The notes beneath the pieces were generated by a model that saw only the letters and a program-made list of their open reading frames with translations, was not told the origin of the DNA and ran no database searches. The translations under genes and the position numbers were made by a program. Source: Demequina zhanjiangensis (lineage in GTDB: Bacteria > Actinomycetota > Actinomycetes > Actinomycetales > Demequinaceae). From it: a DNA stretch of 64,000 nucleotides. This document shows, in pieces, positions 1-64,000 of the stretch; the first letter of the stretch is position 1, and the number at the start of each line of letters is the position of its first letter. The stretch spans positions 310,001-374,000 of the forward strand of contig NZ_JAUHPV010000002.1 in NCBI RefSeq assembly GCF_030418315.1, read 5' to 3'.

Positions 1-94
1 CCCAAGGCCTGACCGCCGAGTCCAACGTGCGCCGGGGCGTCGGCCCCGATACCCTCACCGCGTGCGCCCATGTCCCCGGAGGCGCGTCACCTCA

Positions 95-118
95 CCGACC
101 CGCACGGGCGCGGGTCGG
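95..118 (+). other. Hairpin upstream of the uracil permease
   Basis: CCGACCCGC (95-103) pairs with GCGGGTCGG (110-118) around a 6-nt loop. It lies about 24 nt before the permease start and has no T-run. It could be a terminator of a gene left of the window or a leader structure. Bases 1-94 hold nothing else I can identify. Confidence 0.35.
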
Positions 119-141
119 CTCGGACACAGGGAGATCACGGC

Positions 142-1497
142 ATGAGCATGTTCAGCTGGACGCTGCACGGAGACGGGCGCACCATCGCACCGGGCGGGGC
201 TGTGGCTCCCGACGAGCGCCTCACCTACCCCCGCACCATCGGCATCGGCATGCAGCACGTGCTCGCCATGATGGGCGCGACGCTGCTGGTGCCCGCCATC
301 ACGGGCATGCCTGCCGCGACCACCATGTTCTTCTCGGCCATCGGCACCGCGCTGTTCCTCACGATCACGCGCAACAGGGTGCCGAGCTACCTTGGCTCGA
401 GCTTCGCGTTCCTCGCGCCGCTCGCCGCCGCGGGTGTGAACTCGGCGAACGCCCCGCTCGACGGTGCGACCATCTCCCGCGGCCTGGGCGGCGTGCTGCT
501 CGCGGGCGTCCTGCTCGCGCTCGTCGGCGTGCTCGTGAACTGGCTGGGCGCCGACTGGATCGCGAAGATGATGCCGCCCGTGGTCACGGGCGCGATCGTC
601 GCACTCATCGGTCTCAACCTGGCCGGCACCGCGCGCAGCCAGTTCGAGGCGAGCCCGTGGACGGCGCTCGTCACGCTCGTCGCGGTGCTGGTGTCGATGG
701 TCGCGTTCCGCGGCTTCCTGGGCCGCATCGCGATCCTGGTGGGCGCGCTGATCGGCGCGCTGTTCGCCGCGCTGCGGGGCGAGTGGACCACCGCGCTGGA
801 CTCGCTCGGCGGCCTCACCCCCACGGAGTTCATCGGCCAGGCGGCATGGTTCGGCCTTCCCGAGCGGCACAGCCCCACCTTCGACGGCTCGGTGCTCGTC
901 GCGTTCGTGCCCGTCGTCCTGATCCTCATGGCCGAGAACATCGGGCACCTGAAGTCAGTGACCGCGATGACCGGCCGCAACCTGGACGGCGAGACGGGCC
1001 GCGCGCTCTTCGCCGACGGCCTCGCGACCACCGTCGCCGGCCTGGGCGGCGGTTCCGGCACCACCACCTACGCAGAGAACATCGGCGTCATGGCCGCCAC
1101 CCGCGTCTACTCGACGCTCGCGTACTGGGCCGCGGCGGCGTTCGCGCTCCTGCTCAGCCTCGTCCCCAAGTTCGGCGCGATGGTCGCCGTCATCCCCGCC
1201 GGCATCCTGGGCGGCCTGTCCGTCCTGCTGTTCGGCCTCATCGCCGTGCTCGGCGGCCGCATCTGGGTGGAGAACGGCGTCGACTTCACGAAGCCCGTGA
1301 ACCTGGTCACGGCTGCGGTCGCACTGATCGTCGGCACCGCCGACTTCACCGCCACTGCGGGCTCCATGGTGTTCAACGGCATCGCGCTCGGGTCGATCGC
1401 GGCGCTGGCGATCTACCACGGGCTCGGCTGGATCGCCCGGGTGCGCGGCACCGACGTGGAGGAGACGCACGGCACCCCGGCCGACGCGGACATCTAG
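142..1497 (+). CDS. uraA: Uracil/xanthine permease, NCS2 family
   Basis: 451-residue multi-pass membrane transporter of the nucleobase:cation symporter-2 family, most like proton-coupled uracil permease UraA. The family's substrate helices are visible: SYLGSSFAFLAP near residues 80-90, AENIGHL with Glu265, and TTYAENIGVMA with Glu312. These match the two glutamates (241 and 290 in E. coli UraA) that hold uracil. The ATG at 142 is chosen over an in-frame ATG at 70 because AGGGAGA sits 9 nt upstream and the conserved protein begins there. It is monocistronic in this window and converges on the GH1 gene at 1736. Uracil is the likeliest substrate; xanthine or another base cannot be excluded. Confidence 0.9.
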   Translation: MSMFSWTLHGDGRTIAPGGAVAPDERLTYPRTIGIGMQHVLAMMGATLLVPAITGMPAATTMFFSAIGTALFLTITRNRVPSYLGSSFAFLAPLAAAGVNSANAPLDGATISRGLGGVLLAGVLLALVGVLVNWLGADWIAKMMPPVVTGAIVALIGLNLAGTARSQFEASPWTALVTLVAVLVSMVAFRGFLGRIAILVGALIGALFAALRGEWTTALDSLGGLTPTEFIGQAAWFGLPERHSPTFDGSVLVAFVPVVLILMAENIGHLKSVTAMTGRNLDGETGRALFADGLATTVAGLGGGSGTTTYAENIGVMAATRVYSTLAYWAAAAFALLLSLVPKFGAMVAVIPAGILGGLSVLLFGLIAVLGGRIWVENGVDFTKPVNLVTAAVALIVGTADFTATAGSMVFNGIALGSIAALAIYHGLGWIARVRGTDVEETHGTPADADI

Positions 1498-1576
1498 CCG
1501 GTCCCGCACCTCGCCCGGTCCCCGGTCGCCGGGCGCCGCGCTTCGGAAGCGTCGGTTGCCGACAGCCCCCACCTCC

Positions 1577-1671
1577 GACACTTTGAACCAATCCCGCAGC
1601 CGACACCCCGCAAGAGCGGGCTTGGCGCCCTGAATCTCGGGGTGTCGCGCGTCGGATTGGTTCAAAGTGTC
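1577..1671. repeat. Two-tier perfect inverted repeat between convergent genes
   Basis: The outer arms, GACACTTTGAACCAATCC (1577-1594) and its exact complement (1654-1671), are 18 bp. The inner arms, CGACACCCCG (1601-1610) and CGGGGTGTCG (1638-1647), are also perfect. The two tiers are separated by 6 unpaired bases on each side and the central loop is 27 nt. It lies between the ends of two convergent genes, so it may end transcription on both strands. There is no T-run, and the AT-richer outer arms differ in composition from the surroundings. Confidence 0.85.
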
Positions 1672-1735
1672 CAGGAGGCGAGGGTGGGAGCGGGCGCGGC
1701 AGGCAGGCCAGCTCGCAGCAAGCGGTCGAGCACGG

Positions 1736-2971
1736 TCAGGAGCGGGAGCTCCAGGCCACCTCTGCGAGCCACCTACCCGACGGCTTGAGGGCTCGATCGA
1801 AGGTGACGGGGTCCACTGCGGCGAGCCCGAACGTCGGCCGGTAGCCCTCCGCCCACTCGAAGTTGTCCAGCAGGCTCCACGCGTAGAAGCCGCGCACCTC
1901 TACGCCGTCGTCCATCGCCTGCCGGAGCGACGTCAGGGACCGCGAGTAGTACTCGATGCGCTCGTCGTCGTTCATCGTCGCGATGCCGATCTCCGTGACG
2001 ATCACGGGCACCTGCGCGACCGCGTGCGCATGGCGGACCGAACGGCCCAGCGCCTCGGGCTCGAAGCGCCAGCCCATCTGCGTCACCCGGGTCTCCTCCG
2101 GCACCGGCAACAGGTTGCCCGCTGCGTCCAGGTGCTCGGTGGTGTACGTCTGCACGCCCACGTAGTCGTCGTCCTGCGCCGCCTCCAGGTAGACGCCGGC
2201 CCACATCCGCATACGCTCGGCCTCCGGCGTTCCGGGCGTCAGCTCGTCCCAGCGGAACCCCGGGCCGTCAAGCGTGCCATCGGGGTGCGTCACCTGGTCC
2301 GGAAGGGCCAGCGTGAGGCCGACGGGGAAGTCACCCGGTCCCGCCTTGAGGACCTCACGCGCCTTCAGGTGGGCGCCCACGAAGTTCTCCGTCGCGGCCC
2401 GCAGGCCCACGTCGCCCGCGGCGATCCCCGGCGCGAAGCCACCATGCTGATAGCCCATGCCCGCTACCACGTTGGGTTCGTTGATGGTCGCGGCCAGGTC
2501 GATGTGGTCGCCCAGATGCTGCACCGCGATGTCCACGTAGCGGGCGAAGCGGTCCACGATCTCCGCGTTCATCCAGCCGTCCTGCAGGGCCATCCACTGT
2601 GGGGTCGTGAAGTGGTGGAACGTGACCGACGTCTTCAGCCCCATCTCCTGCGCCGTCGCCAGGATGATCCGATAGTGCTCCAGGGCCGCGAGCGAGAACT
2701 CCGCCTCCGCCGGCTCGATCCGTGCCCACTCGATGCTCATCCGGTACGAGTCGAGTCCCATCTCGCGGACCAGCTCCAGGTCGTCGCGCCAGCGATGCCA
2801 CGAGTCGCATGCGTCGCCGCTCGACTCCTTGGCCGGGCTGCCCTCCTGATGCTCGAAGGCCCACCAGTCGCTGTTGGTGTTGCCACCCTCGATCTGATGC
2901 GCGGCAGTCGCAGCGCCCCACAGCCAGCCCGACGGGACCGGCCCGAAGTCAAAGGTCGTCGACTCGGACAT
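1736..2971 (-). CDS. Beta-glucosidase, glycoside hydrolase family 1
   Basis: 411-residue GH1 (beta/alpha)8-barrel enzyme, cytoplasmic (no signal peptide), expected to cleave beta-glucosides or short beta-oligosaccharides. The opening block WLWGAATAAHQIEGG and CDSWHRW are typical of the family. The acid/base is Glu165 in INEPN and the nucleophile is Glu327 in VTEIG, where the usual TENG has Ile for Asn. The C-terminal SLLDNFEWAEGYRPTFGL is the standard aglycone-side block. Length is slightly short for GH1 (usually 440-470). It stands alone on the minus strand. A second GH1 enzyme at 6042 belongs to an importer operon. Confidence 0.9.
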   Translation of the reverse strand: MSESTTFDFGPVPSGWLWGAATAAHQIEGGNTNSDWWAFEHQEGSPAKESSGDACDSWHRWRDDLELVREMGLDSYRMSIEWARIEPAEAEFSLAALEHYRIILATAQEMGLKTSVTFHHFTTPQWMALQDGWMNAEIVDRFARYVDIAVQHLGDHIDLAATINEPNVVAGMGYQHGGFAPGIAAGDVGLRAATENFVGAHLKAREVLKAGPGDFPVGLTLALPDQVTHPDGTLDGPGFRWDELTPGTPEAERMRMWAGVYLEAAQDDDYVGVQTYTTEHLDAAGNLLPVPEETRVTQMGWRFEPEALGRSVRHAHAVAQVPVIVTEIGIATMNDDERIEYYSRSLTSLRQAMDDGVEVRGFYAWSLLDNFEWAEGYRPTFGLAAVDPVTFDRALKPSGRWLAEVAWSSRS

Positions 2972-3100
2972 GGCCTGCTCCCTCGCTCAGCGCGTCCTCA
3001 GGGGCGCACCTCAAGCCTAGGGCGGGCCCTCGCGTCGGGCACCTGGAAGGCTCAGCTCCTCGTGCCGTTCGGGCCAGGGGACGACGCACGTCGCCCGCAC

Positions 3101-3451
3101 TCAGTCCCAGCCGAGCTCCGCCAACCGGTCGTCGTCGATGCCGAAGTGGTGGGCGATCTCATGCACGACGGTGACCGCCACCTCCTCGCGCACATGGTCC
3201 GCGTCCTCGCACATGCGTAGCGTCGGGTTCTTGTAGATGAAGATCCGGTCAGGCAGCTCGCCGAACCCGGTGTCGCCGCGGTCGGTCAGCGCGATCCCGT
3301 CGTACAGACCAAGCAGGTCAGGGTCGTCGCCGTCGGGCTCGTCCTCGATCAGGATGACCACGTTGTCCATCAGATCGAACAGAGCATCAGGCACTGCATC
3401 CAGGGCATCGTCGACCGCGGACTCGAACTCCTCGTCGCTCATGGAGACCAT
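3101..3451 (-). CDS. Small zincin-like metallopeptidase family protein (PF06262)
   Basis: 116-residue acidic protein with the zinc-binding HEIAHHFGID motif near residue 97, a minimal HExxH zincin. The N-terminus, MSDEEFESAVDDALDAVPD, and the middle NVVILIEDEP match the actinobacterial 'possible zinc metallopeptidase' family (formerly DUF1025). The function of this family is not established. The start at 3451 is chosen because relatives begin MVxMSxEEFE; an ATG at 3442 is possible. It is divergent from the tRNA genes. Confidence 0.8.
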   Translation of the reverse strand: MVSMSDEEFESAVDDALDAVPDALFDLMDNVVILIEDEPDGDDPDLLGLYDGIALTDRGDTGFGELPDRIFIYKNPTLRMCEDADHVREEVAVTVVHEIAHHFGIDDDRLAELGWD

Positions 3452-3472
3452 GGCGACATGGTCCCACGGGCC

Positions 3473-3478
3473 GGTATG
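3473..3478 (+). promoter_or_regulatory. Likely -10 box for the tRNA-Glu transcript
   Basis: TATGAT lies about 42 nt before the mature tRNA-Glu, a strong -10 match. The -35 region (TGGCGA about 17 bp upstream) is weak. Confidence 0.45.
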
Positions 3479-3519
3479 ATGTCGGGGTTGCTCAGGCCCC
3501 TTCGAGGGTCTGGAACGAT

Positions 3520-3592
3520 GCCCTCATCGTCTAGCGGCCTAGGACTCCGCCCTTTCACGGCGGCAGCACGGGTTCGAATCCCGTTGGGGGTA
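3520..3592 (+). tRNA. tRNA-Glu (anticodon TTC)
   Basis: 73 nt that fold as a cloverleaf. The acceptor GCCCTCA pairs with TGGGGGT using two G-U pairs. The anticodon loop CTTTCAC carries TTC at 3554-3556, and the T arm is ACGGG-TTCGAAT-CCCGT. CCA is not encoded. It is the first of three tRNA genes on the plus strand. Confidence 0.96.
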
Positions 3593-3652
3593 CGTAGCAC
3601 TGTTCAGAATGGTCTACACTAGTCGTCGCGCCTCTTTCAGAGGAGCGAGCAA

Positions 3653-3726
3653 GGCCCTGTAGCGCAGTTGGTTAGCGCGCCGCCCTGTCACGGCGGAGGT
3701 CGCGGGTTCAAGTCCCGTCAGGGTCG
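3653..3726 (+). tRNA. tRNA-Asp (anticodon GTC)
   Basis: 74 nt. The acceptor GGCCCTG pairs with CAGGGTC, the anticodon GTC is at 3687-3689 in the loop CTGTCAC, and the T arm is GCGGG-TTCAAGT-CCCGT. CCA is not encoded. A short hairpin CCTCT/AGAGG precedes it, and TACACT at 3615-3620 could be its own -10 box. Confidence 0.96.
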
Positions 3727-3738
3727 CGGTAGCGACAG

Positions 3739-3759
3739 CCCCTTCTCGTAAGGGGTTTT
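3739..3759 (+). terminator. Intrinsic terminator after tRNA-Asp
   Basis: CCCCTT (3739-3744), loop CTCGT, AAGGGG, then TTTT. It is short but well placed, 13 nt after the tRNA. Confidence 0.65.
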
Positions 3760-3783
3760 CGTCCATCGGGGGTCCGCCCCCAC

Positions 3784-3859
3784 GGCTCTGTAGCTCAGTT
3801 GGTAGAGCGTTCGACTGAAAATCGAAAGGTCACCGGATCGACGCCGGTCGGAGCCACCA
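3784..3859 (+). tRNA. tRNA-Phe (anticodon GAA), CCA encoded
   Basis: The body is 3784-3856 plus an encoded CCA at 3857-3859. The acceptor GGCTCTG pairs with CGGAGCC, the anticodon GAA is at 3817-3819, and the T arm is ACCGG-ATCGACG-CCGGT. Unlike its two neighbours, it carries the CCA end in DNA. Confidence 0.96.
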
Positions 3860-3863
3860 CAGA

Positions 3864-3899
3864 GAAGAACCCCCGCTACGGCGGGGGTTCTTCGTTTTC
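3864..3899 (+). terminator. Strong intrinsic terminator of the tRNA cluster
   Basis: 13-bp perfect stem GAAGAACCCCCGC (3864-3876) and GCGGGGGTTCTTC (3881-3893) with a TACG loop, followed by GTTTTCT. Confidence 0.9.
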
Positions 3900-3964
3900 T
3901 GCGGCTTGACTGTTTGGGGTCGACCCCGCACTTTGAATCTCTGACTGACTTGTCGGCAGACTCT

Positions 3965-4441
3965 CTATTCTTCGTAGCCCTCGGCGGCCCCATCGGCGAT
4001 CGCGAGGTAGCTCTCCGCCAAGGCGCAGGCGCCGCGAGCGGCGTCCGCCTCCTCACCAGACACGTACTCCCCCGTGACGCGCCACGTATAGCCGACGGGA
4101 AGCGCACCGAACTTGGCCTCGCTCACGAGATAGTCGGCGTCCGGCTCGCTGAACATGTGCGGACCCGCGATGAGGGGGACCGATTGCCCGTCGACCTCAA
4201 GCGAGTAGCAGGCCCAACCCTCGACGATGACAGACTCCGCCATACCCTCGACAGTGACCTCGGCTTCCGGCTCACGCGTCAGCGTCGGCGTGAGTGGACC
4301 ATCTTCGGAGCTCACGGTGCACCCGCTGAGGAGCGAGGCCACAATTGGCACGACCACCCCGGCCAAGACGACGCCAGAGCGGAGCGACCACGCGTCGGTA
4401 CCGGCATCTCCACCTGTGCGGTTGAGCCCTCTCAGCGGCAT
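3965..4441 (-). CDS. Putative lipoprotein of unknown function
   Basis: About 158 residues from the ATG at 4441. An in-frame ATG at 4483 would only lengthen the N-terminus. The hydrophobic stretch VVLAGVVVPIVASLLSGC ends in a lipobox (LSGC), so the mature protein should be lipid-anchored outside the membrane. The mature part is acidic, with the phrase EAEVTVEGMAESVIVEGWAC and a C-terminal helix rich in Ala. I recognise no domain. It lies downstream of the GH43 gene on the same strand with a 158-nt gap, so it may or may not share that transcript. Confidence 0.6.
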   Translation of the reverse strand: MPLRGLNRTGGDAGTDAWSLRSGVVLAGVVVPIVASLLSGCTVSSEDGPLTPTLTREPEAEVTVEGMAESVIVEGWACYSLEVDGQSVPLIAGPHMFSEPDADYLVSEAKFGALPVGYTWRVTGEYVSGEEADAARGACALAESYLAIADGAAEGYEE

Positions 4442-4599
4442 GATCACGAACGTACACGGAGCAGCGCGCAGTCGGCACGACAACTACGTGCCGCCCTCGG
4501 CCTCGCCTGTGCACGCCAGGGCTACCTCACGCGGAACACAGCGATTGCCGCAGTGGCGAGATGTGACACCGTGAACCGCTGCACCCGCGCGGGCGGTGG

Positions 4600-6045
4600 T
4601 CAGCGGGCGGTGCAGGCGATCGTCGTGACCATCGCCTCGCCGCGCACGGCGAACCCGAGCATCCGGCCCGTGAAGCCGCCGGCAACCTCGGTCGAGAGGT
4701 AGCGACCGTCCAGCCGCGCGAGCACCTGCTCGCCCTCATCGGTGTGGACCGCGAGCGTGATCGTGTCAGGCCCGGGCCTGGCGAGGAACTGACCGTGATC
4801 AGGCACGGCCGCGATAGTGACCGTCACCTCCTGACCTGGCGCGATGACGATCGACCCGTGCTCCGTGCGCACTTCTCCGATCACACTTGTCGCGACGACG
4901 CGCTCGCCCTCGACCTCCACCGCGTACATATGCGCCTCGTCGAGCCGTAGCGCGAACGCGCCCCAGCCCTCGCTGACTGCGAGCGTCGCCGTGGACGTCC
5001 ATTCGAGGTCCTGGACCCGTGCACCCACGAACCGGACGACGTCGCTCGCAAGCCGCAACCCGTGCGCGCCGGTCTGTGCGAACGTCTCGGGGAAGACTCC
5101 GGGCGACGCCCACCGGGCGTGGAGCCGGTCGCCGCGGAAGTCGTCGAGGAACGAGTGGTCCGTGGCGACGATCTCGTGCCGCGGGTCGATGACGACGGGC
5201 CAGTCGTCGTGCCACTCGATGCCCGCGAGGAAGGTCTCGCGGCCGTTCACATGGAATCCGGGGCTCACGCCGCGCGGGCGGGTGCCAAGAAACGTGATGG
5301 CCCAGTCACCGTCGGCCTTCTCGAAGATGTCGGCGTGCCCGGTGTTCTGCACGGCGACCGCGCGGCTCCGGTGGCTGAGGATGGGGTTTGCGGGACAGCC
5401 CTCGAAGGGACCCGTAGGTGAGACGCCTCGGGCGACGCTGACGCTGTGACCACGCTCGGTGCCGCCTTCGGCGATCACCAGGTACCACCATGACCCGCGC
5501 TTGAAGATGTGCGGCCCCTCGGGGTGCGCCAGACCGGTCCCGCTCCACAGCCGACGCGGCTCCTCCTGCAGCTGCGCCGTGTCGGGGTCGATGCGCGCTT
5601 GCGAGATGCCGACGCCCAGCTCGCACCAGGTCAGGTAGCACTCGTCGCCGTCCCAGCACAGATCGGGGTCGATCCCGACGGCGCCCTGGGTCACGGAAGG
5701 CTCGGACCAGGGCCCGGCGATGCTCTCGGCGCGCAAGATCACCTGCTCGGGGGCCTCTCCGACGACGTTCGTGGTCACCAGGTAGAAGACGCCGTCGTGG
5801 TGGCGGAGGGTGGGCGCGAAGATGCCCGTGCTCCCCAGACCCTCCGAGTCGGGCAGCTGGCTGGTCCTGGTGAACGCATGTCCGACGAGGTCCCAGTGCA
5901 AGAGGTCCGTGCTGACGCGGAGGGGGACGCCGGGCCGGTACTCGAAGCTCGAGTTCGCCAGGTAGTAGGTGTCTCCGACCCTGCAGATGGTGGGGTCGGG
6001 GTGGAAGCCCGCGACCGCGGGCTCCGAGACCTCGACGGCGGTCAC
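4600..6045 (-). CDS. Glycoside hydrolase family 43 (beta-xylosidase/arabinofuranosidase-like)
   Basis: 481-residue cytoplasmic enzyme. The N-terminal five-bladed propeller opens with GFHPDPTICRVGDTYYLANS (catalytic base Asp17). GIDPDLCWDGDE near residue 125 carries the pKa-modulating Asp, and HPEGPHIFKR near residue 176 the general acid Glu. The C-terminal third (FLDDFRGDRLHARWASPG onward) resembles the concanavalin-like beta-sandwich of two-domain GH43 xylosidases. It is last in the importer/hydrolase operon. It starts with GTG inside the stop of the GH1 gene (GTGA overlap), implying translational coupling. Xylo- or arabino-oligosaccharides are the expected substrates. Confidence 0.88.
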   Translation of the reverse strand: MTAVEVSEPAVAGFHPDPTICRVGDTYYLANSSFEYRPGVPLRVSTDLLHWDLVGHAFTRTSQLPDSEGLGSTGIFAPTLRHHDGVFYLVTTNVVGEAPEQVILRAESIAGPWSEPSVTQGAVGIDPDLCWDGDECYLTWCELGVGISQARIDPDTAQLQEEPRRLWSGTGLAHPEGPHIFKRGSWWYLVIAEGGTERGHSVSVARGVSPTGPFEGCPANPILSHRSRAVAVQNTGHADIFEKADGDWAITFLGTRPRGVSPGFHVNGRETFLAGIEWHDDWPVVIDPRHEIVATDHSFLDDFRGDRLHARWASPGVFPETFAQTGAHGLRLASDVVRFVGARVQDLEWTSTATLAVSEGWGAFALRLDEAHMYAVEVEGERVVATSVIGEVRTEHGSIVIAPGQEVTVTIAAVPDHGQFLARPGPDTITLAVHTDEGEQVLARLDGRYLSTEVAGGFTGRMLGFAVRGEAMVTTIACTAR

Positions 6046-7232
6046 GGTGCCACCCCGCCTCGACCGGCAAGGTCACCGAACCAGGCGCCGCTGGGCTTCA
6101 CCGTCCGCTCGAAGGTGGCGTGGTCGACCGACACCAGCCCGAACGTCGGGGCGTAGGAACCCCATTCGTAGTTGTCCAGGAGGCTCCAGTAGAAGTAGCC
6201 GCGGATGTCCACGCCGTCGGCGACCGCCTGGCGCAGTCCTGCGATCGACTCGCGCACGTAGTCCTTGCGGCGGGCGTCGTCCGCAGTGGCGATGCCGTTC
6301 TCGGTGACCAGGATCGGCACCCCGGGAGCGAGCTCGGCGGTGTGACGCGCCGCCTCCGCCGCGGCGGCGGGGTAGTACTCCCAACCGTTCAGGGTCCGCT
6401 CCACATCGTCGCCGATGGGGAGGGCGCCGTCGGGCCCGAGCTGGACCCGGGTGTAGGCCTGGACGCCGATGAAGTCGTCGTCCTTGGCGGCGTCGATGAA
6501 CACGTCCTCCCGGGGCCACCCCCACTCGCGTGCCACCTCCTCCGCGCCGGGCTCGGCCTGGAAGTTCTGATTCGCGATGGTCCAGCCGACCTGCGCATCG
6601 GAGGCGCGGCGCAGCACCTCACGTGCGGCGTGATGGGCGTCGATCACGCGTGCGGAGACCTCAGCGTCAGGCGGCGGCATGGCGCCCGCGACGAGCTCCT
6701 CCCTCTCGCCCTGAGCGACCATCGCCGCGAGCATCGCCAGCATGTTCGGCTCGTTCATGGTGACCACGTGGGACACGTCGCCGAGGATCGTCGCCGCGGC
6801 CTCGACATACTCGAGGAAGTGGGCCAGGTTCTCGGACTTCTGCCACCCGCCCAGGTCGGAGAACCATCGTGGGTTCGTGAAGTGGTGAAGCGTCACGATC
6901 GGCGCGATGCCCCGCTCGAGGCAGCCGTCCACCATGCGCCTGTAGTGCGCGAGCTCGGCCTGCGACACCTTCCCGGGAGCCGGGACGATGCGGCTCCACT
7001 CGAAGGAGAAGCGGTAGGCGTCGAGCCCGAGCGAGGTGACGATGTCCAGGTCCTCGGGCCAGCGGTGATAGGAGTCGCACGCGTCCCCGGAGCGCTCGGG
7101 AAGGAAGGAGCCCTCCTGGTTCTCGAGCGCCCAGAAGTCGCTGTTCACGTTGTTGCCCTCGATCTGGTGCGCCGCCGTGGAGGCACCCCACAGGAACGTG
7201 TCGGGCAGTGCGGGAGCGGAGTCGTCGGTCAT
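6042..7232 (-). CDS. Beta-glucosidase, glycoside hydrolase family 1
   Basis: 396 residues from the ATG at 7232, which has AAGGA 6 nt upstream; an ATG at 7253 would add 7 residues. The GH1 signatures are FLWGASTAAHQIEGNNVNSDFW, the acid/base Glu161 in NEPN and the nucleophile Glu311 in VTENG. It is cytoplasmic. It is more canonical at the nucleophile than the GH1 at 1736 and clearly its paralogue (shared AAHQIEG..NSD.WA.E.QEGS block). It lies between the VOC gene and the coupled GH43 gene, so it likely hydrolyses oligosaccharides brought in by the upstream ABC transporter. Confidence 0.9.
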   Translation of the reverse strand: MTDDSAPALPDTFLWGASTAAHQIEGNNVNSDFWALENQEGSFLPERSGDACDSYHRWPEDLDIVTSLGLDAYRFSFEWSRIVPAPGKVSQAELAHYRRMVDGCLERGIAPIVTLHHFTNPRWFSDLGGWQKSENLAHFLEYVEAAATILGDVSHVVTMNEPNMLAMLAAMVAQGEREELVAGAMPPPDAEVSARVIDAHHAAREVLRRASDAQVGWTIANQNFQAEPGAEEVAREWGWPREDVFIDAAKDDDFIGVQAYTRVQLGPDGALPIGDDVERTLNGWEYYPAAAAEAARHTAELAPGVPILVTENGIATADDARRKDYVRESIAGLRQAVADGVDIRGYFYWSLLDNYEWGSYAPTFGLVSVDHATFERTVKPSGAWFGDLAGRGGVAP

Positions 7233-7275
7233 CGTGGTCCTTGCGATCGTCATCGATACATCGGTTGCGGGGCCG

Positions 7276-8049
7276 CTAGGCGGGCGGGGCGATCGCGTAG
7301 GGCAGGTTGTCGGGGTCGACGAGCACGTCCACGTCGTCCAGTCGACCCAAGGGTCGCGACCCGGCGACGGGCTTGTCGGCCTCGATCACGACGGCCTGGA
7401 ACCCGAACGTGTCGATGCCGACATGGGGCCGGTGGGTGGCGGACTCGAACGAGAAGACCTCGAGGATCGTGGGTCCGGAACGGAGGTAGTCGATACGGAA
7501 CCCGCGGGGCTCCTCGGGAGGGATGAGCGATCCGATCGCCGCGAAGCCGAGCTCGCGGTACGCGCCGATGGTCTGGTCGCGGTCCACGACCGTGCTCGCC
7601 ACGTGGTCGAACCGGGGACGGCCGGGTGCGCCGAGCGAGCGCTCGGCGGCCACCTCGGACGGGTCGGCCTCCCGCGTGTAGTCCACGAAGCCTTCGATGA
7701 CCTCGAGCACGGTGCCGTCCGGATCGAAGAAGAAGGCGGTGCGGACGCCGACCCCGGTGTCCATCGGTTCGGCGCGGAACCGCACGCCCGCCTCACGGAG
7801 CCGGGCGACGACGCGGTCGAGGTCGGACACCTTGAAGCCGACGTGACGGAACCCGAGCGCGAGGTCGTCCTCCTCCCACGTGCTCGGCTGGGCGTCGGCC
7901 CTCCTCAGCAGGATCTCCGCGGTGACGACGTCGAGCACCGCCGATTCCGAGGTGACAGAGCCGTCGACGACGGCGCTCAGCATCTCTCGATAGAACTCGA
8001 CGGCGCGCGGCACGTCGGCAACGTTCAGGATGACCCGTGTCATCGCCAT
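7276..8049 (-). CDS. VOC-superfamily protein with two glyoxalase-like domains
   Basis: 257 residues with two vicinal-oxygen-chelate repeats: residues 1-125 (MTRVILNVADVPRAVEFYREML ... GVRTAFFFDPDGTVLEVIEGF) and about 145-255 (FDHVASTVVDRDQTIGAYRELGF ...). Such proteins bind a metal and act as glyoxalases, dioxygenases, isomerases or epimerases. The reaction cannot be read from sequence. It sits inside the sugar operon, 10 nt after a permease gene and 44 nt before GH1, so it may act on an unusual sugar or aglycone released there. GGAGA is 5-9 nt before the chosen ATG. Confidence 0.72.
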   Translation of the reverse strand: MAMTRVILNVADVPRAVEFYREMLSAVVDGSVTSESAVLDVVTAEILLRRADAQPSTWEEDDLALGFRHVGFKVSDLDRVVARLREAGVRFRAEPMDTGVGVRTAFFFDPDGTVLEVIEGFVDYTREADPSEVAAERSLGAPGRPRFDHVASTVVDRDQTIGAYRELGFAAIGSLIPPEEPRGFRIDYLRSGPTILEVFSFESATHRPHVGIDTFGFQAVVIEADKPVAGSRPLGRLDDVDVLVDPDNLPYAIAPPA

Positions 8050-8059
8050 GGGCTTCTCC

Positions 8060-8929
8060 TTACTTGATTCCGGTGGACGCGACGCCCTGGATGAACTGGC
8101 GCTGGAGGAGGAGGAACAGCACGAGGATCGGGAGCACGACGAGCGCGGCGCCTGCCATCAGCAGCGCGTAGTTCGTGCCGTTCTGGCCGATCGAGTACAG
8201 CGCGAGCGCGACGGGCAGCGTGTACTTGTCCTCGGTCTGCGCCACGACCAGCGGCCACAGGAAGTTGTTCCACTGGGCGAGGAAGGTGAGGATCGCGAGC
8301 GTCGCGAGCGGCGGACGGCACAGCGGCAGCACGATCTGCCAGAAGATCCGCCACTGGCTCGCACCGTCGATCTGGGCCGCCTCGAGCAGCGCGTCGGGGA
8401 TCTCTCCGATGAACTGCCGCATCAGGAAGACGCCGAGCGGGGTGACCAGGTACGGGAGGATGAGGCCGTACAGGGTGTTGCTCAGTCCCATGTTCGTGAC
8501 GAGCACGAACAGCGGCACGAAGGTCGCGATCGGAGGGATCATCAGCATGCCGAGCACCAGCCCGAACAGGAGCCGGCGTCCCGCGAAGTCGATCTTGGCG
8601 AGCGCATAGCCGGCCATCGAGCTGAACGCCAGGTTGCCGATCACGCAGGCGACGGCCACGACGAACGAGTTCACGAACGCGTTCGAGAAGTTCAGCCCGC
8701 CGACCAGGTCCGCGTAGTTGGACAGGGTCCACTGCTCGGGCAGCCACGCGGCGGGGTTGGCGATGATCTCGCTGTTGTCCTTGAACGACCCGAGGATCAT
8801 CCAGGTGAACGGCAGCACCATGAGCAGCGCGGCGGCCGTGAGCGCGATGTAGGTGAGCGGCTGCGAGATCCGGAACGGTCGCCGGTTGGTCGCACGCTCG
8901 TCGGTGGCGGGGAGGGTGGCGGTGGTCAT
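8060..8929 (-). CDS. Carbohydrate ABC transporter permease, MalG type
   Basis: 289 residues with about six membrane helices. The binding-protein-dependent permease EAA loop is DALLEAAQIDGASQWRIFWQIVLPLCRPP near residues 190-215, the docking site for the ATPase. The C-terminus is short (FIQGVASTGIK), typical of MalG partners. It starts one base after the stop of the MalF-type partner. No ATPase gene is in the operon. Confidence 0.92.
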   Translation of the reverse strand: MTTATLPATDERATNRRPFRISQPLTYIALTAAALLMVLPFTWMILGSFKDNSEIIANPAAWLPEQWTLSNYADLVGGLNFSNAFVNSFVVAVACVIGNLAFSSMAGYALAKIDFAGRRLLFGLVLGMLMIPPIATFVPLFVLVTNMGLSNTLYGLILPYLVTPLGVFLMRQFIGEIPDALLEAAQIDGASQWRIFWQIVLPLCRPPLATLAILTFLAQWNNFLWPLVVAQTEDKYTLPVALALYSIGQNGTNYALLMAGAALVVLPILVLFLLLQRQFIQGVASTGIK

Positions 8930-8930
8930 G

Positions 8931-9860
8931 TCAGCCCCTGTTTCTGAAGATGCGGAACTGCAGCAGGCTCAGCAGGACGATGAAGGCGACGAGCACGTAC
9001 GACGCTGCGGCGGCCATGCCGTACTCGCCGAAACCGAACTGCTCGTACGCGTAGTAGCCGATGGAGATCGTGGAGTCGAGGGGTCCTCCGCCCGTCATCA
9101 CGAAGGGCTCCTCGAAGAACTGGAGGTAGCCGATGCTGAGGAGGACCGCGACGACGAGGGTGGTGGGGCGCAGCAGCGGGAGCGTGATGCGCCAGAAGGT
9201 GGTGAAGCCGCGGGAGCCGTCGACGGCGGCGGCCTCGTAGACGTCCCGGGGGATGCCCTGGAGGCCCGCGAGGAAGATCACCATCGGGAGTCCGATGTTG
9301 CGCCACACGGCCATCACGATCAGGGCGGGCATCGCCCAATGGGGATCGTTGAGCCAGTCGGGACCGGCGATGCCGATGCGGGCGAGCACACCGTTGATGA
9401 AGCCGTCGTCCTGGTAGAGGTATCGCCAGACGACCGCGATCGCGATGATGCTGGTGACGAACGGGGCGAAGAACGAGACGCGGAACACACCCTTGAGGCG
9501 GTTGATGCCGCTGTTGAGCGCGATCGCCGCGACGAGGCCCAGCCCCATGGTGAGGGGGATGCCGACGGCGACGAAGTAGAGGGTGTTGAGGATGGCTCGG
9601 CGGAACTGCTCATCGCCGAACAGCTCGGCGAAGTTGCTCAGTCCCACGAAGTTGACGCCGAAGGGGGATCGGACGTCGCGGACTCCGATGTCGGTGACGC
9701 TGAAGCCGAGCGAGGCGATCACAGGGCCAGCGCCGAAGACGACGAAGAGCAGGAAGTACGGTGCGGCGAACGCCCACGCGATCAGGCTGCGGCGCCGCCG
9801 CCCGTGGGCGGGTCGCGCGGTACGCGACCCACCCACGGACTTGAGCTCGGGGACGGACAT
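8931..9860 (-). CDS. Carbohydrate ABC transporter permease, MalF type
   Basis: 309-residue integral membrane subunit starting with a basic cytoplasmic tail (HGRRRRSLIAW) and followed by six predicted helices. The EAA loop VYEAAAVDGSRGFTTFWRITLPLLRP lies in the last third. It is immediately preceded by the binding-protein gene (1-nt gap) and followed by the MalG partner. Confidence 0.92.
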   Translation of the reverse strand: MSVPELKSVGGSRTARPAHGRRRRSLIAWAFAAPYFLLFVVFGAGPVIASLGFSVTDIGVRDVRSPFGVNFVGLSNFAELFGDEQFRRAILNTLYFVAVGIPLTMGLGLVAAIALNSGINRLKGVFRVSFFAPFVTSIIAIAVVWRYLYQDDGFINGVLARIGIAGPDWLNDPHWAMPALIVMAVWRNIGLPMVIFLAGLQGIPRDVYEAAAVDGSRGFTTFWRITLPLLRPTTLVVAVLLSIGYLQFFEEPFVMTGGGPLDSTISIGYYAYEQFGFGEYGMAAAASYVLVAFIVLLSLLQFRIFRNRG

Positions 9861-9861
9861 G

Positions 9862-11160
9862 TCAGTCGCCGACGCCGATCGACTCCGCCTCGGCCTGGAG
9901 CGCGGCGAGCGCCTCGGCCGGGGTGGCGGCGCCGCTCGCGACGCGCTCGATCTGAGCGTCCATCTCTGCGGCGACCTGGGGCCAGGTCGTGACGGCCGGC
10001 GGCGAGTTGGTGTCGTCGAGCTGCTCGCGCATCACCGAGTACATGGGGTTGTCAGCGATCGGCGAGTAGTCCCATGCGGTGGCGACGGAGGGCAGGTCGA
10101 AGGAGATGTCGAACCACTTCTGCTGCACCTCGGGCTCGGACAGCCAGCGGACCAGCTTCCATGCGCCGTCGGCGTTCTGCGCCTCCTTGAACACGCCCAT
10201 GTGGGCGCCTCCGACCCAGCTCGTGTTGCCGGCGGGTCCGGCGGGGAGCGGGGCGACGGCGATCTGGTTGTCGTAGAAGTCCTGGCCGCCTGCGGCGACG
10301 AGCAGGCTCGACTCCCACGGTCCGGAGATGATCGAGCCGACGTTGCCGGCGACGATGTCGGGCTCCACCTCGCCGATGTTCGTCGGGCCGTTCTGCGCGG
10401 TGTGGCCGTCGGTGATCAGCGACTGGTAGTACGCGAGGCCGGCCTCGGCCTCGGGGGTGTCGAAGGTCCAGGTGGTGCCGTCGTCGGACAGGATCTGGGC
10501 GCCGCCCTGCCACAGGAACGGGAGCACGAACTGGTAGCTGTTGGGGGCTCCGGTGAAGATCGTGGTGCCGTACTCGGCACCGCCGTCCTCAAGTGCGGAG
10601 AAGAACGTGTCGGTCTCCTCCCAGGTGGTCGGCGCCTCGACCCCCGCGGCCTCGGCCAGGTCGGAGCGGTAGAACATGACGCGGGTCTCGACGTACCAGG
10701 GGACGGCGAACATGGTGCCGTCGATCTGCGCGGCTGCCGCGGAGCCCTCGAAGAAGGCCGAGGCGTCGATGAGGCCCTCGGGGACGGGGGCGAGCGCGTC
10801 GGCCGCGACGGCTGCGGCGAGGTCGGTGGTGCCGACCATCGTCATGTCGGGCGTGCTGCCGGAGGCGACGGCTGTCTGGATCTTGGTCATGTAGTCGGAC
10901 CAGGGGACCGCGGTGACCTCGACGGTCGCGTCGGGGTTGTCAGCCTCGAAGTCGGCGGTGAGCTGGTCCAGGAGCTCGCCCTCGGTGCCCATGGCCCACA
11001 CCTGGATGGTGCCGGTGGCGGGTGAGTCGTCGATGGCTGCGGTGGTCTCGCCCGGCGCGCTGGAGTCAGCGGGAGGGGCGTCGGCACGGCCACAGGCCGT
11101 CAGCGTGAGGGTGAGGGCCGCTGCTGTCGAGATCGACGCAGCCAGGGCTCTGCGGTTCAT
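9862..11160 (-). CDS. Sugar ABC transporter substrate-binding lipoprotein
   Basis: 432 residues. The signal peptide MNRRALAASISTAAALTLTLTAC ends in the lipobox LTAC, and the mature chain starts with an acidic linker. The cluster B fold is suggested by IQVWAMGTEGELLDQLTADFEADNP and GSTPDMTMVGTTDLA. It captures an oligosaccharide outside the membrane for the two downstream permeases. The start at 11160 has AGGAGGAAACC upstream; the open frame extends further but without signal-peptide features. It is the first gene of a six-gene operon ending in GH43, from which I infer xylan or beta-glucan fragments as cargo. Confidence 0.92.
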   Translation of the reverse strand: MNRRALAASISTAAALTLTLTACGRADAPPADSSAPGETTAAIDDSPATGTIQVWAMGTEGELLDQLTADFEADNPDATVEVTAVPWSDYMTKIQTAVASGSTPDMTMVGTTDLAAAVAADALAPVPEGLIDASAFFEGSAAAAQIDGTMFAVPWYVETRVMFYRSDLAEAAGVEAPTTWEETDTFFSALEDGGAEYGTTIFTGAPNSYQFVLPFLWQGGAQILSDDGTTWTFDTPEAEAGLAYYQSLITDGHTAQNGPTNIGEVEPDIVAGNVGSIISGPWESSLLVAAGGQDFYDNQIAVAPLPAGPAGNTSWVGGAHMGVFKEAQNADGAWKLVRWLSEPEVQQKWFDISFDLPSVATAWDYSPIADNPMYSVMREQLDDTNSPPAVTTWPQVAAEMDAQIERVASGAATPAEALAALQAEAESIGVGD

Positions 11161-11212
11161 CGGTTTCCTCCTCGTTGAGAAAAGTGGCGGGTCGACGACC
11201 TCGCCTGCGGTG

Positions 11213-11241
11213 ACGGTACATCGAAAACATTGCAAGTGCAA
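11213..11241 (-). promoter_or_regulatory. Promoter of the glycoside operon with overlapping operator
   Basis: On the minus strand TTGCAC (11236-11241) and TACCGT (11213-11218) are 17 bp apart. The interrupted palindrome TTGCA-AG-TGCAA (11230-11241) covers the -35 box. It lies between the divergent binding-protein and TetR genes, so it is the expected TetR operator. Confidence 0.6.
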
Positions 11242-11261
11242 CACTTTCATTTCGGGACAAG

Positions 11262-11267
11262 TAGAGT
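11262..11267 (+). promoter_or_regulatory. -10 box of the TetR gene, leaderless
   Basis: TAGAGT ends 6 nt before the ATG at 11274, with no ribosome binding site, suggesting a leaderless mRNA. Confidence 0.5.
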
Positions 11268-11273
11268 GTCTCC

Positions 11274-11858
11274 ATGAGCACTGCAGAGCCGCGAGTGCGA
11301 CGCGGCCCCTACGCGAAGTCGCGCGAGCGACGGGCGGAGGTCCTCCACGCCGCGATCGCGGTGTTCGGCGCCAAAGGCTACAACGGGGCCTCGATGCGCG
11401 AGGTGGCGCGCGAGCTCGGCATGAGCCTGACCGCGGTGACCCACCACTTCGGGAACAAGGTCGGCCTGCTCGAGGCCGTGCTCGAGGAGACGGACCGTCA
11501 GGGTGAGGACGTCGACATGTCTCAGGGGCTCGTCGACTGGGCGACGAACCTTGCCGAGCGCAACCTGGCCCGACCCGAGCTGCTGCGCGTGCTCGCGATC
11601 GTCGCGGCCGAAGCATCGTCACCCGAGCACCCCGCGCACGAGTGGGTGGTGCAGCGGTACGACCGGATCCGCGCGCTCGTCATGGAGCTCGTGCTTGAGG
11701 ACCAGAGGGCGGGTCGCATCGCCGCGAGCCATGACCCCTCATACGTGGTCGACTCCGCCCTCGCGCTGTGGGACGGCCTCCAGCTTCAGTGGCTGATCGA
11801 CCCGAAGGTGGACATGGTGTCCCGCCTGAACTTCGCCCTGAAGGCACTCGTCGCCTGA
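11274..11858 (+). CDS. TetR-family transcriptional regulator
   Basis: 194 residues. The N-terminal helix-turn-helix is at about 15-65 (RRAEVLHAAIAVFGAKGYNGASMREVARELGMSLTAVTHHFGNKVGLLEAV), followed by a C-terminal helical ligand/dimer domain of the TetR_C_6 kind (RADPELLRVL..SPEHPAHEWVVQRY region). It is divergent from the glycoside operon and upstream of the oxidoreductase pair; each side carries a TTGCAAGTG element. It is therefore a good candidate for a sugar-responsive repressor of both units, unusual because such operons are more often under LacI or ROK control. Confidence 0.9.
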   Translation: MSTAEPRVRRGPYAKSRERRAEVLHAAIAVFGAKGYNGASMREVARELGMSLTAVTHHFGNKVGLLEAVLEETDRQGEDVDMSQGLVDWATNLAERNLARPELLRVLAIVAAEASSPEHPAHEWVVQRYDRIRALVMELVLEDQRAGRIAASHDPSYVVDSALALWDGLQLQWLIDPKVDMVSRLNFALKALVA

Positions 11859-11885
11859 CCTGCATCGTCCCGCTGGACGAAATTG

Positions 11886-11903
11886 TTGCAAGTGTCATAT
11901 GTT
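11886..11903 (+). promoter_or_regulatory. Second TTGCAAGTG element and probable -10 box
   Basis: TTGCAAGTGTCA (11886-11897) repeats the first nine bases of the operator at 11230. TATGTT (11898-11903) is a plausible -10 box for the oxidoreductase gene about 50 nt downstream. TGGACG about 17 bp upstream is a weak -35. Confidence 0.5.
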
Positions 11904-11951
11904 GGGCCGAGCGTGCCACGACGGCGCGCCCGCAACCCCTGGAGGTCACCG

Positions 11952-13004
11952 ATGCCCTCGCTCACCACCCTTCCGACCCCACGCCCGTGGGCACCGGAGC
12001 GATCCCTGCGATGGGGGATCATCGCCCCCGGCTACATCGCCGGATACTTCGCCGGCGCCATCAACCGACGCACCGACCACACCCTCGCCGCAGTAGGCTC
12101 ACGCTCGCTCGAGCGCTCCCAGAAGTTCGCCGCGGAGCACGGCATCGCCCTCGCCTTCGGGAGCTACGAGGAGCTCGTCTCCTCCGACGACGTGGACGCC
12201 GTCTACATCGCGTCGCCGCACTCCGCCCACCTCGACCAGGCGCTGCTCGCCATCGAGGCAGGCAAGCATGTGCTCGTCGAGAAGCCGCTCGCCACCACCG
12301 GCGCCGACGCCGCACGAATCCTCGAGGCCGCGCGAGCAAAGGGAGTGCTCGCGATGGAGGCCATGTGGACGCGCTACCTGCCGCAGTCCGACATCATCCG
12401 CCAGCTGCTCGCCGACGGCGCGCTCGGCGAGATCACCTCGGTCGCCGCGGACTTCGGGTTCGCGTTCCCCTTCACGCCGGAGCACCGGCTGTACGACCCC
12501 GCCCAGGCCGGCGGCGCCCTGCTCGACGCGGGCATCTACCCCGTGTCGTTCATCTCCTCCGTGCTCGGCGCACCCCGCTCGGTCCACGCAGTCGGCAGCG
12601 TCGCCCCGTCCGGCGTGGACAAGCTCGCGCTCGTCTCCCTGGACTACGACGGCGCAGTCGGCACCGCCCTCACCTCGCTCAACGGCTGGCAGCCCATCAA
12701 CGCCACCATCTCGGGCACCGAGGGACGGATCGAGGTGCACCGCGAGTTCATCCAGCCGAGCGGCCTCACCGTCACCACCTACGACGACTTCATGCAGCCG
12801 CCCAGCGTGCTCGAATGGGACGGCCGCGACTACGACCCCGCCTACGACGCACTCAGCTGCGAGGCCGACGCGTTCGCCGAGTTCGTCGGCAAGGGCCTCC
12901 TCGAGTCCCCGATCCACTCGCACGCCGAGGTCGTGTCCGTGGTCGACACCCTCGATCGAGCACGCACCCAGATCCTCACCGCACACCAGGAGGCGCAGTC
13001 ATGA
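11952..13004 (+). CDS. Gfo/Idh/MocA-family oxidoreductase
   Basis: 350 residues. The N-terminal Rossmann domain contains WGIIAPGYIAGYFAGAI as the dinucleotide loop and the family block GKHVLVEKPLATT with the catalytic-site Lys of EKP. The C-terminal alpha/beta domain follows (MWTRYLPQSDIIRQLLADGALGEI). Members oxidise or reduce sugars and cyclitols with NAD(P). GGAGGT at 11941-11946 fixes the start. The stop overlaps the next gene by ATGA. Placement next to the TetR/glycoside operon suggests a role in converting imported sugars. Confidence 0.9.
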   Translation: MPSLTTLPTPRPWAPERSLRWGIIAPGYIAGYFAGAINRRTDHTLAAVGSRSLERSQKFAAEHGIALAFGSYEELVSSDDVDAVYIASPHSAHLDQALLAIEAGKHVLVEKPLATTGADAARILEAARAKGVLAMEAMWTRYLPQSDIIRQLLADGALGEITSVAADFGFAFPFTPEHRLYDPAQAGGALLDAGIYPVSFISSVLGAPRSVHAVGSVAPSGVDKLALVSLDYDGAVGTALTSLNGWQPINATISGTEGRIEVHREFIQPSGLTVTTYDDFMQPPSVLEWDGRDYDPAYDALSCEADAFAEFVGKGLLESPIHSHAEVVSVVDTLDRARTQILTAHQEAQS

Positions 13005-13477
13005 CCGCGGAGACCGAGCTCGCCGAGACCGTCGAGAGGCTCGCTGCGGAGCAGACCGAGCTTGTGCTCGACTCCCTCACCCTCAACGACGCGTGGGCGC
13101 TCGGCAGCATCGCCGTCGAGATCGCCCGCGAGCGCGAGCTCCCCGTCGTGATCGAGATCCGCCGCGGCGAGCAGGAGGTGTTCCACGCCGCGATGGAGGG
13201 CACCAATGCTGACAACGACACGTGGGTCGCCCGCAAGGCCGCCTCAGTACGTCGGTACGCGATGTCGAGCCTGAGGCTCGGGCTGTTCTTCCGCATGCAC
13301 GGCGTCGACTTCCACGAGGCGTCCGGGCTCGCCAAGGGCGAGTTCGTCGCCGCGGGCGGATGCATCCCGCTCGAGGTGCGCTCGGCAGGGATGGTCGGCA
13401 CGCTCGCCGTCTCCGGCCTCACCGACGAGCAGGACCACGCGCTCGCCGTCGAAGCCCTCCGGCGCCACCTGGCCTGA
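13001..13477 (+). CDS. UPF0303 / GlcG-HbpS-like (heme-degrading-domain) protein
   Basis: 158-residue cytoplasmic protein of the PF03928 alpha/beta family. It has helix-strand blocks LNDAWALGSIAVEIARERELPVVIEIRRG and GGCIPLEVRSAGMVGTLAVSGLTDEQDHALAVEALRRHL, characteristic of UPF0303. Relatives bind heme or cobalamin or have no known role. Translation is coupled to the oxidoreductase (ATGA). Confidence 0.82.
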   Translation: MTAETELAETVERLAAEQTELVLDSLTLNDAWALGSIAVEIARERELPVVIEIRRGEQEVFHAAMEGTNADNDTWVARKAASVRRYAMSSLRLGLFFRMHGVDFHEASGLAKGEFVAAGGCIPLEVRSAGMVGTLAVSGLTDEQDHALAVEALRRHLA

Positions 13478-13500
13478 GCAGCGCTGGCGCCGCGGTCCGC

Positions 13501-15462
13501 TCAGGCGGGCAGCGGCGCCAGGCTGTACTCGCCGGCGCCTCGACCAGCCTTGACCAGGACGAACACCTCGTCGAACAGTCGGTGGCGGCGCAGCGAGATA
13601 CGCCCCGAGAACGCGCCCGGCTCCCCGTCGACCGGCGCAAGGATGTGCCCGTCGGCCCATACCTGCGTGCCGTCGGCGCCGCCGTCGACGCGGACGGTGA
13701 CCTCCCAGAAGGCGTCACCCTTCACGATCTCGACGGCATGCGCGGTGGTGCCCGGCGCGTCTTTCGTGCCTCCAGAGCCCGCCGGGATCACGTCACTCGG
13801 CAGGCTGGGCGTGAGGAACGCCGGCAGGCGCCGAGCCGTCGCCTGCTCGTACGCGTAGGCGCGGTCGATCAGCACGTCGTCCGAGTACGCGGGCCCTGCG
13901 AAGGTGAGGCCCACCGGCATCTGGGTGTCCCCCATGAAGCCCATCGGGACGGTCACGGTCGGGATGCCCAGGTGCCGGATCACGCGGTTGCCGTTCGAGT
14001 AGACGACGCCGTTGCGTGAGGCGTCGGCCAGGCTTTCCGGGCGCGTGAAGAGGTCGTCGCGACCCACGTCACCCGCGGCAGGGAAGACGATGAAGTCGAG
14101 CCCCTCCGAGACGAGCCACGCCTCGAAATCATCCTTGCGCGCCTGTTCGAGCCCGGTGAGAAGCTGGTCGAAGCCAGGCACCTCGTCGAAGGAGGACGGC
14201 ACCCCCGCCTTGGCCATCTCCGCGAGCCGCTGCCAGTCGAAGCCACCGCGCGCACGCGTGATCCACACGGGCCACAGCGCATCCTCGACGGGGAAGACCG
14301 AGTCTCCATCCACGTCGGCCCACGACCTGAGGTTCGGGTCGCCGTTCACCTGGAGGAACTGGTCGAGCACCATCGCTGTGACGGGGCCGCCCTCCATGGT
14401 CCGCCAGTTCGCGGGCACCAGGCCGCGCGCGGCGAGGCCCTGCGCCCCGGGGCGGTCCTCCTCGTAGTTCTCCCATGCCGGGAACGAGACCTCGATCACC
14501 TCGGCGCCCAGGGCGCGCAGGTCGTCGGCCGCCTGATCCCACAGCTTCCGCACGCTCGGGCGGATGACGGGGGGTTCGAGCGGGGCGTCGTCCTCCCCGA
14601 TGAAGATCCTGGGCACGCCGATCCTGAGGCCATCGAGACGAGTCGGGCGCTCGCGGAGCATCGGCTTCGAGACGACGCTCTCCGGCTTGGGGAGCTCCAC
14701 GGCGGTCTGCTGCCGCCAGAAGTCACCCGTGGTGTCCGGGTCCTCGGCGATCAGCACGTCCAGCAGGATCATCAGGTCGGAGACCGTGCGGGTGTGCGGG
14801 ACCACGACGTCGCACGTGGGACGCAGCGGCCAGTTGCCGCGGATCGAGATCAGACCTCGCGAGGGCGTGTAGGCCACGAGCGCGTTGTTCGACGCAGGCG
14901 ACCGGCCCGATGAGACGGTCTCCTCCGCCATGCCGAACGCCGCCATGCTCGCGGCCGTCGAGGTGCCCGAACCGTTCGACGAACCGGAGCCGTAGGCCGC
15001 GGTGATGTAGTCGGGGTTGTACGGGCTGCGCGCGTAGTCGTAGACGCCCGGCTGGATGCCGCCGGCCGCCATCGGGGGCATGTTGGTCTTGCCGATCAGC
15101 ACCGCCCCGGCCTCCTTGAGGAGGGCCACGCTCGCCGCGTCGTCCGTCGCGACCAGGTCCTTGAGCGCCGGGCTGCCCGACGCGACCGTCAGCCCCTTCG
15201 CCTTGTAGGAGTCCTTGATCGTGAAGGGGATGCCCTCGAGCAGTCCCGCCTCGCCCCGCGCACGGCGCGCATCCGAGGCGGCTGCATCGGCCAGGACGTC
15301 AGGGTTGAGCACCGCGAGCGCATGCAGGCAGGGTCCAGTGCGGTCGTAGTAGGCGATCCGGTTGAGGTAGGCGACCACCAGGTCGACGCTGGTGACCTCC
15401 CCCGCCTCAAGCGCCGCGCGCATCTCCGGCAGGCCCATCTCCACGATGTCGAAAGCCTTCAC
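13501..15462 (-). CDS. Amidase signature family hydrolase
   Basis: 653 residues, longer than typical amidases (450-550). The amidase core spans about residues 1-560. The catalytic Lys is in GIPFTIKDSYK (about residue 84) and the Ser-cisSer-Lys glycine-rich loop is AAYGSGSSNGSGTSTAAS (about 155-175). SRGLISIRGNWPLRPTCD is atypical, since most family members have GLxPTxG here. The last about 90 residues (TTAHAVEIVKGDAFWEVTVRVDGG ... ISLRRHRLFDEVFVLVKAGRG) look like an added beta-rich domain. The start is GTG with AGGAGCT upstream. Substrate unknown; no signal peptide. Confidence 0.85.
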   Translation of the reverse strand: MKAFDIVEMGLPEMRAALEAGEVTSVDLVVAYLNRIAYYDRTGPCLHALAVLNPDVLADAAASDARRARGEAGLLEGIPFTIKDSYKAKGLTVASGSPALKDLVATDDAASVALLKEAGAVLIGKTNMPPMAAGGIQPGVYDYARSPYNPDYITAAYGSGSSNGSGTSTAASMAAFGMAEETVSSGRSPASNNALVAYTPSRGLISIRGNWPLRPTCDVVVPHTRTVSDLMILLDVLIAEDPDTTGDFWRQQTAVELPKPESVVSKPMLRERPTRLDGLRIGVPRIFIGEDDAPLEPPVIRPSVRKLWDQAADDLRALGAEVIEVSFPAWENYEEDRPGAQGLAARGLVPANWRTMEGGPVTAMVLDQFLQVNGDPNLRSWADVDGDSVFPVEDALWPVWITRARGGFDWQRLAEMAKAGVPSSFDEVPGFDQLLTGLEQARKDDFEAWLVSEGLDFIVFPAAGDVGRDDLFTRPESLADASRNGVVYSNGNRVIRHLGIPTVTVPMGFMGDTQMPVGLTFAGPAYSDDVLIDRAYAYEQATARRLPAFLTPSLPSDVIPAGSGGTKDAPGTTAHAVEIVKGDAFWEVTVRVDGGADGTQVWADGHILAPVDGEPGAFSGRISLRRHRLFDEVFVLVKAGRGAGEYSLAPLPA

Positions 15463-15551
15463 GATCCCAGAGCTCCTTCGTCCAGACCCGGGTGAGAAGC
15501 CTCACGGTAGACCTCGCTGTTTGCAGGGAGGTTTCGTGGCGTCACCGCGTG

Positions 15552-15628
15552 CTGGCATCGCATGAGTGCCGAATCAGGCGTGCATGTCAGCACTGGTGCG
15601 ATGCCAGGACGCGCGAGGTGCGCGCGTC
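15552..15628 (-). terminator. Paired hairpins downstream of the aminotransferase gene
   Basis: A 56-nt hairpin pairs CTGGCATCGCA (15552-15562) with TGCGATGCCAG (15597-15607) and, after a 2-nt internal loop, AGTGC with GCACT. A second hairpin, GACGCGCG/CGCGCGTC, spans 15608-15628. Both lie just past the stop of the minus-strand aminotransferase and upstream of the amidase, so they probably stop or attenuate read-through. There is no T-run. Confidence 0.5.
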
Positions 15629-15652
15629 AGGCGACGCCGGCGCGGTTGCGGG

Positions 15653-16894
15653 TCAGGCGACGGACGCCGCCTCAGCACCCACAGCGGCGGCTGGCACAGC
15701 ACTCGCCGCACCAGCACTCGCCACCGCAGCGTCGGCCCTCACGGCCGCAAGCATCCGACCGATGCCTGCGATCCCGGCGAGGATCTCCTCGTCGGAGGCC
15801 GCGAGCGCGAGACGCACCCACCCTTCTCCGGAGGCGCCGAACGTGGATCCGGGCGCGACCGCGACGCGCTCCTCCTCGAGAAGCCTGAGCGCCCAGTCGT
15901 CCACAGGCAGGTCGCCGGCCAGCTCCGTCACGTCGATCCACAGGTAGAACGCGCCGTCGGGCCGGACGTACGGGATGCTGAGGCGATCGAGCTCGGCGAC
16001 GGCAAGGTCGCGCCGACGCTCATAGGCGGACCTCATCTCCTCGACGCAGTCCTGGGGTCCGGTGAGCGCCGCGACCGCGGCGAGCTGGGCGGGAGTGTTG
16101 ACGCAGGCCAGGATCGTCTCCTGCAGCTTGCCGACCACGGACAGCAGCTCGGGCGAGCCGACCAGGTAGCCGACGCGCACCCCCGTCATCGCGTAGGTCT
16201 TGGAGAAGGAGAACGTGGAGATCACGAGGCCCTTCGTGTCGAAGACGGCGGGTGACACGTGCTCCACTCCGAAGGTGAGGGCGTCATAGCACTCGTCGGA
16301 GATCAGCCAGATGTCGTGCCGCTCGGCGAACCGCACCAATGCCTCGAGGGTCTCGGCGCTGTAGACGGTCCCGAGCGGGTTCGACGGGCTGTTCACCAGG
16401 ATCGCCCTCGTGCGCTCCGTGACAAGCGCGTCGAGCGCGTCGATCTGCGGCACGAAGTCGTGCTCGGGTTCCAGTCGGTACGGGACGGCGCCGCACTGGA
16501 GCATCTCCATCGCCATGGTGTAGTTCGGCCAGCCCGGGTCGGGGATCAGCACCTCGTCGCCGGCGGTGAGGATGGCCGAGTAGGCCGCGAACAGGGCCTC
16601 GGTGCCACTCGCGGTGACGGCGATCTGATCCGGTGTCACCTCGAGCCGGTTCACCCTCGCCAGCTTGTCGGCGAGGGCGGCGCGCAGTTCGGGGATGCCC
16701 ACGTTGGAGACGTAGTGGGTCTGACCCTCGAGGTAGGCGGCGGAGCCCGCGTCGAGCACATGCTTCGGGGGGATGAAGTCCGGCTCACCCACGTGCATGC
16801 CGACGAACGGCTTCCCCGACGCCCATGCGGCATCCATGATCTTGCGGATGCCCGAACGCGGCATCCTCTCCACCTGCGGTGAGACCTGCGGCAC
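15653..16894 (-). CDS. Aminotransferase class I/II (PLP-dependent)
   Basis: 413 residues from the GTG at 16894, which has GGGAGGAG 7 nt upstream; the frame remains open to an ATG at 16948. Fold type I motifs are visible: KPFVGMHVGEPDF near the N-terminus, VTASGTEALFAAYSAI, PGWPNYTMAM, NSPSNPLGT, SDECYDALTFG, and STFSFSKTYAMTGVRVGY with the PLP-binding Lys. Relatives act on aspartate or aromatic amino acids; the substrate is undecided. The C-terminal 30 residues are almost only Ala, Val, Ser and Gly and are not part of the fold. Confidence 0.9.
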   Translation of the reverse strand: MPQVSPQVERMPRSGIRKIMDAAWASGKPFVGMHVGEPDFIPPKHVLDAGSAAYLEGQTHYVSNVGIPELRAALADKLARVNRLEVTPDQIAVTASGTEALFAAYSAILTAGDEVLIPDPGWPNYTMAMEMLQCGAVPYRLEPEHDFVPQIDALDALVTERTRAILVNSPSNPLGTVYSAETLEALVRFAERHDIWLISDECYDALTFGVEHVSPAVFDTKGLVISTFSFSKTYAMTGVRVGYLVGSPELLSVVGKLQETILACVNTPAQLAAVAALTGPQDCVEEMRSAYERRRDLAVAELDRLSIPYVRPDGAFYLWIDVTELAGDLPVDDWALRLLEEERVAVAPGSTFGASGEGWVRLALAASDEEILAGIAGIGRMLAAVRADAAVASAGAASAVPAAAVGAEAASVA

Positions 16895-17120
16895 GACGTA
16901 CTCCTCCCGACGAGCGATGACGAGGCAGGAGGCGCGCGGGGACGGCACGGCCTCCTCGCACTGTGCTCATCGTGACACCGCGCACGTCCGCGTGCCAGTG
17001 GCTGCGGCGCATCGGTGCCACCTCGCCGCCGGGTGGCCTGGTCGGCAGTCGAGGCTCACGCGTTTGCGGCCGCAGGCCGATACACGATCTACTAGGACTA
17101 TCCAACAAGGGGAGCAGTCG

Positions 17121-17498
17121 ATGTCGTCTTTCGCCAAGTCCGCCGCCAATGCACTCTTCGGCAACATCGTGGGTCGCTACCAGACCATGCTGAAGATCGA
17201 GCTCGAGCGCGCCAAGGCCGACGTCTCGGCCAAGCTCAAGGAGATCGGGATCGGCTCCGCGCTGCTCGCGGTCGCCTACCTGTTCGCGTTCTTCGCGCTG
17301 CCGCTGCTGCTGACCGCGGCCGTCGCCGGCCTGTCGACGGTCTGGCCGGTGTGGCTGTCCGCGCTGGTCCTCGGCGGCGTGGTGATCGTCATCATGCTGA
17401 TCCTCGTGGCCATCGGTGTGTCCAAGATCAAGAAGAACAAGGACCTCACCCCCACTGAGTCCGTGGAGAACATCAAGAAGATGTTCTCCTGGGAGTAG
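17121..17498 (+). CDS. Actinobacterial holin-X family protein (phage holin family, PF07332)
   Basis: 125 residues: an amphipathic N-terminal half (SAANALFGNIVGRYQTMLKIELERAKADVSAKLKEIGIG) followed by two membrane helices (about 44-70 and 75-100) and a lysine-rich tail ending KKMFSWE. This is the common chromosomal family named after holins but not linked here to any phage gene. AAGGGGAGCAG precedes the ATG. Its role is unknown. Confidence 0.8.
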   Translation: MSSFAKSAANALFGNIVGRYQTMLKIELERAKADVSAKLKEIGIGSALLAVAYLFAFFALPLLLTAAVAGLSTVWPVWLSALVLGGVVIVIMLILVAIGVSKIKKNKDLTPTESVENIKKMFSWE

Positions 17499-17527
17499 CC
17501 CCGGGTCTCCTCAGGTTCGGCTGACGC

Positions 17528-18454
17528 TCAGGCGGCCAGGTCCGTCTCCGTCGGCACCACCGGCGTGCGCGGCTTGCGCCCAGCGAGCCACACGCCCACC
17601 AGGACGACGGCCGCGCCTGCGACCTCGTACCAGTGCAGCTTCTCCCCCAGCACCAGGACGCCCAGCGTCGTCGCAACTACAGGCACCAGGTACGTGACGG
17701 ACGACGCCGTGGTCGCCCCCGCGATCTTCACCACGCGCCAGAACAGCACGTACGCGTACGACGTGCCGAGCACGCCGAGCCCGATCAGTCCCCACAGGGC
17801 GACAGAGTCGAGTGCGAAGGCGCTGGGTTCGGGGCTGCCTGACACCACCGCGAAGGGCGCGAGCATCACCGCGCTGACCCCGATCTGCGTCGCAGACAGG
17901 ACGGTGTGCGATTCGTCGACCCTCGCCAGGAGCCGACGCGACAACGTGGACCCGATGCCGTAGCAGGCAGTCGCCCCCAGCATCAGCAGCACTCCGCCCA
18001 GGGGGAAGTCGGCGACGTTCCACGCGCCCACCAGGATCGCGATGCCCAGCACGCCCACGAGCAGCCCCGCGAGCTGAGACCGGGAGATCCGCTCCGCAGG
18101 GATCAGCAAAGCAACGAAGAACGCCGTCCACAGAGGCGTCGTCGCGTTGAGCAGGCTCGCGAGGATGGACGTCAGCGACTGCTGCGCCATCGGGATGAGG
18201 ATCAGCGGGATGCCCGACATGAAGAGGCCCACCGCGGCGACGGCCGCCACACCTGTGAGACCCAGGCGAGGCCGGCGTCGCTGCGCGGCCACCATGAGCC
18301 ACAGCACCAAGGCTCCGACGGCGAGGCGTCCGAAGCCCACCTGGCTCGGCGAGAAGGATCTCAGCGCGAGCTCGATGAAGAGGAAGGAGGAGCCCCAGCC
18401 CAGGGCGATGAGGGCGAGCAGCGGAGCCCACTGGCGGGCAGGGGCCGCACTCAC
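17528..18454 (-). CDS. EamA/DMT-family exporter
   Basis: 308-residue protein with ten predicted helices as two EamA repeats. The first ends near VGVLGIAILVGAWN. The second is around SVTYLVPVVATTLGVLVLGEKLHWYEVAGAAVVLVGVWLAG, the signature C-terminal block of this family. It probably exports metabolites or amino acids. It starts with GTG within the stop of ogt (GTGA overlap), so the two are co-translated. A C-terminal PTETDLAA tail is cytoplasmic. Confidence 0.88.
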   Translation of the reverse strand: MSAAPARQWAPLLALIALGWGSSFLFIELALRSFSPSQVGFGRLAVGALVLWLMVAAQRRRPRLGLTGVAAVAAVGLFMSGIPLILIPMAQQSLTSILASLLNATTPLWTAFFVALLIPAERISRSQLAGLLVGVLGIAILVGAWNVADFPLGGVLLMLGATACYGIGSTLSRRLLARVDESHTVLSATQIGVSAVMLAPFAVVSGSPEPSAFALDSVALWGLIGLGVLGTSYAYVLFWRVVKIAGATTASSVTYLVPVVATTLGVLVLGEKLHWYEVAGAAVVLVGVWLAGRKPRTPVVPTETDLAA

Positions 18455-19047
18455 GGAAGGCTCTGCTCGGAGAAGCGGGAGGGGGCGGCGTCGTCCTCGT
18501 GGGCGGCGGACTCCACCAGGGGAAGACGGCCGACGGGGGTGCCCGCCTCGAACGCGAGCATGGAGGCCTTGATGCCCACGCCGCCGAAGCCGTACGAGCC
18601 CAGGCGCCCTCCGGCGCGGATCACACGGTGGCAGGGCACGAGGATCGCGACGGCATTGCGCCTGCAGGCGGTGCCCACCGCACGCATCGCACGGGGACGA
18701 CCGGCGGCCGCCGCGAGCTCCTGATAGGAGACGGGCTCACCTGCCGGGACCTCACGCATCGCCTGCCAGACATCCTGGAAGAACTCGCCACCAGGCTGCT
18801 CCACGGGCACCTCCAGCAGGGCGTCGAAGTCGCCTCCGAGCCACGCCTGCACCGGGCCGACGACAGCATCGAGAGGATCCTCGACCACCGGACGCGCCGC
18901 ATGCGGGGACGGGAGCCGCCGCACCAGATCGCGGTCGTCCTCGTCGAGTCCTGCCGCACGCACCACCCCGTCCTCCGGGGTGACGAGCAGCCGCAGCACG
19001 CCCCAAGGCGTGTCGACGTGAGCACCGTGCAGCGGGGAATCCGTCAT
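18451..19047 (-). CDS. ogt: Methylated-DNA-[protein]-cysteine S-methyltransferase
   Basis: 198-residue suicide DNA-repair protein that removes methyl from O6-methylguanine. The active-site loop AILVPCHRVIRAGGRLGSYGFGG carries Cys139. RRPRAMRAVGTACRRN, with the DNA-binding wing and arginine finger, precedes it. The N-terminal domain (residues 1-90) is divergent. It is cytoplasmic and coupled to the EamA gene downstream; the link in function is not obvious. Confidence 0.92.
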   Translation of the reverse strand: MTDSPLHGAHVDTPWGVLRLLVTPEDGVVRAAGLDEDDRDLVRRLPSPHAARPVVEDPLDAVVGPVQAWLGGDFDALLEVPVEQPGGEFFQDVWQAMREVPAGEPVSYQELAAAAGRPRAMRAVGTACRRNAVAILVPCHRVIRAGGRLGSYGFGGVGIKASMLAFEAGTPVGRLPLVESAAHEDDAAPSRFSEQSLP

Positions 19048-19174
19048 GGATGAAGGCTAGATCGCCGGCACCATGCCAGTCACCGCAAGGTGGTTCCGAT
19101 CGTGGCGCCGCGCACCACGGCGCGGCATCCTCCTGCCTGCAGGGGTGGGGGGACCCTCGGCAGGAGACGGACGG

Positions 19175-19375
19175 TCAGTTCTGCTCGCGAGCCTGGGACA
19201 GGAGAGCCTGAACCTCGGCCTCACGGAAGCGGCGGTGTCCGCCAAGGGTGCGGATCGAAGAGAGCTTGCCCACCTTGGCCCAACGGGTCACGGTCTTGGG
19301 GTCGACGCGGAAGATCGCAGCAACCTCGCTCGGGGTGAGCAGCTTCTCCGGCTCCTGAACAGTGTCAGCCATCAT
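19175..19375 (-). CDS. bldC: BldC-family MerR-like DNA-binding protein
   Basis: 66 residues consisting of one winged helix-turn-helix. LLTPSEVAAIFRVDPKTVTRWAKVGKLSSIRTLGGHRRFREAEVQALL is nearly the consensus of actinobacterial BldC, a developmental regulator in Streptomyces that binds direct repeats cooperatively. The start may be either of two adjacent ATGs. It is monocistronic and divergent from DUF3073. Confidence 0.93.
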   Translation of the reverse strand: MMADTVQEPEKLLTPSEVAAIFRVDPKTVTRWAKVGKLSSIRTLGGHRRFREAEVQALLSQAREQN

Positions 19376-19592
19376 TTCCTATCCCTCAGTCTCAGTCGGG
19401 GGGTCCTACGGACGGGTTTACGTCACATGAGACGCCCCAACACCCCCATCATGACGCGAAACGTGAAAATTGGTCGGATATGCCCGAGAGGGGTAGTCGC
19501 GGTGAGGCGAACAGGCGTTGTAAAGTATGGGGGAACTCGACACGCAGGACCCGCGGAAGACGCGGCTCCGAGACGGTGGAAGGGGCGGCGAC

Positions 19593-19769
19593 ATGGGGCG
19601 CGGCCGTCAGAAGGCTAAGGACGCGAAGATCGCGCGTCAGCTGAAGTACACGAACCACACCTCTGACCTGAGGGACCTTGAGCGTGAGCTCATGTCCGGA
19701 CGGCAGTCCTCTGCGCCCTCCGAAGAGTCCGACGAGTACAGGGACCGCTGGGCGGACGACGAGGACTGA
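19593..19769 (+). CDS. DUF3073 domain protein
   Basis: 58-residue highly charged protein. MGRGRQKAKDAKIARQLKYTNHTSDLRDLERELMSG is the diagnostic DUF3073 block of actinobacteria, followed by an acidic tail. The function is unknown. The ATG at 19593 is chosen because the family starts MGRGRQKAK; the upstream frame to 19527 has no similarity I recognise. TAAAGT at 19521-19526 may be its -10 box. Confidence 0.88.
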   Translation: MGRGRQKAKDAKIARQLKYTNHTSDLRDLERELMSGRQSSAPSEESDEYRDRWADDED

Positions 19770-19783
19770 CCTCACGCTGAGTC

Positions 19784-19808
19784 AAGGCCCGGGCAGCGCC
19801 CGGGCCTT
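19784..19808 (+). terminator. Terminator of the DUF3073 gene
   Basis: AAGGCCCGGGC (19784-19794) and GCCCGGGCCTT (19798-19808) form an 11-bp perfect stem with a 3-nt loop, 15 nt after the stop. Confidence 0.75.
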
Positions 19809-19910
19809 CGGCGTAGTGGGCGCGTGACGCACGGCTGATGTGCCATGCGACCGAGCCCTCCCTACCCGGGCAGCCACGTGCCTCGGCGCAACGGCGAGAC
19901 GACGCGCGCG

Positions 19911-21017
19911 TCAACCCAGGCGGTACGCGCCGCTGAGGTTCACCGCGCCGCCCGTCACGCCCTTCGCGCCGCGGATCGTGTCCGGCGAGGCGATCCGGCC
20001 GTCGTCACTCTGGATCTGACCCAGCACCCACGCGGGCACCCCTGCAGCCTCAGAGGCGGCGATCAGTCCGTCCGCATCATCGGCGGAGACGATCGCGACC
20101 ATGCCGACGCCCATGTTGAGGGTGGACTCCAGGTCGTGCCACGGCACCGCTCCCGCGGCCTGCACGAGTGCGAAGACGGGCGGGAGCGTCCACGAGTCAC
20201 GCGCGACCGTCGCGGCGAGCCCCGCGGGGATGATCCGGGCCACGTTGGCCGCGAGTCCCCCGCCGGTGACGTGCGACAGGGCGTGCAGGCCGTCGAACTC
20301 CACGGCCATGTCCACGCACAGCCTCGCGTAGATGCGCGTCGGCTCGAGCAGCTCGGCGCCGACGGTGCGGCCAAGCTCGTCCACGTGGGTGTCGAGCTCC
20401 CAGCCTGCGTGCGCCGCCACGCGACGCACGAGCGAGTACCCGTTGGAGTGCAGTCCAGAGGACGCCATCGCGACCACGACGTCGCCCTCGGCCACGCGCT
20501 CCGGGCCCAGCAGCCTGTCGGCCTCCACGACGCCGATCGCAGCGCCGGCCACGTCGTAGTCCTCGGGGTCCATGACGCCGGGGTGCTCCGCCGTCTCGCC
20601 GCCGACGAGCGCCGTGCCTGCCAGCTCGCAGCCCTCGGCGATGCCCCGCACGATGTCGGCGATCCTCTCGGGCACGACCTTGCCGCACGCGATGTAGTCG
20701 GTCATGACGAGCGGCTTGGCCCCGCACACCACGATGTCGTCGACGACCATCGCGACAAGGTCCTTGCCGATCGTGTCGTGGACGTCCATCTGGCGTGCGA
20801 TCACGATCTTGGTGCCCACACCGTCGGTCGACGAGGCGAGCAGCGGGCGGTCGTAGTCCTTCAGCGCGGAGGCGTCGAAGAGCCCCGCGAACGCACCGAT
20901 GCCACCGAGGACCTCGGGGCCGTGCGTGCGCGCGACGGCGTCCTTCATCATCTCGACGGCCTTGTCACCCGCCTCGGTGTCGACGCCGGCGCCGGCGTAG
21001 GTGATGGGCTCGCTCAT
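19911..21017 (-). CDS. purM: Phosphoribosylformylglycinamidine cyclo-ligase (AIR synthetase)
   Basis: 368-residue enzyme of de novo purine synthesis, closing FGAM to AIR with ATP. It starts MSEPITYAGAGVDTEAGDKAVE. The PurM-type nucleotide blocks are STDGVGTKIVIARQ, GMGVGMVAIV (as MGVGMVAIVS), GGETAEHPGVM and SGLHSNGYSLVR. The start overlaps the purF stop by 4 bp, so the two are translationally coupled. Confidence 0.97.
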   Translation of the reverse strand: MSEPITYAGAGVDTEAGDKAVEMMKDAVARTHGPEVLGGIGAFAGLFDASALKDYDRPLLASSTDGVGTKIVIARQMDVHDTIGKDLVAMVVDDIVVCGAKPLVMTDYIACGKVVPERIADIVRGIAEGCELAGTALVGGETAEHPGVMDPEDYDVAGAAIGVVEADRLLGPERVAEGDVVVAMASSGLHSNGYSLVRRVAAHAGWELDTHVDELGRTVGAELLEPTRIYARLCVDMAVEFDGLHALSHVTGGGLAANVARIIPAGLAATVARDSWTLPPVFALVQAAGAVPWHDLESTLNMGVGMVAIVSADDADGLIAASEAAGVPAWVLGQIQSDDGRIASPDTIRGAKGVTGGAVNLSGAYRLG

Positions 21018-22489
21018 CCGGCGACCTCCTCGCGCTGCTCGAGCAGCAGGTGGCGCGCGTCCACGGGAGGCGCGATCGGGTACTCGCCGGTGAAGCACGC
21101 GGTGCAGAGCCGCTCCTGCGCCTGGTTCGTGGCCTTGACCATGCCCTCGAGCGAGATGTGGCCGAGAGAGTCGGCGCCGATCTGGTCGCACACGTCCTGC
21201 ACGGAGTGGCCGACGGCAGCGAGCTCGGTACGGGTCGGGAAGTCGATGCCGTAGAAGCAGGGCCACTGCACAGGCGGTGACGAGATGCGGACGTGCACCT
21301 CGGCAGCGCCGGCGTCGCGCAGCATCTGCACGATGGCGCGCTGCGTGTTGCCTCGCACGATCGAGTCGTCCACGACCACGAGGCGCTTGCCCTCGATGAC
21401 CTCGCGGAGCGGGTTGAGCTTGAGGCGGATGCCCAGCTGGCGGAGCGTCTGGGACGGCTGGATGAAGGTGCGGCCCACGTAGGAGTTCTTCACCAGGCCC
21501 TGGCCGAACGGGATGCCGGAGGCCTGCGCGTAGCCGACGGCGGCGGGAGTGCCGGACTCGGGCGTCGGGATGACGAGGTCGGCCTCGACCGGGTGCTCGC
21601 GGGCGAGCTCGCGTCCCATCTCAAGGCGAGACGCCTGCACCGAGCGGCCGGCGATCGTCGTGTCGGGGCGGGCCAGGTAGACGTACTCGAAGATGCAGCC
21701 CTTGGGGTCGGGCTTCGCGAAGTGCTGCGAGTGCACGCCGGACTCGTCGATCGTGAGGAACTCGCCGGGCTCGACCTCGCGGACGAACGCGGCGCCGACG
21801 ATGTCCAGCGCGGCGGTCTCGGAGGCGACGACCCAGCCGCCGCTGGGCAGCTCGCCGAGCACGAGCGGGCGGACGCCCTGCGGGTCGCGCGCGGCGTACA
21901 GGGTGGTCTCGTCCATGAACACGAACGAGTAGGCGCCCTCAAGGTGCGGCAGCAGTTCGAGCGCGACGTCGGCGAGAGACTCGCCCTCCCCGCCGAGCAG
22001 CGCGGTGACGATGGCGGTGTCGGTGCACTTGCCACCCTTGAGGTCGAGCCGCTTGGGGTAGCCCTCACGCTCGATGAGCAGGTCGATCAAGGCCTGCGTG
22101 TTGGTCAGGTTGCCGTTGTGGCCGAGCGCGACGGTGCCGTTGGCGGTGGGGCCGAGCGTCGGCTGGGCGTTCGCCCACACGGAGGCGCCGGTGGTCGAGT
22201 AGCGGGCGTGGCCGACGGCGATGTGGCCCGTCAGCGCCTCGAGCGCCGCCTCATCGAAGACCTGGGAGACGAGGCCCATGTCCTTGAAGACGAGGATCTT
22301 CTCGCCGTCGGACGTGGCGATGCCCGCAGACTCCTGTCCGCGGTGCTGCAGAGCGTAGAGGCCGAAGTAGCTGAGCTTCGCGACCTCCTCGTGCGGCGCG
22401 TACACGCCGAAGACGCCGCACGCGTCCTGCGGACCCTTCTCGTCCGCCATCAGGTCGTGATTGAGCCGACCGTCGCCTCCGCGCCTCAT
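21014..22489 (-). CDS. purF: Amidophosphoribosyltransferase
   Basis: 491-residue first committed enzyme of purine synthesis (PRPP plus glutamine to phosphoribosylamine). A short propeptide precedes the N-terminal nucleophile Cys24 in QDACGVFGVYAP. The glutaminase domain continues with LQHRGQESAGIATSDG and the phosphoribosyltransferase domain has the PRPP loop VVVDDSIVRGNT. The start is at MRRGGDGRLNHDL because actinobacterial orthologues share this propeptide; an internal Met14 is possible. It is flanked by 4-bp overlaps on both sides. Confidence 0.97.
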   Translation of the reverse strand: MRRGGDGRLNHDLMADEKGPQDACGVFGVYAPHEEVAKLSYFGLYALQHRGQESAGIATSDGEKILVFKDMGLVSQVFDEAALEALTGHIAVGHARYSTTGASVWANAQPTLGPTANGTVALGHNGNLTNTQALIDLLIEREGYPKRLDLKGGKCTDTAIVTALLGGEGESLADVALELLPHLEGAYSFVFMDETTLYAARDPQGVRPLVLGELPSGGWVVASETAALDIVGAAFVREVEPGEFLTIDESGVHSQHFAKPDPKGCIFEYVYLARPDTTIAGRSVQASRLEMGRELAREHPVEADLVIPTPESGTPAAVGYAQASGIPFGQGLVKNSYVGRTFIQPSQTLRQLGIRLKLNPLREVIEGKRLVVVDDSIVRGNTQRAIVQMLRDAGAAEVHVRISSPPVQWPCFYGIDFPTRTELAAVGHSVQDVCDQIGADSLGHISLEGMVKATNQAQERLCTACFTGEYPIAPPVDARHLLLEQREEVAG

Positions 22490-23088
22490 CGGGTCTCTCC
22501 TTCGTCGGTGGTGGCGGGCGTCGTGGAGCCCTGTGCTGCCGACGCGGGGGCGGCGGGAGCGTCGGTGGTGCCGGGGGCCGCGTCGGTCTCGACCGGCATG
22601 AAGGGGTTCGGGGCGCCTGCCTGCTCCGCGAGCAGGCGGGCCCGCTCTGCGTCGGCACGCTTGGAGGCGACGGCGTCGGCCCTCGCGACGTACAGCCCGG
22701 TGAGGGTGCCGCCGATGATCGCGAAGCCGAGCGCCACGATCAGACCGGTGACGACACGTCCGGCGACCACCGAGTTCGGGAGGAGCGATCCGAGGAGGAA
22801 GCCGACGGCGGCGGGGGTGCCGGCGCCCGTCAGCATGACCCGGCCGAAGCGCGGCGCACGTCGCACGACGGCGGGGACCGCTGCTGCGAGCTCCTCGTCC
22901 GTGGGTTCGGGCGTCGCGTCGGTGGCGGGGGCCTGGTCGGTCTGTGCCGCTGGCGACTCCGGCGTCGGCGGCGCGAAGGTCGAGTCGGCGTTGCCGCCAG
23001 GGTGTGCAGGGGTGGACGCGTCGCTGGTCTCGGGGACCGTGGAGTCCTCGCCGGCGGTGGCGTCCTCAGGGCGGGGGGCGTCGCTCAC
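22486..23088 (-). CDS. Membrane protein with two transmembrane helices, unknown function
   Basis: 200 residues from a GTG start. The acidic, Pro/Thr-rich N-terminal half (residues 1-75) is probably disordered. Two helices follow (TPAAVGFLLGSLL and VVTGLIVALGFAIIGGTLTGLYVA), then a charged helix with ASKRADAERARLLAEQ and a disordered tail. It is the first gene of the purF-purM transcript, overlapping purF by 4 bp. No family recognised. Confidence 0.7.
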   Translation of the reverse strand: MSDAPRPEDATAGEDSTVPETSDASTPAHPGGNADSTFAPPTPESPAAQTDQAPATDATPEPTDEELAAAVPAVVRRAPRFGRVMLTGAGTPAAVGFLLGSLLPNSVVAGRVVTGLIVALGFAIIGGTLTGLYVARADAVASKRADAERARLLAEQAGAPNPFMPVETDAAPGTTDAPAAPASAAQGSTTPATTDEGETR

Positions 23089-23109
23089 GTGGCAAGTCTA
23101 GGCGGTGTG

Positions 23110-23149
23110 CGAGGGCCCCGGCACGTCTCGTGACGTGCCGGGGCCCTCG
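23110..23149 (-). terminator. Terminator of the AglEFG-like importer operon
   Basis: A perfect 18-bp stem (23110-23127 with 23132-23149) and a TCGT loop lie 10 nt past the stop of the last permease. The adjacent minus-strand membrane-protein gene begins at 23088, so the hairpin separates the two units. Confidence 0.8.
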
Positions 23150-23158
23150 TGGTCGGGA

Positions 23159-24082
23159 TCAGCCCTTCGTGGAGCCCGCGAGCAGGCCGCGCACGAAGTA
23201 GCGCTGAAGCGAGAAGAACACGATCAGCGGGATGATCATCGAGATGAACGCCGCAGGCGGCACCAGGTACGCGGTGGCACCGTAGCTTCCTGCGAGGTTC
23301 GAGATCGGGTAGGTCAGCGGGTAGGTGTTGATGCTTCCGAACACCGCCGACACGAGCAGGTCGTTCCAGACCCACAGGAACTGGAAGATCGCCAGCGAGG
23401 CGATCGCAGGAAGCGACAGCGGGATGATCACCCGGAAGAAGATCTGGGTGTGGCTCGCGCCGTCCACGCGCGCCGCCTCGATGATGTCGCTGGGGATCTG
23501 TGCGATGAAGTTGTGCAGCAGGAACACTGCAAGCGGCATCGCGAAGATCGTGTGGGCCAGCCAGACGCCTGGGAACTCGCCAGCGATGCCGACGCCGTTC
23601 GGGCCGAGCAGTCGCAGCAGCGGGATCAGGGCCAGCTGGATCGGCACCACCTGGAGAGCGAAGATGAACACGAACAGGAAGTTCGAGCCCTTGAACGGGA
23701 TCCACGCGAACGCGTAGGCCGCCATGAGGCCGATCACCAGGGGGAACACGACCGTCGGCACGGTGACCACGATCGAGTTCATGAGGTTGCCGAGCAGCGG
23801 ATCTGCGCTCGAGCTGTCCCCGAACGAGTTGAACAGGACGTAGCCGAAGTTCTCGAACGTCATGTCGCCACTGAGAAGGACGTCCCACCAGGCCTCGGTG
23901 CGGTACTGGTCGCCCGGGACGAGCGACGTCATGAACAGACCGATGGTGGGGATGGTCCACAGCGCGGCGATGATGATCGCCGCCCCGGTGGCCCACGGGG
24001 AGGTGAGGTTCTCCTTGGCCTTCGCCGCCTTGCTCTTCGGCTGCTTCGTCTCGTCGGGGATCGCGGGTGCGGGGGTGGCCAT
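23159..24082 (-). CDS. Carbohydrate ABC transporter permease, MalG/AglG type
   Basis: 307 residues from the ATG at 24082. The long Lys-rich cytoplasmic N-terminus (residues 1-25) is followed by six helices. The EAA loop DIIEAARVDGASHTQIFFRVIIPLSLPA lies near residue 215. The C-terminus RYFVRGLLAGSTKG is typical. The start codon shares its last base with the stop of the partner permease (TGATG). Confidence 0.92.
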   Translation of the reverse strand: MATPAPAIPDETKQPKSKAAKAKENLTSPWATGAAIIIAALWTIPTIGLFMTSLVPGDQYRTEAWWDVLLSGDMTFENFGYVLFNSFGDSSSADPLLGNLMNSIVVTVPTVVFPLVIGLMAAYAFAWIPFKGSNFLFVFIFALQVVPIQLALIPLLRLLGPNGVGIAGEFPGVWLAHTIFAMPLAVFLLHNFIAQIPSDIIEAARVDGASHTQIFFRVIIPLSLPAIASLAIFQFLWVWNDLLVSAVFGSINTYPLTYPISNLAGSYGATAYLVPPAAFISMIIPLIVFFSLQRYFVRGLLAGSTKG

Positions 24083-25146
24083 CAGCGGGTCTCCTTCACC
24101 TTCTGGAGCGATCGCACGTTGTAGATCACGATCGGGATGACGAATATGAACAGGATCACGGCAAGCGCCGCACCGAGTGGCTGTCTCTGCTCCACGAACG
24201 ACAGGACGTACATCTTGTTCGCCACGACGTCGGTGTTGTAGCGGCCCTGTGTCAGCGTGCGGACGATGTCGTAGACCTTCAAGGTCGCGATGGTGATGGT
24301 CGTCATGACGACCACGAGCGTGCCGCGGATCGACGGGACGGTGATGCGCCAGAACCGCTGCCACGAGTTCGCACCGTCGAGCGACGCCGCCTCATTGATC
24401 TCAGGCGGGACGCCCTTGATCGCCGCAGAGATGATGACCATTGCGAATCCGGTCTGGATCCACGACAGGATGACGATCAGGAAGAACGTGTTCCATGGCT
24501 CCTCGGCGAGGAAGTTGATGGGCCCGATGCCGAACGTGCCAAGAACGGCGTTGAGCATTCCTGTCTGAGCGCCCGTCTCGTTGTAGTCGTACATGATCGA
24601 GCCCCAGATGACCGAGGCGCCGACGAACGAGATCGCCATCGGCATGAAGACCAGCGACTTCAGCGCCTTCTCGCCCTTGGCACGGTCGATGAAGACCGCG
24701 TAGGCGAGGCCGACTCCGGTGGACAGCAGCGGCACCAGGACGATCCAGACGAGCGTGTTGAGGATCGTGCGGAAGACCGTGGGGTCAGTGAACGCGTAGA
24801 TGTAGTTCTGGAGACCGACGAAGTTCGACGTCTCCGTGTTGATGCCCGTGACCGGGTCAGGCTCCTTGACGATCTCGGTGAACGACAGCCAGACGGTGTC
24901 GATCACCGGATAGACGAGACCGATGCCCAGGAGCACGAGCACCGGTGTGATCAGGACGACGAGCTGGACCTTGTCGCGGATGCGTCCGCGCACAAGGTCG
25001 GCGCCGAACATGACAAGAGCGACGACTGCGATGAAGGCCACGATCGAGATCGCGGCGAGGAGCAGGTTGCTCCCCTGGGTCGACCAGAACTCACCGTCCA
25101 GTCCCGACTGAGGTACGAGCGCTGCGGCCTCGTGGATCCCCGACAT
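24082..25146 (-). CDS. Carbohydrate ABC transporter permease, MalF/AglF type
   Basis: 354 residues with about eight helices; an extra N-terminal helix (LLLAAISIVAFIAVVALVMFGADLV) precedes the usual core. The EAA loop EINEAASLDGANSWQRFWRITVPSIRG lies near residue 265. The segment TEIVKEPDPVTGINTETSNFVGLQNY resembles AglF-like alpha-glucoside permeases. GGGAGAAGAGG precedes the ATG. Confidence 0.92.
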   Translation of the reverse strand: MSGIHEAAALVPQSGLDGEFWSTQGSNLLLAAISIVAFIAVVALVMFGADLVRGRIRDKVQLVVLITPVLVLLGIGLVYPVIDTVWLSFTEIVKEPDPVTGINTETSNFVGLQNYIYAFTDPTVFRTILNTLVWIVLVPLLSTGVGLAYAVFIDRAKGEKALKSLVFMPMAISFVGASVIWGSIMYDYNETGAQTGMLNAVLGTFGIGPINFLAEEPWNTFFLIVILSWIQTGFAMVIISAAIKGVPPEINEAASLDGANSWQRFWRITVPSIRGTLVVVMTTITIATLKVYDIVRTLTQGRYNTDVVANKMYVLSFVEQRQPLGAALAVILFIFVIPIVIYNVRSLQKVKETR

Positions 25147-25192
25147 GGGTGTGCCTCTTCTCCCTTGAACGATCGTGTACGCGGAGTGCTCA

Positions 25193-25221
25193 GCCGGGCC
25201 CCGCGGAGTGCGGGGCCCGGC
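25193..25221 (-). terminator. Hairpin between binding-protein and permease genes
   Basis: GCCGGGCCCCGC (25193-25204) and GCGGGGCCCGGC (25210-25221) form a 12-bp perfect stem with a 5-nt loop and no T-run. Such intercistronic hairpins usually stabilise or partly terminate the message so that the binding protein is made in excess. Confidence 0.7.
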
Positions 25222-25241
25222 CGGTCACTGTGAGCCTGGGT

Positions 25242-26615
25242 TTACGGCCAGGCTGCGTCGATGTCCGCGAGAACCGTGTCGAGGTCCTTGCCCTGGACGT
25301 AGTTGACCATCTCGGTCCAGAACGCCGAGGCGCCCACTGCCGAAGGCATCAGGTCGGATCCGTCGAAGCGGAAGACCGTGTCGTCGGACTGGAGGATCTC
25401 GATGGCCTGCTGACCGATGGCGCTCGAGGCGTTCGTCGGGTCGAGGCCCTTGTTCGCCGAGATGACGCCACCGAGCGAGACGCGGATGTTGGCCCACGTG
25501 TCGGACGACATGTAGGTCTGGACCGCGTCGACCTCAGGAGCGTCCCGGAAGGAGGCCACGAACTCGCCACCGCCGGTGACGGCCGAGGGGTCACCCTCGG
25601 CGATCGGCGGGGTCAGGAAGGCCCAGATGTCGCCGTCCTCGGCGACGGTGGTGCCCTCCGGCCACTGTGCCTCGTAGAACGAGGCCTGGTGGTGCAGCGA
25701 GCAGGAGCTCTCGAGGATCTGCAGACCGGCCTCCTGGAAGGAGGTGTCCACGATCGACTGGGTGCCACCGAGACCACCGTTGATGTAGTCGGTGTTCAGG
25801 GCGATGTCGCCGAACTTCTCGAAAGCCGACTTGATCTCGGGCGAGGCGAAGTCGAGCTCGCCGGTGACCCACTGGTCGTAGGCGTCAGCGCCGGCCTCGC
25901 GAAGGACGATGTCCTCCACCCAGTCGGTGCCGGCCCAACCGGTCGCGGTGCCGGACTCGAAGCCGATGCACCACGGCTTGTAGTTGGGGCCTGCGCCACC
26001 GTTGTCAGCCATGGTCTGGGTGAGCGTCATGAGCTCATCCCAGGTGGCGGGAATCTCGTAGCCGTTGTCAGCGAACTCGGCTGGCGAGTACCAGACCCAG
26101 CCCTTGACGGAGGCCATGAGCGGTGCCGCGTAGAAGGTCTGGCCGACGGTGCCGTACTGCTTCCAGTCGGCGGACCAGAACTCGTCCACGTTCGCTTCGA
26201 CGGCCTCGGATGCGGGGATCACCGTTCCGGTGCCGACGAGCGTCTGGAGAAGGCCCGGCTGCGGGATGATCGCCAGGTCGGGCGGGTTTCCTCCGTCGAC
26301 GCGGATGTTGATCTCGGTCTCGAACTCGTCCGAGCTGACCACGTTGACGGTGATGCCGGTGCAGCTGGAGAAGTCGGTGAACGTCTCCTCGAGCTGGCCG
26401 AGCTCGACTCCGGTGATGGTGGTGTAGACCTCGACCTCGCCACCGTCGAAGGTGCCGTAGTCGGCGTAGTCCTCACAACCTTCCATCATCTCGCCGCCGC
26501 CGCCAGAGGCGGAGTCCGAGGTGTCAGGGTCGTCGCTGGACGAACAGCCAGCGAGTGCAAGGCCCGCGATCGCCGTCGCGGCGATCGGAGCGATATAGCG
26601 TCGCTTGATGGACAA
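25242..26615 (-). CDS. ABC transporter substrate-binding lipoprotein, alpha-glucoside (AglE) type
   Basis: 457 residues starting at TTG (AGGAG 6 nt upstream). The signal peptide MSIKRRYIAPIAATAIAGLALAGC ends in the lipobox LAGC, followed by an Asp/Ser/Gly linker. Mature motifs VEVYTTITGVELGQLEETFTDF, NPPDLAIIPQPGLLQTLV and KGWVWYSPAEFADNGYEIPATWDEL are characteristic of the AglE-like cluster. Cargo is likely an alpha-glucoside such as maltose, trehalose or sucrose, but no glucosidase lies beside it. LacI-type operators precede it. Confidence 0.9.
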   Translation of the reverse strand: MSIKRRYIAPIAATAIAGLALAGCSSSDDPDTSDSASGGGGEMMEGCEDYADYGTFDGGEVEVYTTITGVELGQLEETFTDFSSCTGITVNVVSSDEFETEINIRVDGGNPPDLAIIPQPGLLQTLVGTGTVIPASEAVEANVDEFWSADWKQYGTVGQTFYAAPLMASVKGWVWYSPAEFADNGYEIPATWDELMTLTQTMADNGGAGPNYKPWCIGFESGTATGWAGTDWVEDIVLREAGADAYDQWVTGELDFASPEIKSAFEKFGDIALNTDYINGGLGGTQSIVDTSFQEAGLQILESSCSLHHQASFYEAQWPEGTTVAEDGDIWAFLTPPIAEGDPSAVTGGGEFVASFRDAPEVDAVQTYMSSDTWANIRVSLGGVISANKGLDPTNASSAIGQQAIEILQSDDTVFRFDGSDLMPSAVGASAFWTEMVNYVQGKDLDTVLADIDAAWP

Positions 26616-26719
26616 GGTGTCTCCTCTTCATTGAGTAGCACTGCGTAGTGCCGCTACCCCATTCCACGAGCGGCACACACGTCCGCGCCGGTGGAGACAC
26701 CGGTCCGCATCGCCGTCGA

Positions 26720-26742
26720 CGCAAACGCTTACATTCAACGTA
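26720..26742 (-). promoter_or_regulatory. -10 region and LacI-type operator of the AglE-like gene
   Basis: On the minus strand TTGCCA (26760-26765) and TACGTT (26737-26742) are 17 bp apart. GCAAACGCTTAC (26721-26732), a CG-centred LacI-family operator, sits at the expected start point. Confidence 0.65.
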
Positions 26743-26759
26743 GGGGCATCGTGAAGCAG

Positions 26760-26895
26760 TGGCAACCGCTGAATGGTTTCAAAATGGCAATCGTTACTCC
26801 CGCGTGACCTCGATCCTGCGCCGTCGAAACGTCTGAAAGTACCTCCTACCAGGGACTTCGATCATCGACCCTGCACTTGTACGGAAACCGCTTCG
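26760..26895. promoter_or_regulatory. Further CG-centred LacI-like operator candidates
   Basis: TGGCAACCGCTGAA (26760-26773, overlapping the -35 box), TGGCAATCGTTACT (26785-26798) and GGAAACCGCTTCGA (26883-26896) all resemble the operator at 26721. They occupy most of the space between the importer and the fluoride locus. The stretch otherwise shows no gene. Confidence 0.5.
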
Positions 26896-26970
26896 ATGGG
26901 CCCATGTCACGAAAGCCGGACCCTCGCCGCTCCGTCGGCCGCACGTGCACAGCCCGGTGTAATGTCGTGA

Positions 26971-27031
26971 ACGGCGATGGAACCCGCCTGGAGGCCACCT
27001 CCGAACCGCCGATCTGGCTGATGGCTCCTGT
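26971..27031 (+). ncRNA. Fluoride riboswitch (crcB motif)
   Basis: GGCGATGG at 26973 opens a stem closed by CGCC. A GGAGG/CCTCC hairpin, the AACCGCC block (27005-27011) and GGCTGATGGCTCCTG (27016-27030) follow, matching the fluoride aptamer (compare AACNGCC and GGCUGAUG of the crystallised Thermotoga example). The loop GGAACC can pair with GGCTCC for the pseudoknot with one A-C mismatch. A small GGCAG/CTGCC hairpin (27046-27059) lies just before the ribosome binding site and is a plausible expression platform. It precedes two fluoride-channel genes, which supports the call. Confidence 0.9.
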
Positions 27032-27079
27032 CCCGCCGACGCACGGGCAGGCGACTGCCGCCCAGGAAGGTCACCGGCC

Positions 27080-27619
27080 ATGGACCGCACACCTCCCCAG
27101 CCGAGCGTCTCCCGACTGCCGGGCTTCCGCGCCCAGCCGCTCGTCGTCGGCGTGCTCCCAGAGACCTCGCCCATCCTCATCCACGCCGCCGAAGGACTCG
27201 CGCTCAGCCTGGAGGCCACCCACCTGGTCTTCGCCTACGTGGACCCCACCCGGGTGGTCGTCGAGGAACGAGCCGACGGCGGCGTCGTCCATGCCGCACT
27301 CGACTCCGACGCCGACGACTCGCAGTGGGAGACGACGCGCGACACCCTGGCGGCTCACCTCGGGGACCAGCTCGCCGGCACCACGCTCCCGTGGGAGCTG
27401 CACTACCTCGCGGGACGCGCCGACCGCGCCCTCACGCACCTCGCACGCGCCGTCGACGCCTCGATGATCGTGGTCGGCAGCCGCGGCGGAGGTTGGCGCG
27501 AGCAGGTCAAGGAGACGTTCGAGGGTTCGCTCACCACGCACCTCAGCCAGCACCAGCATCGGCCCGTCGTCACGGTCCCGCTCAGCGTCGTCGACTGGAA
27601 GGATCCGGTGGTCAGGTGA
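27080..27619 (+). CDS. Universal stress protein (UspA) domain protein
   Basis: 179-residue cytoplasmic protein with an alpha/beta Usp fold. QPLVVGVLPETSPILIHAAEGLALSL opens the domain, and the nucleotide-binding block near the end is MIVVGSRGGGWREQVKETFEGSLTTHLSQHQHRPVVTVP, a variant of the G-2x-G-9x-G(S/T) motif. It is the first gene after the fluoride riboswitch and overlaps the first FluC gene (GTGA), so it is expected to be induced by fluoride. AGGAAGG precedes the ATG. Confidence 0.85.
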   Translation: MDRTPPQPSVSRLPGFRAQPLVVGVLPETSPILIHAAEGLALSLEATHLVFAYVDPTRVVVEERADGGVVHAALDSDADDSQWETTRDTLAAHLGDQLAGTTLPWELHYLAGRADRALTHLARAVDASMIVVGSRGGGWREQVKETFEGSLTTHLSQHQHRPVVTVPLSVVDWKDPVVR

Positions 27620-28044
27620 AGGCCACCCACCCTGCGGTCGTCACGGCGGCCGTCATCGTCGGCGCGGCCGTGGGCACCACAGGGCGTGCACTCCTGGGCC
27701 ACGCTCTGCCCACGGCCGACGGCGCCATCCCCTGGGCGACGCTGCTCGCCAACATCGTGGGCGCATTCCTGCTCGGGATCCTCGTCGACTGGATCGCGCG
27801 GATCGGCGACGTGGGCGGCTGGCGCCTGGCCCGCATGGGACTCGGCACGGGCGTGATGGGCGGCTTCACCACGTACAGCGCCTTCGCGGTCGAGACGACG
27901 CGACTGCTCGAGGGCGGGCACCTGTGGGTCGGACTCGCGTACCCCGTCGGCAGCTTGCTGCTCGGCATCGCGGCCGCTGGGATCGGCATGTGGGTCGGCG
28001 GACGGCTGCCGCTGCCGGGTCGAAGCCGGGCGGTGGCGACGTGA
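27616..28044 (+). CDS. crcB: Fluoride ion channel FluC (CrcB), first copy
   Basis: 142-residue membrane protein with four helices. LLANIVGAFLLGILV carries the conserved Asn of helix 2 and GTGVMGGFTTYSAFAVET the helix 3 break and phenylalanine-box region. It starts at GTG overlapping the Usp stop. Fluc channels export fluoride as dual-topology dimers; adjacent paralogues usually form a heterodimer with opposite orientation, as expected with the next gene. Confidence 0.93.
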   Translation: MKATHPAVVTAAVIVGAAVGTTGRALLGHALPTADGAIPWATLLANIVGAFLLGILVDWIARIGDVGGWRLARMGLGTGVMGGFTTYSAFAVETTRLLEGGHLWVGLAYPVGSLLLGIAAAGIGMWVGGRLPLPGRSRAVAT

Positions 28045-28409
28045 CGCTGCTGCTGACTGCGATCGCCGGCGGACTGGGAGGCGCCGCGCGCTTCTGGGTG
28101 GACACCGGCGTCGGCCGCGTGAACCGGACCGCTTTCCCTTGGGGCACCTTCGTGGTGAACATCAGCGCATGCCTCTTCCTGGGCGTCGTGGCGGGGGTCG
28201 TGTCCGCGCGGAGCGCACCCGAGGCCGTCCTCGCCGTGCTCGGAACCGGATTCGCGGGCGGATACTCGACGTTCTCCACGGCGCTCGTAGAGACGGTGCG
28301 GCTCATGCGCGCCGGAGAGTTCGGCATGGCCGCCGCGCAGTGCCTGGGAATGGTCGTGGCGGGAGTCGCTGCGGCTGCGGCAGGTTTGGCGATCGGGGCG
28401 GCGGTTTAG
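28041..28409 (+). CDS. crcB: Fluoride ion channel FluC (CrcB), second copy
   Basis: 122 residues, four helices. It has ARFWVDTG in helix 1, WGTFVVNISACLFLG in helix 2 and GTGFAGGYSTFSTALVET in helix 3. GTG start within the stop of the first copy. The paired copies, each shorter than 145 residues, fit an obligate heterodimeric Fluc. Confidence 0.93.
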   Translation: MTLLLTAIAGGLGGAARFWVDTGVGRVNRTAFPWGTFVVNISACLFLGVVAGVVSARSAPEAVLAVLGTGFAGGYSTFSTALVETVRLMRAGEFGMAAAQCLGMVVAGVAAAAAGLAIGAAV

Positions 28410-28428
28410 CAGGAGCGTTGCGGCAAGT

Positions 28429-28447
28429 GTGAACATCTGTTTACAGT
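28429..28447 (+). promoter_or_regulatory. Palindromic operator and leaderless -10 box of the TetR gene
   Basis: GTGAACATCTGTTTAC (28429-28444) is an imperfect palindrome (GTNAACA-2-TGTTNAC). TACAGT (28442-28447) overlaps it and ends 6 nt before the GTG start, consistent with autorepression of a leaderless message. Confidence 0.55.
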
Positions 28448-28453
28448 AGGCAT

Positions 28454-29080
28454 GTGACCCCTGCCAGCTCCACCAACCCTCCCGTCATCCGCGACGCAGC
28501 CATGCGACTCTTCGCCGAGCCCGGCGGCGACCGCGCCACCGTGAGAGACATCGCCGCCGCCGCAGGCGTCTCGCCCGCGCTCGTGATCCGCCACTTCGGA
28601 TCGATGGACGGGCTCCGTGCCGCAGTCGACGAGCACGTCGCCACCCAGATCGCAGGCTTCCTCGCCGGCATCGATGCCGATCCCAGCACCGCCGTCGACC
28701 CTGACCAGACAGGCGCGCTCGCCGACTCCGCCACCCAGGTGCTCGCCGCCAACCCCTCGCTACCGCGCTACGTGCTGCGGAGCATCGCCGACGGCGGGGA
28801 GCGAGGCACCGCACTCGTCGCCATGCTCGTCCAGTCGAGCGTCAGCACCTGGGAAGGGATGGTCGACGCCGGCGTCGTTGAACCCGGCCCCGACCCTCGC
28901 GCACGGGCGGCGCTCGTCGCGATCCTCGACCTGGCCGTCCTCGCCCTGCGCGAACCCCTCGCCTCCGCGATGGGCGACGACCCCCTCACCGGCGACGGCG
29001 CACTCCGGTGGACAGCAGAGGTCGCTCGGCTGCTCGGCCCCACCACCGCATCCACCACCGAAGGACCCACCGATGAGTGA
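28454..29080 (+). CDS. TetR-family transcriptional regulator
   Basis: 208 residues. The helix-turn-helix covers about 10-60 (PPVIRDAAMRLFAEPGGDRATVRDIAAAAGVSPALVIRHFGSMDGLRAAV), with a divergent helical C-terminal domain. GTG start. The 3' end overlaps the following membrane-protein gene by 8 bp, so the two are one unit; the regulator probably represses itself and that gene. Confidence 0.88.
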   Translation: MTPASSTNPPVIRDAAMRLFAEPGGDRATVRDIAAAAGVSPALVIRHFGSMDGLRAAVDEHVATQIAGFLAGIDADPSTAVDPDQTGALADSATQVLAANPSLPRYVLRSIADGGERGTALVAMLVQSSVSTWEGMVDAGVVEPGPDPRARAALVAILDLAVLALREPLASAMGDDPLTGDGALRWTAEVARLLGPTTASTTEGPTDE

Positions 29081-29753
29081 CACCGCATCCGCCACCGACA
29101 CCTCCCGCGCCCCGAAGCTCACCGCCGCCGCCATCCACGGCGCCGGCCTCATGCTGGGACTCGTCTACCTCGCGGGCGGGCTCGACGGGCTGCTCGGTTC
29201 GTACGCCCCCGCCGCCTCACCTGGTCGACGCTGGCTGCTCGCCGCCGCCGGGATCATCTACTTCGTGCGGTTCCTCGTCACCCAGTTCGTGATGGTGAAG
29301 CGCGAGTTCCCGTGGTCCGAGGCGTGGGCCGTCGGCCCCTGGGCCGCGCTGCTTCAGGCGGGACTCATCGGGATCGGCGGCCAGGCGTCGGCTCCGCTCG
29401 GATGGCTCGCCGCCCTCGCCGTCGCGCTCTACCTGGTCGGCTCCTACCTCAACACCGGCTCTGAGTGGCAGCGACGCGAATGGAAGAAGGACCCCTCACA
29501 CCGAGGCAAGCTCTACACCGAGGGCCTCTTCTCACGCTCGATGCACGTCAACTACCTGGGCGACTGCCTGCTGTTCACCGGCTTCGCCATGCTGACCCAC
29601 TCGTGGTGGGCCGCGATCTTCCCGGTGCTCATGACCGCGAGCTTCATCTGGGTGCACATTCCACGGCTCGACGCACACCTCGCCGACCACTACGGCGAGC
29701 AGTACGACGCCTACGCGGCCCGCACCAAGAAGCTGGTGCCGTACGTGTACTGA
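29073..29753 (+). CDS. Isoprenylcysteine methyltransferase-like / DUF1295 membrane protein
   Basis: 226 residues with five or six helices. The C-terminal half RRREWKKDPSHRGKLYTEGLFSRSMHVNYLGDCLLFTGFAMLTHSWWA with HIPRLDAHLADHYGEQYDAYAARTKKLVPYVY is the pattern shared by ICMT, PEMT and steroid 5-alpha-reductase-like membrane enzymes. The Glu, His and Asn of GLF..MHVNYLG are expected to bind cofactor. The reaction (methyl transfer or reduction) is not decided by sequence. It is coupled to the TetR gene. Confidence 0.8.
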   Translation: MSDTASATDTSRAPKLTAAAIHGAGLMLGLVYLAGGLDGLLGSYAPAASPGRRWLLAAAGIIYFVRFLVTQFVMVKREFPWSEAWAVGPWAALLQAGLIGIGGQASAPLGWLAALAVALYLVGSYLNTGSEWQRREWKKDPSHRGKLYTEGLFSRSMHVNYLGDCLLFTGFAMLTHSWWAAIFPVLMTASFIWVHIPRLDAHLADHYGEQYDAYAARTKKLVPYVY

Positions 29754-29772
29754 GGCCGCCCGCCGCAGGTGC

Positions 29773-30795
29773 TCAGGACGCGTTGCGCGCAAGCTCCAAA
29801 GCGACGTCCTCCCACCACTGCCCCGCAGCGGGTCCACCGTTGCAGGTGCCATCCGACTCGCCCGGCACCTTCGCCCACACGCGGGCGATGAGCCCCTCGG
29901 TCGCACCGGTAAGTCCAGGGTTCTCACCCAAGGCGCGTCCGCGCGGGTTGCACCACTCGCCGTTGGAGCCGTTGCCGTTCCGCGAGGTATCGGTGACGTA
30001 CGGGAGCCCGACGGCCGCCGCGACCTGATCGGCCCAGGCCTGCTCGTCGGCGGTCGCGTTGTAGTTCGAGGTGTTCGTCGCGAAGCCCGCCAGATGCTCG
30101 GTGCCGACCTGCTGAATACGGGACGCCGTGTCGTCTGCCGCGCGCCAGCCCGAATGCCCCACATCAAGGAAGACCTCAGCGCCCGCCTCATCGAGGATCG
30201 CCGCGGCGCCCGCCAGGAACGACACCCGATCGCCCTGACCGTCGCAGTCGCCCAGGCTCGCAAGCCCGTCGGGCTCGAGGATCACCCACGTGGTGCCGCC
30301 ATCCGCAAGCGACTGAGCCACCTGCGACACCCAGCCCAGGTACTCGTCCTCCGCGGCGCCGCCAGCGCTGTAGAGACCGCAGTCGCGACCGGGGATGTTG
30401 TAGACGACGAACAGGGCGATCTCGCCTGCGGCGGTGGCCGCCTCAGACACGGCGGCGGCCTCGGCCACCGCGCCGTCCCCTCCGTTGAGCCACACCCCGA
30501 TGGGCTGGGATGCGATCCGGTCGATCAGCTCGGCGTCCGTGTCCCGCCCCTCCTCACGCGCACGCTGCAGCGCAACGTCCGCGCTGCCTGGCGCACGGTA
30601 GAACGACGACGCTGCCGGAGCCGCCTCCTCCTGAGTTCCGCCTGAATCCATGTCCCCCTCCTTCGTCGCAGGAGCCGACGGCGTCGTCGCCGCCACTACG
30701 TCACTCGCGCTCGGCGTCGGGCTCGGCTCAGGGGATTCCGGCGAGCAGGCCGCAAGTGTGAGCACCCACGCCACCACCGCGAATGCCTGCTTCAC
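29773..30795 (-). CDS. Glycoside hydrolase family 6 cellulase, lipoprotein form
   Basis: 340 residues from a GTG start. The short signal MKQAFAVVAWVLTLAAC ends in a lipobox, followed by a Pro/Ser/Thr-rich linker to about residue 65. The catalytic domain has both GH6 signatures: VYNIPGRDCGLYSAGG (Asp138) and ILEPDGLA (proton donor Asp176). The 38-residue spacing equals that of the endoglucanase Thermobifida Cel6A. It also has FLDVGHSGW and DTSRNGNGSNGEWCNPRGRALG. No cellulose-binding module. It should cleave beta-1,4-glucan at the cell surface. Confidence 0.92.
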   Translation of the reverse strand: MKQAFAVVAWVLTLAACSPESPEPSPTPSASDVVAATTPSAPATKEGDMDSGGTQEEAAPAASSFYRAPGSADVALQRAREEGRDTDAELIDRIASQPIGVWLNGGDGAVAEAAAVSEAATAAGEIALFVVYNIPGRDCGLYSAGGAAEDEYLGWVSQVAQSLADGGTTWVILEPDGLASLGDCDGQGDRVSFLAGAAAILDEAGAEVFLDVGHSGWRAADDTASRIQQVGTEHLAGFATNTSNYNATADEQAWADQVAAAVGLPYVTDTSRNGNGSNGEWCNPRGRALGENPGLTGATEGLIARVWAKVPGESDGTCNGGPAAGQWWEDVALELARNAS

Positions 30796-30912
30796 GAGAC
30801 CCCCTTATGACAGCCGCCCCCGGCCGCGCATCACCATCGTGGCATAGAGACGTCCGGCGTCACTGTCGCCGACCCACGTCGCACACACGGGGGAACGGCA
30901 TGCGCCCGCAAG

Positions 30913-31329
30913 CTACGCCAGCGGCAGGAACGCTCCCAGGTCCGCCCGCTCCCCCGACGCCTGCAACGAGCCCGCCGCCACCGCGTCGGCCCAGGAAAGC
31001 GAGCCCGTCGCCAACGCGAGCCACGTCTGCGCATCCGTCTCGATCACCGCCGGCGGGGTCCCACGGGTGTGCGTGGACCCCTCGATGCACTGCACCGCCC
31101 CGAAGGGAGGAACGCGCACCTCGACGGATCGGCCAGGCGCCCTCACCGAGAGCTCCTCCAACGTGTAGCGCACTGCGGTCGCAAGCGTCGTGCGGTCGGG
31201 GGTCGGCGCGTCATCCCTCGCGATCGCGGCAGACGGCTCGTGGAGACCCTCCGACGCGGCGGAGGCGCGACGCCACGACTCCACTGCGGCCTTGCCGGCC
31301 GCCACCTGGATCCGCCGACGCGGAGCCAT
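30913..31329 (-). CDS. Sterol-carrier-family protein next to purL
   Basis: 138-residue soluble protein. VRYTLEELSVRAPGRSVEVRVPPFGAVQCIEGSTHTRGTPPAVIETDAQTWLALATGSLSWADAVAAGSLQASGERADLGAFLPL matches the SCP2-like fold of the small actinobacterial family commonly encoded beside purL. The start shares a base with the purL stop (TGATG). Function unknown. Confidence 0.8.
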   Translation of the reverse strand: MAPRRRIQVAAGKAAVESWRRASAASEGLHEPSAAIARDDAPTPDRTTLATAVRYTLEELSVRAPGRSVEVRVPPFGAVQCIEGSTHTRGTPPAVIETDAQTWLALATGSLSWADAVAAGSLQASGERADLGAFLPLA

Positions 31330-33656
31330 CAGGCGAAGCGCGACGGAAGCGTGTCCGCCCAGACCTCTTCCAGCTCCGCCAGCGGCAGCGCGAACAGGCC
31401 CTGGAACTCCAGCGCGGCCTCGGAGCGCGCCTCATAGTCGTAGGTGACGCCCACGCGAAGGTTCGGCACTCCACGCGCATCGAGCATCGCCGTCAGGCGC
31501 GGCTCCTCCGTGCGCGGCACCGAGACGAGCACGCGACCCTGCGACTCGCTCAGCAGCGCCTGCGCCGCCGAGACGCCATCGCGTCGGCAGATCTCGTCGA
31601 CGACGATGCGCGCACCCACGCCGTAGCGCAGCGAGCCGAGCGCCGCCGCCGTGACGAGGCCGCCCTCCGACACGTCACGCGCCGCATCGATCAGGCCATC
31701 GCGGGAGGCAGCGACCAGCACCTCTGCCAGCACCTTCTCCGCCTCGAAGTCCACCGCCGGCGGAAGGCCGCCCAGGTGACCCTGCAGGGCCGAGAACTGC
31801 GAGCCGTCCAACTCGTTCCGCGTCGTACCCAGCAGGTAGAGCACCTGCCCGCCCTCGCGCCAGCCGGAGGGCGTGGCGCGGGTGACGTCGTCGAAGACAC
31901 CCAGGACGCCGACGATCGCCGTCGGGTTGATCGACGAGTCGATCTTCCCCGGCTCGCCAGTGCCGTTGTAGAGCGACACGTTGCCGCCCGTGACGGGCAC
32001 GCCGAGCGTCTGGCACGCGTCGGCCAGGCCGCGGATCGCCTCCGCGAACTGCCACATCGAGTCCGGGTCCTCCGGTGAACCGAAGTTCAGCCCGTCAGTG
32101 ACGGCCACGGGAGTCGCACCCGCGATCGCGACGGCACGGTAGGCGGCGGCGAGCGACTGGCCCGCACCCGCGTACGGGTCGAGCTTCGTGTAGCGGTCGT
32201 TCGACCGGGTCGCGATCGCCACGCCTCGGCCCGTCGACTCGTCCACGCGGATCACGCCGGTCGTGTCGGGACGCGCCATCGCGGTGTTGCCCTGCACGTA
32301 GCGGTCGTACTGGTTGGTCACCCACGACCGGTCCGAGAGGTTCGGGGACGCCAGCAGCTCGACAGCGGCCGCGCGAAGCTCATCCGGATCCTCCGGGAGC
32401 GACGGCGCGTGGTCCGCCTGAAGGCCATCCATCCAGGCCGGGCGAGCGTACGGACGGTTGTAGACCGGACCGTCGTGCGCGACCGTACGCGGGTCCACGT
32501 CGACGATGCGCGCGCCGTGGTGGTCGATCGTGAGGCGGCCCGAGTCGTTGACCTCGCCGACCACGGCGGTCTCGATGTCCCACTTGCCGGTGATCTCGAG
32601 GAACTGGTCGAGCTTCTCCGGCGTGACGACCGCCATCATGCGCTCCTGCGACTCCGACATGAGGATCTCGCCGGCGTTCAGGGTGGGGTCGCGCAGCAGG
32701 ACGTCATCCAGCCACACGTGCATGCCGCCCGAGCCGTTGGAGGCGAGCTCCGACGTCGCGCACGAGATGCCGGCGGCGCCCAGGTCCTGGATGCCCTGCA
32801 CCACGTCAGCCGCGAACAGCTCGAGGCAGCACTCGATGAGGACCTTCTCCATGAAGGGGTCGCCCACCTGGACCGACGGCCGCTTGGCGGGCACCCCGTC
32901 CTCGAACGTCTCCGACGCGAGGATCGACGCTCCACCGATGCCGTCACCGCCGGTGCGGGCACCGAACAGGACGACCTTGTTGCCCACGCCCTCTGCGGAC
33001 GCCAGGTGGATGTCCTCGTGCTTCATGACACCCACGCACAGCGCGTTGACGAGCGGGTTGCCCTGGTAGCAGGAGTCGAACACGACCCCGCCGCCCACAT
33101 TCGGCAGGCCGAGCGAGTTGCCGTAGCCGCCCACACCTGACACCACGCCGTGGACGACGCGGGACGTGTCGGGGTGGTCGATCTCGCCGAAGCGCAGCTC
33201 GTCCATGACGGCCACGGGGCGCGCGCCCATCGCGAGGATGTCGCGGACGATGCCGCCGACGCCTGTCGCCGCACCCTGGTAGGGCTCCACGAACGACGGG
33301 TGGTTGTGCGACTCGACCTTGAAGGTGACCGCCCAGCCGTCGCCGATGTCGACCACACCGGCGTTCTCGCCGATGCCGACCATCAGGTGCTTCTTCATGT
33401 CCTCGGTGGTCTTGTCGCCGAACTGGCGCAGGTGGACCTTCGAGGACTTGTAGCTGCAGTGCTCCGACCACATGACGGAGTACATGGCGAGCTCGGCCGC
33501 GGTGGGGCGGCGTCCGAGGAGCGACACGATGCGCTCGTACTCGTCGGCCTTGAGGCCCAGCTCAGCCCAGGGCATCTCCTGCTCCGGCGTCGCGGCAGCG
33601 TTCTCGACGGTGTCGGGCACGTGCGCGGGCGCGGCAGGCGTGGTGGTCTCGGTCAT
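31329..33656 (-). CDS. purL: Phosphoribosylformylglycinamidine synthase subunit II
   Basis: 775-residue small-form PurL, the FGAR-to-FGAM amidotransferase subunit that works with PurS and Pur[23 protein letters not shown] holds the catalytic His, [26 protein letters not shown] is the ATP-binding block, and [15 protein letters not shown] occurs in the second half. PurS and PurQ are not in this window. The start is [13 protein letters not shown]; the frame runs 290 nt further without homologous sequence. It is followed by the coupled sterol-carrier gene. Confidence 0.97.
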
Positions 33657-33720
33657 GGAGGACGTCCTCACGGGATCGGATTTCCGGCGATGGATACCGA
33701 TCCAGCGTACCCGCGCGCGC

Positions 33721-33753
33721 CCAGGACTCCGCGCGCGCGAGCAACGGTCCTGG
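33721..33753 (-). terminator. Possible terminator downstream of the 33830 gene
   Basis: CCAGGAC (33721-33727) pairs with GTCCTGG (33747-33753) around a 19-nt GC-rich loop. No T-run. The rest of 33657-33829 shows only a possible TACGCT -10 box for purL on the minus strand. Confidence 0.35.
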
Positions 33754-33829
33754 CAGATGAGTCGCGGGCGAACCGGGTCGGGCCTCACGACCACGACCCA
33801 AGCCGCGAAGCGACTCCGTGGGGCGTGCC

Positions 33830-34294
33830 TCAGCCTGCCTGAGCGTCGGGTGTCGCAAGCTCGGCGACCGCGTCGCGCGCGGTGCGGAGCACGTCCTCCC
33901 ACACGCGTCCCGGCGCGGTGACGTGCAGGTGCACGCCCTCCTCCCATGCGAAGCCGTCCGACCCGAGCCTGTCCGCTACCGCCTGGCCGAGACGATCGAA
34001 CGAGGTGGCGAGGACCAGCGGCGCCTGCTCCGATACGAGCAGCACGTGAGTGCGGCCGGGATGCCGCGACGTGCCGCAGTCGCGGATGAGGGCGCGTGGC
34101 CCCGCCGCAGGATGGGTACGCGTCTCGAGCGCCTCCCCCGGGCGTCGGCCGGGCAGCGATGCCAGCGGCACGGCGGCCTGAGCGGCCTCGGCGTCAGAGC
34201 CCGAGCCGGGCCGCCACTCCTCAGCCCCCGAGAGCGCCTGCTCCAGGGCGCTCAACAGCGAGTCGCCGCCCTGCACGTCGTCGTCGGGTGCCAT
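33830..34294 (-). CDS. Hypothetical protein
   Basis: 154 residues from the ATG at 34294, with a GGAAGAG ribosome binding site. A helical acidic start ([12 protein letters not shown]) and a central Pro/Ala-rich segment precede a C-terminal alpha/beta-looking part ([30 protein letters not shown] ... [24 protein letters not shown]). I recognise no family. It lies upstream of purL on the same strand, separated by 173 nt. It is also divergent from the histidine kinase. Confidence 0.6.
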
Positions 34295-34448
34295 GACTCT
34301 TCCTTCGTCACCTTGAGGTCCTTCTATAAGAACCCATCGGCAGAGGATGTGCACTCGATGACGAAAAACTCGACATTCGGGGCGAACAGCGTCCACCCTC
34401 GCAGGACCGCGCCCGGCCCGGGCAGACCCGGCCCCGGCGGCCTCGCTC

Positions 34449-34454
34449 TACAGT
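34449..34454 (+). promoter_or_regulatory. -10 box of the histidine kinase gene, leaderless
   Basis: TACAGT ends 6 nt before the ATG at 34461; no ribosome binding site is visible. Confidence 0.45.
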
Positions 34455-34460
34455 GGCCGC

Positions 34461-35285
34461 ATGATCTGGCTCCTGCTCGTGGTCGCGTTGGCGGCGTGCG
34501 GCGTCGCCGTGCGGCTCGCCTTCCGGTTGCGGGCCGAGGTGCGTCGGAGCGAGGAGCTGGAGGCGCAGCAGGCGCGCGATGCTGCCGCCGCGCTTGAGCT
34601 CGCGGCCTCGACGGAGCGGGCGCGCATCGCCCGTGAGATGCACGACGTGGTCGCCCACACCCTGTCCGTGGTAGTCGCTCAGGCCGACGGCGGCCGCTTC
34701 GCCGGGCGCACCGACTCTGACGCCGCGATCCGCAGCCTCGACACGATCGCCGAGGTCAGCCGCTCCGCGCTCACGGAGATGCGCGCGCTGCTCGGAGTGC
34801 TGCGTGAAGGCGAGAGCGAGGCTCAGATGGGCCCTCAGCCCTCGCTCGCCGACATCCCGACGCTGGTCGCCTCCACCCGCGAGGGAGGCCTGGACGTCAG
34901 CTTCGTCACGACAGGCACTCCCCGCCCGGCCCCGATCGGCGCCGGCCTCGCGGCGTACCGCATCGTGCAGGAGGCCCTCACGAACGTGCTCAAGCATGCG
35001 GGTCCGAACCCGAAGGCGTTCGTGCAGCTGCGCTGGGAGGATGACTCGCTCACCGTGAGCGTCGCGGACGACGGCCGCGGAGCCGCCGCGCGGGGCGACG
35101 GTGCGGGCCTCGGGATCGCAGGGATGGCCGAGCGCGCGAGCGCCTTCGGCGGCAGCCTCTCCGCCGGCCCGAAGGCGGGCGGCGGCTTCCTGGTGCGCGC
35201 CCGTCTCCCGCTGGCACCGCGGGACGGTAGCCTCACCTCAACGCCGGCGGCACAGGCCGGCACGACCCCGGGAGCGGATGCATGA
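34461..35285 (+). CDS. Sensor histidine kinase, NarL/DesK (HisKA_3) class
   Basis: 274 residues. A single N-terminal membrane helix (IWLLLVVALAACGVAVRLAF) and a short coiled coil lead directly to the dimerisation helix RARIAREMHDVVAHTLSVVV with the phospho-accepting His61. The HATPase domain follows with ALTNVLKHAG (N box), VADDGRGA (G1) and GLGIAGM (G2). There is no extracytoplasmic sensor domain, so the signal probably comes through a partner in the membrane. It is coupled to the phosphoribosyltransferase by ATGA. The cognate regulator is at 35865. Confidence 0.9.
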   Translation: MIWLLLVVALAACGVAVRLAFRLRAEVRRSEELEAQQARDAAAALELAASTERARIAREMHDVVAHTLSVVVAQADGGRFAGRTDSDAAIRSLDTIAEVSRSALTEMRALLGVLREGESEAQMGPQPSLADIPTLVASTREGGLDVSFVTTGTPRPAPIGAGLAAYRIVQEALTNVLKHAGPNPKAFVQLRWEDDSLTVSVADDGRGAAARGDGAGLGIAGMAERASAFGGSLSAGPKAGGGFLVRARLPLAPRDGSLTSTPAAQAGTTPGADA

Positions 35286-35779
35286 GTGACGAGCGCGAGA
35301 TTCTCACCTGGCAGGGCTATGGCGAGGCCTCGCGTGAGCTGGCTCAGATGGTCGTGGACGACGGCTACGAGCCCGACCTGGTGGTGGCGGTCGCACGAGG
35401 CGGGCTCCCCGTCGGCGGCGCGATCTCGTATGCGCTCGGCACCAAGGGCGTCGGTACGCTCAACGTCGAGTTCTACACGGGCGTCGATGAGCGCCTTCCG
35501 GCCCCCGTGGTCCTCCCTCCGCTGCTGGACACCGAGTCGATGCGCGGCATGAAGGTCCTGGTGGCCGACGACGTCGCGGACACGGGAGAGACGCTCGCCC
35601 TGGTGAAGTCGCTGATGGAGCAGTACGCCGCGGAGGTGCGCACCGTCGTCCTCTACGCGAAGTCGCGCTCCGTGATCGACCCGGACTACGTGTGGAAGCG
35701 CACCGACCTGTGGATCACGTTCCCCTGGTCCGCGCTGCCTCCCGTCACGCCGAACAAGCCGCACCCCGAGCTGGGCTGA
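35282..35779 (+). CDS. Phosphoribosyltransferase-domain protein
   Basis: 165 residues of type I phosphoribosyltransferase fold. DLVVAVARGGLPVGGAISYALGT is the hood/core segment and MKVLVADDVADTGETLALVKSLM the PRPP loop with the expected paired Asp and TGET. Similar proteins are annotated as xanthine or hypoxanthine phosphoribosyltransferases. The C-terminal WITFPWSALPPV also occurs there. It sits between a kinase and its regulator, an unusual place for purine salvage. Confidence 0.82.
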   Translation: MSDEREILTWQGYGEASRELAQMVVDDGYEPDLVVAVARGGLPVGGAISYALGTKGVGTLNVEFYTGVDERLPAPVVLPPLLDTESMRGMKVLVADDVADTGETLALVKSLMEQYAAEVRTVVLYAKSRSVIDPDYVWKRTDLWITFPWSALPPVTPNKPHPELG

Positions 35780-35851
35780 CGCCCGTCGGCGCGGCGCCGA
35801 CGCTGACACTCCGGGGAGCGCACATCCCGGGCCGCCCGCTGAGCCGAGGGG

Positions 35852-35857
35852 CATACT
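35852..35857 (+). promoter_or_regulatory. Possible leaderless -10 box of the response regulator
   Basis: CATACT ends 7 nt before the ATG at 35865. Confidence 0.35.
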
Positions 35858-35864
35858 GGCGCGC

Positions 35865-36521
35865 ATGACCATCCGTGTGGCGCTCGTCGACGACCAGCAG
35901 CTGATCCGTGCGGGGTTCCGCATGGTCGTGGACTCGCAGCCCGACATGGAGGTCGTGGCCGAGGCAGGTGACGGCGCCTCCGCGGTGTCGAGCCTGCTCG
36001 CGCTCGACCCTCCCGCAGACGTGGTGCTCATGGATGTGCGCATGCCCGGCATGGACGGGATCGCCGCCTGCGCCGCTCTGACTGAGGCCTCCGACGCCAA
36101 GGTCGTCATCCTCACCACGTTCGACCTGGACGAGTACGTCCTGGCGGCCATCCGCGCCGGAGCCTCGGGCTTCCTGCTCAAGGACGCCCCGCCCGAGGAC
36201 CTCCTCAGCTCGATCCGCACCGTCCACGCGGGCGACGCCGTGATCGCACCGTCGTCCACGCGCCGCCTCCTTGACCGCGTGGCCGCCCTGCCAGAGCCCG
36301 TCGACGACTCCCGCCTCGCCGACCTCACCGACCGCGAGCGCGAGGTCCTCACCCTCATGGCGAAGGGCCTCAGCAATCAGGAGATCTGCGCCGAGCTGTT
36401 CCTCGCCGAGCCGACCGTGAAGACCCACGTGGGCCGCGTGCTCGCCAAGCTGGGTGCCCGCGACAGGGTGCAGGCCGTCGTCATCGCCTACGAGACGGGG
36501 CTGGTCGCGCCGCACGCGTGA
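35865..36521 (+). CDS. Response regulator, NarL/FixJ family
   Basis: 218 residues. The receiver domain (1-120) has the acidic pair DDQ, phospho-acceptor Asp57 in VVLMDVRMPGMDG, Thr in LTTF and Lys in LLKDAP. The LuxR-type helix-turn-helix (150-210) has LTDREREVLTLMAKGLSNQEICAELFLAEPTVKTHVGRVLAKL. It should be phosphorylated by the kinase at 34461. The perfect palindrome at 37778 is the likely binding site. Confidence 0.95.
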   Translation: MTIRVALVDDQQLIRAGFRMVVDSQPDMEVVAEAGDGASAVSSLLALDPPADVVLMDVRMPGMDGIAACAALTEASDAKVVILTTFDLDEYVLAAIRAGASGFLLKDAPPEDLLSSIRTVHAGDAVIAPSSTRRLLDRVAALPEPVDDSRLADLTDREREVLTLMAKGLSNQEICAELFLAEPTVKTHVGRVLAKLGARDRVQAVVIAYETGLVAPHA

Positions 36522-36606
36522 ACCGGCATCGCATCGGGGCCCGAATGCGTCGGGGGCGCTCACCACTTCCGTTGCGCGTGTCAGAGGCATGGACTTGAGT
36601 GGGCAC

Positions 36607-37797
36607 ATGACGTCGACAGGGCCCTCGAACCCCGCACCCTCCCGCGCTGAGGCGAACGAGCTCGCCTCAGCGGCGAACGATGCTGGCCTCGCCATCTTCC
36701 GGGCCGCAGCCGAAGACGCGGACAACGCCGTCGTGTCGCCGCTTTCGATCGCCCTGGCCTTCGGCATGATCAAGGTAGGCGCGAGCGGTCCGGTCTCCGA
36801 CGCCCTCGATTCTCTGTTCGGGTACCCGGCCACCGGCATGGACATGCTCGCTCGCTTCCGCGCTCTCGCCACCGCGATGACACGCGACGAGGCAGCCACG
36901 GTGCAGATCGCCAACCGGGCGTTCCTCGACCAAGGCTTCACCGCGAACCCCGAGTGGGCGAATGCGATCGGCACATGGCTTGATGCAGGAATCGAGGCCC
37001 TGCCGCTCAGTAGCGATCCGTCGGGCGCGCGTCGGCGCATCAACGCGTGGACATCGGACAGAACCGAGGGAATGATCCCGGAGCTGCTGCCCGTGTCGAT
37101 GCCGGGCCCCGATTCGCAACTACTCTTGGTGAACACGGTCTACCTGCGGGCCGAGTGGGAACGACAGTTCACGCGCGACGACACGTGGGACGAGGACTTC
37201 ACCCTCCTCGACGGCAGCACCATCGATTCGGAGATGATGCACCGGACGATCGACACCTCGTTCGTGGTCGACGATCACGTCTCTGCCATTCGGCTTCCCT
37301 ACCTGGGCATGTTGGAGATGGTCATACTCGTGCCGCCAGCGGAGGATTTCACACGCGTGCGGGGCGGGTGGGATCAGTCCATGCTCGACGAACTCGACTC
37401 GCGCTGGTCGGACGGCAAGGTCGAGCTGACGATGCCGCGCTTCGAGGCCGAGAGTCGCGTGGATCTGCGGGACACGATCGAGACCCGCCTCGGGGTGTCG
37501 GGCCTGTTCGAATCACCTGGTCTTGACGGTATCGGCGAAGACCTGGGGCTCAGTGGCGCGGTGCACGCCGTCAAGATGCTCGTCGATGAGGAGGGCACCG
37601 AGGCCGCTGCCGCCACGGCCATCGACATCATGTTCATGGGCTCGGTGCCGGAGCCGTCAGCTCCACCGGTGGTCATCCGCGTCGACCGTCCTTTCCTTTA
37701 CGCGATCCGGCATGTCGGTACAGGTGCGATCGCGTTCGCAGGTCAGGTCACCGCTCCAGTCGCACCTGAGGAACGGCCAGGTCATACCCGGGTATGA
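36607..37797 (+). CDS. Serpin (serine protease inhibitor)
   Basis: About 396 residues with a complete serpin core. It starts with SAANDAGLAIFRAAAEDADNAVVSPLSIALAFGM and has LLLVNTVYLRAEWERQF (breach/shutter). The reactive-loop hinge EEGTEAAAATA is at 328-338 and the C-terminal VDRPFLYAIRHVGTGAIAFAGQV. The small residues in the hinge indicate an inhibitory serpin. Counting from the hinge, P1 is Met344 before Gly345, suggesting subtilisin-, elastase- or chymotrypsin-like targets. The loop is about seven residues longer than in antitrypsin, so P1 is uncertain. No signal peptide, so it acts inside the cell. The start at 36607 is preferred; ATG 36589 is the alternative. Confidence 0.93.
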   Translation: MTSTGPSNPAPSRAEANELASAANDAGLAIFRAAAEDADNAVVSPLSIALAFGMIKVGASGPVSDALDSLFGYPATGMDMLARFRALATAMTRDEAATVQIANRAFLDQGFTANPEWANAIGTWLDAGIEALPLSSDPSGARRRINAWTSDRTEGMIPELLPVSMPGPDSQLLLVNTVYLRAEWERQFTRDDTWDEDFTLLDGSTIDSEMMHRTIDTSFVVDDHVSAIRLPYLGMLEMVILVPPAEDFTRVRGGWDQSMLDELDSRWSDGKVELTMPRFEAESRVDLRDTIETRLGVSGLFESPGLDGIGEDLGLSGAVHAVKMLVDEEGTEAAAATAIDIMFMGSVPEPSAPPVVIRVDRPFLYAIRHVGTGAIAFAGQVTAPVAPEERPGHTRV

Positions 37798-37801
37798 CCT
37801 G
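37778..37801. promoter_or_regulatory. Perfect 24-bp palindrome, probable response-regulator operator
   Basis: The half-site CAGGTCATACCC is followed directly by its exact complement. It covers the end of the serpin gene, including the stop codon, and lies about 45-70 nt upstream of the ABC promoter (TAGTTT at 37845-37850). Confidence 0.75.
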
Positions 37802-37857
37802 AAGTCCATCCCCCCGGCCGACGCGGCGGCGAGGTCCGCGCCGATAGTTTCGTGGTC

Positions 37858-38646
37858 ATGAAGGGGAATTCGGGGGAATCCTCGGCGACGTCAGCAGCGT
37901 CGCCGGCTGAGTCGCCGCTCGCGCTGCGGTCCAGGGGGCTGACCAAGGCATACGGAAGCGGCGCCTCAGCCGTCATGGCGGTCGATCACGTCGACCTCGA
38001 CATCCCGGCAGGGGTGCTCACCGCCGTCATGGGGCCGTCCGGTTCCGGCAAGACGACGCTCGTGCACCTGCTCGCCGGGCTTGACCGGCCCGATTCAGGT
38101 CAGGTCTGGGTGGGGGACGACGAGATCACGGCCATGAAGGACAAGCAGCTCGCGAAGGTGCGGGGCCGGATCGTCGGCTTCGTCTTCCAGGGCTTCAACC
38201 TGATGCAGACCATGAGCGCACGCGACAACATCGTGCTGCCGCTCAGGCTGAACGGCCTGCCTCAGGATCCTGAGTGGCTGGACGCGCTCGTGGAGATGCT
38301 CGGCATCGGCCGCGAGCTGGAGCGTCGACCGTACGAGATGTCGGGTGGTCAGCAGCAGCGGGTCGCCATCGCTCGCGCTCTGATCACCCGGCCTCGGGTC
38401 GTCCTGGCCGACGAGCCGACCGGCAATCTCGACACGCATGCGAGCGCCGAGGTGCTCGCCCACCTGCGGGTCTCGTGCCGCGAGCTCGGCCAGTCCGTCG
38501 TCATGGTGACGCACGACCCGACCGCCGCGTCGTATGCGGGCCGGGTGCTGCTCTTCGCCGACGGCAAGGTCGCCGGGCACGTCACCGATCCCACACCCGA
38601 CGCTGTGCTCGCCGGACTCGACGCGCTGGCGGGGGTCGAGCGATGA
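37858..38646 (+). CDS. ABC transporter ATP-binding protein, MacB/LolD type
   Basis: 262-residue ATPase. Walker A is GPSGSGKTT, the Q loop VFQGFNLM, the signature MSGGQQQRVAIARAL, Walker B VVLADEPTGNLD and the switch His in VTHD. The sequence class (LTKAYGSGASAVMAVDHVDLDIPAG) is that of mechanotransmission exporters paired with FtsX-like permeases. The ATG at 37858 lies 7 nt after TAGTTT (leaderless); a GTG at 37852 is possible. ATGA overlap with the first permease. Confidence 0.93.
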   Translation: MKGNSGESSATSAASPAESPLALRSRGLTKAYGSGASAVMAVDHVDLDIPAGVLTAVMGPSGSGKTTLVHLLAGLDRPDSGQVWVGDDEITAMKDKQLAKVRGRIVGFVFQGFNLMQTMSARDNIVLPLRLNGLPQDPEWLDALVEMLGIGRELERRPYEMSGGQQQRVAIARALITRPRVVLADEPTGNLDTHASAEVLAHLRVSCRELGQSVVMVTHDPTAASYAGRVLLFADGKVAGHVTDPTPDAVLAGLDALAGVER

Positions 38647-40505
38647 GGGCCGCGGCAGCCACCGTCATGGGGATCGCCGTCGCGGCGGTCATGGCGATCT
38701 CCATCCCATGGGGGCTGGGCACGTACGGCGAGACGTTCTACTACAGCAGCGACTCGATGGGATTCGCGCCGCTGGGCTTCCTGGTCATCTACCTGGCGAT
38801 TCCGGCCGCGCTGCTGACGGCGGTCCTCACGGCAATGCTCGGGGTGCGCGCCAAGGACGCCCATGAGCGCGCTGTCATGGCCGCACTCGGGGAGACCGCT
38901 GGCACGAGCATCCGGCGAGCTGTCCTTGTCGGGCTGCGGGACGGCGCGATCGCTGCCGGCATCGCCTACGCCTTCATGGGCGCGATGCATCTGGCGGTCG
39001 AGAGCGCCAACGGCTGGCCCTCGTTCACCACGGAGACGAACGCGTGGGCAACCCGAGCGGTCGAGGGCGCGGTCGGCATCGTCGCCCTCACCGTCGCGCA
39101 CCTGATCAGCGCGTGGCGTCGGAATCGTTCTCCCGTCGAGCTCTCGCGTGCAGCGGTGGGCGCCTACCGCCGACCCAAGACCGGGCATCTGGCGGTGCGA
39201 GCAGGGGTGGTGCTGGCCGCCGCGGCAGGTCTGATCGTGGGGCTCGCGCTGACCCACGACGGCGACGCGGGCGGTTCAGCGTCCGGACTCGCGGACGGCG
39301 CGTACATGACCGTGTGGATCGCGGCCGTCGCTGTTGCGCTGACGGCCCTGCTCCCGGCCGCGACAGCACTCGCCTTCCGGGGCGTCGGCCTCGCGAGCAG
39401 GGTCGCGGATCGGCTCGGCTCCACCCAGCTCGCCGCAGTGCTGCGCACTCGGTCCGCGGACCGGACCAAGGCGGCCGCCCGCGTCGTGCTCGTGATCGGC
39501 GTCTTCGGCTTCGCCGCCGGCGCGCTCGGGGCGGTCGACACCGGCGTGCGCCACTCCGACTCGTTCGCCTTCATCTACACCGAGAACCCCACCGACCCGG
39601 TGGAGACCGTTGCACGCATCGAAGCGATGGATGGCGTGACCGACGTGGTCGCCGCTGACGTCGTCGGTCTCGGAGCCGACGACTGGACCGAGGTCGTCGC
39701 GGTCGACCCCGCCGACCTGGTGGGCGTGGACGACGAGCTCGCTGACGCCCTGCTCGCGCATCCAGGCGCCGCGGTCGCGAGCTCCAGCCTCGCGGGAGGC
39801 GACGCCTCACGCGACGGGGGCGTCGCCCGCGCGTTCCGTCCCGACGCGGTGGTCCCGCTCGTCGGCTGGGGACTCGCCTACGTCGATGCCACCGAGGTCG
39901 ACCTCGACTCCACCGGCCACACCTATCTGGTCTACGTGTCCGAAGGCGCCGACCGCATGGCCATCGGCGACCAGCTGATGGACGCCGTGCTCACCAGCGA
40001 CGGCGCATCACCTGCGAGCCAGGGCATCACCTTCCCCGCCGGTCAGGACGGCGGCTACTCGTGGGAGACCCCCGACCTCGGTGCCTCTCTCTTCTGGATC
40101 GTGGTCGTCGTCCTCGCGCTCGCACCCGTCGCCTTCACTGCGGTGAGGGCCGGCACCCGGGACGCTGCAACGCTGACCGCGCTCGGGTCACCGGCCCGGG
40201 CGGTCCGAACGGCCGTCGCCATCGAGGGCGCAGTCCTCGGGCTCACCGCCGCCACGATCGGCGTCGTCTCCGGTGTCGCGACGGGCGCGCTCACCGAGGT
40301 GCTGGACCGTGCCCGCCTCTCGCTCGACGGCGTCATCACCGACTCCTACCTGGCGGTCGCGCTCGACTCGATCAACTGGGTGACGTCTCTGGGCTTCATC
40401 GTCGTCGTGAGCCTCGCCTACGCGGCCCTGGCGGCGATGGTCGCGAGCGCAGTCCATCTTGAGACGCCTGCCGAGGCGCTCAAGGAAGGGACGGCAACGC
40501 GATGA
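38643..40505 (+). CDS. FtsX-like ABC permease 1
   Basis: 620 residues. Helices lie at about 5-25 and 40-62, there are several in the middle, and the FtsX core is at the C-terminus (SLFWIVVVVLALAPVAFTAVRAGTRDAATLTALGSPARAVRTAVAIEGAVLGLTAATIG). A large extracytoplasmic segment (about residues 310-470) is acidic. The first half has a second FtsX-like repeat (HERAVMAALGETAGTSIRRAVLVGLRDGAIAAGIAYAF). It is between the ATPase and permease 2, with ATGA overlaps on both sides. Confidence 0.85.
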   Translation: MRAAAATVMGIAVAAVMAISIPWGLGTYGETFYYSSDSMGFAPLGFLVIYLAIPAALLTAVLTAMLGVRAKDAHERAVMAALGETAGTSIRRAVLVGLRDGAIAAGIAYAFMGAMHLAVESANGWPSFTTETNAWATRAVEGAVGIVALTVAHLISAWRRNRSPVELSRAAVGAYRRPKTGHLAVRAGVVLAAAAGLIVGLALTHDGDAGGSASGLADGAYMTVWIAAVAVALTALLPAATALAFRGVGLASRVADRLGSTQLAAVLRTRSADRTKAAARVVLVIGVFGFAAGALGAVDTGVRHSDSFAFIYTENPTDPVETVARIEAMDGVTDVVAADVVGLGADDWTEVVAVDPADLVGVDDELADALLAHPGAAVASSSLAGGDASRDGGVARAFRPDAVVPLVGWGLAYVDATEVDLDSTGHTYLVYVSEGADRMAIGDQLMDAVLTSDGASPASQGITFPAGQDGGYSWETPDLGASLFWIVVVVLALAPVAFTAVRAGTRDAATLTALGSPARAVRTAVAIEGAVLGLTAATIGVVSGVATGALTEVLDRARLSLDGVITDSYLAVALDSINWVTSLGFIVVVSLAYAALAAMVASAVHLETPAEALKEGTATR

Positions 40506-42532
40506 AGCACCTCTCCACCCTCGCCATCGGCGTGGTCGCCGCCCTCCTCGGATGGGTGACCGGCCCCATCTGGGTCGGCCAGACACCACTGGCCGACCCG
40601 GGCAACATGTACAACCCGTACATCCCGGTCTTCCCGATCATGCTCTTCTACGCGCCGATCCTGATCGCGTTGGGCGCCGCGGTCATCGGAACGCTCGACG
40701 CCGCGCACCTCGCCACTCGACGCTCGGAGCTCGCGGCGCTGCGCGCGCTCGGCAGGACCCGTGGCGGCCTCGTCCGCGCCGAGGTCCTGCGCCGCACCGG
40801 TCTCCATGCAGCCGTCTCCGTCGGCGGACTCGTGCTCGGCTCGCTGGCCGCGCTCCTCCTGCGAGTGGCCGCCTACGGCTCCGTGGGGCACGATGCAGCG
40901 GTCGACTGGGGCGCCGTGTTCTCGCTCGGCGCCGTGCTCGTGGTGCTCGTCGCCTCGTCCGCGCTCGGCACGCTCGCCGCCGCACTGTGGGCGACCGGCT
41001 CTCCCGCCGGCGTTGGGGCCGGTGCACGCGCGACGGCCGCCGACGACGCCGTGCCGTCCCGAGGGGGCCTCCAGTCTGCGTCGGACCCCGAAGCGGCACC
41101 CGTGCGTCGGCGACGCCGTTGGCCGTGGTGGACCGCGGGTGGGCTCGTCCTGTTCGTCGGGATCGGCTTCGCGTTCCCCTTCCTCGCCAGCGACGGCGGC
41201 GTCGTCCCGATCCTCCTCGCGATCGCACTCAGCCTCGCGCTCTACCTCGCACTTCCCGCCCTGCTCGTGTGGGGTGGCGCGTCGCTCGGCAGCCGGACCG
41301 TCTCGGCTCTCGGCCGCATGGCCGCCCGGCGCGCGGACCCTGGGACGACGCGGGGACTTGCCTCCGATGCGCTCGCCCGGCGCGTGCCGCTTCGCACCGC
41401 GGCGGTCGGCGCGATCGGGCTGGTCATCGCAGTAGCCTCCGGAACGAGCATCGTCCTCAACAGCAATGCCGCCCGCAACGAGCTCTCTCGCGCTTTGATT
41501 CCCGACGCGGTCGTCTCGTCCGTGCCGGTGCTGGTCGACGGCGACTACCTCGGCGAGCCCGACGCTCCGCCTGGGTGGGCGCCAGCACTCGACGCGGAGG
41601 TCGTGGCCGCCCTGCAGGCCGACGACCGCCTCGTGGTCGTGCCCGTGGCCGTCCTCGTGACGGAGCGCACCGAGATCCCGAGCGAGTACGCCTCGTTCCC
41701 CGGTGAGATGCAGCCCGGACAAACGGTCATAGCGCTGACGCCGGAGGCGCTCCACGGCCTCGCCGACGCGAGCCTGCGCGCGATGTACCTGGCCGACGGC
41801 GTGCAGCTCGCGAGCACGCAGACGCTCGTCGTCGGCGACACGAGCGTCGCAACGGACACTCCGAGCGTCGCCTCGCCGTTCGTCACGATCTCGCGGCCAT
41901 GGGCCGAGGACGTGTTCGGCGACGCCGCCGACTCCGCGCTTCTCGTGTACGTGGCCGATACCCTCCCGCGGTCGGCCGAGACCCCGTTGCAGTACAGGGA
42001 GCTCGACGCGATCCTCGCGGAGCACGACCTGGAGGACGAGCACCTCACCTGGCCCGCGCGCTACGAGTCCTACGACGTGGGATCGCGCGCCGACGCGGCC
42101 TCGCTCCTCCTGATCGCAGGACCGTTCATGCTCGGCGCCGTGGGCATCGTCCTCGCGCTGACGGCCGCCACCCAGCGGCTGAGGGCGCGCGAGCATGCAA
42201 CGCTCGCTGCTCTCGGCGTCCGGGCTGGCACCCTTCGTGCCGCCGCAGCCCTCGAGGCGGGGACCGTCACCGCCGTCGGCAGCGTGCTGGGGCTCGCCGC
42301 TGGCGTGGTGCTGGGAACCTCCTTCTCCGCGCTCAACGGAGCGGGAGGTCTCGGGATTCGGCTGTGGAACGTCGGCTTCGACCTCTCCCAGACGCCGTGG
42401 GTGGCCCTCGTCACGCTCGTGCTCGCCGCGACCGCGATCGCCGCCGGGCTCGCTGCGCTCCTCCGAGTGCGAGTCGACGCCAGGACGCCCGCCGAGCAGC
42501 TCCGTCAGGCAGACAAGGAAGGCGTCCGATGA
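40502..42532 (+). CDS. FtsX-like ABC permease 2
   Basis: 676 residues with two FtsX repeats: near residues 60-160 (TRRSELAALRALGRTRGGLVRAEVLRRTGLHAAVSVGGLVLGSLAALLL) and near 535-660 (AATQRLRAREHATLAALGVRAGTLRAAAALEAGTVTAVGSVLGLAAG). The hydrophilic domain between them should be extracytoplasmic. Coupled to both neighbours by ATGA. Confidence 0.88.
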   Translation: MKHLSTLAIGVVAALLGWVTGPIWVGQTPLADPGNMYNPYIPVFPIMLFYAPILIALGAAVIGTLDAAHLATRRSELAALRALGRTRGGLVRAEVLRRTGLHAAVSVGGLVLGSLAALLLRVAAYGSVGHDAAVDWGAVFSLGAVLVVLVASSALGTLAAALWATGSPAGVGAGARATAADDAVPSRGGLQSASDPEAAPVRRRRRWPWWTAGGLVLFVGIGFAFPFLASDGGVVPILLAIALSLALYLALPALLVWGGASLGSRTVSALGRMAARRADPGTTRGLASDALARRVPLRTAAVGAIGLVIAVASGTSIVLNSNAARNELSRALIPDAVVSSVPVLVDGDYLGEPDAPPGWAPALDAEVVAALQADDRLVVVPVAVLVTERTEIPSEYASFPGEMQPGQTVIALTPEALHGLADASLRAMYLADGVQLASTQTLVVGDTSVATDTPSVASPFVTISRPWAEDVFGDAADSALLVYVADTLPRSAETPLQYRELDAILAEHDLEDEHLTWPARYESYDVGSRADAASLLLIAGPFMLGAVGIVLALTAATQRLRAREHATLAALGVRAGTLRAAAALEAGTVTAVGSVLGLAAGVVLGTSFSALNGAGGLGIRLWNVGFDLSQTPWVALVTLVLAATAIAAGLAALLRVRVDARTPAEQLRQADKEGVR

Positions 42533-44664
42533 TCCGCCAGCTGATGCGCGAGCAGTTCCGGGTCCAGAGGGCATACATGATCTGGACCACCGCCCTCCTC
42601 ACCCTCGCCATGGCACTCGCGTCGTACGCGGCGTTCGTGGCGGCCCAGCAGAACGCCACCGGGGACTACGTGACCCATGCGTATGGGCTCGACGGTGAGT
42701 GGAACCGGCTCATCTATCTGGGCGACCCCCTGGAGGTTCTCGGGGTGCAGACCACGCTGAGCGGCGACGAGCTCGACACGCTGCTCGCCGACCCCCAGCA
42801 GGTGGAGGCTGGCGTGGTCGCCTACGTCTCCGACGCGGTCGTGATCGCCCCACAGACCGCCGACCACTTCGTGAGCTCGCAGGACATCGCCAGCGACGCC
42901 CTGTGGTCCGTGGGCGCGCTCAACGGCGACGTCGACTGGGATCTGCTGCTGGCGAGTGGCTCGGCACCCGGCCACGGTGAGGTCGCACTCGATGCCACGT
43001 GGGCCGACGCGCACGACATCGCGGTGGGTGACACCGTCCGCGCCGGAGCGATCGGCGGTGGCGACGGGTTCACTTTCGTCAGCACCGACGAGCTGACAGT
43101 GAGCGCCCTGCTACGCACGTCGCTCGACGGGAAGTTCGGTGTGTGGAAGGACCGGGCACTCATCGGCTGGGACTCGCTTGAGGACCTCGGGAGGCTGCCG
43201 CTCCAGTCAGTTGAAAGCGTCTCGTCCACCTGGGTGGCCCCTGTGTGGCTCTCCGCGCAGCAGGGCACCCCTGCCCTGGAGGCACTGGCGGGCGAGGACA
43301 TGCGCATGACCTTCGGGGCCTCCGGAGGCCTCGCGTGGATCTTCCTGCTCGCCGCCGGAGTCCTCACCGCGGGACTGGTGGGCATGGCTTTCGCCGTCGG
43401 CCGCGCGCAGGCGCAGGCGCGTCTCCAATGGATCGCGACCGCACGCGTGCTTGGTGCCAGAAGGGGCAGCGTGGCTGCCGCGAGCGCGCTCGAGAGCCTT
43501 CTCGCGGGAGTGGTCGCGGGAGCGGTGGGCACAGCTCTCGCGTTCACTGCGATCTCACTCGAGTGGTCGGTGACGCTGCGCGCGCGACCTGACGCCCTCG
43601 TGCCGGCCGGGGTCACCGTCGCCAGCTGGGTGGTGGCCGCCATGGTCGCGCTCGCCATCGTCGTCGCCGGCATCATCGGCGCTGTGCCCGCGTTCTGGGC
43701 TGCGAGGGTCGCTCCCGCCGCGGCGCTCAAGCCCGTGACGCCTCTCGCGGAGGCGCGAACCTCGCGGAAGGTGCCGCTGTGGCCCGTGGTCGTGGCCTGG
43801 ACCGTCCTCGCCGCCTGCATGCTCGCCGTAGCCCACGGGATCCCCGGTGAGCAGGGCTGGGCGGCCCGGCTCGCCCAGTCACCAGGTTTCTACGCTCTGG
43901 CCATGGCCGCCTCGGTCGCAGCCGTCGTGACCTCGATCGCGCTGATCGTCGAGATCGTGCGGCGGGTGGTGAGGCGGTTGTCCTCGCGGTTGTCCCGTGC
44001 GCGGACCCCGTGGCTGATCGTCGCGGGCACCTCACTCGAGGGTCGCCCGGCGGCGGCCTCCGCGCCGGGCGCCGTCATGGCACTTGCGGCGACCGCCGGA
44101 GCAGGCATCGCCAGCTCTGCCGCGTTCTACGGCTGGACCGCGGTGTCCGACCCCACCAACCAGACGCTCGGCCCGCAGTGGGCCTGGCTCGGCCCGTTCG
44201 CGTTCGCGCCGAGCATCACCACAGGCACGTCGTACAGGCTTGCCGCGGTCGTCGCCGCCGTCGTCTCCGGGCTCCTCGTGCTGGTCGCACTCGCGGCGCA
44301 TCTGTCGGACAGGCTCGCCTCCGCATCGGAGGAGCGTGCCCGCGCAGCACTCGGCCTGGACGACGCGTCGGCGCGGCTCGCCGGCGCCACACGATTCAGC
44401 CTTCCGCTGGTCGTCGGCGTCGCGGTGGGAGGGGTGCTCGGCATCGTGGGCGCATGCGCGCTCTTCTCCTTCTCGTCGGGCAACCTCTCCGACCCGGACT
44501 ACGCGGTCCACGGCCCCGACTGGGCGCTGCTGCATGTCTCTCACGCCCTGGTCCCCGTGGCCGTGGTGCTGGTCCCGATGCTCGCCATGATCGCGCTCGG
44601 CGCTGTGGCCACCGCCTTCACCGTGCGAACGCCTGAGCGCCTCACAGAGAGGATCGCCGCATGA
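42529..44664 (+). CDS. FtsX-like ABC permease 3
   Basis: 711 residues. The cytoplasmic start MIRQLMREQFRVQRAYMIWTTALLTLAMALA leads to helix 1, then comes an extracytoplasmic domain to about residue 260 and two helix bundles (FGASGGLAWIFLLAAGVLTAGLVGMAFAVGRAQAQARLQWIATARVLGARRGSVAAASALESLLAGVVAG, and a C-terminal one). With permeases 1 and 2 this gives an exporter with three membrane subunits per ATPase. Its start is duplicated at 44661. Confidence 0.87.
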   Translation: MIRQLMREQFRVQRAYMIWTTALLTLAMALASYAAFVAAQQNATGDYVTHAYGLDGEWNRLIYLGDPLEVLGVQTTLSGDELDTLLADPQQVEAGVVAYVSDAVVIAPQTADHFVSSQDIASDALWSVGALNGDVDWDLLLASGSAPGHGEVALDATWADAHDIAVGDTVRAGAIGGGDGFTFVSTDELTVSALLRTSLDGKFGVWKDRALIGWDSLEDLGRLPLQSVESVSSTWVAPVWLSAQQGTPALEALAGEDMRMTFGASGGLAWIFLLAAGVLTAGLVGMAFAVGRAQAQARLQWIATARVLGARRGSVAAASALESLLAGVVAGAVGTALAFTAISLEWSVTLRARPDALVPAGVTVASWVVAAMVALAIVVAGIIGAVPAFWAARVAPAAALKPVTPLAEARTSRKVPLWPVVVAWTVLAACMLAVAHGIPGEQGWAARLAQSPGFYALAMAASVAAVVTSIALIVEIVRRVVRRLSSRLSRARTPWLIVAGTSLEGRPAAASAPGAVMALAATAGAGIASSAAFYGWTAVSDPTNQTLGPQWAWLGPFAFAPSITTGTSYRLAAVVAAVVSGLLVLVALAAHLSDRLASASEERARAALGLDDASARLAGATRFSLPLVVGVAVGGVLGIVGACALFSFSSGNLSDPDYAVHGPDWALLHVSHALVPVAVVLVPMLAMIALGAVATAFTVRTPERLTERIAA

Positions 44665-44750
44665 TCCGCCAGCTGATGCGCCAGCAGTTCCGTGCGCACC
44701 GCACCTCCCTGGTATCGACGACGCTGCTCCGAGCGACCGTCGCCCCATAG
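44661..44750 (+). pseudogene. Truncated start of a fourth FtsX-like permease
   Basis: A 29-codon frame overlaps the stop of permease 3 by ATGA. Its first ten codons read MIRQLMRQQF, against MIRQLMREQF in permease 3, and the DNA is nearly identical over about 31 nt. After RAHRTSLVSTTLL the similarity ends and a stop follows. It is the remnant of a duplicated permease gene whose remainder has been deleted. Confidence 0.75.
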
Positions 44751-45048
44751 TCGGTACCCCCTGGGGCGCGGGACCCTTCTGGCTCGACACCCCAACCATT
44801 CGCCCACCCCGGTGCGTTTGTCATATGTCGGGCGTCGTCGTGTCGGCATGCCATCTCCCACGCGACGATGCACGCCTAGGTGAGCGGAAGCGCGATCCGG
44901 GGATCAGGGCCGAAAGGCCCGCGGCCCCGTCGACTGGTGTGCCAAGGGGGCAACGCACCAGGAAGATCGGGCTTCCGCTCGCCGCGCGTGAGAGCACCTC
45001 CGCCGCCCTAGACTGGGCGTGACGGAGCCACACAAGGGAGTGCTGATC
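44751..45048. other. Gap without a supported gene
   Basis: 298 nt after the permease remnant. It holds a GGGCC-GAAA-GGCCC hairpin (44907-44920), which may terminate the ABC transcript, and TAGACT (45009-45014), a probable -10 box for the rhodanese gene. A 65-codon frame from 44825 has no support. It may contain decayed permease DNA, but I see no recognisable remains. Confidence 0.4.
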
Positions 45049-45468
45049 ATGGCCGACTATGCAGGGGACATCACGCCGCAGCAGGCGTGGGAGATGATCG
45101 AGGACGGCGCGGTCCTGGTCGATGTGCGCACCTCCGCCGAGTGGCAGTGGGTGGGCGTCCCCGATACGGCTCCCGCGGGCTCCGGACCGATCTTCATCGA
45201 GTGGTCCACGTGGCCGGGCGGCGCACGGAACGACGCCTTTGTGCAGCAGCTCCAGGATGCCGGGATCACCGCCGACGCCGAACGTCCCGTCGTGTTCCTG
45301 TGCCGTTCCGGGCAGCGGTCCATCGGCGCGGCGATCGAGGCGACCGCGGCCGGCCTGGGCCCGGCCTACAACATCGTCGGCGGGTTCGAGGGTGGACCCG
45401 ACGACTCGGGCCACCGCGGCCAGGTGGCCGGCTGGAAGGCCGAGGGCCTTCCCTGGCGCCAGAGCTGA
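45049..45468 (+). CDS. Rhodanese-like domain protein
   Basis: 139-residue single-domain protein. ITPQQAWEMIEDGAVLVDVRTSAEWQWVGVPDT is the CH2A-like start, and the active-site loop VFLCRSGQRSIGAAIEA places the persulfide-forming Cys85. The C-terminal NIVGGFEGGPDDSGHRGQVAGWKAEGLPW is the family ending. The ATG at 45049 has AGGGAG 8 nt upstream; a GTG at 45019 is less likely. Sulfur carrier or transferase role; partner unknown. Confidence 0.9.
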   Translation: MADYAGDITPQQAWEMIEDGAVLVDVRTSAEWQWVGVPDTAPAGSGPIFIEWSTWPGGARNDAFVQQLQDAGITADAERPVVFLCRSGQRSIGAAIEATAAGLGPAYNIVGGFEGGPDDSGHRGQVAGWKAEGLPWRQS

Positions 45469-45492
45469 CACGGCTCCTCTTCGACTCTCACG

Positions 45493-45525
45493 CGAGGGCG
45501 GCATCCACTCCGGGTGCCGCCCTCG
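45493..45525 (+). terminator. Terminator of the rhodanese gene
   Basis: CGAGGGCGGCA (45493-45503) and TGCCGCCCTCG (45515-45525) form an 11-bp stem 25 nt after the stop. Confidence 0.75.
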
Positions 45526-45678
45526 TCGCTTCTCCCAGCACCTCCGTGCTCAGCCGCGGCGTCTCTCGCAGACGCCGGCAGACGCTTCGGTGACACCGAA
45601 GGTCACGAAAACGCAACATCCCCACCTTCGAGTTGCAATGTTTCCGCGAGCAACCTAATGTCGTGAACACGACGCGCA

Positions 45679-45692
45679 TCGAAGCGCTTCGA
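45679..45692. promoter_or_regulatory. LacI-family operator upstream of the regulator gene
   Basis: The perfect palindrome TCGAAGCGCTTCGA lies 23 nt before the ATG of the LacI gene, consistent with autoregulation. The same core recurs at 46788. Confidence 0.8.
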
Positions 45693-45715
45693 CTAACGAG
45701 ACGACGGAGTCTGAG

Positions 45716-46756
45716 ATGGCAACTGTGGATGACGTGGCGAAGGCCGCGGGCGTCTCCATCAGCACCGTCTCGTACGCGCTGAGCGGCAAGCGCTCCATCT
45801 CGCAGACCACCCGCCAGCGGGTCCTCAAGGCCGCCGCCGAACTCGACTACCACCCCCGCGCAAGCGCTCGAATGCTCGCCGCCAACCGCTCGCAGATCCT
45901 CGCGGTGACCGCGCCGCTGCACGCCGACACCGACCACTCGGTGCACATGCAGTTCGCGATGGAGGTCACCAAGGAGGCGCGCAGCCTCGACTACGACACC
46001 CTGCTGCTGGTCCACGATGACCCGATGGAGGGCATGCGTCGCTCCGCAGCCACAGCGCTGGCCGACGGCGTGGTCGTCCTCGACGTCGACGCGCACGACC
46101 CGCGCGCCGACCTGGCCCGCACCATGGACTACCCGGTCGTGTTCGTCGGCATCCCCGAGCAGTCCGAGGGCCTCATGTGCGTGGACCTCGACTTCGAGGC
46201 CGCCGCGCGCCTCGCGGTGGACCGCCTGATCGAGGCCGGGCACTCGTCGATCGGCATGATCTCCCACCCGCGCATCACGATCGAGCGCGAGTCGAACTTC
46301 CCGCTGCGCTTCCTCGCCGCGTTCGAGGAGCACTGCCGCGCACGCGGCATCGCGCACGCCGTCGCGTACCCGGACGGCAACCACTCGGCCGTCGGCCCCG
46401 TGGATGAGCTTCTCAGGACGCTGCCGGACATGACCGCGCTCGTCCTGAACACCAGCTCGGATGTGGCGAACAGCGCCCTTCCGGCCCTCTTCGCGCACGG
46501 CATCACCGTGCCGCACGACATGTCCGTCATCGCTGCAGGCGCCGCCTACCCCACGCATCGCCTCAGCGTTCCGCTCGACAGGATCCCGCTCGACGCTCAC
46601 GCGTCGTGCGCCGCCGCGGTGGACCTTCTGGTCGCCGCCATCGACAGGGGGATGCGCGAAGCGCGCACCGTCCTGATCGCCCCCGAATACCAGGACTTCG
46701 GCTCCGTGCGCGCCCCCGCGCCCAGGGCCGAGAAGACGGCCCAGCACTCGGCATGA
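45716..46756 (+). CDS. LacI-family transcriptional regulator
   Basis: 346 residues. The helix-turn-helix and hinge (ATVDDVAKAAGVSISTVSYALSGKRSISQTTRQRVLKAAAELDYHPRASARML) are canonical. The periplasmic-binding-protein-like effector domain follows (ILAVTAPLHADTDHSVHMQFAMEVTKEARSLDYDTLLLVHD ... SVIAAGAAYPTHRLSVPLDRIPLDAHASCAAAVDLLVAAIDRG). It is followed by an importer and alpha-xylosidase with a matching operator, so a xyloglucan-derived sugar is the likely inducer. Confidence 0.94.
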   Translation: MATVDDVAKAAGVSISTVSYALSGKRSISQTTRQRVLKAAAELDYHPRASARMLAANRSQILAVTAPLHADTDHSVHMQFAMEVTKEARSLDYDTLLLVHDDPMEGMRRSAATALADGVVVLDVDAHDPRADLARTMDYPVVFVGIPEQSEGLMCVDLDFEAAARLAVDRLIEAGHSSIGMISHPRITIERESNFPLRFLAAFEEHCRARGIAHAVAYPDGNHSAVGPVDELLRTLPDMTALVLNTSSDVANSALPALFAHGITVPHDMSVIAAGAAYPTHRLSVPLDRIPLDAHASCAAAVDLLVAAIDRGMREARTVLIAPEYQDFGSVRAPAPRAEKTAQHSA

Positions 46757-46787
46757 GAGATCTCAACCGTGCTGGCTCGTCGGCATC

Positions 46788-46803
46788 GTCGAAGCGCTTC
46801 GAC
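46788..46803. promoter_or_regulatory. LacI-family operator of the alpha-xyloside operon
   Basis: The perfect 16-bp palindrome GTCGAAGCGCTTCGAC, flanked by GCATCG and CGATGC, lies 60 nt upstream of the binding-protein gene. It shares the 14-bp core of 45679. Confidence 0.85.
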
Positions 46804-46863
46804 AGCGATGCCACGCAGATCGCCCGGGACCCCCGGGACCGACTACAAGGAAGTAGGAGAGAG

Positions 46864-48186
46864 ATGAAGCACCGCACTGGAGCAGCGGCCGCCGTGCTCG
46901 CCATCGGCGCGCTGGCCCTCACCGCCTGCTCGTCCGGAGGAGACTCCGAGCCGGCAGCCACCAACGCAGACGGCTCGGCCGACTACAGCGGCGAGACCCT
47001 CACCGTCATGCACTACGAGGGCGAGGACTCGGCGATGGGAATCGCCTGGAACCGCGCCATCGAGATCTTCGAGGAGGAGACCGGCGCGACCGTCGACCTG
47101 CAGACCACGGCGTTCGAGGACCTCAACGCCTCGGCCGAGCAGCTCTTCGACTCGTCGGACGCCCCTGACGTCTCCGAGTACAACAAGGGCAACGCCACCG
47201 CCGGCCAGCTCGCCGCGATCGGCGTCATCCAGAACATGGACGACGCCTACGCCGAGTACGGCTGGGCCGACCTGCTGGGCGAGGGCATCGACACCATCGC
47301 CATGTACGACGAGAACGGCGTGATGGGCTCCGGCTCCTTCTACGGCGTCCCGAACTACGGCGAGTTCGTGTTCCTTTACTACAACGAGGACATGTTCGCG
47401 GAGCAGGGCATCGAGGTGCCCACCACGCTCGACGAGCTCGAGGCCGCCATGGCCGCGTTCTCCGACGCCGGCATCACACCGCTGACCACTTCCGCCCAGG
47501 AGTACCCGATGGGTCAGCTCTGGTACCAGCTCGCGCTGAGCCAGGCCGACCGTCAGTGGGTCAACGACTACCAGCTGTACGAGAACCCCGTGGACTGGAC
47601 CGGCCCCGAGGTCTCCTACGCGAACGAGACCCTCGTGGACTGGCTCGACAACGGCTACATCTCCTCCGAGGTCACCGGTATGACCGCTGAGGACGCCGGC
47701 CTGCAGTTCATCAACGGCGAGGTCCCGATGTTCTACTCGGGCTCGTGGTGGTACGGACGCATGCTGTCCGACATCACCGGCTTCGACTTCGGCATCACCA
47801 ACTGGCCGGACACCACCCTCACCCCCGGTTCGGGCGGAAACATGTGGGTCATCCCGGTCGAGTCGGAGCAGCCTGAGCTGGCGAAGGTCTTCATCGACAT
47901 CACGATGCGTCCCGAGGTCCAGGCGCTGCTCGGCGAGTCCGGCGGTCTGCCGGTCGCGGCGAACACTGACGACATCGCCGACGCCGACGCGCAGGCCCTC
48001 ATCGGGATCTTCAACGAGGTCAACGACCGTGACGGCCTGTCCTTCTACCCCGACTGGCCGACGCCCGACTTCTACGGCGACCTCAACTCGGTCATGCAGG
48101 GCCTCGTGAACGGCGACTACGACGCGTCGTCCGCCGCGACCCAGCTCGAGACGTACTACGAGGACTACGTCTCCAACGTCCGATAA
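46864..48186 (+). CDS. Sugar ABC transporter substrate-binding lipoprotein
   Basis: 440 residues. The signal MKHRTGAAAAVLAIGALALTAC ends in the lipobox LTAC. Mature blocks ETLTVMHYEGEDSAMGIAWNRAIEIFEEETG, YYNEDMFAEQGIEVPTTLDELEAAMAAFSDAGITPL and INGEVPMFYSGSWWYGRML are typical of the cluster D sugar-binding proteins. The operon context (GH31 alpha-xylosidase) suggests isoprimeverose or a xyloglucan oligosaccharide as ligand. AAGTAGGAGAGAG precedes the ATG. Confidence 0.93.
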   Translation: MKHRTGAAAAVLAIGALALTACSSGGDSEPAATNADGSADYSGETLTVMHYEGEDSAMGIAWNRAIEIFEEETGATVDLQTTAFEDLNASAEQLFDSSDAPDVSEYNKGNATAGQLAAIGVIQNMDDAYAEYGWADLLGEGIDTIAMYDENGVMGSGSFYGVPNYGEFVFLYYNEDMFAEQGIEVPTTLDELEAAMAAFSDAGITPLTTSAQEYPMGQLWYQLALSQADRQWVNDYQLYENPVDWTGPEVSYANETLVDWLDNGYISSEVTGMTAEDAGLQFINGEVPMFYSGSWWYGRMLSDITGFDFGITNWPDTTLTPGSGGNMWVIPVESEQPELAKVFIDITMRPEVQALLGESGGLPVAANTDDIADADAQALIGIFNEVNDRDGLSFYPDWPTPDFYGDLNSVMQGLVNGDYDASSAATQLETYYEDYVSNVR

Positions 48187-48249
48187 CCACCCCTTGTGAC
48201 GGCGGGGTCCGGGTCGACCGGCCCGGGCCCCGCCAGAGACGGACCTCCC

Positions 48250-49227
48250 ATGTCTTCCTCCCTCCCCCTCGTGCGCGAGAAGCGCCGCAGCAAGCGCCGG
48301 ATCGAGCCCGCTCGCATCCCTGAGCGCGGCGGCGGCAAGCTCGGCTACTGGCTCTACTTCATCCCCGGCGCCATCGCCGTGGGCCTCATCATCTTCTATC
48401 CGCTCGTGCGGAACCTGCGCCTGAGCTTCTTCCACTGGAGGGGCGGCCGTGCGGAGGAGCAGTTCGCGGGCCTCGACAACTGGATCGCCCTGTTCGGCGA
48501 CCAGGAGTTCATCCAGTCGTTCCAGAACATCTTCCTGGTGATCATCGCCATGGTGATCGTGCCGACGCTGCTCGGCCTGGTCATCTCGGCGCTGCTCTTC
48601 GACGTGGTCGGCAGGCGCTTCAGCGGCAAGCTGTCCAGCTTCCTGCGCGCCACCTACTACCTGCCGCAGATCCTCCCGATCGCCGTGGCCGGTGTGATGT
48701 TCAGCTGGATCCTCCGCCCGAACGAGTCGGGCGTGCTCAACCAGTTCCTGTCCGCCATCACCGGCAACGAGGTGACGGTCAACTGGCTGGGAGGCTCCTA
48801 CGGGACCGCGATGGCCTCCGTCATGGTGCTGATGATCTGGATCCAGATCGGCTACCCGGTCGTGATCTTCATGGCGGCGCTCGGTCGCGTCGAGCCGCAG
48901 CTGTACGAGGCCGCGGAGCTGGACGGCGCCAACTGGTTCGAGCGCTTCCGCGCGATCACCCTGCCGATGATCCAGCCCGAGGTGTTCGTGGTGTCGCTGA
49001 CCACCACGATCGCCGCGCTGAAGGTCTTCGCGCCCGTCTTCATCCTGACCGCCGGTGGTCCGAACAAGTCCACCTACGTGCCGTCGTTCTACGCGTACAA
49101 CGAGTTCATCAACGGCACCGACAAGGGCTACGCGGCTGCGATCGCGTCGTCCATCACCATCGTCGTCTTCGTGGTCGCGGTCATCTTCATCCGCGTGCAG
49201 AACCGCGTCGAGAGCAAGGAGGCGTGA
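48250..49227 (+). CDS. Carbohydrate ABC transporter permease, MalF type
   Basis: 325 residues from the ATG at 48250; an in-frame GTG at 48196 lies too near the previous stop and lacks a ribosome binding site. The basic N-terminus (REKRRSKRRIEPARIPERGGG) is followed by six helices and the EAA loop LYEAAELDGANWFERFRAITLPMIQPE. It also has GGPNKSTYVPSFYAYNEF typical of the family. Confidence 0.92.
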   Translation: MSSSLPLVREKRRSKRRIEPARIPERGGGKLGYWLYFIPGAIAVGLIIFYPLVRNLRLSFFHWRGGRAEEQFAGLDNWIALFGDQEFIQSFQNIFLVIIAMVIVPTLLGLVISALLFDVVGRRFSGKLSSFLRATYYLPQILPIAVAGVMFSWILRPNESGVLNQFLSAITGNEVTVNWLGGSYGTAMASVMVLMIWIQIGYPVVIFMAALGRVEPQLYEAAELDGANWFERFRAITLPMIQPEVFVVSLTTTIAALKVFAPVFILTAGGPNKSTYVPSFYAYNEFINGTDKGYAAAIASSITIVVFVVAVIFIRVQNRVESKEA

Positions 49228-49231
49228 CGCC

Positions 49232-50122
49232 ATGTCGACCATGACGACGTCGGCCAGCAAGGCCACTGACCCCACGCCCGCGAACAAGAACAAGTCGCGG
49301 CCCCGCACCCCCGCCGAGTGGGTCCTGATGGTGCTCGCGACGCTGGGCGCGCTGCTCATCGTCTTCCCGATGCTGCTGCTGCTGCTCAACGCGTTCAAGT
49401 CGCCCGCCGACTACGCGAACTCGAGCCCGCTGGACTTCCCCGAGGCGCTCGACTTCACAGGCCTCCAGACGTTCTGGGAGACGCAGAACTTCCCGCGTGC
49501 GCTGTGGAACTCGATCTTCATCTCGACGATGGTCGCGGTGCTCGCCGTGATCCTGTCGGTGCTCAACTCGTTCGCGATCGGCATCGGTCGCGTGAAGGGT
49601 CGCACCTGGATCGTGCTCGCCTTCCTGATGGCGAACCTGATCCCGCAGGAGATGCTGTTCGACCCGCTGTTCCGCCTCTACGACGACCTGGGCCTGCTGT
49701 CCAACCCCTGGTCCGTGATCATCACGTTCACGGTGATCCAGGCGGCGTTCGGCACCTATCTGCTCTCGAGCCTCCTGGGCACGTTCCCCAAGGAGATCCT
49801 CGAGGCGGCAGCGGTGGACGGCGCGAGCCGGGCCAAGATCCTCCGCTCAGTGATCGTCCCGATCATCAGGCCGACGCTGTCGGTCCTCATGGTGTTCTTC
49901 TTCATCTGGACGTGGAACGAGTTCCTGCTTCCGCTGGCGTTCCTCAACACGTCGGACTCGCTGACCGTGCCGCTGCTGCTCGAGCAGCTCAACGGTGAGC
50001 GCCAGACGGACACCACCACCCTGATCGCGGGCACGCTCATCAGCATCATCCCCACGATCATCTTCTTCCTCATCTTCCAGCGCACCCTCACGCGCGGCAT
50101 CACGGCAGGAGCAGTCAAGTGA
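49232..50122 (+). CDS. Carbohydrate ABC transporter permease, MalG type
   Basis: 296 residues, six helices. The EAA loop KEILEAAAVDGASRAKILRSVIVPIIRPT leads to WTWNEFLLPLAFL. It ends FQRTLTRGITAGAVK, with the stop overlapping the GH31 start by 4 bp. GGAGG precedes the start. Confidence 0.93.
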   Translation: MSTMTTSASKATDPTPANKNKSRPRTPAEWVLMVLATLGALLIVFPMLLLLLNAFKSPADYANSSPLDFPEALDFTGLQTFWETQNFPRALWNSIFISTMVAVLAVILSVLNSFAIGIGRVKGRTWIVLAFLMANLIPQEMLFDPLFRLYDDLGLLSNPWSVIITFTVIQAAFGTYLLSSLLGTFPKEILEAAAVDGASRAKILRSVIVPIIRPTLSVLMVFFFIWTWNEFLLPLAFLNTSDSLTVPLLLEQLNGERQTDTTTLIAGTLISIIPTIIFFLIFQRTLTRGITAGAVK

Positions 50123-52389
50123 AGTTCACCGACGGGTTCTGGATGCGCCGTCCCGGCGTCACCGCCCACTACGGCCAGGAGGCGTACGACGTGTGGGCGG
50201 AGGGCTCCGTCCTCACGGCCTACGCACCGACCAAGCGCATCGTGGGCCGTGGCGACACGCTCAACCTGCCGATGCTCACCGTCACCCTGTCCTCCCCGCT
50301 CGAGGGGATCGTCAAGGTGCGGATCGACCACCACCAGGGCGGTCACCCTCACCGGGGCTTCGCGCTCCCGGGCTCGCAGGGCGAGATCGGCGAGGTGGTC
50401 GTGGACGACGAGGGCGGCACGCTGACCTCGGGCGCGATCACTGCCCGCGTGAGCAAGGGCGCACCCTGGAAGCTCGACTTCGAGGTCGACGGGAAGCGCG
50501 TCACCGGTTCGGGTCACAAGTCGCTCGGCTACATCGAGCTGGGCAAGGAGTCGACGGTCACCGCGGAGCCCGCAGGCCTCGTGGGCTACAGCCCTGACGG
50601 CATGGCTCCGCACTCGACGTACGTGCACGAGCAGCTCGACCTTGACGTCGCGGAGACGATCTACGGTCTGGGCGAGCGCTTCGGCACGTTCGTGAAGAAC
50701 GGCCAGACCGTGGACATGTGGAACGCCGATGGCGGCACCAGCTCGGAGCAGGCGTACAAGAACATCCCGTTCTACCTGTCCTCCAAGGGCTATGGCGTGC
50801 TCGTCAACCACCCGGAGCACGTGAGCTTCGAGGTCGGCTCGGAGGCCGTGGAGCGCGTCCAGTTCTCCACCGCGGGCGAGTCGCTCGAGTACTTCGTGAT
50901 CGCGGGGCCGACGCCGGCTGACGTGATCCGCCGCTACACCGAGTTGTCGGGCCGCCCGCCGCGCGTGCCGGCCTGGTCGTTCGGCCTGTGGCTCACCACG
51001 TCGTTCACGACCGAGTACGACGAGGAGACCGTGAACTCCTTCGTGGATGGCATGGCGGAGCGGGACATCCCGCTGTCCGTCTTCCACTACGACTGCTTCT
51101 GGATGCGCGAGTTCAACTGGACCGACGGCGTCTGGGACGAGCGGGTCTTCCCCGACCCCGACCTGATGCTCAAGCGCATGCACGAGGACAAGGGCCTGCA
51201 CGTCTCGGCCTGGATCAACCCGTACATCGCGCAGCGCGGCAAGATGTTCCGCGAGGGCGTCGAGGGCGGCTACCTGGTCAAGCGGGCCGACGGCACCGTC
51301 TGGCAGTGGGACCAGTGGCAGGCCGGCATGGCGCTCGTGGACTTCACGAACCCCGAGGCGACGGCCTGGTTCCAGGAGTTCGTCCGCACCCTCGTGCGCC
51401 AGGGAGTCGACGCCATCAAGACCGACTTCGGTGAGCGCATCCCCACCGACGTGGTCTGGCACGACGGCACCGACCCGATGACCATGCACAACCTCTACAC
51501 GCAGCTGTACAACGAGGCCGTGTTCGAGGTGCTCAAGGAGGAGAAGGGCGAGGGCGAGGCAGTCCTGTTCGCCCGCTCCGCGACCGCTGGCGGTCAGACG
51601 ATGCCGGTGCACTGGGGCGGCGACAACTCGTCGTCCTACGTGTCGATGGCGGAGTCGCTGCGCGGCGGCCTCTCGCTGCTGTCGTCGGGCTTCGGCTACT
51701 GGAGCCACGACATCGGCGGCTTCGAGGGCACCCCCGACGCGGGTGTGTTCAAGCGCTGGCTCGCGTTCGGGCTCATGTCCTCGCACTCGCGTCTGCACGG
51801 CTCGTCGAGCTACCGCGTGCCGTGGGCCTTCGACGACGAGGCGGTGGACGTGGCCCGCACGTTCACCAAGCTCAAGCTGTCGCTCATGCCGTACCTGTTC
51901 CGCACGTCGGCGCAGACGGCCGAGTCGGGCCTGCCCATGATGCGCCCCATGTTCATGGCGTTCCCGGGAGACCCGGCCACGCAGCACCTGGACCGGCAGT
52001 ACATGCTGGGCGACGACCTGCTCGTCGCGCCGGTGTTCTCCGAGTCTGGCGAGGTCATGTTCTACCTGCCTGAGGGCACGTGGACGTCGCTGCTCACGGG
52101 CGAGAAGGTGCAGGGCGGACGCTGGGTCGCTGAGACCCACGGCTTCGAGTCGATGCCGCTGTACGTCCGCGAGGGCGCCGTGATCCCGCGCGGCACCCGC
52201 ACCGACCGTCCGGACTACGACTTCCTGGAGGAGGTCGAGCTGCACGTCTACCCGGGACCCGACGGCGAGCGCACCGTGGTGCTCGAGTCGGCCTCCGGCG
52301 AGGTCGACACCGTGAAGGTCACCGTGGGCGACGGCGTCGCGACCGCGGTGTCCACGTCGGGCCGCACGTACACGGCGACGGTGGTCTGA
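50119..52389 (+). CDS. yicI: Alpha-xylosidase, glycoside hydrolase family 31 (YicI type)
   Basis: 756-residue cytoplasmic enzyme releasing alpha-linked xylose, for example from isoprimeverose. The N-terminal beta-sandwich (1-270) precedes the barrel with RVPAWSFGLWLTTSFTTEYDEE and VFHYDCFWMREFNWTDGVWDERVFPDP. The nucleophile is Asp436 in IKTDFGERIPTDVVW and the acid/base Asp502 in HWGGDNSSSY. These are the YicI-subfamily forms rather than the alpha-glucosidase ones. It is last in the LacI-controlled operon, overlapping the permease gene by 4 bp. Confidence 0.95.
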   Translation: MKFTDGFWMRRPGVTAHYGQEAYDVWAEGSVLTAYAPTKRIVGRGDTLNLPMLTVTLSSPLEGIVKVRIDHHQGGHPHRGFALPGSQGEIGEVVVDDEGGTLTSGAITARVSKGAPWKLDFEVDGKRVTGSGHKSLGYIELGKESTVTAEPAGLVGYSPDGMAPHSTYVHEQLDLDVAETIYGLGERFGTFVKNGQTVDMWNADGGTSSEQAYKNIPFYLSSKGYGVLVNHPEHVSFEVGSEAVERVQFSTAGESLEYFVIAGPTPADVIRRYTELSGRPPRVPAWSFGLWLTTSFTTEYDEETVNSFVDGMAERDIPLSVFHYDCFWMREFNWTDGVWDERVFPDPDLMLKRMHEDKGLHVSAWINPYIAQRGKMFREGVEGGYLVKRADGTVWQWDQWQAGMALVDFTNPEATAWFQEFVRTLVRQGVDAIKTDFGERIPTDVVWHDGTDPMTMHNLYTQLYNEAVFEVLKEEKGEGEAVLFARSATAGGQTMPVHWGGDNSSSYVSMAESLRGGLSLLSSGFGYWSHDIGGFEGTPDAGVFKRWLAFGLMSSHSRLHGSSSYRVPWAFDDEAVDVARTFTKLKLSLMPYLFRTSAQTAESGLPMMRPMFMAFPGDPATQHLDRQYMLGDDLLVAPVFSESGEVMFYLPEGTWTSLLTGEKVQGGRWVAETHGFESMPLYVREGAVIPRGTRTDRPDYDFLEEVELHVYPGPDGERTVVLESASGEVDTVKVTVGDGVATAVSTSGRTYTATVV

Positions 52390-52443
52390 CCAGCACCGTC
52401 CCACACCCTCAAGGGGAGCCCGCATCGCCTCCCCTGAACGAAG

Positions 52444-52477
52444 AGGAGCCCCCGGCCCGCTTGGGCCGGGGGCTCCT
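52444..52477 (+). terminator. Terminator of the alpha-xyloside operon
   Basis: A 15-bp perfect stem (52444-52458 with 52463-52477) with a GCTT loop, about 55 nt after the GH31 stop. Confidence 0.85.
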
Positions 52478-52524
52478 TCATGTGGGGCGCAGGCATGGGA
52501 AAGGTGCAGCGACCCGCCCCTCGG

Positions 52525-52530
52525 TACGCT
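52525..52530 (+). promoter_or_regulatory. -10 box of metZ, leaderless
   Basis: TACGCT ends 6 nt before the ATG at 52537, with no ribosome binding site. Confidence 0.5.
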
Positions 52531-52536
52531 GACCCC

Positions 52537-53754
52537 ATGACCGCCGACGACGTCCCCGCGTTCCGACCCGACACCCTCGCCGTGCGCGCAGGACAGCACC
52601 GCACCCCGTTCGACGAGATGGCGGAGCCGATCTTCCTCACCCAGGGGTACATCTACCCGACGGCCGCGGAGGCGGAGGCGGCGTTCGCCGGCGAGATCCA
52701 GCGCTACCAGTACTCGCGGTACGCCAACCCGACGGTGACGATGTTCGAGGAGCGGCTCGCCGCGATCGAGGGCGCCGAGGACTGCTTCGCGACCGCGACG
52801 GGCATGGCGGCGGTCTTCGTCTCCATGGCGTCGATCCTCAAGTCAGGCTCGCGCCTTGTCGCCTCCCGCGCGTTGTTCGGCTCGTCGATCAACGTGTTCG
52901 ACGAGTACTTCACGGGCTGGGACATCGCCGTCGACTACGTGGACGCCACGGACCCTGCCGACTGGGAGCGCGCGCTGGCCACCCCGGCCGACGCGATCTA
53001 CCTCGAGTCGCCCACCAACCCCATGCAGGACGTCGTCGACATCCCACACGTGGCGGCCCTGGCCAAGAAGGCGGGCGCCCTGCTGATCGTGGACAACGTG
53101 TTCGCGACCCCGATCGGCCAGAAGCCGCTCGAGCTCGGCGCCGACGCTGTCGTGTACTCGGCCACGAAGCACATCGATGGCCAGGGTCGCGTGCTCGGAG
53201 GTGCTGTGCTCGGAGGCGCCGAGTACGTGGACAAGGTGCGCCAGATGGTGCGCAACATCGGCGCGACCATCTCGCCGTTCAACGCCTGGGTGCTCGGCAA
53301 GTCCCTTGAGACCCTCCCGATCCGTGTGAAGGCCCAGTCCGCGTCGGCCCTGGAGCTCGCTGGCTGGCTCGAGGCGCACCCCAAGGTCGCGGTCGCCCGC
53401 TACCCGCTTCTGCCGTCGCACCCCCAGCACGAGCTGGCGGCGCGGCAGATGACGCTCGGCGGGACGCTCGTCACGATCGACATCGCCTTCCCCGAGGGCG
53501 TGGACCCGCACGGGGACGAGGCGAAGGCCGCCGCCTTCCGCTTCATGGACGCGCTCAAGGTCATCGACATCTCGAACAACCTGGGCGACGCCAAATCGAT
53601 CGCCACACACCCCGCCACGACCACGCATCGCAAGCTGGGCCCTGAGGGACGTGCGAAGGTGGGGATGTCCGCCGCGACGGTGCGCCTCAGCATCGGGCTG
53701 GAGGACGTCGAGGACCTGCGCGCGGATCTGGAGCAGGCGCTCGCAGCAGTCTGA
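52537..53754 (+). CDS. metZ: O-succinylhomoserine sulfhydrylase
   Basis: 405-residue PLP enzyme of the Cys/Met metabolism family, forming homocysteine from O-succinylhomoserine and sulfide. It has TLAVRAGQHRTPFDEMAEPIFLTQGYIYPTAAEAE at the start, YSRYANPTVTMFEERLAAIEGAE, and the PLP-Lys211 in VYSATKHIDGQGRVLGGAV. HIDGQGR and the GYIYP opening point to MetZ rather than cystathionine gamma-synthase. The C-terminal blocks NLGDAKSIATHPATTTH and VRLSIGLEDVEDL are standard. It is separate from the upstream operon. Confidence 0.92.
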   Translation: MTADDVPAFRPDTLAVRAGQHRTPFDEMAEPIFLTQGYIYPTAAEAEAAFAGEIQRYQYSRYANPTVTMFEERLAAIEGAEDCFATATGMAAVFVSMASILKSGSRLVASRALFGSSINVFDEYFTGWDIAVDYVDATDPADWERALATPADAIYLESPTNPMQDVVDIPHVAALAKKAGALLIVDNVFATPIGQKPLELGADAVVYSATKHIDGQGRVLGGAVLGGAEYVDKVRQMVRNIGATISPFNAWVLGKSLETLPIRVKAQSASALELAGWLEAHPKVAVARYPLLPSHPQHELAARQMTLGGTLVTIDIAFPEGVDPHGDEAKAAAFRFMDALKVIDISNNLGDAKSIATHPATTTHRKLGPEGRAKVGMSAATVRLSIGLEDVEDLRADLEQALAAV

Positions 53755-53784
53755 CCCCACCACCGCACAAGACGAGGAGGAGCG

Positions 53785-54249
53785 TTGAGCAAGGCTTCGG
53801 AGACGACCCTCCATGTCCGCGAGCGCGCCCTCACGGCCCCTGCCGCCGACTACGGCGCGCCTGCGGACGCCGAGGCGTGGCTCGCGGGGATGGACATCGC
53901 GTTCCCCGACGTGGCGATCACCCTCATCTGCGGGTGGGACGGCACCACGTCGCTGCTCATGAGCACCGGGGGCGGCATCGTCGGTGCGGGCAGCCACGAA
54001 GGGGTCGAGCGCGCGGCGCGGAGCTTCGTCTCCGAGGCGGGCGCGTGGGTCGACGAGATGCTGCCGCTGCCCGAGGACCTCTCCTACCCCGAGATGGGTC
54101 GGGTCCGCTTCTTCATCCGTCGCGGCGACCGTTGCGTCGTGGGCGAGGCCTCGGATCTGGAGCTGTCCGAGGGCCGGCACGATCTGGCCGGGCTCTACGA
54201 GCTCGCGCAGATCGTCGTGACCCAGGTGAGGCGCAGCGCGCGCGGCTGA
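53785..54249 (+). CDS. Hypothetical protein
   Basis: 154 residues from a TTG start with GAGGAGG about 5 nt upstream. It is a soluble acidic protein with an alpha/beta pattern: WLAGMDIAFPDVAITLICGWDGTTSLLMSTGGGIVGAGSHEGVERAARSF and PEMGRVRFFIRRGDRCVVGEASDLELSEGRHDLAGLYELAQIVVTQ. I recognise no domain. It is 30 nt after metZ and 48 nt before the first anchored-protein gene, so it may belong to either. Confidence 0.7.
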   Translation: MSKASETTLHVRERALTAPAADYGAPADAEAWLAGMDIAFPDVAITLICGWDGTTSLLMSTGGGIVGAGSHEGVERAARSFVSEAGAWVDEMLPLPEDLSYPEMGRVRFFIRRGDRCVVGEASDLELSEGRHDLAGLYELAQIVVTQVRRSARG

Positions 54250-54283
54250 ACCCCCTGCTCTTGCGGGGCCCTCGCACCTCCAC

Positions 54284-54289
54284 TACGTT
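54284..54289 (+). promoter_or_regulatory. Possible leaderless -10 box before the first PrsW cassette
   Basis: TACGTT ends 7 nt before the ATG at 54297. Confidence 0.4.
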
Positions 54290-54296
54290 CCCAGTC

Positions 54297-54890
54297 ATGG
54301 GAGACAATGCAGCCGCCCCAGACGGCTCCACCGCGCCACCCGCTCGCTCCCTCGCGGAGCGCCTCGTCCCGGCCCCGTCGTGGCCCGGCGCACTGCTCGT
54401 GCTCGCCCTGTCGCTGGGCCTGATCCTCGGACTGCCTGCACTCGCGACCACGATGCACGGAGGCGGGTATCCCGCCGACGAGCCGTTCGAGGCCGCGCCT
54501 GGGCTCCAGGTCACGGTCGCCGAGGGCTGGGAGTACGACGACAGCAGCGGGATCTTCTACACCTTCACCCGGGCAGGCGCGACGCTGGTGCTCGTGCCCG
54601 CGGTCGGCTCTGACCAGAGCGTTGAGGAGGCGCTTCAGGTCAGCACCGATGCGCTCGAGCAGTCGAGCTATCTGGTCACCGACCCTCAGACCTTCACGAC
54701 CGACGCAGGCGACAGCGGCATGGTCGTCTCCGGTCACTCCGACACCGAGGCATCGGCCACCTGGATCATCGAGCATGACGGCGGCCAGGCCACGTTCCTG
54801 CTCACCGGGCCCGACTCGACCTTCTCCGAGACCTACGAGGCGGCCGACGCTCTCGTGCAGACCGCCGTCGTCCTGGAGGTGACCGAGTGA
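54297..54890 (+). CDS. Membrane-anchored extracytoplasmic protein, cassette copy A
   Basis: 197 residues. A Pro/Ala-rich cytoplasmic start is followed by one helix (PGALLVLALSLGLILGLPALA) and an extracytoplasmic domain of about 140 residues: LQVTVAEGWEYDDSSGIFYTFTRAGATLVLVPA, then QTFTTDAGDSGMVVSGHSD and WIIEHDGGQATFLLTGPDSTF. It is clearly homologous to the protein at 56109. I recognise no named family. It overlaps the PrsW gene (GTGA), so the two products are made together and the protein may be a substrate or partner of that protease. Confidence 0.78.
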   Translation: MGDNAAAPDGSTAPPARSLAERLVPAPSWPGALLVLALSLGLILGLPALATTMHGGGYPADEPFEAAPGLQVTVAEGWEYDDSSGIFYTFTRAGATLVLVPAVGSDQSVEEALQVSTDALEQSSYLVTDPQTFTTDAGDSGMVVSGHSDTEASATWIIEHDGGQATFLLTGPDSTFSETYEAADALVQTAVVLEVTE

Positions 54891-56029
54891 GCACGCCAGC
54901 CGCCTTCGTCGCGCCCCGCACACGGAGCGCTTTCGATCCCCGCTCGCTCGTCTTCTGGGTAGGCGTCGGCCTGCTGATCTACGGGATAGTGCAGGCAGGA
55001 TCGCACGTGGCCATCTCCTTGCTGAGTGCGCCCGTGCCAGGCGCCTTCGCGCTGCTCCTCTGGTCCGGGTACGCCGCCGCCGTCCTCGCGCTCATCCAGC
55101 GCTTCGCCGCCTTCGAGCGACGGCCCGCTCTCTCGATCGCGATGGCGTTCGTCTGGGGAGGCTTCATCGCCACCGGCATCGGCACGGTCGCTGCACCGGC
55201 CGCTCACTCCATCGCCGCCGACCTGGTCGGCGCCGACAACGGCTGGGCGACCGCAATCGGAGCCGGAGCGGTCGAGGAGCCTCTCAAGATGCTGGGCCTG
55301 GTCGCGCTCGCGCTGATCCCCGGGGCGCGCATCCGCTCAGCGGCCGACGGCCTGTTCTACGGCGCGATCATCGGACTCGGCTTCGAGGTGGTCGAGTCGT
55401 TCCTGTACTCCACCCAGTGGGAGGTGTCAGGCACCAGCTTCTCCACCATCGTCCTCTACCTGTTCCTGCGAGGGTTCGTCGGCGGGCTCGCCTCGCATCC
55501 CACCTACTCGGCGATCGCGGGAGCCGGCGTGGGCTACTTCTTCGGCTCGACGGCGAGCGCGATCAAACGGTGGGCCGTGATGCTCGGCACGCTCCTCCTC
55601 GCGATCGTGCTGCATATCTTCTTCGACTCGCCGCTGCTCGAGTTCGACAACCCGCTGCCGTCCACGGCCATCAAGAGCATCCCCGTCATCATCCTCGCGC
55701 TCATCATCGTGCGGATCGTGCGCGGCAAGCAGCGCAAGGCCCTCGAGGCGGGTGCCCGCGACGTGGTTCCTGATGAGCTGGTGAGCCCCGCGGACTTCGA
55801 GTCGCTGAGGACGCGCAAGGCCCGCAAGCAGGCCGTCAAGGCGATGAAGAAGGAGCATGGGCGCAAGGCCGCGCGAGCGCTCACGGGAGTGCAGCGCGCC
55901 CAGCTCGACCTTCTGGTCTCCGCACTCGACGATGGCATGGAGTCAGTCGAGGCGCGCGCGGCGTGGCAGCGTCTCTATGACGCACAGCAGGGGCTTCGGG
56001 AACACATGCCGACGGCCGCGACCGGCTGA
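54887..56029 (+). CDS. PrsW-family intramembrane metalloprotease, cassette copy A
   Basis: 380 residues with about eight helices. The PrsW motifs are AGAVEEPLKML with Glu130-Glu131, the GLFYGAIIGLGFEVVESFLYS block, a His in LASHPTYSAIAGAGVGYFFG and VLHIFFDSP. The Glu pair and these histidines are the expected metal site inside the membrane. Beyond residue 285 is a long basic cytoplasmic tail (LRTRKARKQAVKAMKKEHGRKAARALTGVQRAQLDLLVSALDDG) not needed for the protease fold. GTG start overlapping the anchored-protein gene. Confidence 0.88.
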   Translation: MSTPAAFVAPRTRSAFDPRSLVFWVGVGLLIYGIVQAGSHVAISLLSAPVPGAFALLLWSGYAAAVLALIQRFAAFERRPALSIAMAFVWGGFIATGIGTVAAPAAHSIAADLVGADNGWATAIGAGAVEEPLKMLGLVALALIPGARIRSAADGLFYGAIIGLGFEVVESFLYSTQWEVSGTSFSTIVLYLFLRGFVGGLASHPTYSAIAGAGVGYFFGSTASAIKRWAVMLGTLLLAIVLHIFFDSPLLEFDNPLPSTAIKSIPVIILALIIVRIVRGKQRKALEAGARDVVPDELVSPADFESLRTRKARKQAVKAMKKEHGRKAARALTGVQRAQLDLLVSALDDGMESVEARAAWQRLYDAQQGLREHMPTAATG

Positions 56030-56108
56030 CAGTCGCGGCACCTCCGCGGGGTTACGCTGGCTCCAAGTTTCCGACCCAGGCCGGCTTCGAACGCGAGGAG
56101 TGTGACCC

Positions 56109-56696
56109 ATGTTCCTCGCCGAGACCGGCCCCACCGGCCGGATCCCCTTGGCGATCCGCTTGGTCGGCAGGAACGGCGTGGCGGGGGCGGTCATCGTCGG
56201 CCTGATCGCCCTGGTCTACCTGGTGGGGATCCCTGCGCTCGACGCCGCGCTCCGCGGGCCCGCGATCGACGCGTCGAGGGTGACCTCGTCCAGCGGCATC
56301 AGCGTCGTCCCGCCCGAGGGGTGGGCGTACGACCCCGACTCCGAGACGTTCCAGGTCTTCACCCAGGCCGGCGCGACGATCATCGTGGCCCCGGCGCTCC
56401 CGTCGGACGGGACGCTTGAGGAGGCGGTGGCGCCCACGCAGGAGCAGCTCGCGTCCGATGAAGGCGGCCAGTGGGTGGTCAGCGAGCCTCAGTACTTCAC
56501 CACGCGCGCGGGCGACCGGGCGGTCCTGCTCGCCGCGCAGAACCCGACCGACGCGCAGCTGCTGTGGATCGTCGAGCACGAGGGTTGGCACGTGCGGGTC
56601 GTCATGAACGCGCCCGCGGCATCGCTCGAGACAGCGTTCGGCTCCGCGCAGGAGCTCGTCGAGTCGATGCGGATCCAGCCGGGCGGTGCGCCGTGA
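56109..56696 (+). CDS. Membrane-anchored extracytoplasmic protein, cassette copy B
   Basis: 195 residues. One N-terminal helix (VAGAVIVGLIALVYLVGIPAL) leads to a domain homologous to that of 54297: ISVVPPEGWAYDPDSETFQVFTQAGATIIVAPALPSDGTLEEAV, then EPQYFTTRAGDRAVLLAAQNPTDAQLLWIVEHEGWHVRVVMN. The conserved skeleton EGWxYDxxSxxFxxFTxAGAT and PQxFTTxAGD defines the family here. GAGGAG precedes the ATG. The stop overlaps the second PrsW gene (GTGA). Confidence 0.78.
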   Translation: MFLAETGPTGRIPLAIRLVGRNGVAGAVIVGLIALVYLVGIPALDAALRGPAIDASRVTSSSGISVVPPEGWAYDPDSETFQVFTQAGATIIVAPALPSDGTLEEAVAPTQEQLASDEGGQWVVSEPQYFTTRAGDRAVLLAAQNPTDAQLLWIVEHEGWHVRVVMNAPAASLETAFGSAQELVESMRIQPGGAP

Positions 56697-57904
56697 TCGC
56701 CCCGCGCACCGCGTCGGCCATCGATGTCCGGTCGCCCGTGATGTGGGTGGGCGCGGCGCTCTTCCTCATCGGCGCTGTCCGGCTCCTGCCCGCGGTGTTC
56801 AGGTCGCTGACCGAGGCTCCGGGACCCGGGCTGCTGGCCTTCACCCTGTGGTCGGCATACGGGATCGTCGGCGCGCTGCTGATCTACAGGTTCGAGATGT
56901 TCGAGCGTCGGTCGCTGCGCACGACTGCGGTGGCTTTCGTGAGTGGGCTGGTGCTGGTGCCCGGCATCGCGATGGTCGCGTCGCCCGCCCTGCACGGAAT
57001 CCTGGTGTCGTTGCGTGGATCGGCGTCCGACTGGGACTCCGCCATCGCCGCTCCGCTCGTCGAGGAGCCGCTCAAGCTGCTCGTCGTGCTCGCGCTCGCG
57101 CTGATCCCCGGCGCCCGCATGCGTTCCGCCTCGGACGGCCTGTTCTTCGGCGTCATGGTGGGCCTCGGCTTCCAAGTCACCGAGAACTTCCTGTACTCGA
57201 CGCAGTGGTCAGCCCAGGGCGCCGACCCGCAGCTCGTGCTCCAGACGTTCATCCTCCGCGGCTTCGTCACGGGCCTGTGGTCGCATGCGACATACGCCGC
57301 GATCACCGGCGCCGCGATCGGCTACTTCTTCGGCTCGACCCGCGACCTCAGGACCAGGTCGCTCGTGCTCGCCTTCGCACTAGGCGCGGCGATGCTGCTC
57401 CACGGGTTCTTCAACTCGCCGCTGCTGCAGCTGGGCGTGGTGCCGTCGGCCATCCTGAAGGGCATCCCCGTGCTCCTGCTGGGGCTCGCGACGCTGCGGT
57501 GGGTCCACATGCGCGAACGGCGCGCGCTCCGTGCCGACGCCCGCGACCTCGTCCCCGACGAGCACGTCAGCCCGGATGACTTCGACGGCCTCGTGACGAG
57601 GCGTGTGCGACGACGCAACCGCAGGATCATGACCGACAGGTTCGGCCCGACGGCAGCGCTCGCCTTCGCTCGCCTGCAGCGCGCTCAGCTCGACACCCTC
57701 ATCACCGCGCACGACGACGGCGTGGGTTCCGCGCGTTACGTTCAGGCGGTCCAGGAGCTCAGGTTCGCGAAGAAGGATCTGCGCGCCGAGGTCGAGGCCG
57801 CAGCGGCCGCGCAGCCGCCCGCGATGGCTGGGGGCCCTGGCGGCGCGACGCCTCCCGATCCGGAGACGCCGCCCGCCGGTCAGCGGCCCGCTGGCGAACG
57901 GTAG
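56693..57904 (+). CDS. PrsW-family intramembrane metalloprotease, cassette copy B
   Basis: 403 residues, a paralogue of 54887. It has APLVEEPLKLLVVLALALIPGARMRSASDGLFFG (Glu124-Glu125), GLGFQVTENFLYSTQWS, LWSHATYAAITGAAIGYFFGS and LLHGFFNSP. The basic tail is shared as VPDEHVSPDDFDGLVTRRVRRRNRRIM and FARLQRAQLDTLITAHDDG, then a Pro/Ala-rich end. GTG start. Its last 25 bp overlap the 3' end of the convergent copper ATPase gene. Confidence 0.88.
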   Translation: MIAPRTASAIDVRSPVMWVGAALFLIGAVRLLPAVFRSLTEAPGPGLLAFTLWSAYGIVGALLIYRFEMFERRSLRTTAVAFVSGLVLVPGIAMVASPALHGILVSLRGSASDWDSAIAAPLVEEPLKLLVVLALALIPGARMRSASDGLFFGVMVGLGFQVTENFLYSTQWSAQGADPQLVLQTFILRGFVTGLWSHATYAAITGAAIGYFFGSTRDLRTRSLVLAFALGAAMLLHGFFNSPLLQLGVVPSAILKGIPVLLLGLATLRWVHMRERRALRADARDLVPDEHVSPDDFDGLVTRRVRRRNRRIMTDRFGPTAALAFARLQRAQLDTLITAHDDGVGSARYVQAVQELRFAKKDLRAEVEAAAAAQPPAMAGGPGGATPPDPETPPAGQRPAGER

Positions 57905-60192
57905 CCGGCGAAGCGCCGAAGTCGCAGCGAGTTCCCAACGACGAACAGGCTCGACGCACCCATCGCTGCGGCGGCGATCATCGGGTCGAGGATGCCGAAG
58001 GCGGCGAGAGGAATCGCGGCGCTGTTGTACGCGAACGCCCAGAAGAGGTTGCCGCGGATGGTGCCGAGCGTCCTGCGCGACAGTGCGATGGCGTCGGCCG
58101 CCGCCCTCAGGTCGCCCGAGACGATGGTGAGGTCGGAGGCCTCACGCGCCACGTCGGTGCCGGTGCCCACCGCGAGGCCGAGGTCGGCCTGCGCGAGCGC
58201 GGGGGCATCGTTGATGCCGTCGCCGACCATCGCGACGCGGGCGCCCTCCGCCTGGAGGGTGCGCACCACGTCGGCCTTGTCGCCCGGAAGCACCTCGGCG
58301 ATGACGCGCGAGATGCCGACCTCGTCCGCGACCGCCTGCGCCGCGCGTGAGTTGTCGCCGGTGAGCAGGACCACATCGAGACCGAGCTCGCGGAAAGCCC
58401 GCACGGCCTCCGCCGAGGTGGGCTTCACCGCGTCGCTGACCACGAGCAAGGCCTCCGCCACGAGCGGCGTGCGGACGGCGAGTCCACCCATGCCGAGACC
58501 ACCTGCGGCGACCGGGGAGCGGCCGACCAGCACGGCCGTGCGCCCCTCGCCCTCAGCCGCGTGAGCGGCCTGCTCGAGAACCTCGGGGACCTCGTCGAAC
58601 AGGCGACGCGATCCCACGTGAACCTCGGCGTTGGCGCCGTCTGCGCCCGCGCCCTTGACGGTGGCGACCACGCCGGAGCCGGGGATCGCACGGAAGCCCT
58701 TGACCGGGACTCGGGCGGGCCGGGCGGCAGCGATCGCCTGAGCGATCGGGTGCTCCGAGCGTGCCTCCACCGAGGCGGCGGAATCGAGCAGGACATCGGC
58801 CTGCTCCGGCGTGAGGCCAGGCGTCTCGCTGGCGACTAGAGTCATGCGCCCCTCGGTCACAGTGCCGGTCTTGTCGAGCACGATCGTGGTCACCTCGCGG
58901 GTGTCCTCGAGCGCCTCGGGACCCTTGACGAGCACGCCCAACTGGGCGCCTCGGCCGGTGCCGACCATGATCGCGAGCGGCGTGGCGAGTCCGAGCGCGC
59001 ACGGGCAGCTGATGATGAGGACGGCCACGGCGGCGGTGAACGCCTGGGCCGCCGAATGCCCCGTGACGAGCCAGAGCCCGAGCGTGACGATGCTGAGCGC
59101 GATGACCGCGGGCACGAAGATGCGGGCCACTCGGTCGGCGAGGCGCTGCACCTTCGCACGGCCGGTCTGCGCCTCGTCCACCATGCGGGCGATCTGGGCG
59201 AGCATGGTCTCCGACCCCACGCGGACCGCCTCCACCGTGAGGGCGCCGTCAGTCGCGACAGTGCCGCCCACCACCTCGGACCCCACGTGCGCGCGCACCG
59301 GAACCGACTCGCCGGTGACGAGGCTCGCGTCCACGGCGGCCTCACCGTCGACCACGACTCCGTCGGTCGCGACGATCTCACCGGGCCTGGTCACGAAGCG
59401 CATGCCCACCTGAAGGTCAGCGCGGTCGATCACGGTGCCGTCCTCCAGCCGGGCTGTCGAGGACTGACGGCTGCTCAACGCGCGGATGGCGTCGCCCGCG
59501 CGCGCCGACGAGCGGACCTCCATCCACTTGCCCAGCAGGATCAGCGTGACGATCACCGCGCCCGTCTCGAAGTAGACGTGGGCGTCCGCGAGCGCACTGC
59601 CCGCGTGTGCGAGCAGCACGACCGTCGACCATGTCCACGCAGCGACGGTGCCGAGCGTGACCAGGGTGTCCATCGTGGTGGATCGGTGCCGGGCGGCACC
59701 GATCGTGGCCCGGTGGAACGGCCACGCGGACCAGCCGATCACCGGCGTCGCGAGCGCGAAGGCGACCCACTCCCATCCGGGGAAGTGGAGCGCGGGGATC
59801 ATCGAGATCACCATGAGCGGCGCCGTGAGGATCGCGGCCAGGGTGAAGCGGCGGCGGTAGTCGGCGATGCGCGCCGCGTCGGCGGCGGCGTGCGCCTCGT
59901 GCTCCTCCTCAAGAGTCGGTCCCTCGCTGCCAGAGGAGGCCGGCACCTGGTAGCCGAGCTCGGCGATCGTGGACCGCATCATCTCCGCGAGCGCCTCAGG
60001 GTCGATCGTCCCGTCCGTGCGTACGGTCGCGCGACGGGTCGCGAAGTTGACCGTCGCGTCGGCCACGCCGTCCAGGCGCGAGAGTCCGCCCTGGATGGTC
60101 GCCGCGCACGACGAGCACGTCATGCCCTCGACGGGCAGGGTGACGGGCGGGGCGGCCCCGGTGTCGGGTGCGGTGTCAGACGTGGCGGTCAT
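57880..60192 (-). CDS. copA: Copper-translocating P-type ATPase (P1B-1)
   Basis: 770 residues. The N-terminal heavy-metal domain has GMTCSSCA (Cys26, Cys29). Membrane helices follow, then the actuator loop with VTGESVPV, the Cys396-Pro-Cys398 transport site, phosphorylated Asp440 in DKTGTVTEG and the hinge GDGINDAPALAQADLG. Helix 7 YNSAAIPLA and helix 8 MGASSLFVVGNSLRL carry the YN and MxxSS pattern of Cu(I) exporters. It is 76 nt downstream of copZ on the same strand; convergent with PrsW copy B. Confidence 0.95.
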   Translation of the reverse strand: MTATSDTAPDTGAAPPVTLPVEGMTCSSCAATIQGGLSRLDGVADATVNFATRRATVRTDGTIDPEALAEMMRSTIAELGYQVPASSGSEGPTLEEEHEAHAAADAARIADYRRRFTLAAILTAPLMVISMIPALHFPGWEWVAFALATPVIGWSAWPFHRATIGAARHRSTTMDTLVTLGTVAAWTWSTVVLLAHAGSALADAHVYFETGAVIVTLILLGKWMEVRSSARAGDAIRALSSRQSSTARLEDGTVIDRADLQVGMRFVTRPGEIVATDGVVVDGEAAVDASLVTGESVPVRAHVGSEVVGGTVATDGALTVEAVRVGSETMLAQIARMVDEAQTGRAKVQRLADRVARIFVPAVIALSIVTLGLWLVTGHSAAQAFTAAVAVLIISCPCALGLATPLAIMVGTGRGAQLGVLVKGPEALEDTREVTTIVLDKTGTVTEGRMTLVASETPGLTPEQADVLLDSAASVEARSEHPIAQAIAAARPARVPVKGFRAIPGSGVVATVKGAGADGANAEVHVGSRRLFDEVPEVLEQAAHAAEGEGRTAVLVGRSPVAAGGLGMGGLAVRTPLVAEALLVVSDAVKPTSAEAVRAFRELGLDVVLLTGDNSRAAQAVADEVGISRVIAEVLPGDKADVVRTLQAEGARVAMVGDGINDAPALAQADLGLAVGTGTDVAREASDLTIVSGDLRAAADAIALSRRTLGTIRGNLFWAFAYNSAAIPLAAFGILDPMIAAAAMGASSLFVVGNSLRLRRFAGYRSPAGR

Positions 60193-60268
60193 CGATGGCT
60201 CCGTGAGCGTAGGAGAGGTGTGGTGGGAGCGCGGCCGGCGCGAGTCGTCGCCCGGCCGGGCTCGCGGG

Positions 60269-60493
60269 TCAGGCGACGGTGTAGCCCGCGCCGGTCACGG
60301 CCTCGTCGATCGCGAACTCGAGGTCGTCGGCGGGCACGGTGCCGTCGGTGAGGACCTTGACGTTGCCGGTGGCGACGTCGATCTCCGCGCCGGAGACGCC
60401 GTCGGTCGCGGTGAGCGCCTTGCGGACCTTGCCGGCGCAGCCTTCGCAGGTCATGCCGTGGACGGTGATGTCGATGGCGGGGGTGGCGGTCAT
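60269..60493 (-). CDS. copZ: Copper chaperone, heavy-metal-associated domain
   Basis: 74 residues, one ferredoxin-like HMA fold. ITVHGMTCEGCAGKVRKAL gives the metal-binding Cys16 and Cys19. It delivers Cu(I) to CopA. It is the first gene of the copZ-copA unit, under the MerR-type promoter at 60542. Confidence 0.93.
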   Translation of the reverse strand: MTATPAIDITVHGMTCEGCAGKVRKALTATDGVSGAEIDVATGNVKVLTDGTVPADDLEFAIDEAVTGAGYTVA

Positions 60494-60541
60494 GGTGTCC
60501 TCCTGGGTCTCAGGGCGCCCTGGTGGCGCCTGCTGAGCACG

Positions 60542-60573
60542 AGAGTAGACCTTCCAGTGCGGTGGAAGGTCAA
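60542..60573 (-). promoter_or_regulatory. MerR-type promoter and operator of copZ-copA
   Basis: Minus-strand TTGACC (60568-60573) and TACTCT (60542-60547) are 20 bp apart, the long spacer typical of MerR activation. The dyad ACCTTCCA-N6-TGGAAGGT (60549-60570) fills the spacer. Confidence 0.85.
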
Positions 60574-60896
60574 GTCGCGGGAGCGTCCCGCTCCACCACG
60601 TGATACCCGAGCCCGGTGATCGCCGCACCGGCGAGCATCTCCAGGTCCTCGGCGGGCATGGTCCCGTCGGGCCGGAGCACCGCACGACGCGTCACGGGAC
60701 TGACGCCCGCGGAGGCCACTCCGGGCAGCTGAAGCAGGCCATCGCGGATGGTCGTGGCGCAGCCCGCACATGTCATCCCACCGATGCGCAGCTGAACGTC
60801 CCCTTCGGACACCTCGGGCTCTGTGACGACCTCCGGCTCGGCACCATCCCCCTCAGACGAACGCTTCCTCAGCCCGGCGATCGGCCTGAACCTCAT
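60570..60896 (-). CDS. Heavy-metal-associated domain protein with acidic N-terminal extension
   Basis: 108 residues. A basic start and an acidic linker (EGDGAEPEVVTEPEVSEGD) lead to one HMA domain with GGMTCAGCATTIRDGL (Cys43, Cys46). It resembles the N-terminal metal domain of the ATPase standing alone (SPVTRRAVLRPDGTMPAEDLEMLAGAAITGLGYHV parallels the CopA start). It is co-translated with the MerR gene (4-bp overlap) and may buffer or pass copper to the regulator or pump. Confidence 0.85.
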   Translation of the reverse strand: MRFRPIAGLRKRSSEGDGAEPEVVTEPEVSEGDVQLRIGGMTCAGCATTIRDGLLQLPGVASAGVSPVTRRAVLRPDGTMPAEDLEMLAGAAITGLGYHVVERDAPAT

Positions 60897-61402
60897 GCGT
60901 CGGCCCTCACTGGGATCGTCGAGCCGAGCAGCGCCGGACCGGAGTGGGCACCAACGCCGCGGTGAGCGTCAGCGCCATGGTGAGCGTGCGCGGACGAGTC
61001 GGCTCGGCCCGCCTCGATCACCTGGCATCGCGCCGGATCGGTGCACGCGACGGGGTCGAGGCTCTCGGCGCGCGACCGCATCACGAGCAGCTCCTGCTTG
61101 GCCGCGAGGAGGCTCTCGATCTGCCGGTCGATGTCGTCGAGTCGCCGGGTGAGCAGCTCCGTGGTGTGCTGACACGTGGACTCGCCTGCGCGCTTCATCG
61201 CGAGGATCTCGCTCGTCTCCGCAAGCGAGAGCCCTGCGGCCTGGGAGTCACGGATGAACCGCAGCTGCGCCAGGGCCTCGTCCCCGTAGTCGCGGTAGCC
61301 GTTGGCGTGGCGCGGCGCCTCCTCCATCAGTCCGATGGACTCGTAATAGCGCACGGTCTTGGCCGTGACGCCTGCCTGCGCGGCAAGATCACCGATTCTC
61401 AT
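60893..61402 (-). CDS. MerR-family heavy-metal-responsive regulator
   Basis: 169 residues. The winged helix-turn-helix MRIGDLAAQAGVTAKTVRYYESIGLMEEAPRHANGYRDYG is followed by a dimerisation helix (82-111) and the metal loop ACTDPARCQ (Cys120, Cys126). ESTCQHT places a Cys at residue 77, the position that is Ser in CueR and Cys79 in the zinc sensor ZntR. The His-rich tail (HAHHGADAHRGVGAHS) is extra. Context favours copper; sequence leaves divalent metals open. Confidence 0.9.
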   Translation of the reverse strand: MRIGDLAAQAGVTAKTVRYYESIGLMEEAPRHANGYRDYGDEALAQLRFIRDSQAAGLSLAETSEILAMKRAGESTCQHTTELLTRRLDDIDRQIESLLAAKQELLVMRSRAESLDPVACTDPARCQVIEAGRADSSAHAHHGADAHRGVGAHSGPALLGSTIPVRADA

Positions 61403-61424
61403 GCTTCCAGGGTACTGGAAGGTT
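61403..61424 (-). promoter_or_regulatory. Autoregulatory MerR operator and leaderless promoter
   Basis: Read on the minus strand, ACCTTCCA-GTACCC-TGGAAG ends at the MerR start codon and matches the copZ operator. TACCCT inside it ends 6 nt before the ATG, so the message is probably leaderless. Confidence 0.7.
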
Positions 61425-61515
61425 CACCTCTGTCCTCTGACGGCTGAACCCAGCCGCTGAGGCGCGATTCTCAACAGTGCGAGAGTCATCCTCGCCGCCG
61501 CGACCCCCAGGGGCC

Positions 61516-61521
61516 TAGGCT
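61516..61521 (+). promoter_or_regulatory. -10 box of the racemase gene, leaderless
   Basis: TAGGCT ends 6 nt before the ATG at 61528. Confidence 0.45.
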
Positions 61522-61527
61522 CTGACC

Positions 61528-62229
61528 ATGCGCACCTCACCCCGACGGCTCGGCCTCCTCGGCGGAATCACCTGGCACTCCACGCTCGTCTACGAACGAT
61601 TGCTCCACGAAGGCGTCGCTGACGCCATCCCCGGCCGCACCGCAGACCTGGTGCTGCGCCACTACGACTTCGGAGACGTCGGCCAGTCCCAGCACACCGG
61701 CGACTGGGTGGGCCTCGCACGCACCTTCGCCCAAGACGCGAGGTGGCTCGTCGAGGGAGGCGCCGAGGCGATCCTCATCTGCGCCAACACCATGCACGTC
61801 GCCGCCGCCTCGGTGCAGGCCGCGGTGGACGTCCCCGTGATCCACATGATCGACGAGACCGCCAAGGCCATCAAGGCGCAGGCACTCGACACCGTCGCAC
61901 TGCTCGGCACCGGCTTCACCATGCGCATGCCGTTCTATCGCGAGCGCATGGCTGCGAACGGCGTGACCGTCCTGGTCCCCGAGGAGCCGCAGCTCGAAGA
62001 GGTCCACCAGCTCATCTACACCAAGCTCACCCACGGCATCGTCGAGGACGAGGGGCGCACGCTCATCAAGGACGCCACGACGCGGCTGCTCGAGCGCGGC
62101 GCCCAGGGCGTCATCGCCGGCTGCACCGAGATCCCCATGGTGCTCACGGCCGACGACGTCGACGTCCCCTACTTCGACTCGCTCGAGATCCACGCGAAGG
62201 CCGCCCTGGAGTTCTGCCTCTCCGACTGA
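61528..62229 (+). CDS. Aspartate/glutamate racemase family protein
   Basis: 233-residue PLP-independent racemase fold with two catalytic thiols: Cys85 in AEAILICANTMH and Cys199 in GVIAGCTEIPMVL. It starts RRLGLLGGITWHSTLVYERLL, as in aspartate racemases, and VIHMIDETAKAIKAQ is the interdomain block. It likely interconverts L- and D-aspartate or a related amino acid. It stands alone, 84 nt before the TIM-barrel gene. Confidence 0.9.
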   Translation: MRTSPRRLGLLGGITWHSTLVYERLLHEGVADAIPGRTADLVLRHYDFGDVGQSQHTGDWVGLARTFAQDARWLVEGGAEAILICANTMHVAAASVQAAVDVPVIHMIDETAKAIKAQALDTVALLGTGFTMRMPFYRERMAANGVTVLVPEEPQLEEVHQLIYTKLTHGIVEDEGRTLIKDATTRLLERGAQGVIAGCTEIPMVLTADDVDVPYFDSLEIHAKAALEFCLSD

Positions 62230-62313
62230 GAGGATTCACTACACACGACAAGGGCATCGACCCTGGAAGATGCGGCTTGCGCCGCCACAGACCCTGGCTG
62301 AGGAGGGTGCACG

Positions 62314-64000
62314 GTGACACTCCCCTCGCGCGTGCCCCCGGAACGGCACGATGTGCCCGCATGGGCCGTGCGGGACCAGATCGCCGCCACCCACCTGCGC
62401 TTCGACGCGATCGACCGCGACACCACCTCGCATGCGACGATGCTGCGCCGCCTCGGACTCCACCGCGTGATCTGGGACCGCTTCAGCGAGGACCCCGGCG
62501 CTCGCGTCAGCGCGCTCGAGGCGCTGCGCCGCGAAGGGGTCACCCTCGACGGCGTCTGGGTCTCCCACCCTCTGCCCGACATCGGCGAGCCGGGCTACGA
62601 GGAGCGCTTCGGCGTCGTCCCCCACCACCTGCGCGCGCTCATGGACACCGTCACCCGACGTGGGATGTCCCCCGACCTCTGGGTGCCGCTCTCGTTCGCT
62701 CCCCCAGGAGCTCCAGCACCGCTCCCCGCACGCACCCACCGCGTCGAGGTCGAGCGCGCCGCAGACCACCTCGTCGGACTCGCCAGGCTCGCCCACGGGC
62801 ACGGCCTGTGCCTCGTCCTCGTCAACCACGGCGGATGGGCAGGCGAGCCGCAGACGATGCTCGACATCGTCGCCGCACTCGAACGCCGCGGGCTCAAGAA
62901 CGTCGGCATCGGACTCCAGCTCCAGCACGCCCAGCACCACACCGCAGACCTGGACCAGGTGATCGAGGAGCTCGGCGACTCGCTCGTCGCCATCGTCCTG
63001 TCCGGCATGGACGCGGGCGCAGAGCTCTCCGGACGCCTCATGCTCCCCTTCGGCGCAGGCAGCCGCGACAGGTGGGTCACCCACGCGCTCGTCGACTCCG
63101 GCTGGAACGGGCGCGTCGTCGTCCACGCCGCCGGCCACGACGACGCCGAGGCACGTCTCGCGGACAGCCTCGAAGGCCTCGAATGGGCGGTGGGAAGGCT
63201 CGCCGGCGCGCGCACGCCTCGCCCCGCACCCAGGATCGTCGAGCCGACATGGCCACCCGGCTGGGCGTGGCGACCCGATTCCGCGAGCCGAGCCGCAGGA
63301 CACGCGCGACCGCCGAAGGCCCCGCTGCCCACCCCCTACGGACAGCCCGAACCGCGGCGCGACACCCCGCGCGTCGACTCCGCGCTCGCCTACCTGCAGG
63401 GGTCGCGAGGCGAGAAGCCCACGCCCACCCCCACGCCGACCCCCAGGGCGACGCCGGAGCCAGCCCCTACGTCGGCCGCGGCGCCGCAGGCGACTCCCAC
63501 CGCTGCCCCCACGCCGACGCCTCCCGCCCCCGCACCAGCGCTCACACCTGCCTCCGGAGCTGCCGCGAAGCGCCGTCCCGAGCCGCTCACCGAGCAGATC
63601 CCGACAGCGTCTGCGCCGGCACCGGCTGCAAGACCGGCGCCGGCGCCGGCGCACACACCCGCAGCCGCCCCGGCCCCTGAGCCCGCTGCACTGCAGCGCC
63701 GGGCCCCGGCATCCCACACCTCCGCGCCTGCGCACCCCGCACCAGCCCGTCCCGAGCACGTGCGCCCCGGGCCCGATCGGCCTACGCCAGCGCGCCCCCT
63801 GCCGGTGCGGCCGGGCCTCGACGCCGCGCGCGCGTTCCTGCCACGCCGGCATCGTGCGAGCCTGCTCACATCCGCCCCTCTGCCCAGCGACACGCCCTCG
63901 AGAGCCCCAGCCGCCACGAAGCCCGCCACCTCGCCCATCGCTACGGCGACCGAGAGGTCCTCGTCCACACCGCCGGACGCTGCCGATGAGATCCGCCGCT
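62314..64000 (+). CDS. TIM-barrel (xylose-isomerase-like) protein with long Pro/Ala-rich tail, truncated by the window
   Basis: An uninterrupted frame of 562 codons runs off the right edge, from GTG 62314 with GAGGAGGGT upstream. Residues about 20-300 look like a sugar isomerase/epimerase-type barrel: HATMLRRLGLHRVIWDRF, EALRREGVTLDGVWV, CLVLVNHGGWAGEPQTMLDIVAALERRGLKNVGIGLQLQHAQHH, VAIVLSGMD, LPFGAGSRDRWVTHAL and VVHAAGHDDAEARLADSLEGLEWAV. From memory it resembles the barrel domain of large Planctomycete/Verrucomicrobia dehydrogenases. From residue 300 on the sequence is Pro/Ala/Thr-rich. No signal peptide. Function unknown. Confidence 0.7.
   Translation, partial: MTLPSRVPPERHDVPAWAVRDQIAATHLRFDAIDRDTTSHATMLRRLGLHRVIWDRFSEDPGARVSALEALRREGVTLDGVWVSHPLPDIGEPGYEERFGVVPHHLRALMDTVTRRGMSPDLWVPLSFAPPGAPAPLPARTHRVEVERAADHLVGLARLAHGHGLCLVLVNHGGWAGEPQTMLDIVAALERRGLKNVGIGLQLQHAQHHTADLDQVIEELGDSLVAIVLSGMDAGAELSGRLMLPFGAGSRDRWVTHALVDSGWNGRVVVHAAGHDDAEARLADSLEGLEWAVGRLAGARTPRPAPRIVEPTWPPGWAWRPDSASRAAGHARPPKAPLPTPYGQPEPRRDTPRVDSALAYLQGSRGEKPTPTPTPTPRATPEPAPTSAAAPQATPTAAPTPTPPAPAPALTPASGAAAKRRPEPLTEQIPTASAPAPAARPAPAPAHTPAAAPAPEPAALQRRAPASHTSAPAHPAPARPEHVRPGPDRPTPARPLPVRPGLDAARAFLPRRHRASLLTSAPLPSDTPSRAPAATKPATSPIATATERSSSTPPDAADEIRR

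What the first reader, a model, noticed from the sequence alone, without database searches (positions are those of the whole stretch)
54297..57904. Tandem cassette of an anchored extracytoplasmic protein with a PrsW-type protease
Seen: two adjacent units, each a single-helix protein with the same outer domain (EGWxYDxxS, FTxAGAT, PQxFTTxAGD) overlapping by GTGA a PrsW-type gene with EE, GLGF..E, H and H-FF motifs and a shared basic tail. Known: PrsW in Bacillus cleaves an anti-sigma factor at the membrane. Inference: the small proteins are the dedicated substrates or sensors, and a duplicated, paired protease-substrate system is present. No sigma factor is nearby, so the output is unknown.
Basis: partly seen in the sequence, partly recalled or inferred. 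Interest (0 to 1): 0.7.

Follow-up and report, generated by a model that had tools for sequence, protein, structure and literature searches.

The report
Membrane protease with dedicated outer-face partner
A bacterium of the genus Demequina carries two copies of a gene pair that joins a membrane-embedded protease to its own membrane-anchored outer-surface protein; the same overlapping pair recurs across Actinomycetota, so the unnamed small protein is very probably the protease's dedicated partner.

Summary
In detail: two S-PrsW units (54297-56029, 56109-57904) lie in tandem in a Demequina genome, each small gene (S) overlapping its PrsW gene by GTGA. In 44 Demequina genomes, 41 of 42 profile hits of S are followed by PrsW; the other is at a contig end. 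Outside the genus, of 34 hits at E <= 1e-6, 31 are followed by PrsW and 3 are at contig ends; weaker hits mostly are not. Of 81 distinct pairs, 76 overlap by exactly 4 bp. S and PrsW trees agree, and paired proteases keep the catalytic motifs. S matches no named sequence family; it has an N-in anchor, a short cytoplasmic tail and a Mog1/PsbP/LpqN-fold outer domain. I read the pair as a two-gene module: a PrsW glutamic protease with a dedicated outer-face partner, more likely sensor or adaptor than anti-sigma-like substrate. Shedding of S by PrsW is a live rival. Most PrsWs of the order have no S. Cleavage, complex and output are untested. New variant of a known kind.

The parts
54297..54890 (+). 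S1: single-pass, N-in/C-out membrane protein with Mog1/PsbP-like outer domain, 197 aa
   Evidence: translation; AlphaFold model pLDDT 87.6; charge count on both sides of the helix
54381..54455 (+). S1 transmembrane helix (residues 29-53)
   Evidence: helix 29-53 in the model; best hydropathy window starts at residue 32
54477..54887 (+). S1 outer domain (residues 61-197), Mog1/PsbP/LpqN fold
   Evidence: Foldseek E 3.7e-6 to CyanoP; VIA-align Z 12.8 to LpqN 6e5d, rmsd 2.4 over 125 residues
54887..54890 (+). GTGA: start codon of PrsW1 overlapping the stop codon of S1
   Evidence: sequence; same kind of 4-bp overlap in 76 of 81 distinct pairs
54887..56029 (+). PrsW1, PF13367 intramembrane protease, 380 aa
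   Evidence: E 1.3e-28, residues 80-268
55274..55279 (+). PrsW1 EE motif (residues 130-131)
   Evidence: EE invariant in 31 of 31 paired PrsWs aligned
56109..56696 (+). S2: paralogue of S1, 195 aa
56693..56696 (+). GTGA: start codon of PrsW2 overlapping the stop codon of S2
   Evidence: sequence
56693..57904 (+). PrsW2, PF13367 intramembrane protease, 403 aa
   Evidence: E 1.1e-32, residues 75-246; AlphaFold model pLDDT 91.1, pTM 0.87, all-helical
57062..57067 (+). PrsW2 EE motif (residues 124-125); K128, F160, E164, H198 and H237 are also invariant
   Evidence: 31 of 31 paired PrsWs aligned

Best explanation
S and PrsW form a two-gene module: a catalytically competent PrsW-type glutamic intramembrane protease made together with its own single-pass partner. 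S sits N-in/C-out, its helix beside PrsW, and holds a Mog1/PsbP-like domain on the outer face. The most likely role of S is as a non-catalytic outer subunit (sensor or substrate adaptor) that stabilises or gates its own PrsW and lets it cut a membrane protein encoded elsewhere. Demequina genomes keep one or two such modules; the two here have separate histories and probably separate inputs. SHOWN: linkage, overlap, shared descent of partners, motifs, predicted fold of S. INFERRED: physical complex, gating, a target encoded elsewhere.
For: Demequina: 41 of 42 S rows are followed by PrsW on the same strand, the other being at a contig end. Outside the genus at E <= 1e-6: 34 rows (2, 29, 3), 31 followed by PrsW, 3 at contig ends (adjacency; in one of the 31, L125, PrsW is split over two frames). 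In the reverse direction, the one other actinobacterium brought in by a PrsW profile (Lentzea, L185) has S overlapping its PrsW. 4-bp overlap in 76 of 81 distinct pairs, 1 bp in 3. S and PrsW tree distances correlate (r 0.67, 34 pairs; 0.63 after removing the tree of the neighbouring Cys/Met enzyme; 0 of 5000 permutations reach either), and the true pairing beats all swapped assignments in 5 two-module genomes. Paired PrsWs (31) lie on one side of a branch from 20 without S. EE, K, F, E, H, H invariant in 31 of 31. The fold of S is that of binding and assembly proteins.
Against: Tight linkage alone makes S and PrsW share descent, so agreeing trees do not prove contact. No complex was modelled. 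The branch that unites the paired PrsWs has low support (25; the split that sets 19 PrsWs without S apart has 98). Four Demequina PrsW rows have no S; one of them, in G033, is a tandem copy, so S may be dispensable or shared. Weak S-profile hits are mostly not beside PrsW: 6 of 10 rows in the order, 10 of 39 in the class, 4 of 7 in the phylum. A dedicated substrate would also be co-encoded and co-inherited.
Confidence: 0.5

Rival explanations
1. S is the dedicated substrate: PrsW cuts S at the outer membrane face and sheds the Mog1/PsbP-like domain (or clears S), possibly followed by a site-2 cut.
For: S has the topology of RsiW, a single-pass protein with a cytoplasmic and an outer part that PrsW cuts (passages of PMC5358783); 25 of 27 S proteins are more positive on the N side of the helix; a poorly conserved linker joins helix and domain; the genome has matches to the M50 site-2 protease family.
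Against: The cytoplasmic tail is short, 6-8 residues in six relatives (L090-L095), and no Pfam or NCBIfam domain of that kind is found, so no effector could be freed inside. PrsW of B. subtilis is, from recall, not encoded beside its substrate. The near-universal 4-bp coupling suggests subunits made in step.
Confidence: 0.3
2. Classical sigma/anti-sigma signalling: S is an anti-sigma-like protein and PrsW frees a sigma factor.
For: The known job of B. subtilis PrsW is the site-1 cut in RsiW (passages of PMC3498285 and PMC10202637).
Against: No anti-sigma domain found in S, short tail, nearest sigma-factor match on the contig about 30.7 kb away.
Confidence: 0.04
3. An offshoot of PrsW-dependent toxin export, with S as immunity or adaptor protein.
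For: PrsW-toxin fusions are described in PMC3482391 (passages), which also notes a PsbP/MOG1-like protein beside T6SS toxin genes; Tsi3, Tli4, TplEi, EagT6 and SciW are among the fold matches of S.
Against: No toxin family among the Pfam matches of PrsW1/PrsW2. By eye, no third gene recurs beside the pairs beyond near relatives; within Demequina a Cys/Met enzyme gene recurs upstream.
Confidence: 0.06
4. The genes only share a transcript and have no functional link.
For: No biochemical test exists; some PrsWs without S in the order also have a single-helix gene of another kind directly upstream (6 of 19 places), so such neighbours need not mean partnership.
Against: Recurrence across families, orders and classes in unlike surroundings and the Lentzea locus found from the PrsW side.
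Confidence: 0.04

Closest known systems
PrsW of Bacillus subtilis (site-1 protease of RsiW)
   Same: PF13367 domain with the conserved glutamate and histidine motifs (role of the motifs by recall)
   Different: Far below the NCBIfam PrsW equivalog cut-off (34.2 and 47.8 bits against 225); co-encoded outer-domain partner; no anti-sigma domain in the partner and no sigma gene near
PrsWs without S in the same order (beside genes that look like pdxS/T, yebC, ruvC or orn; names by recall from sequence)
   Same: PF13367
   Different: No S-profile hit at 19 of 19 such places inspected; separate branch in the tree. In 6 of the 19 a different, LemA-like single-helix gene lies directly upstream, in 2 of them overlapping by 4 bp
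Mog1/PsbP-fold proteins: LpqN, Apa, MTC28, DcrB, PsbP, Mog1, Eag chaperones
   Same: Same predicted fold of the outer domain
   Different: No detectable sequence relation; S has an N-terminal membrane helix and is tied genetically to PrsW
PrsW-dependent polymorphic toxins (PMC3482391, abstract and passages)
   Same: PrsW peptidase domain
   Different: No toxin family matched in PrsW1/PrsW2

Membership tests
PrsW-protease family (PF13367) | match over Pfam's gathering score | tested here: met
   100.4 and 113.7 bits against 23.5
PrsW-protease family (PF13367) | conserved EE..K, F..E, H and H residues (that these are the active-site motifs is recalled) | tested here: met
   invariant in 31 of 31 paired PrsWs aligned, PrsW1 and PrsW2 among them
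PrsW-protease family (PF13367) | fold of a solved relative | tested here: inconclusive
   confident model of PrsW2 but no PDB match at E <= 0.001 by Foldseek
PrsW-protease family (PF13367) | proteolytic activity in the membrane | not testable with these tools
   needs an experiment
B. subtilis-type PrsW (NF033739 equivalog) with RsiW signalling | score over the equivalog cut-off | tested here: not met
   34.2 and 47.8 bits against 225
B. subtilis-type PrsW (NF033739 equivalog) with RsiW signalling | partner with a cytoplasmic anti-sigma domain | tested here: not met
   no such match in S1, S2 or the 27 members of A3; N tails about 31 and 22 residues here
B. subtilis-type PrsW (NF033739 equivalog) with RsiW signalling | sigma factor gene beside the partner | tested here: not met
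   nearest PF04542 match on the contig about 30.7 kb away
Mog1/PsbP-like fold | fold of the outer domain | tested here: met
   28 PDB matches at E <= 0.001, led by CyanoP, Apa and PsbP; Z 13.1 to 10 with Apa, LpqN, PsbP, DcrB, Mog1
LpqN and other named sequence families of that fold | match to a Pfam or NCBIfam model | tested here: not met
   S1/S2 match no relevant model; of 27 A3 members one has a marginal Pfam match (E 0.0098) to an unrelated family, none an NCBIfam match
Bacterial lipoprotein | lipobox cysteine after the hydrophobic stretch | tested here: not met
   no Cys in the first 70 residues of S1 or S2; 3 of 27 A3 members have one
PrsW-dependent polymorphic toxin | toxin domain fused behind PrsW | tested here: not met
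   no toxin family among the Pfam matches of PrsW1/PrsW2

The most novel reading that the evidence does not exclude
A hitherto unnamed two-subunit intramembrane protease of Actinomycetota: a PrsW-family glutamic protease that works only with a cognate, fast-evolving Mog1/PsbP-like outer subunit which senses the envelope and chooses or presents the substrate, much as accessory subunits do for other intramembrane proteases. A second arrangement, in which a zinc-ribbon PrsW relative is followed by a proline-rich anchored protein with a weakly similar outer domain, may be an independent version.
Probability: 0.4. Interest if true: 0.75.

Novelty: new variant of a known kind. Interest (0 to 1): 0.6.

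Why it matters
PrsW proteases are common (198 of 274 non-Demequina genomes of the order sample), but in the papers seen here a target is described only for Bacillus subtilis (RsiW). A conserved gene pair names the protein to test first: either the missing substrate of a large branch of the family or a regulatory subunit of an intramembrane protease. It also gives a lead for a protein family that neither Pfam nor NCBIfam covers.

Tried and rejected
Rejected: RsiW-type sigma signalling (no anti-sigma domain, short tail, no sigma gene near). Rejected: recent tandem duplicate (34% and 49% identity; each unit groups with a unit of another species). Rejected: lipoprotein.

Results against or beside the reading: S was found in 9 of 274 non-Demequina genomes of the order sample and in 34 of 394 genomes of the class sample, the window's own included, so most PrsWs have no S. 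Rows not followed by PrsW: order 6 of 10 (3 of them, G131, G196 and G301, lie behind a zinc-ribbon protein; PF13367 passes its cut-off in L083 and L084, 23.6 and 27.4 bits against 23.5, and is not matched in L085); class 10 of 39 plus 2 at contig ends (2 of the 10, L135 and L137, lie behind a multi-helix protein with a sub-threshold zinc-ribbon match and no PF13367 match); phylum 4 of 7 plus 1 at a contig end. All these non-followed rows have E >= 1.6e-6. Some are other proteins (MurF-like frames, a lipoprotein; names by recall). In Demequina 12 of 53 PrsW rows have no profile-detected S upstream: 7 have a divergent single-helix gene at the S position with a 4-bp overlap, 1 is the second half of a split PrsW, 4 lack S (G019, G022 C11, G033 upstream copy, G034 C1:418969). 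In 6 of 19 PrsW places without S a single-helix gene of another kind (LemA-like, below the Pfam cut-off in the one that matched) lies directly upstream, in 2 with a 4-bp overlap: a coupled single-helix neighbour is therefore not unique to this branch.

Limits: A2 (31 rows) left out S rows cut by locus ends and L021 (no start). A3 holds 15 of the A2 rows, 8 from a second Demequina setting taken from the S position, and 4 from outside the genus; of the 8, L092, L093, L095 and L096 did not match the A2 profile and rest on position, likeness and shared surroundings. The chosen start of L096 is probably wrong. The 34-pair test left out L159 (cut neighbour), L162 (cut S), L182 (split PrsW), L172_A (no S; in the PrsW tree only) and the second-setting pairs. 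In the tree four further rows (L097, L100, L083, L084) did not match the profile and were not used. The 19 places without S were chosen by me from the listed best PF13367 matches, not at random. Gene calls on fetched loci are my own simple caller. The promoter scan found none, and the two terminator-like sites lie inside genes. The search for how many PrsWs of the paired branch lack S across the class failed.

Print: searches with PrsW alone and with protease+actinobacteria, RsiW+intramembrane, LpqN, APH-1+CAAX, Streptomyces+membrane, 'PrsW family'+'intramembrane metalloprotease', Mog1/PsbP/DcrB/DUF1795, and substrate/neighbourhood/anti-sigma terms. No title or abstract listed describes this pair; lists were capped, only open-licence papers are held, and apart from passages of five papers I saw listings only.
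Full report
OBSERVATION. S1 (54297-54890) overlaps PrsW1 (54887-56029) and S2 (56109-56696) overlaps PrsW2 (56693-57904), each by GTGA. S1/S2 are 34% and PrsW1/PrsW2 49% identical. Both proteases exceed the PF13367 cut-off; S1 and S2 match no relevant Pfam or NCBIfam family. These are the only two PF13367 matches in the genome.

IS THE PAIRING MORE THAN CHANCE? A search with S1 alone found S in 35 of 99 genomes, all in the genus; 29 of 29 fetched loci from other genomes carried PrsW directly downstream. A profile of 31 S proteins (A2) found 42 rows in 36 of 44 genus genomes; PF13367 gave 53 rows in 44 of 44. By coordinates 41 of the 42 S rows are followed by PrsW; the remaining one is at a contig end. 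Of the 8 genomes without a profile match, 7 have a single-helix gene in the same place, overlapping PrsW by 4 bp (L090-L096); the eighth (G019) has only a different PrsW in other surroundings.

BEYOND THE GENUS. Order sample (297 genomes, A2): 10 rows outside the genus, 4 followed by PrsW (G050 twice, G105, G287), 3 (G131, G196, G301) directly behind a zinc-ribbon protein that passes the PF13367 cut-off in two of the three, 3 neither. Class sample (394 genomes, wider profile A3 of 27 rows): 39 rows outside the order, 27 followed by PrsW, 2 at contig ends, 10 not followed (two of these behind a multi-helix zinc-ribbon-like protein without a PF13367 match); all 10 have E >= 1.2e-5. Phylum sample (296 genomes): 7 rows outside the class, 2 followed by PrsW (L140, L141), 1 at a contig end, 4 not, all four E >= 2.8e-5. 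Taking E <= 1e-6 over the three samples: 34 rows, 31 followed by PrsW, 3 at contig ends, none elsewhere. From the PrsW side, the PrsW profile brought in one non-Demequina actinobacterium, Lentzea pudingi, and an S gene (E 1.4e-24) overlaps its PrsW by 4 bp.

TRANSLATIONAL COUPLING. Of 81 distinct S genes with PrsW downstream (48 Demequina, 33 other), 76 share exactly 4 bp with it, 3 share 1 bp and 2 do not overlap; the 4-bp words seen are ATGA and GTGA.

SHARED DESCENT. Trees of 34 S and 35 PrsW proteins of the main Demequina setting agree in most main groups. Unit B of the window groups with D. salsinemoris and two unnamed species in both trees (support 100 and 100). S of unit A groups with the single unit of Demequinaceae bacterium Ww84 (98); in the PrsW tree these two are unresolved side by side, and in the wider tree they group with support 98. 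Distances correlate at r 0.67, and 0.63 after removing the tree of the upstream Cys/Met enzyme; none of 5000 permutations reached either value. With one pair per genome (29) r is 0.84 (partial 0.66). In the five genomes with two units the true pairing gives r 0.666; the best of the swapped assignments gives 0.656 and swapping all five gives 0.141. S distances are about twice PrsW distances (median ratio 2.09). Linkage alone can produce shared descent, so this shows a co-inherited unit, not contact.

THE PROTEASE. E124, E125, K128, F160, E164, H198 and H237 (PrsW2 numbers) are invariant in 31 of 31 paired PrsWs aligned, so I expect them to be active. In a tree with 20 PrsWs without S the 31 paired ones lie on one side of a branch; that branch has low support (25), while the split that sets 19 of the 20 apart has 98; four further rows did not match the profile and were not used. 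At the 19 places inspected no S-profile hit lies nearby, but 6 of them have a LemA-like single-helix gene directly upstream, 2 with a 4-bp overlap. The AlphaFold model of PrsW2 is confident (pLDDT 91.1, pTM 0.87) but has no PDB match at E <= 0.001.

THE PARTNER. S1 is predicted with confidence (mean pLDDT 87.6; 85-98 in ten-residue blocks from residue 61 on): helix 29-53, then a beta-rich domain with two helices. Its outer domain has the Mog1/PsbP/LpqN fold (Foldseek E 3.7e-6 to CyanoP; VIA-align Z 13.6 to a Jonesia protein of unknown function, 3lyd, 12.8 to LpqN, 11.1 to DcrB and human Mog1). No sequence family covers it. The N side of the helix is more positive in 25 of 27 members, S1 and S2 have no lipobox cysteine, and the N-terminal tail is about 31 and 22 residues here and 6-8 in L090-L095. 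So S as seen in the family cannot release an anti-sigma-like domain into the cytoplasm.

MECHANISM. Shown: a conserved, overlapping, co-inherited gene pair whose protease keeps its conserved glutamates and histidines and whose partner has a Mog1/PsbP-like outer domain on a single helix. Inferred: S is made in step with PrsW, binds it in the membrane and acts as its outer sensor or adaptor; the two units of this genome would then have different inputs. The best rival is that PrsW cuts S itself and sheds the outer domain. The fold decides neither: relatives include Eag chaperones that stabilise transmembrane segments of effectors (PMC12881460, abstract start, passages), immunity proteins and photosystem subunits.

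WHAT IS KNOWN. B. subtilis PrsW makes the first cut in RsiW (passages of PMC5358783, PMC10202637, PMC3498285). PMC3482391 (abstract and passages) describes PrsW-toxin fusions and PrsW fused to zinc ribbons and other signalling domains; the passages seen do not mention an outer-domain partner. The searches named under Tried and rejected listed no paper on this pair; that speaks for those searches in an open-licence library only.

CHANGES ON CHECKING.

VERDICT. A real two-gene variant of the PrsW family that the curated libraries searched do not name, with the partner's extent and fold now defined and its role still to be tested.

Noticed in passing
L083, L084, L085 (G131, G196, G301): A second arrangement: a zinc-ribbon protein of about 416-427 residues (PF13367 over the cut-off in L083 and L084, not matched in L085) is followed by a proline-rich single-helix protein with a weakly similar outer domain (E 7.7e-6 to 7.2e-5). 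The motif read as EE elsewhere reads GE here, so activity is doubtful.
   Followed up: partly
L135, L137 (G468, G412): A proline-rich single-helix protein with a weak S-profile match lies behind a multi-helix protein that resembles the one in L083 by eye but has no PF13367 match.
   Followed up: partly
L068, L071, L073, L075, L079, L082: PrsWs without S in six places have another single-helix gene directly upstream, LemA-like in L068 (below the Pfam cut-off), overlapping by 4 bp in L071 and L079.
   Followed up: partly
L103, L104, L105, L106, L099 (G028, G008, G040, G022, G033): Other Demequina tandems carry an upstream PrsW of only 274-296 residues; in G033 it has no S of its own.
   Followed up: partly
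L090-L096, L098: A divergent S-PrsW unit in eight other Demequina genomes stands in another setting, near genes that look like a CoA-disulfide reductase, CsoR and nadC (names by recall from sequence).
   Followed up: partly
L058 / L087 / L114 (G287): The paired PrsW gene is interrupted by an in-frame stop codon, so this copy is probably broken.
   Followed up: no
L113 (G622): Two S-PrsW units lie back to back and divergent, about 240 bp apart.
   Followed up: no
L097 (G019): The one Demequina genome in which no S-PrsW unit was found has a distant PrsW (PF13367 E 2.3e-16) beside genes for a possibly secreted protein (by eye).
   Followed up: no
window 53785-54249: A 154-aa reading frame just upstream of S1 with no Pfam or NCBIfam match; it may share the transcript.
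   Followed up: no
window 57880-61402, - strand: A heavy-metal P-type ATPase, small metal-binding-domain proteins and a MerR-like regulator follow on the opposite strand (names by recall from the frames).
   Followed up: no
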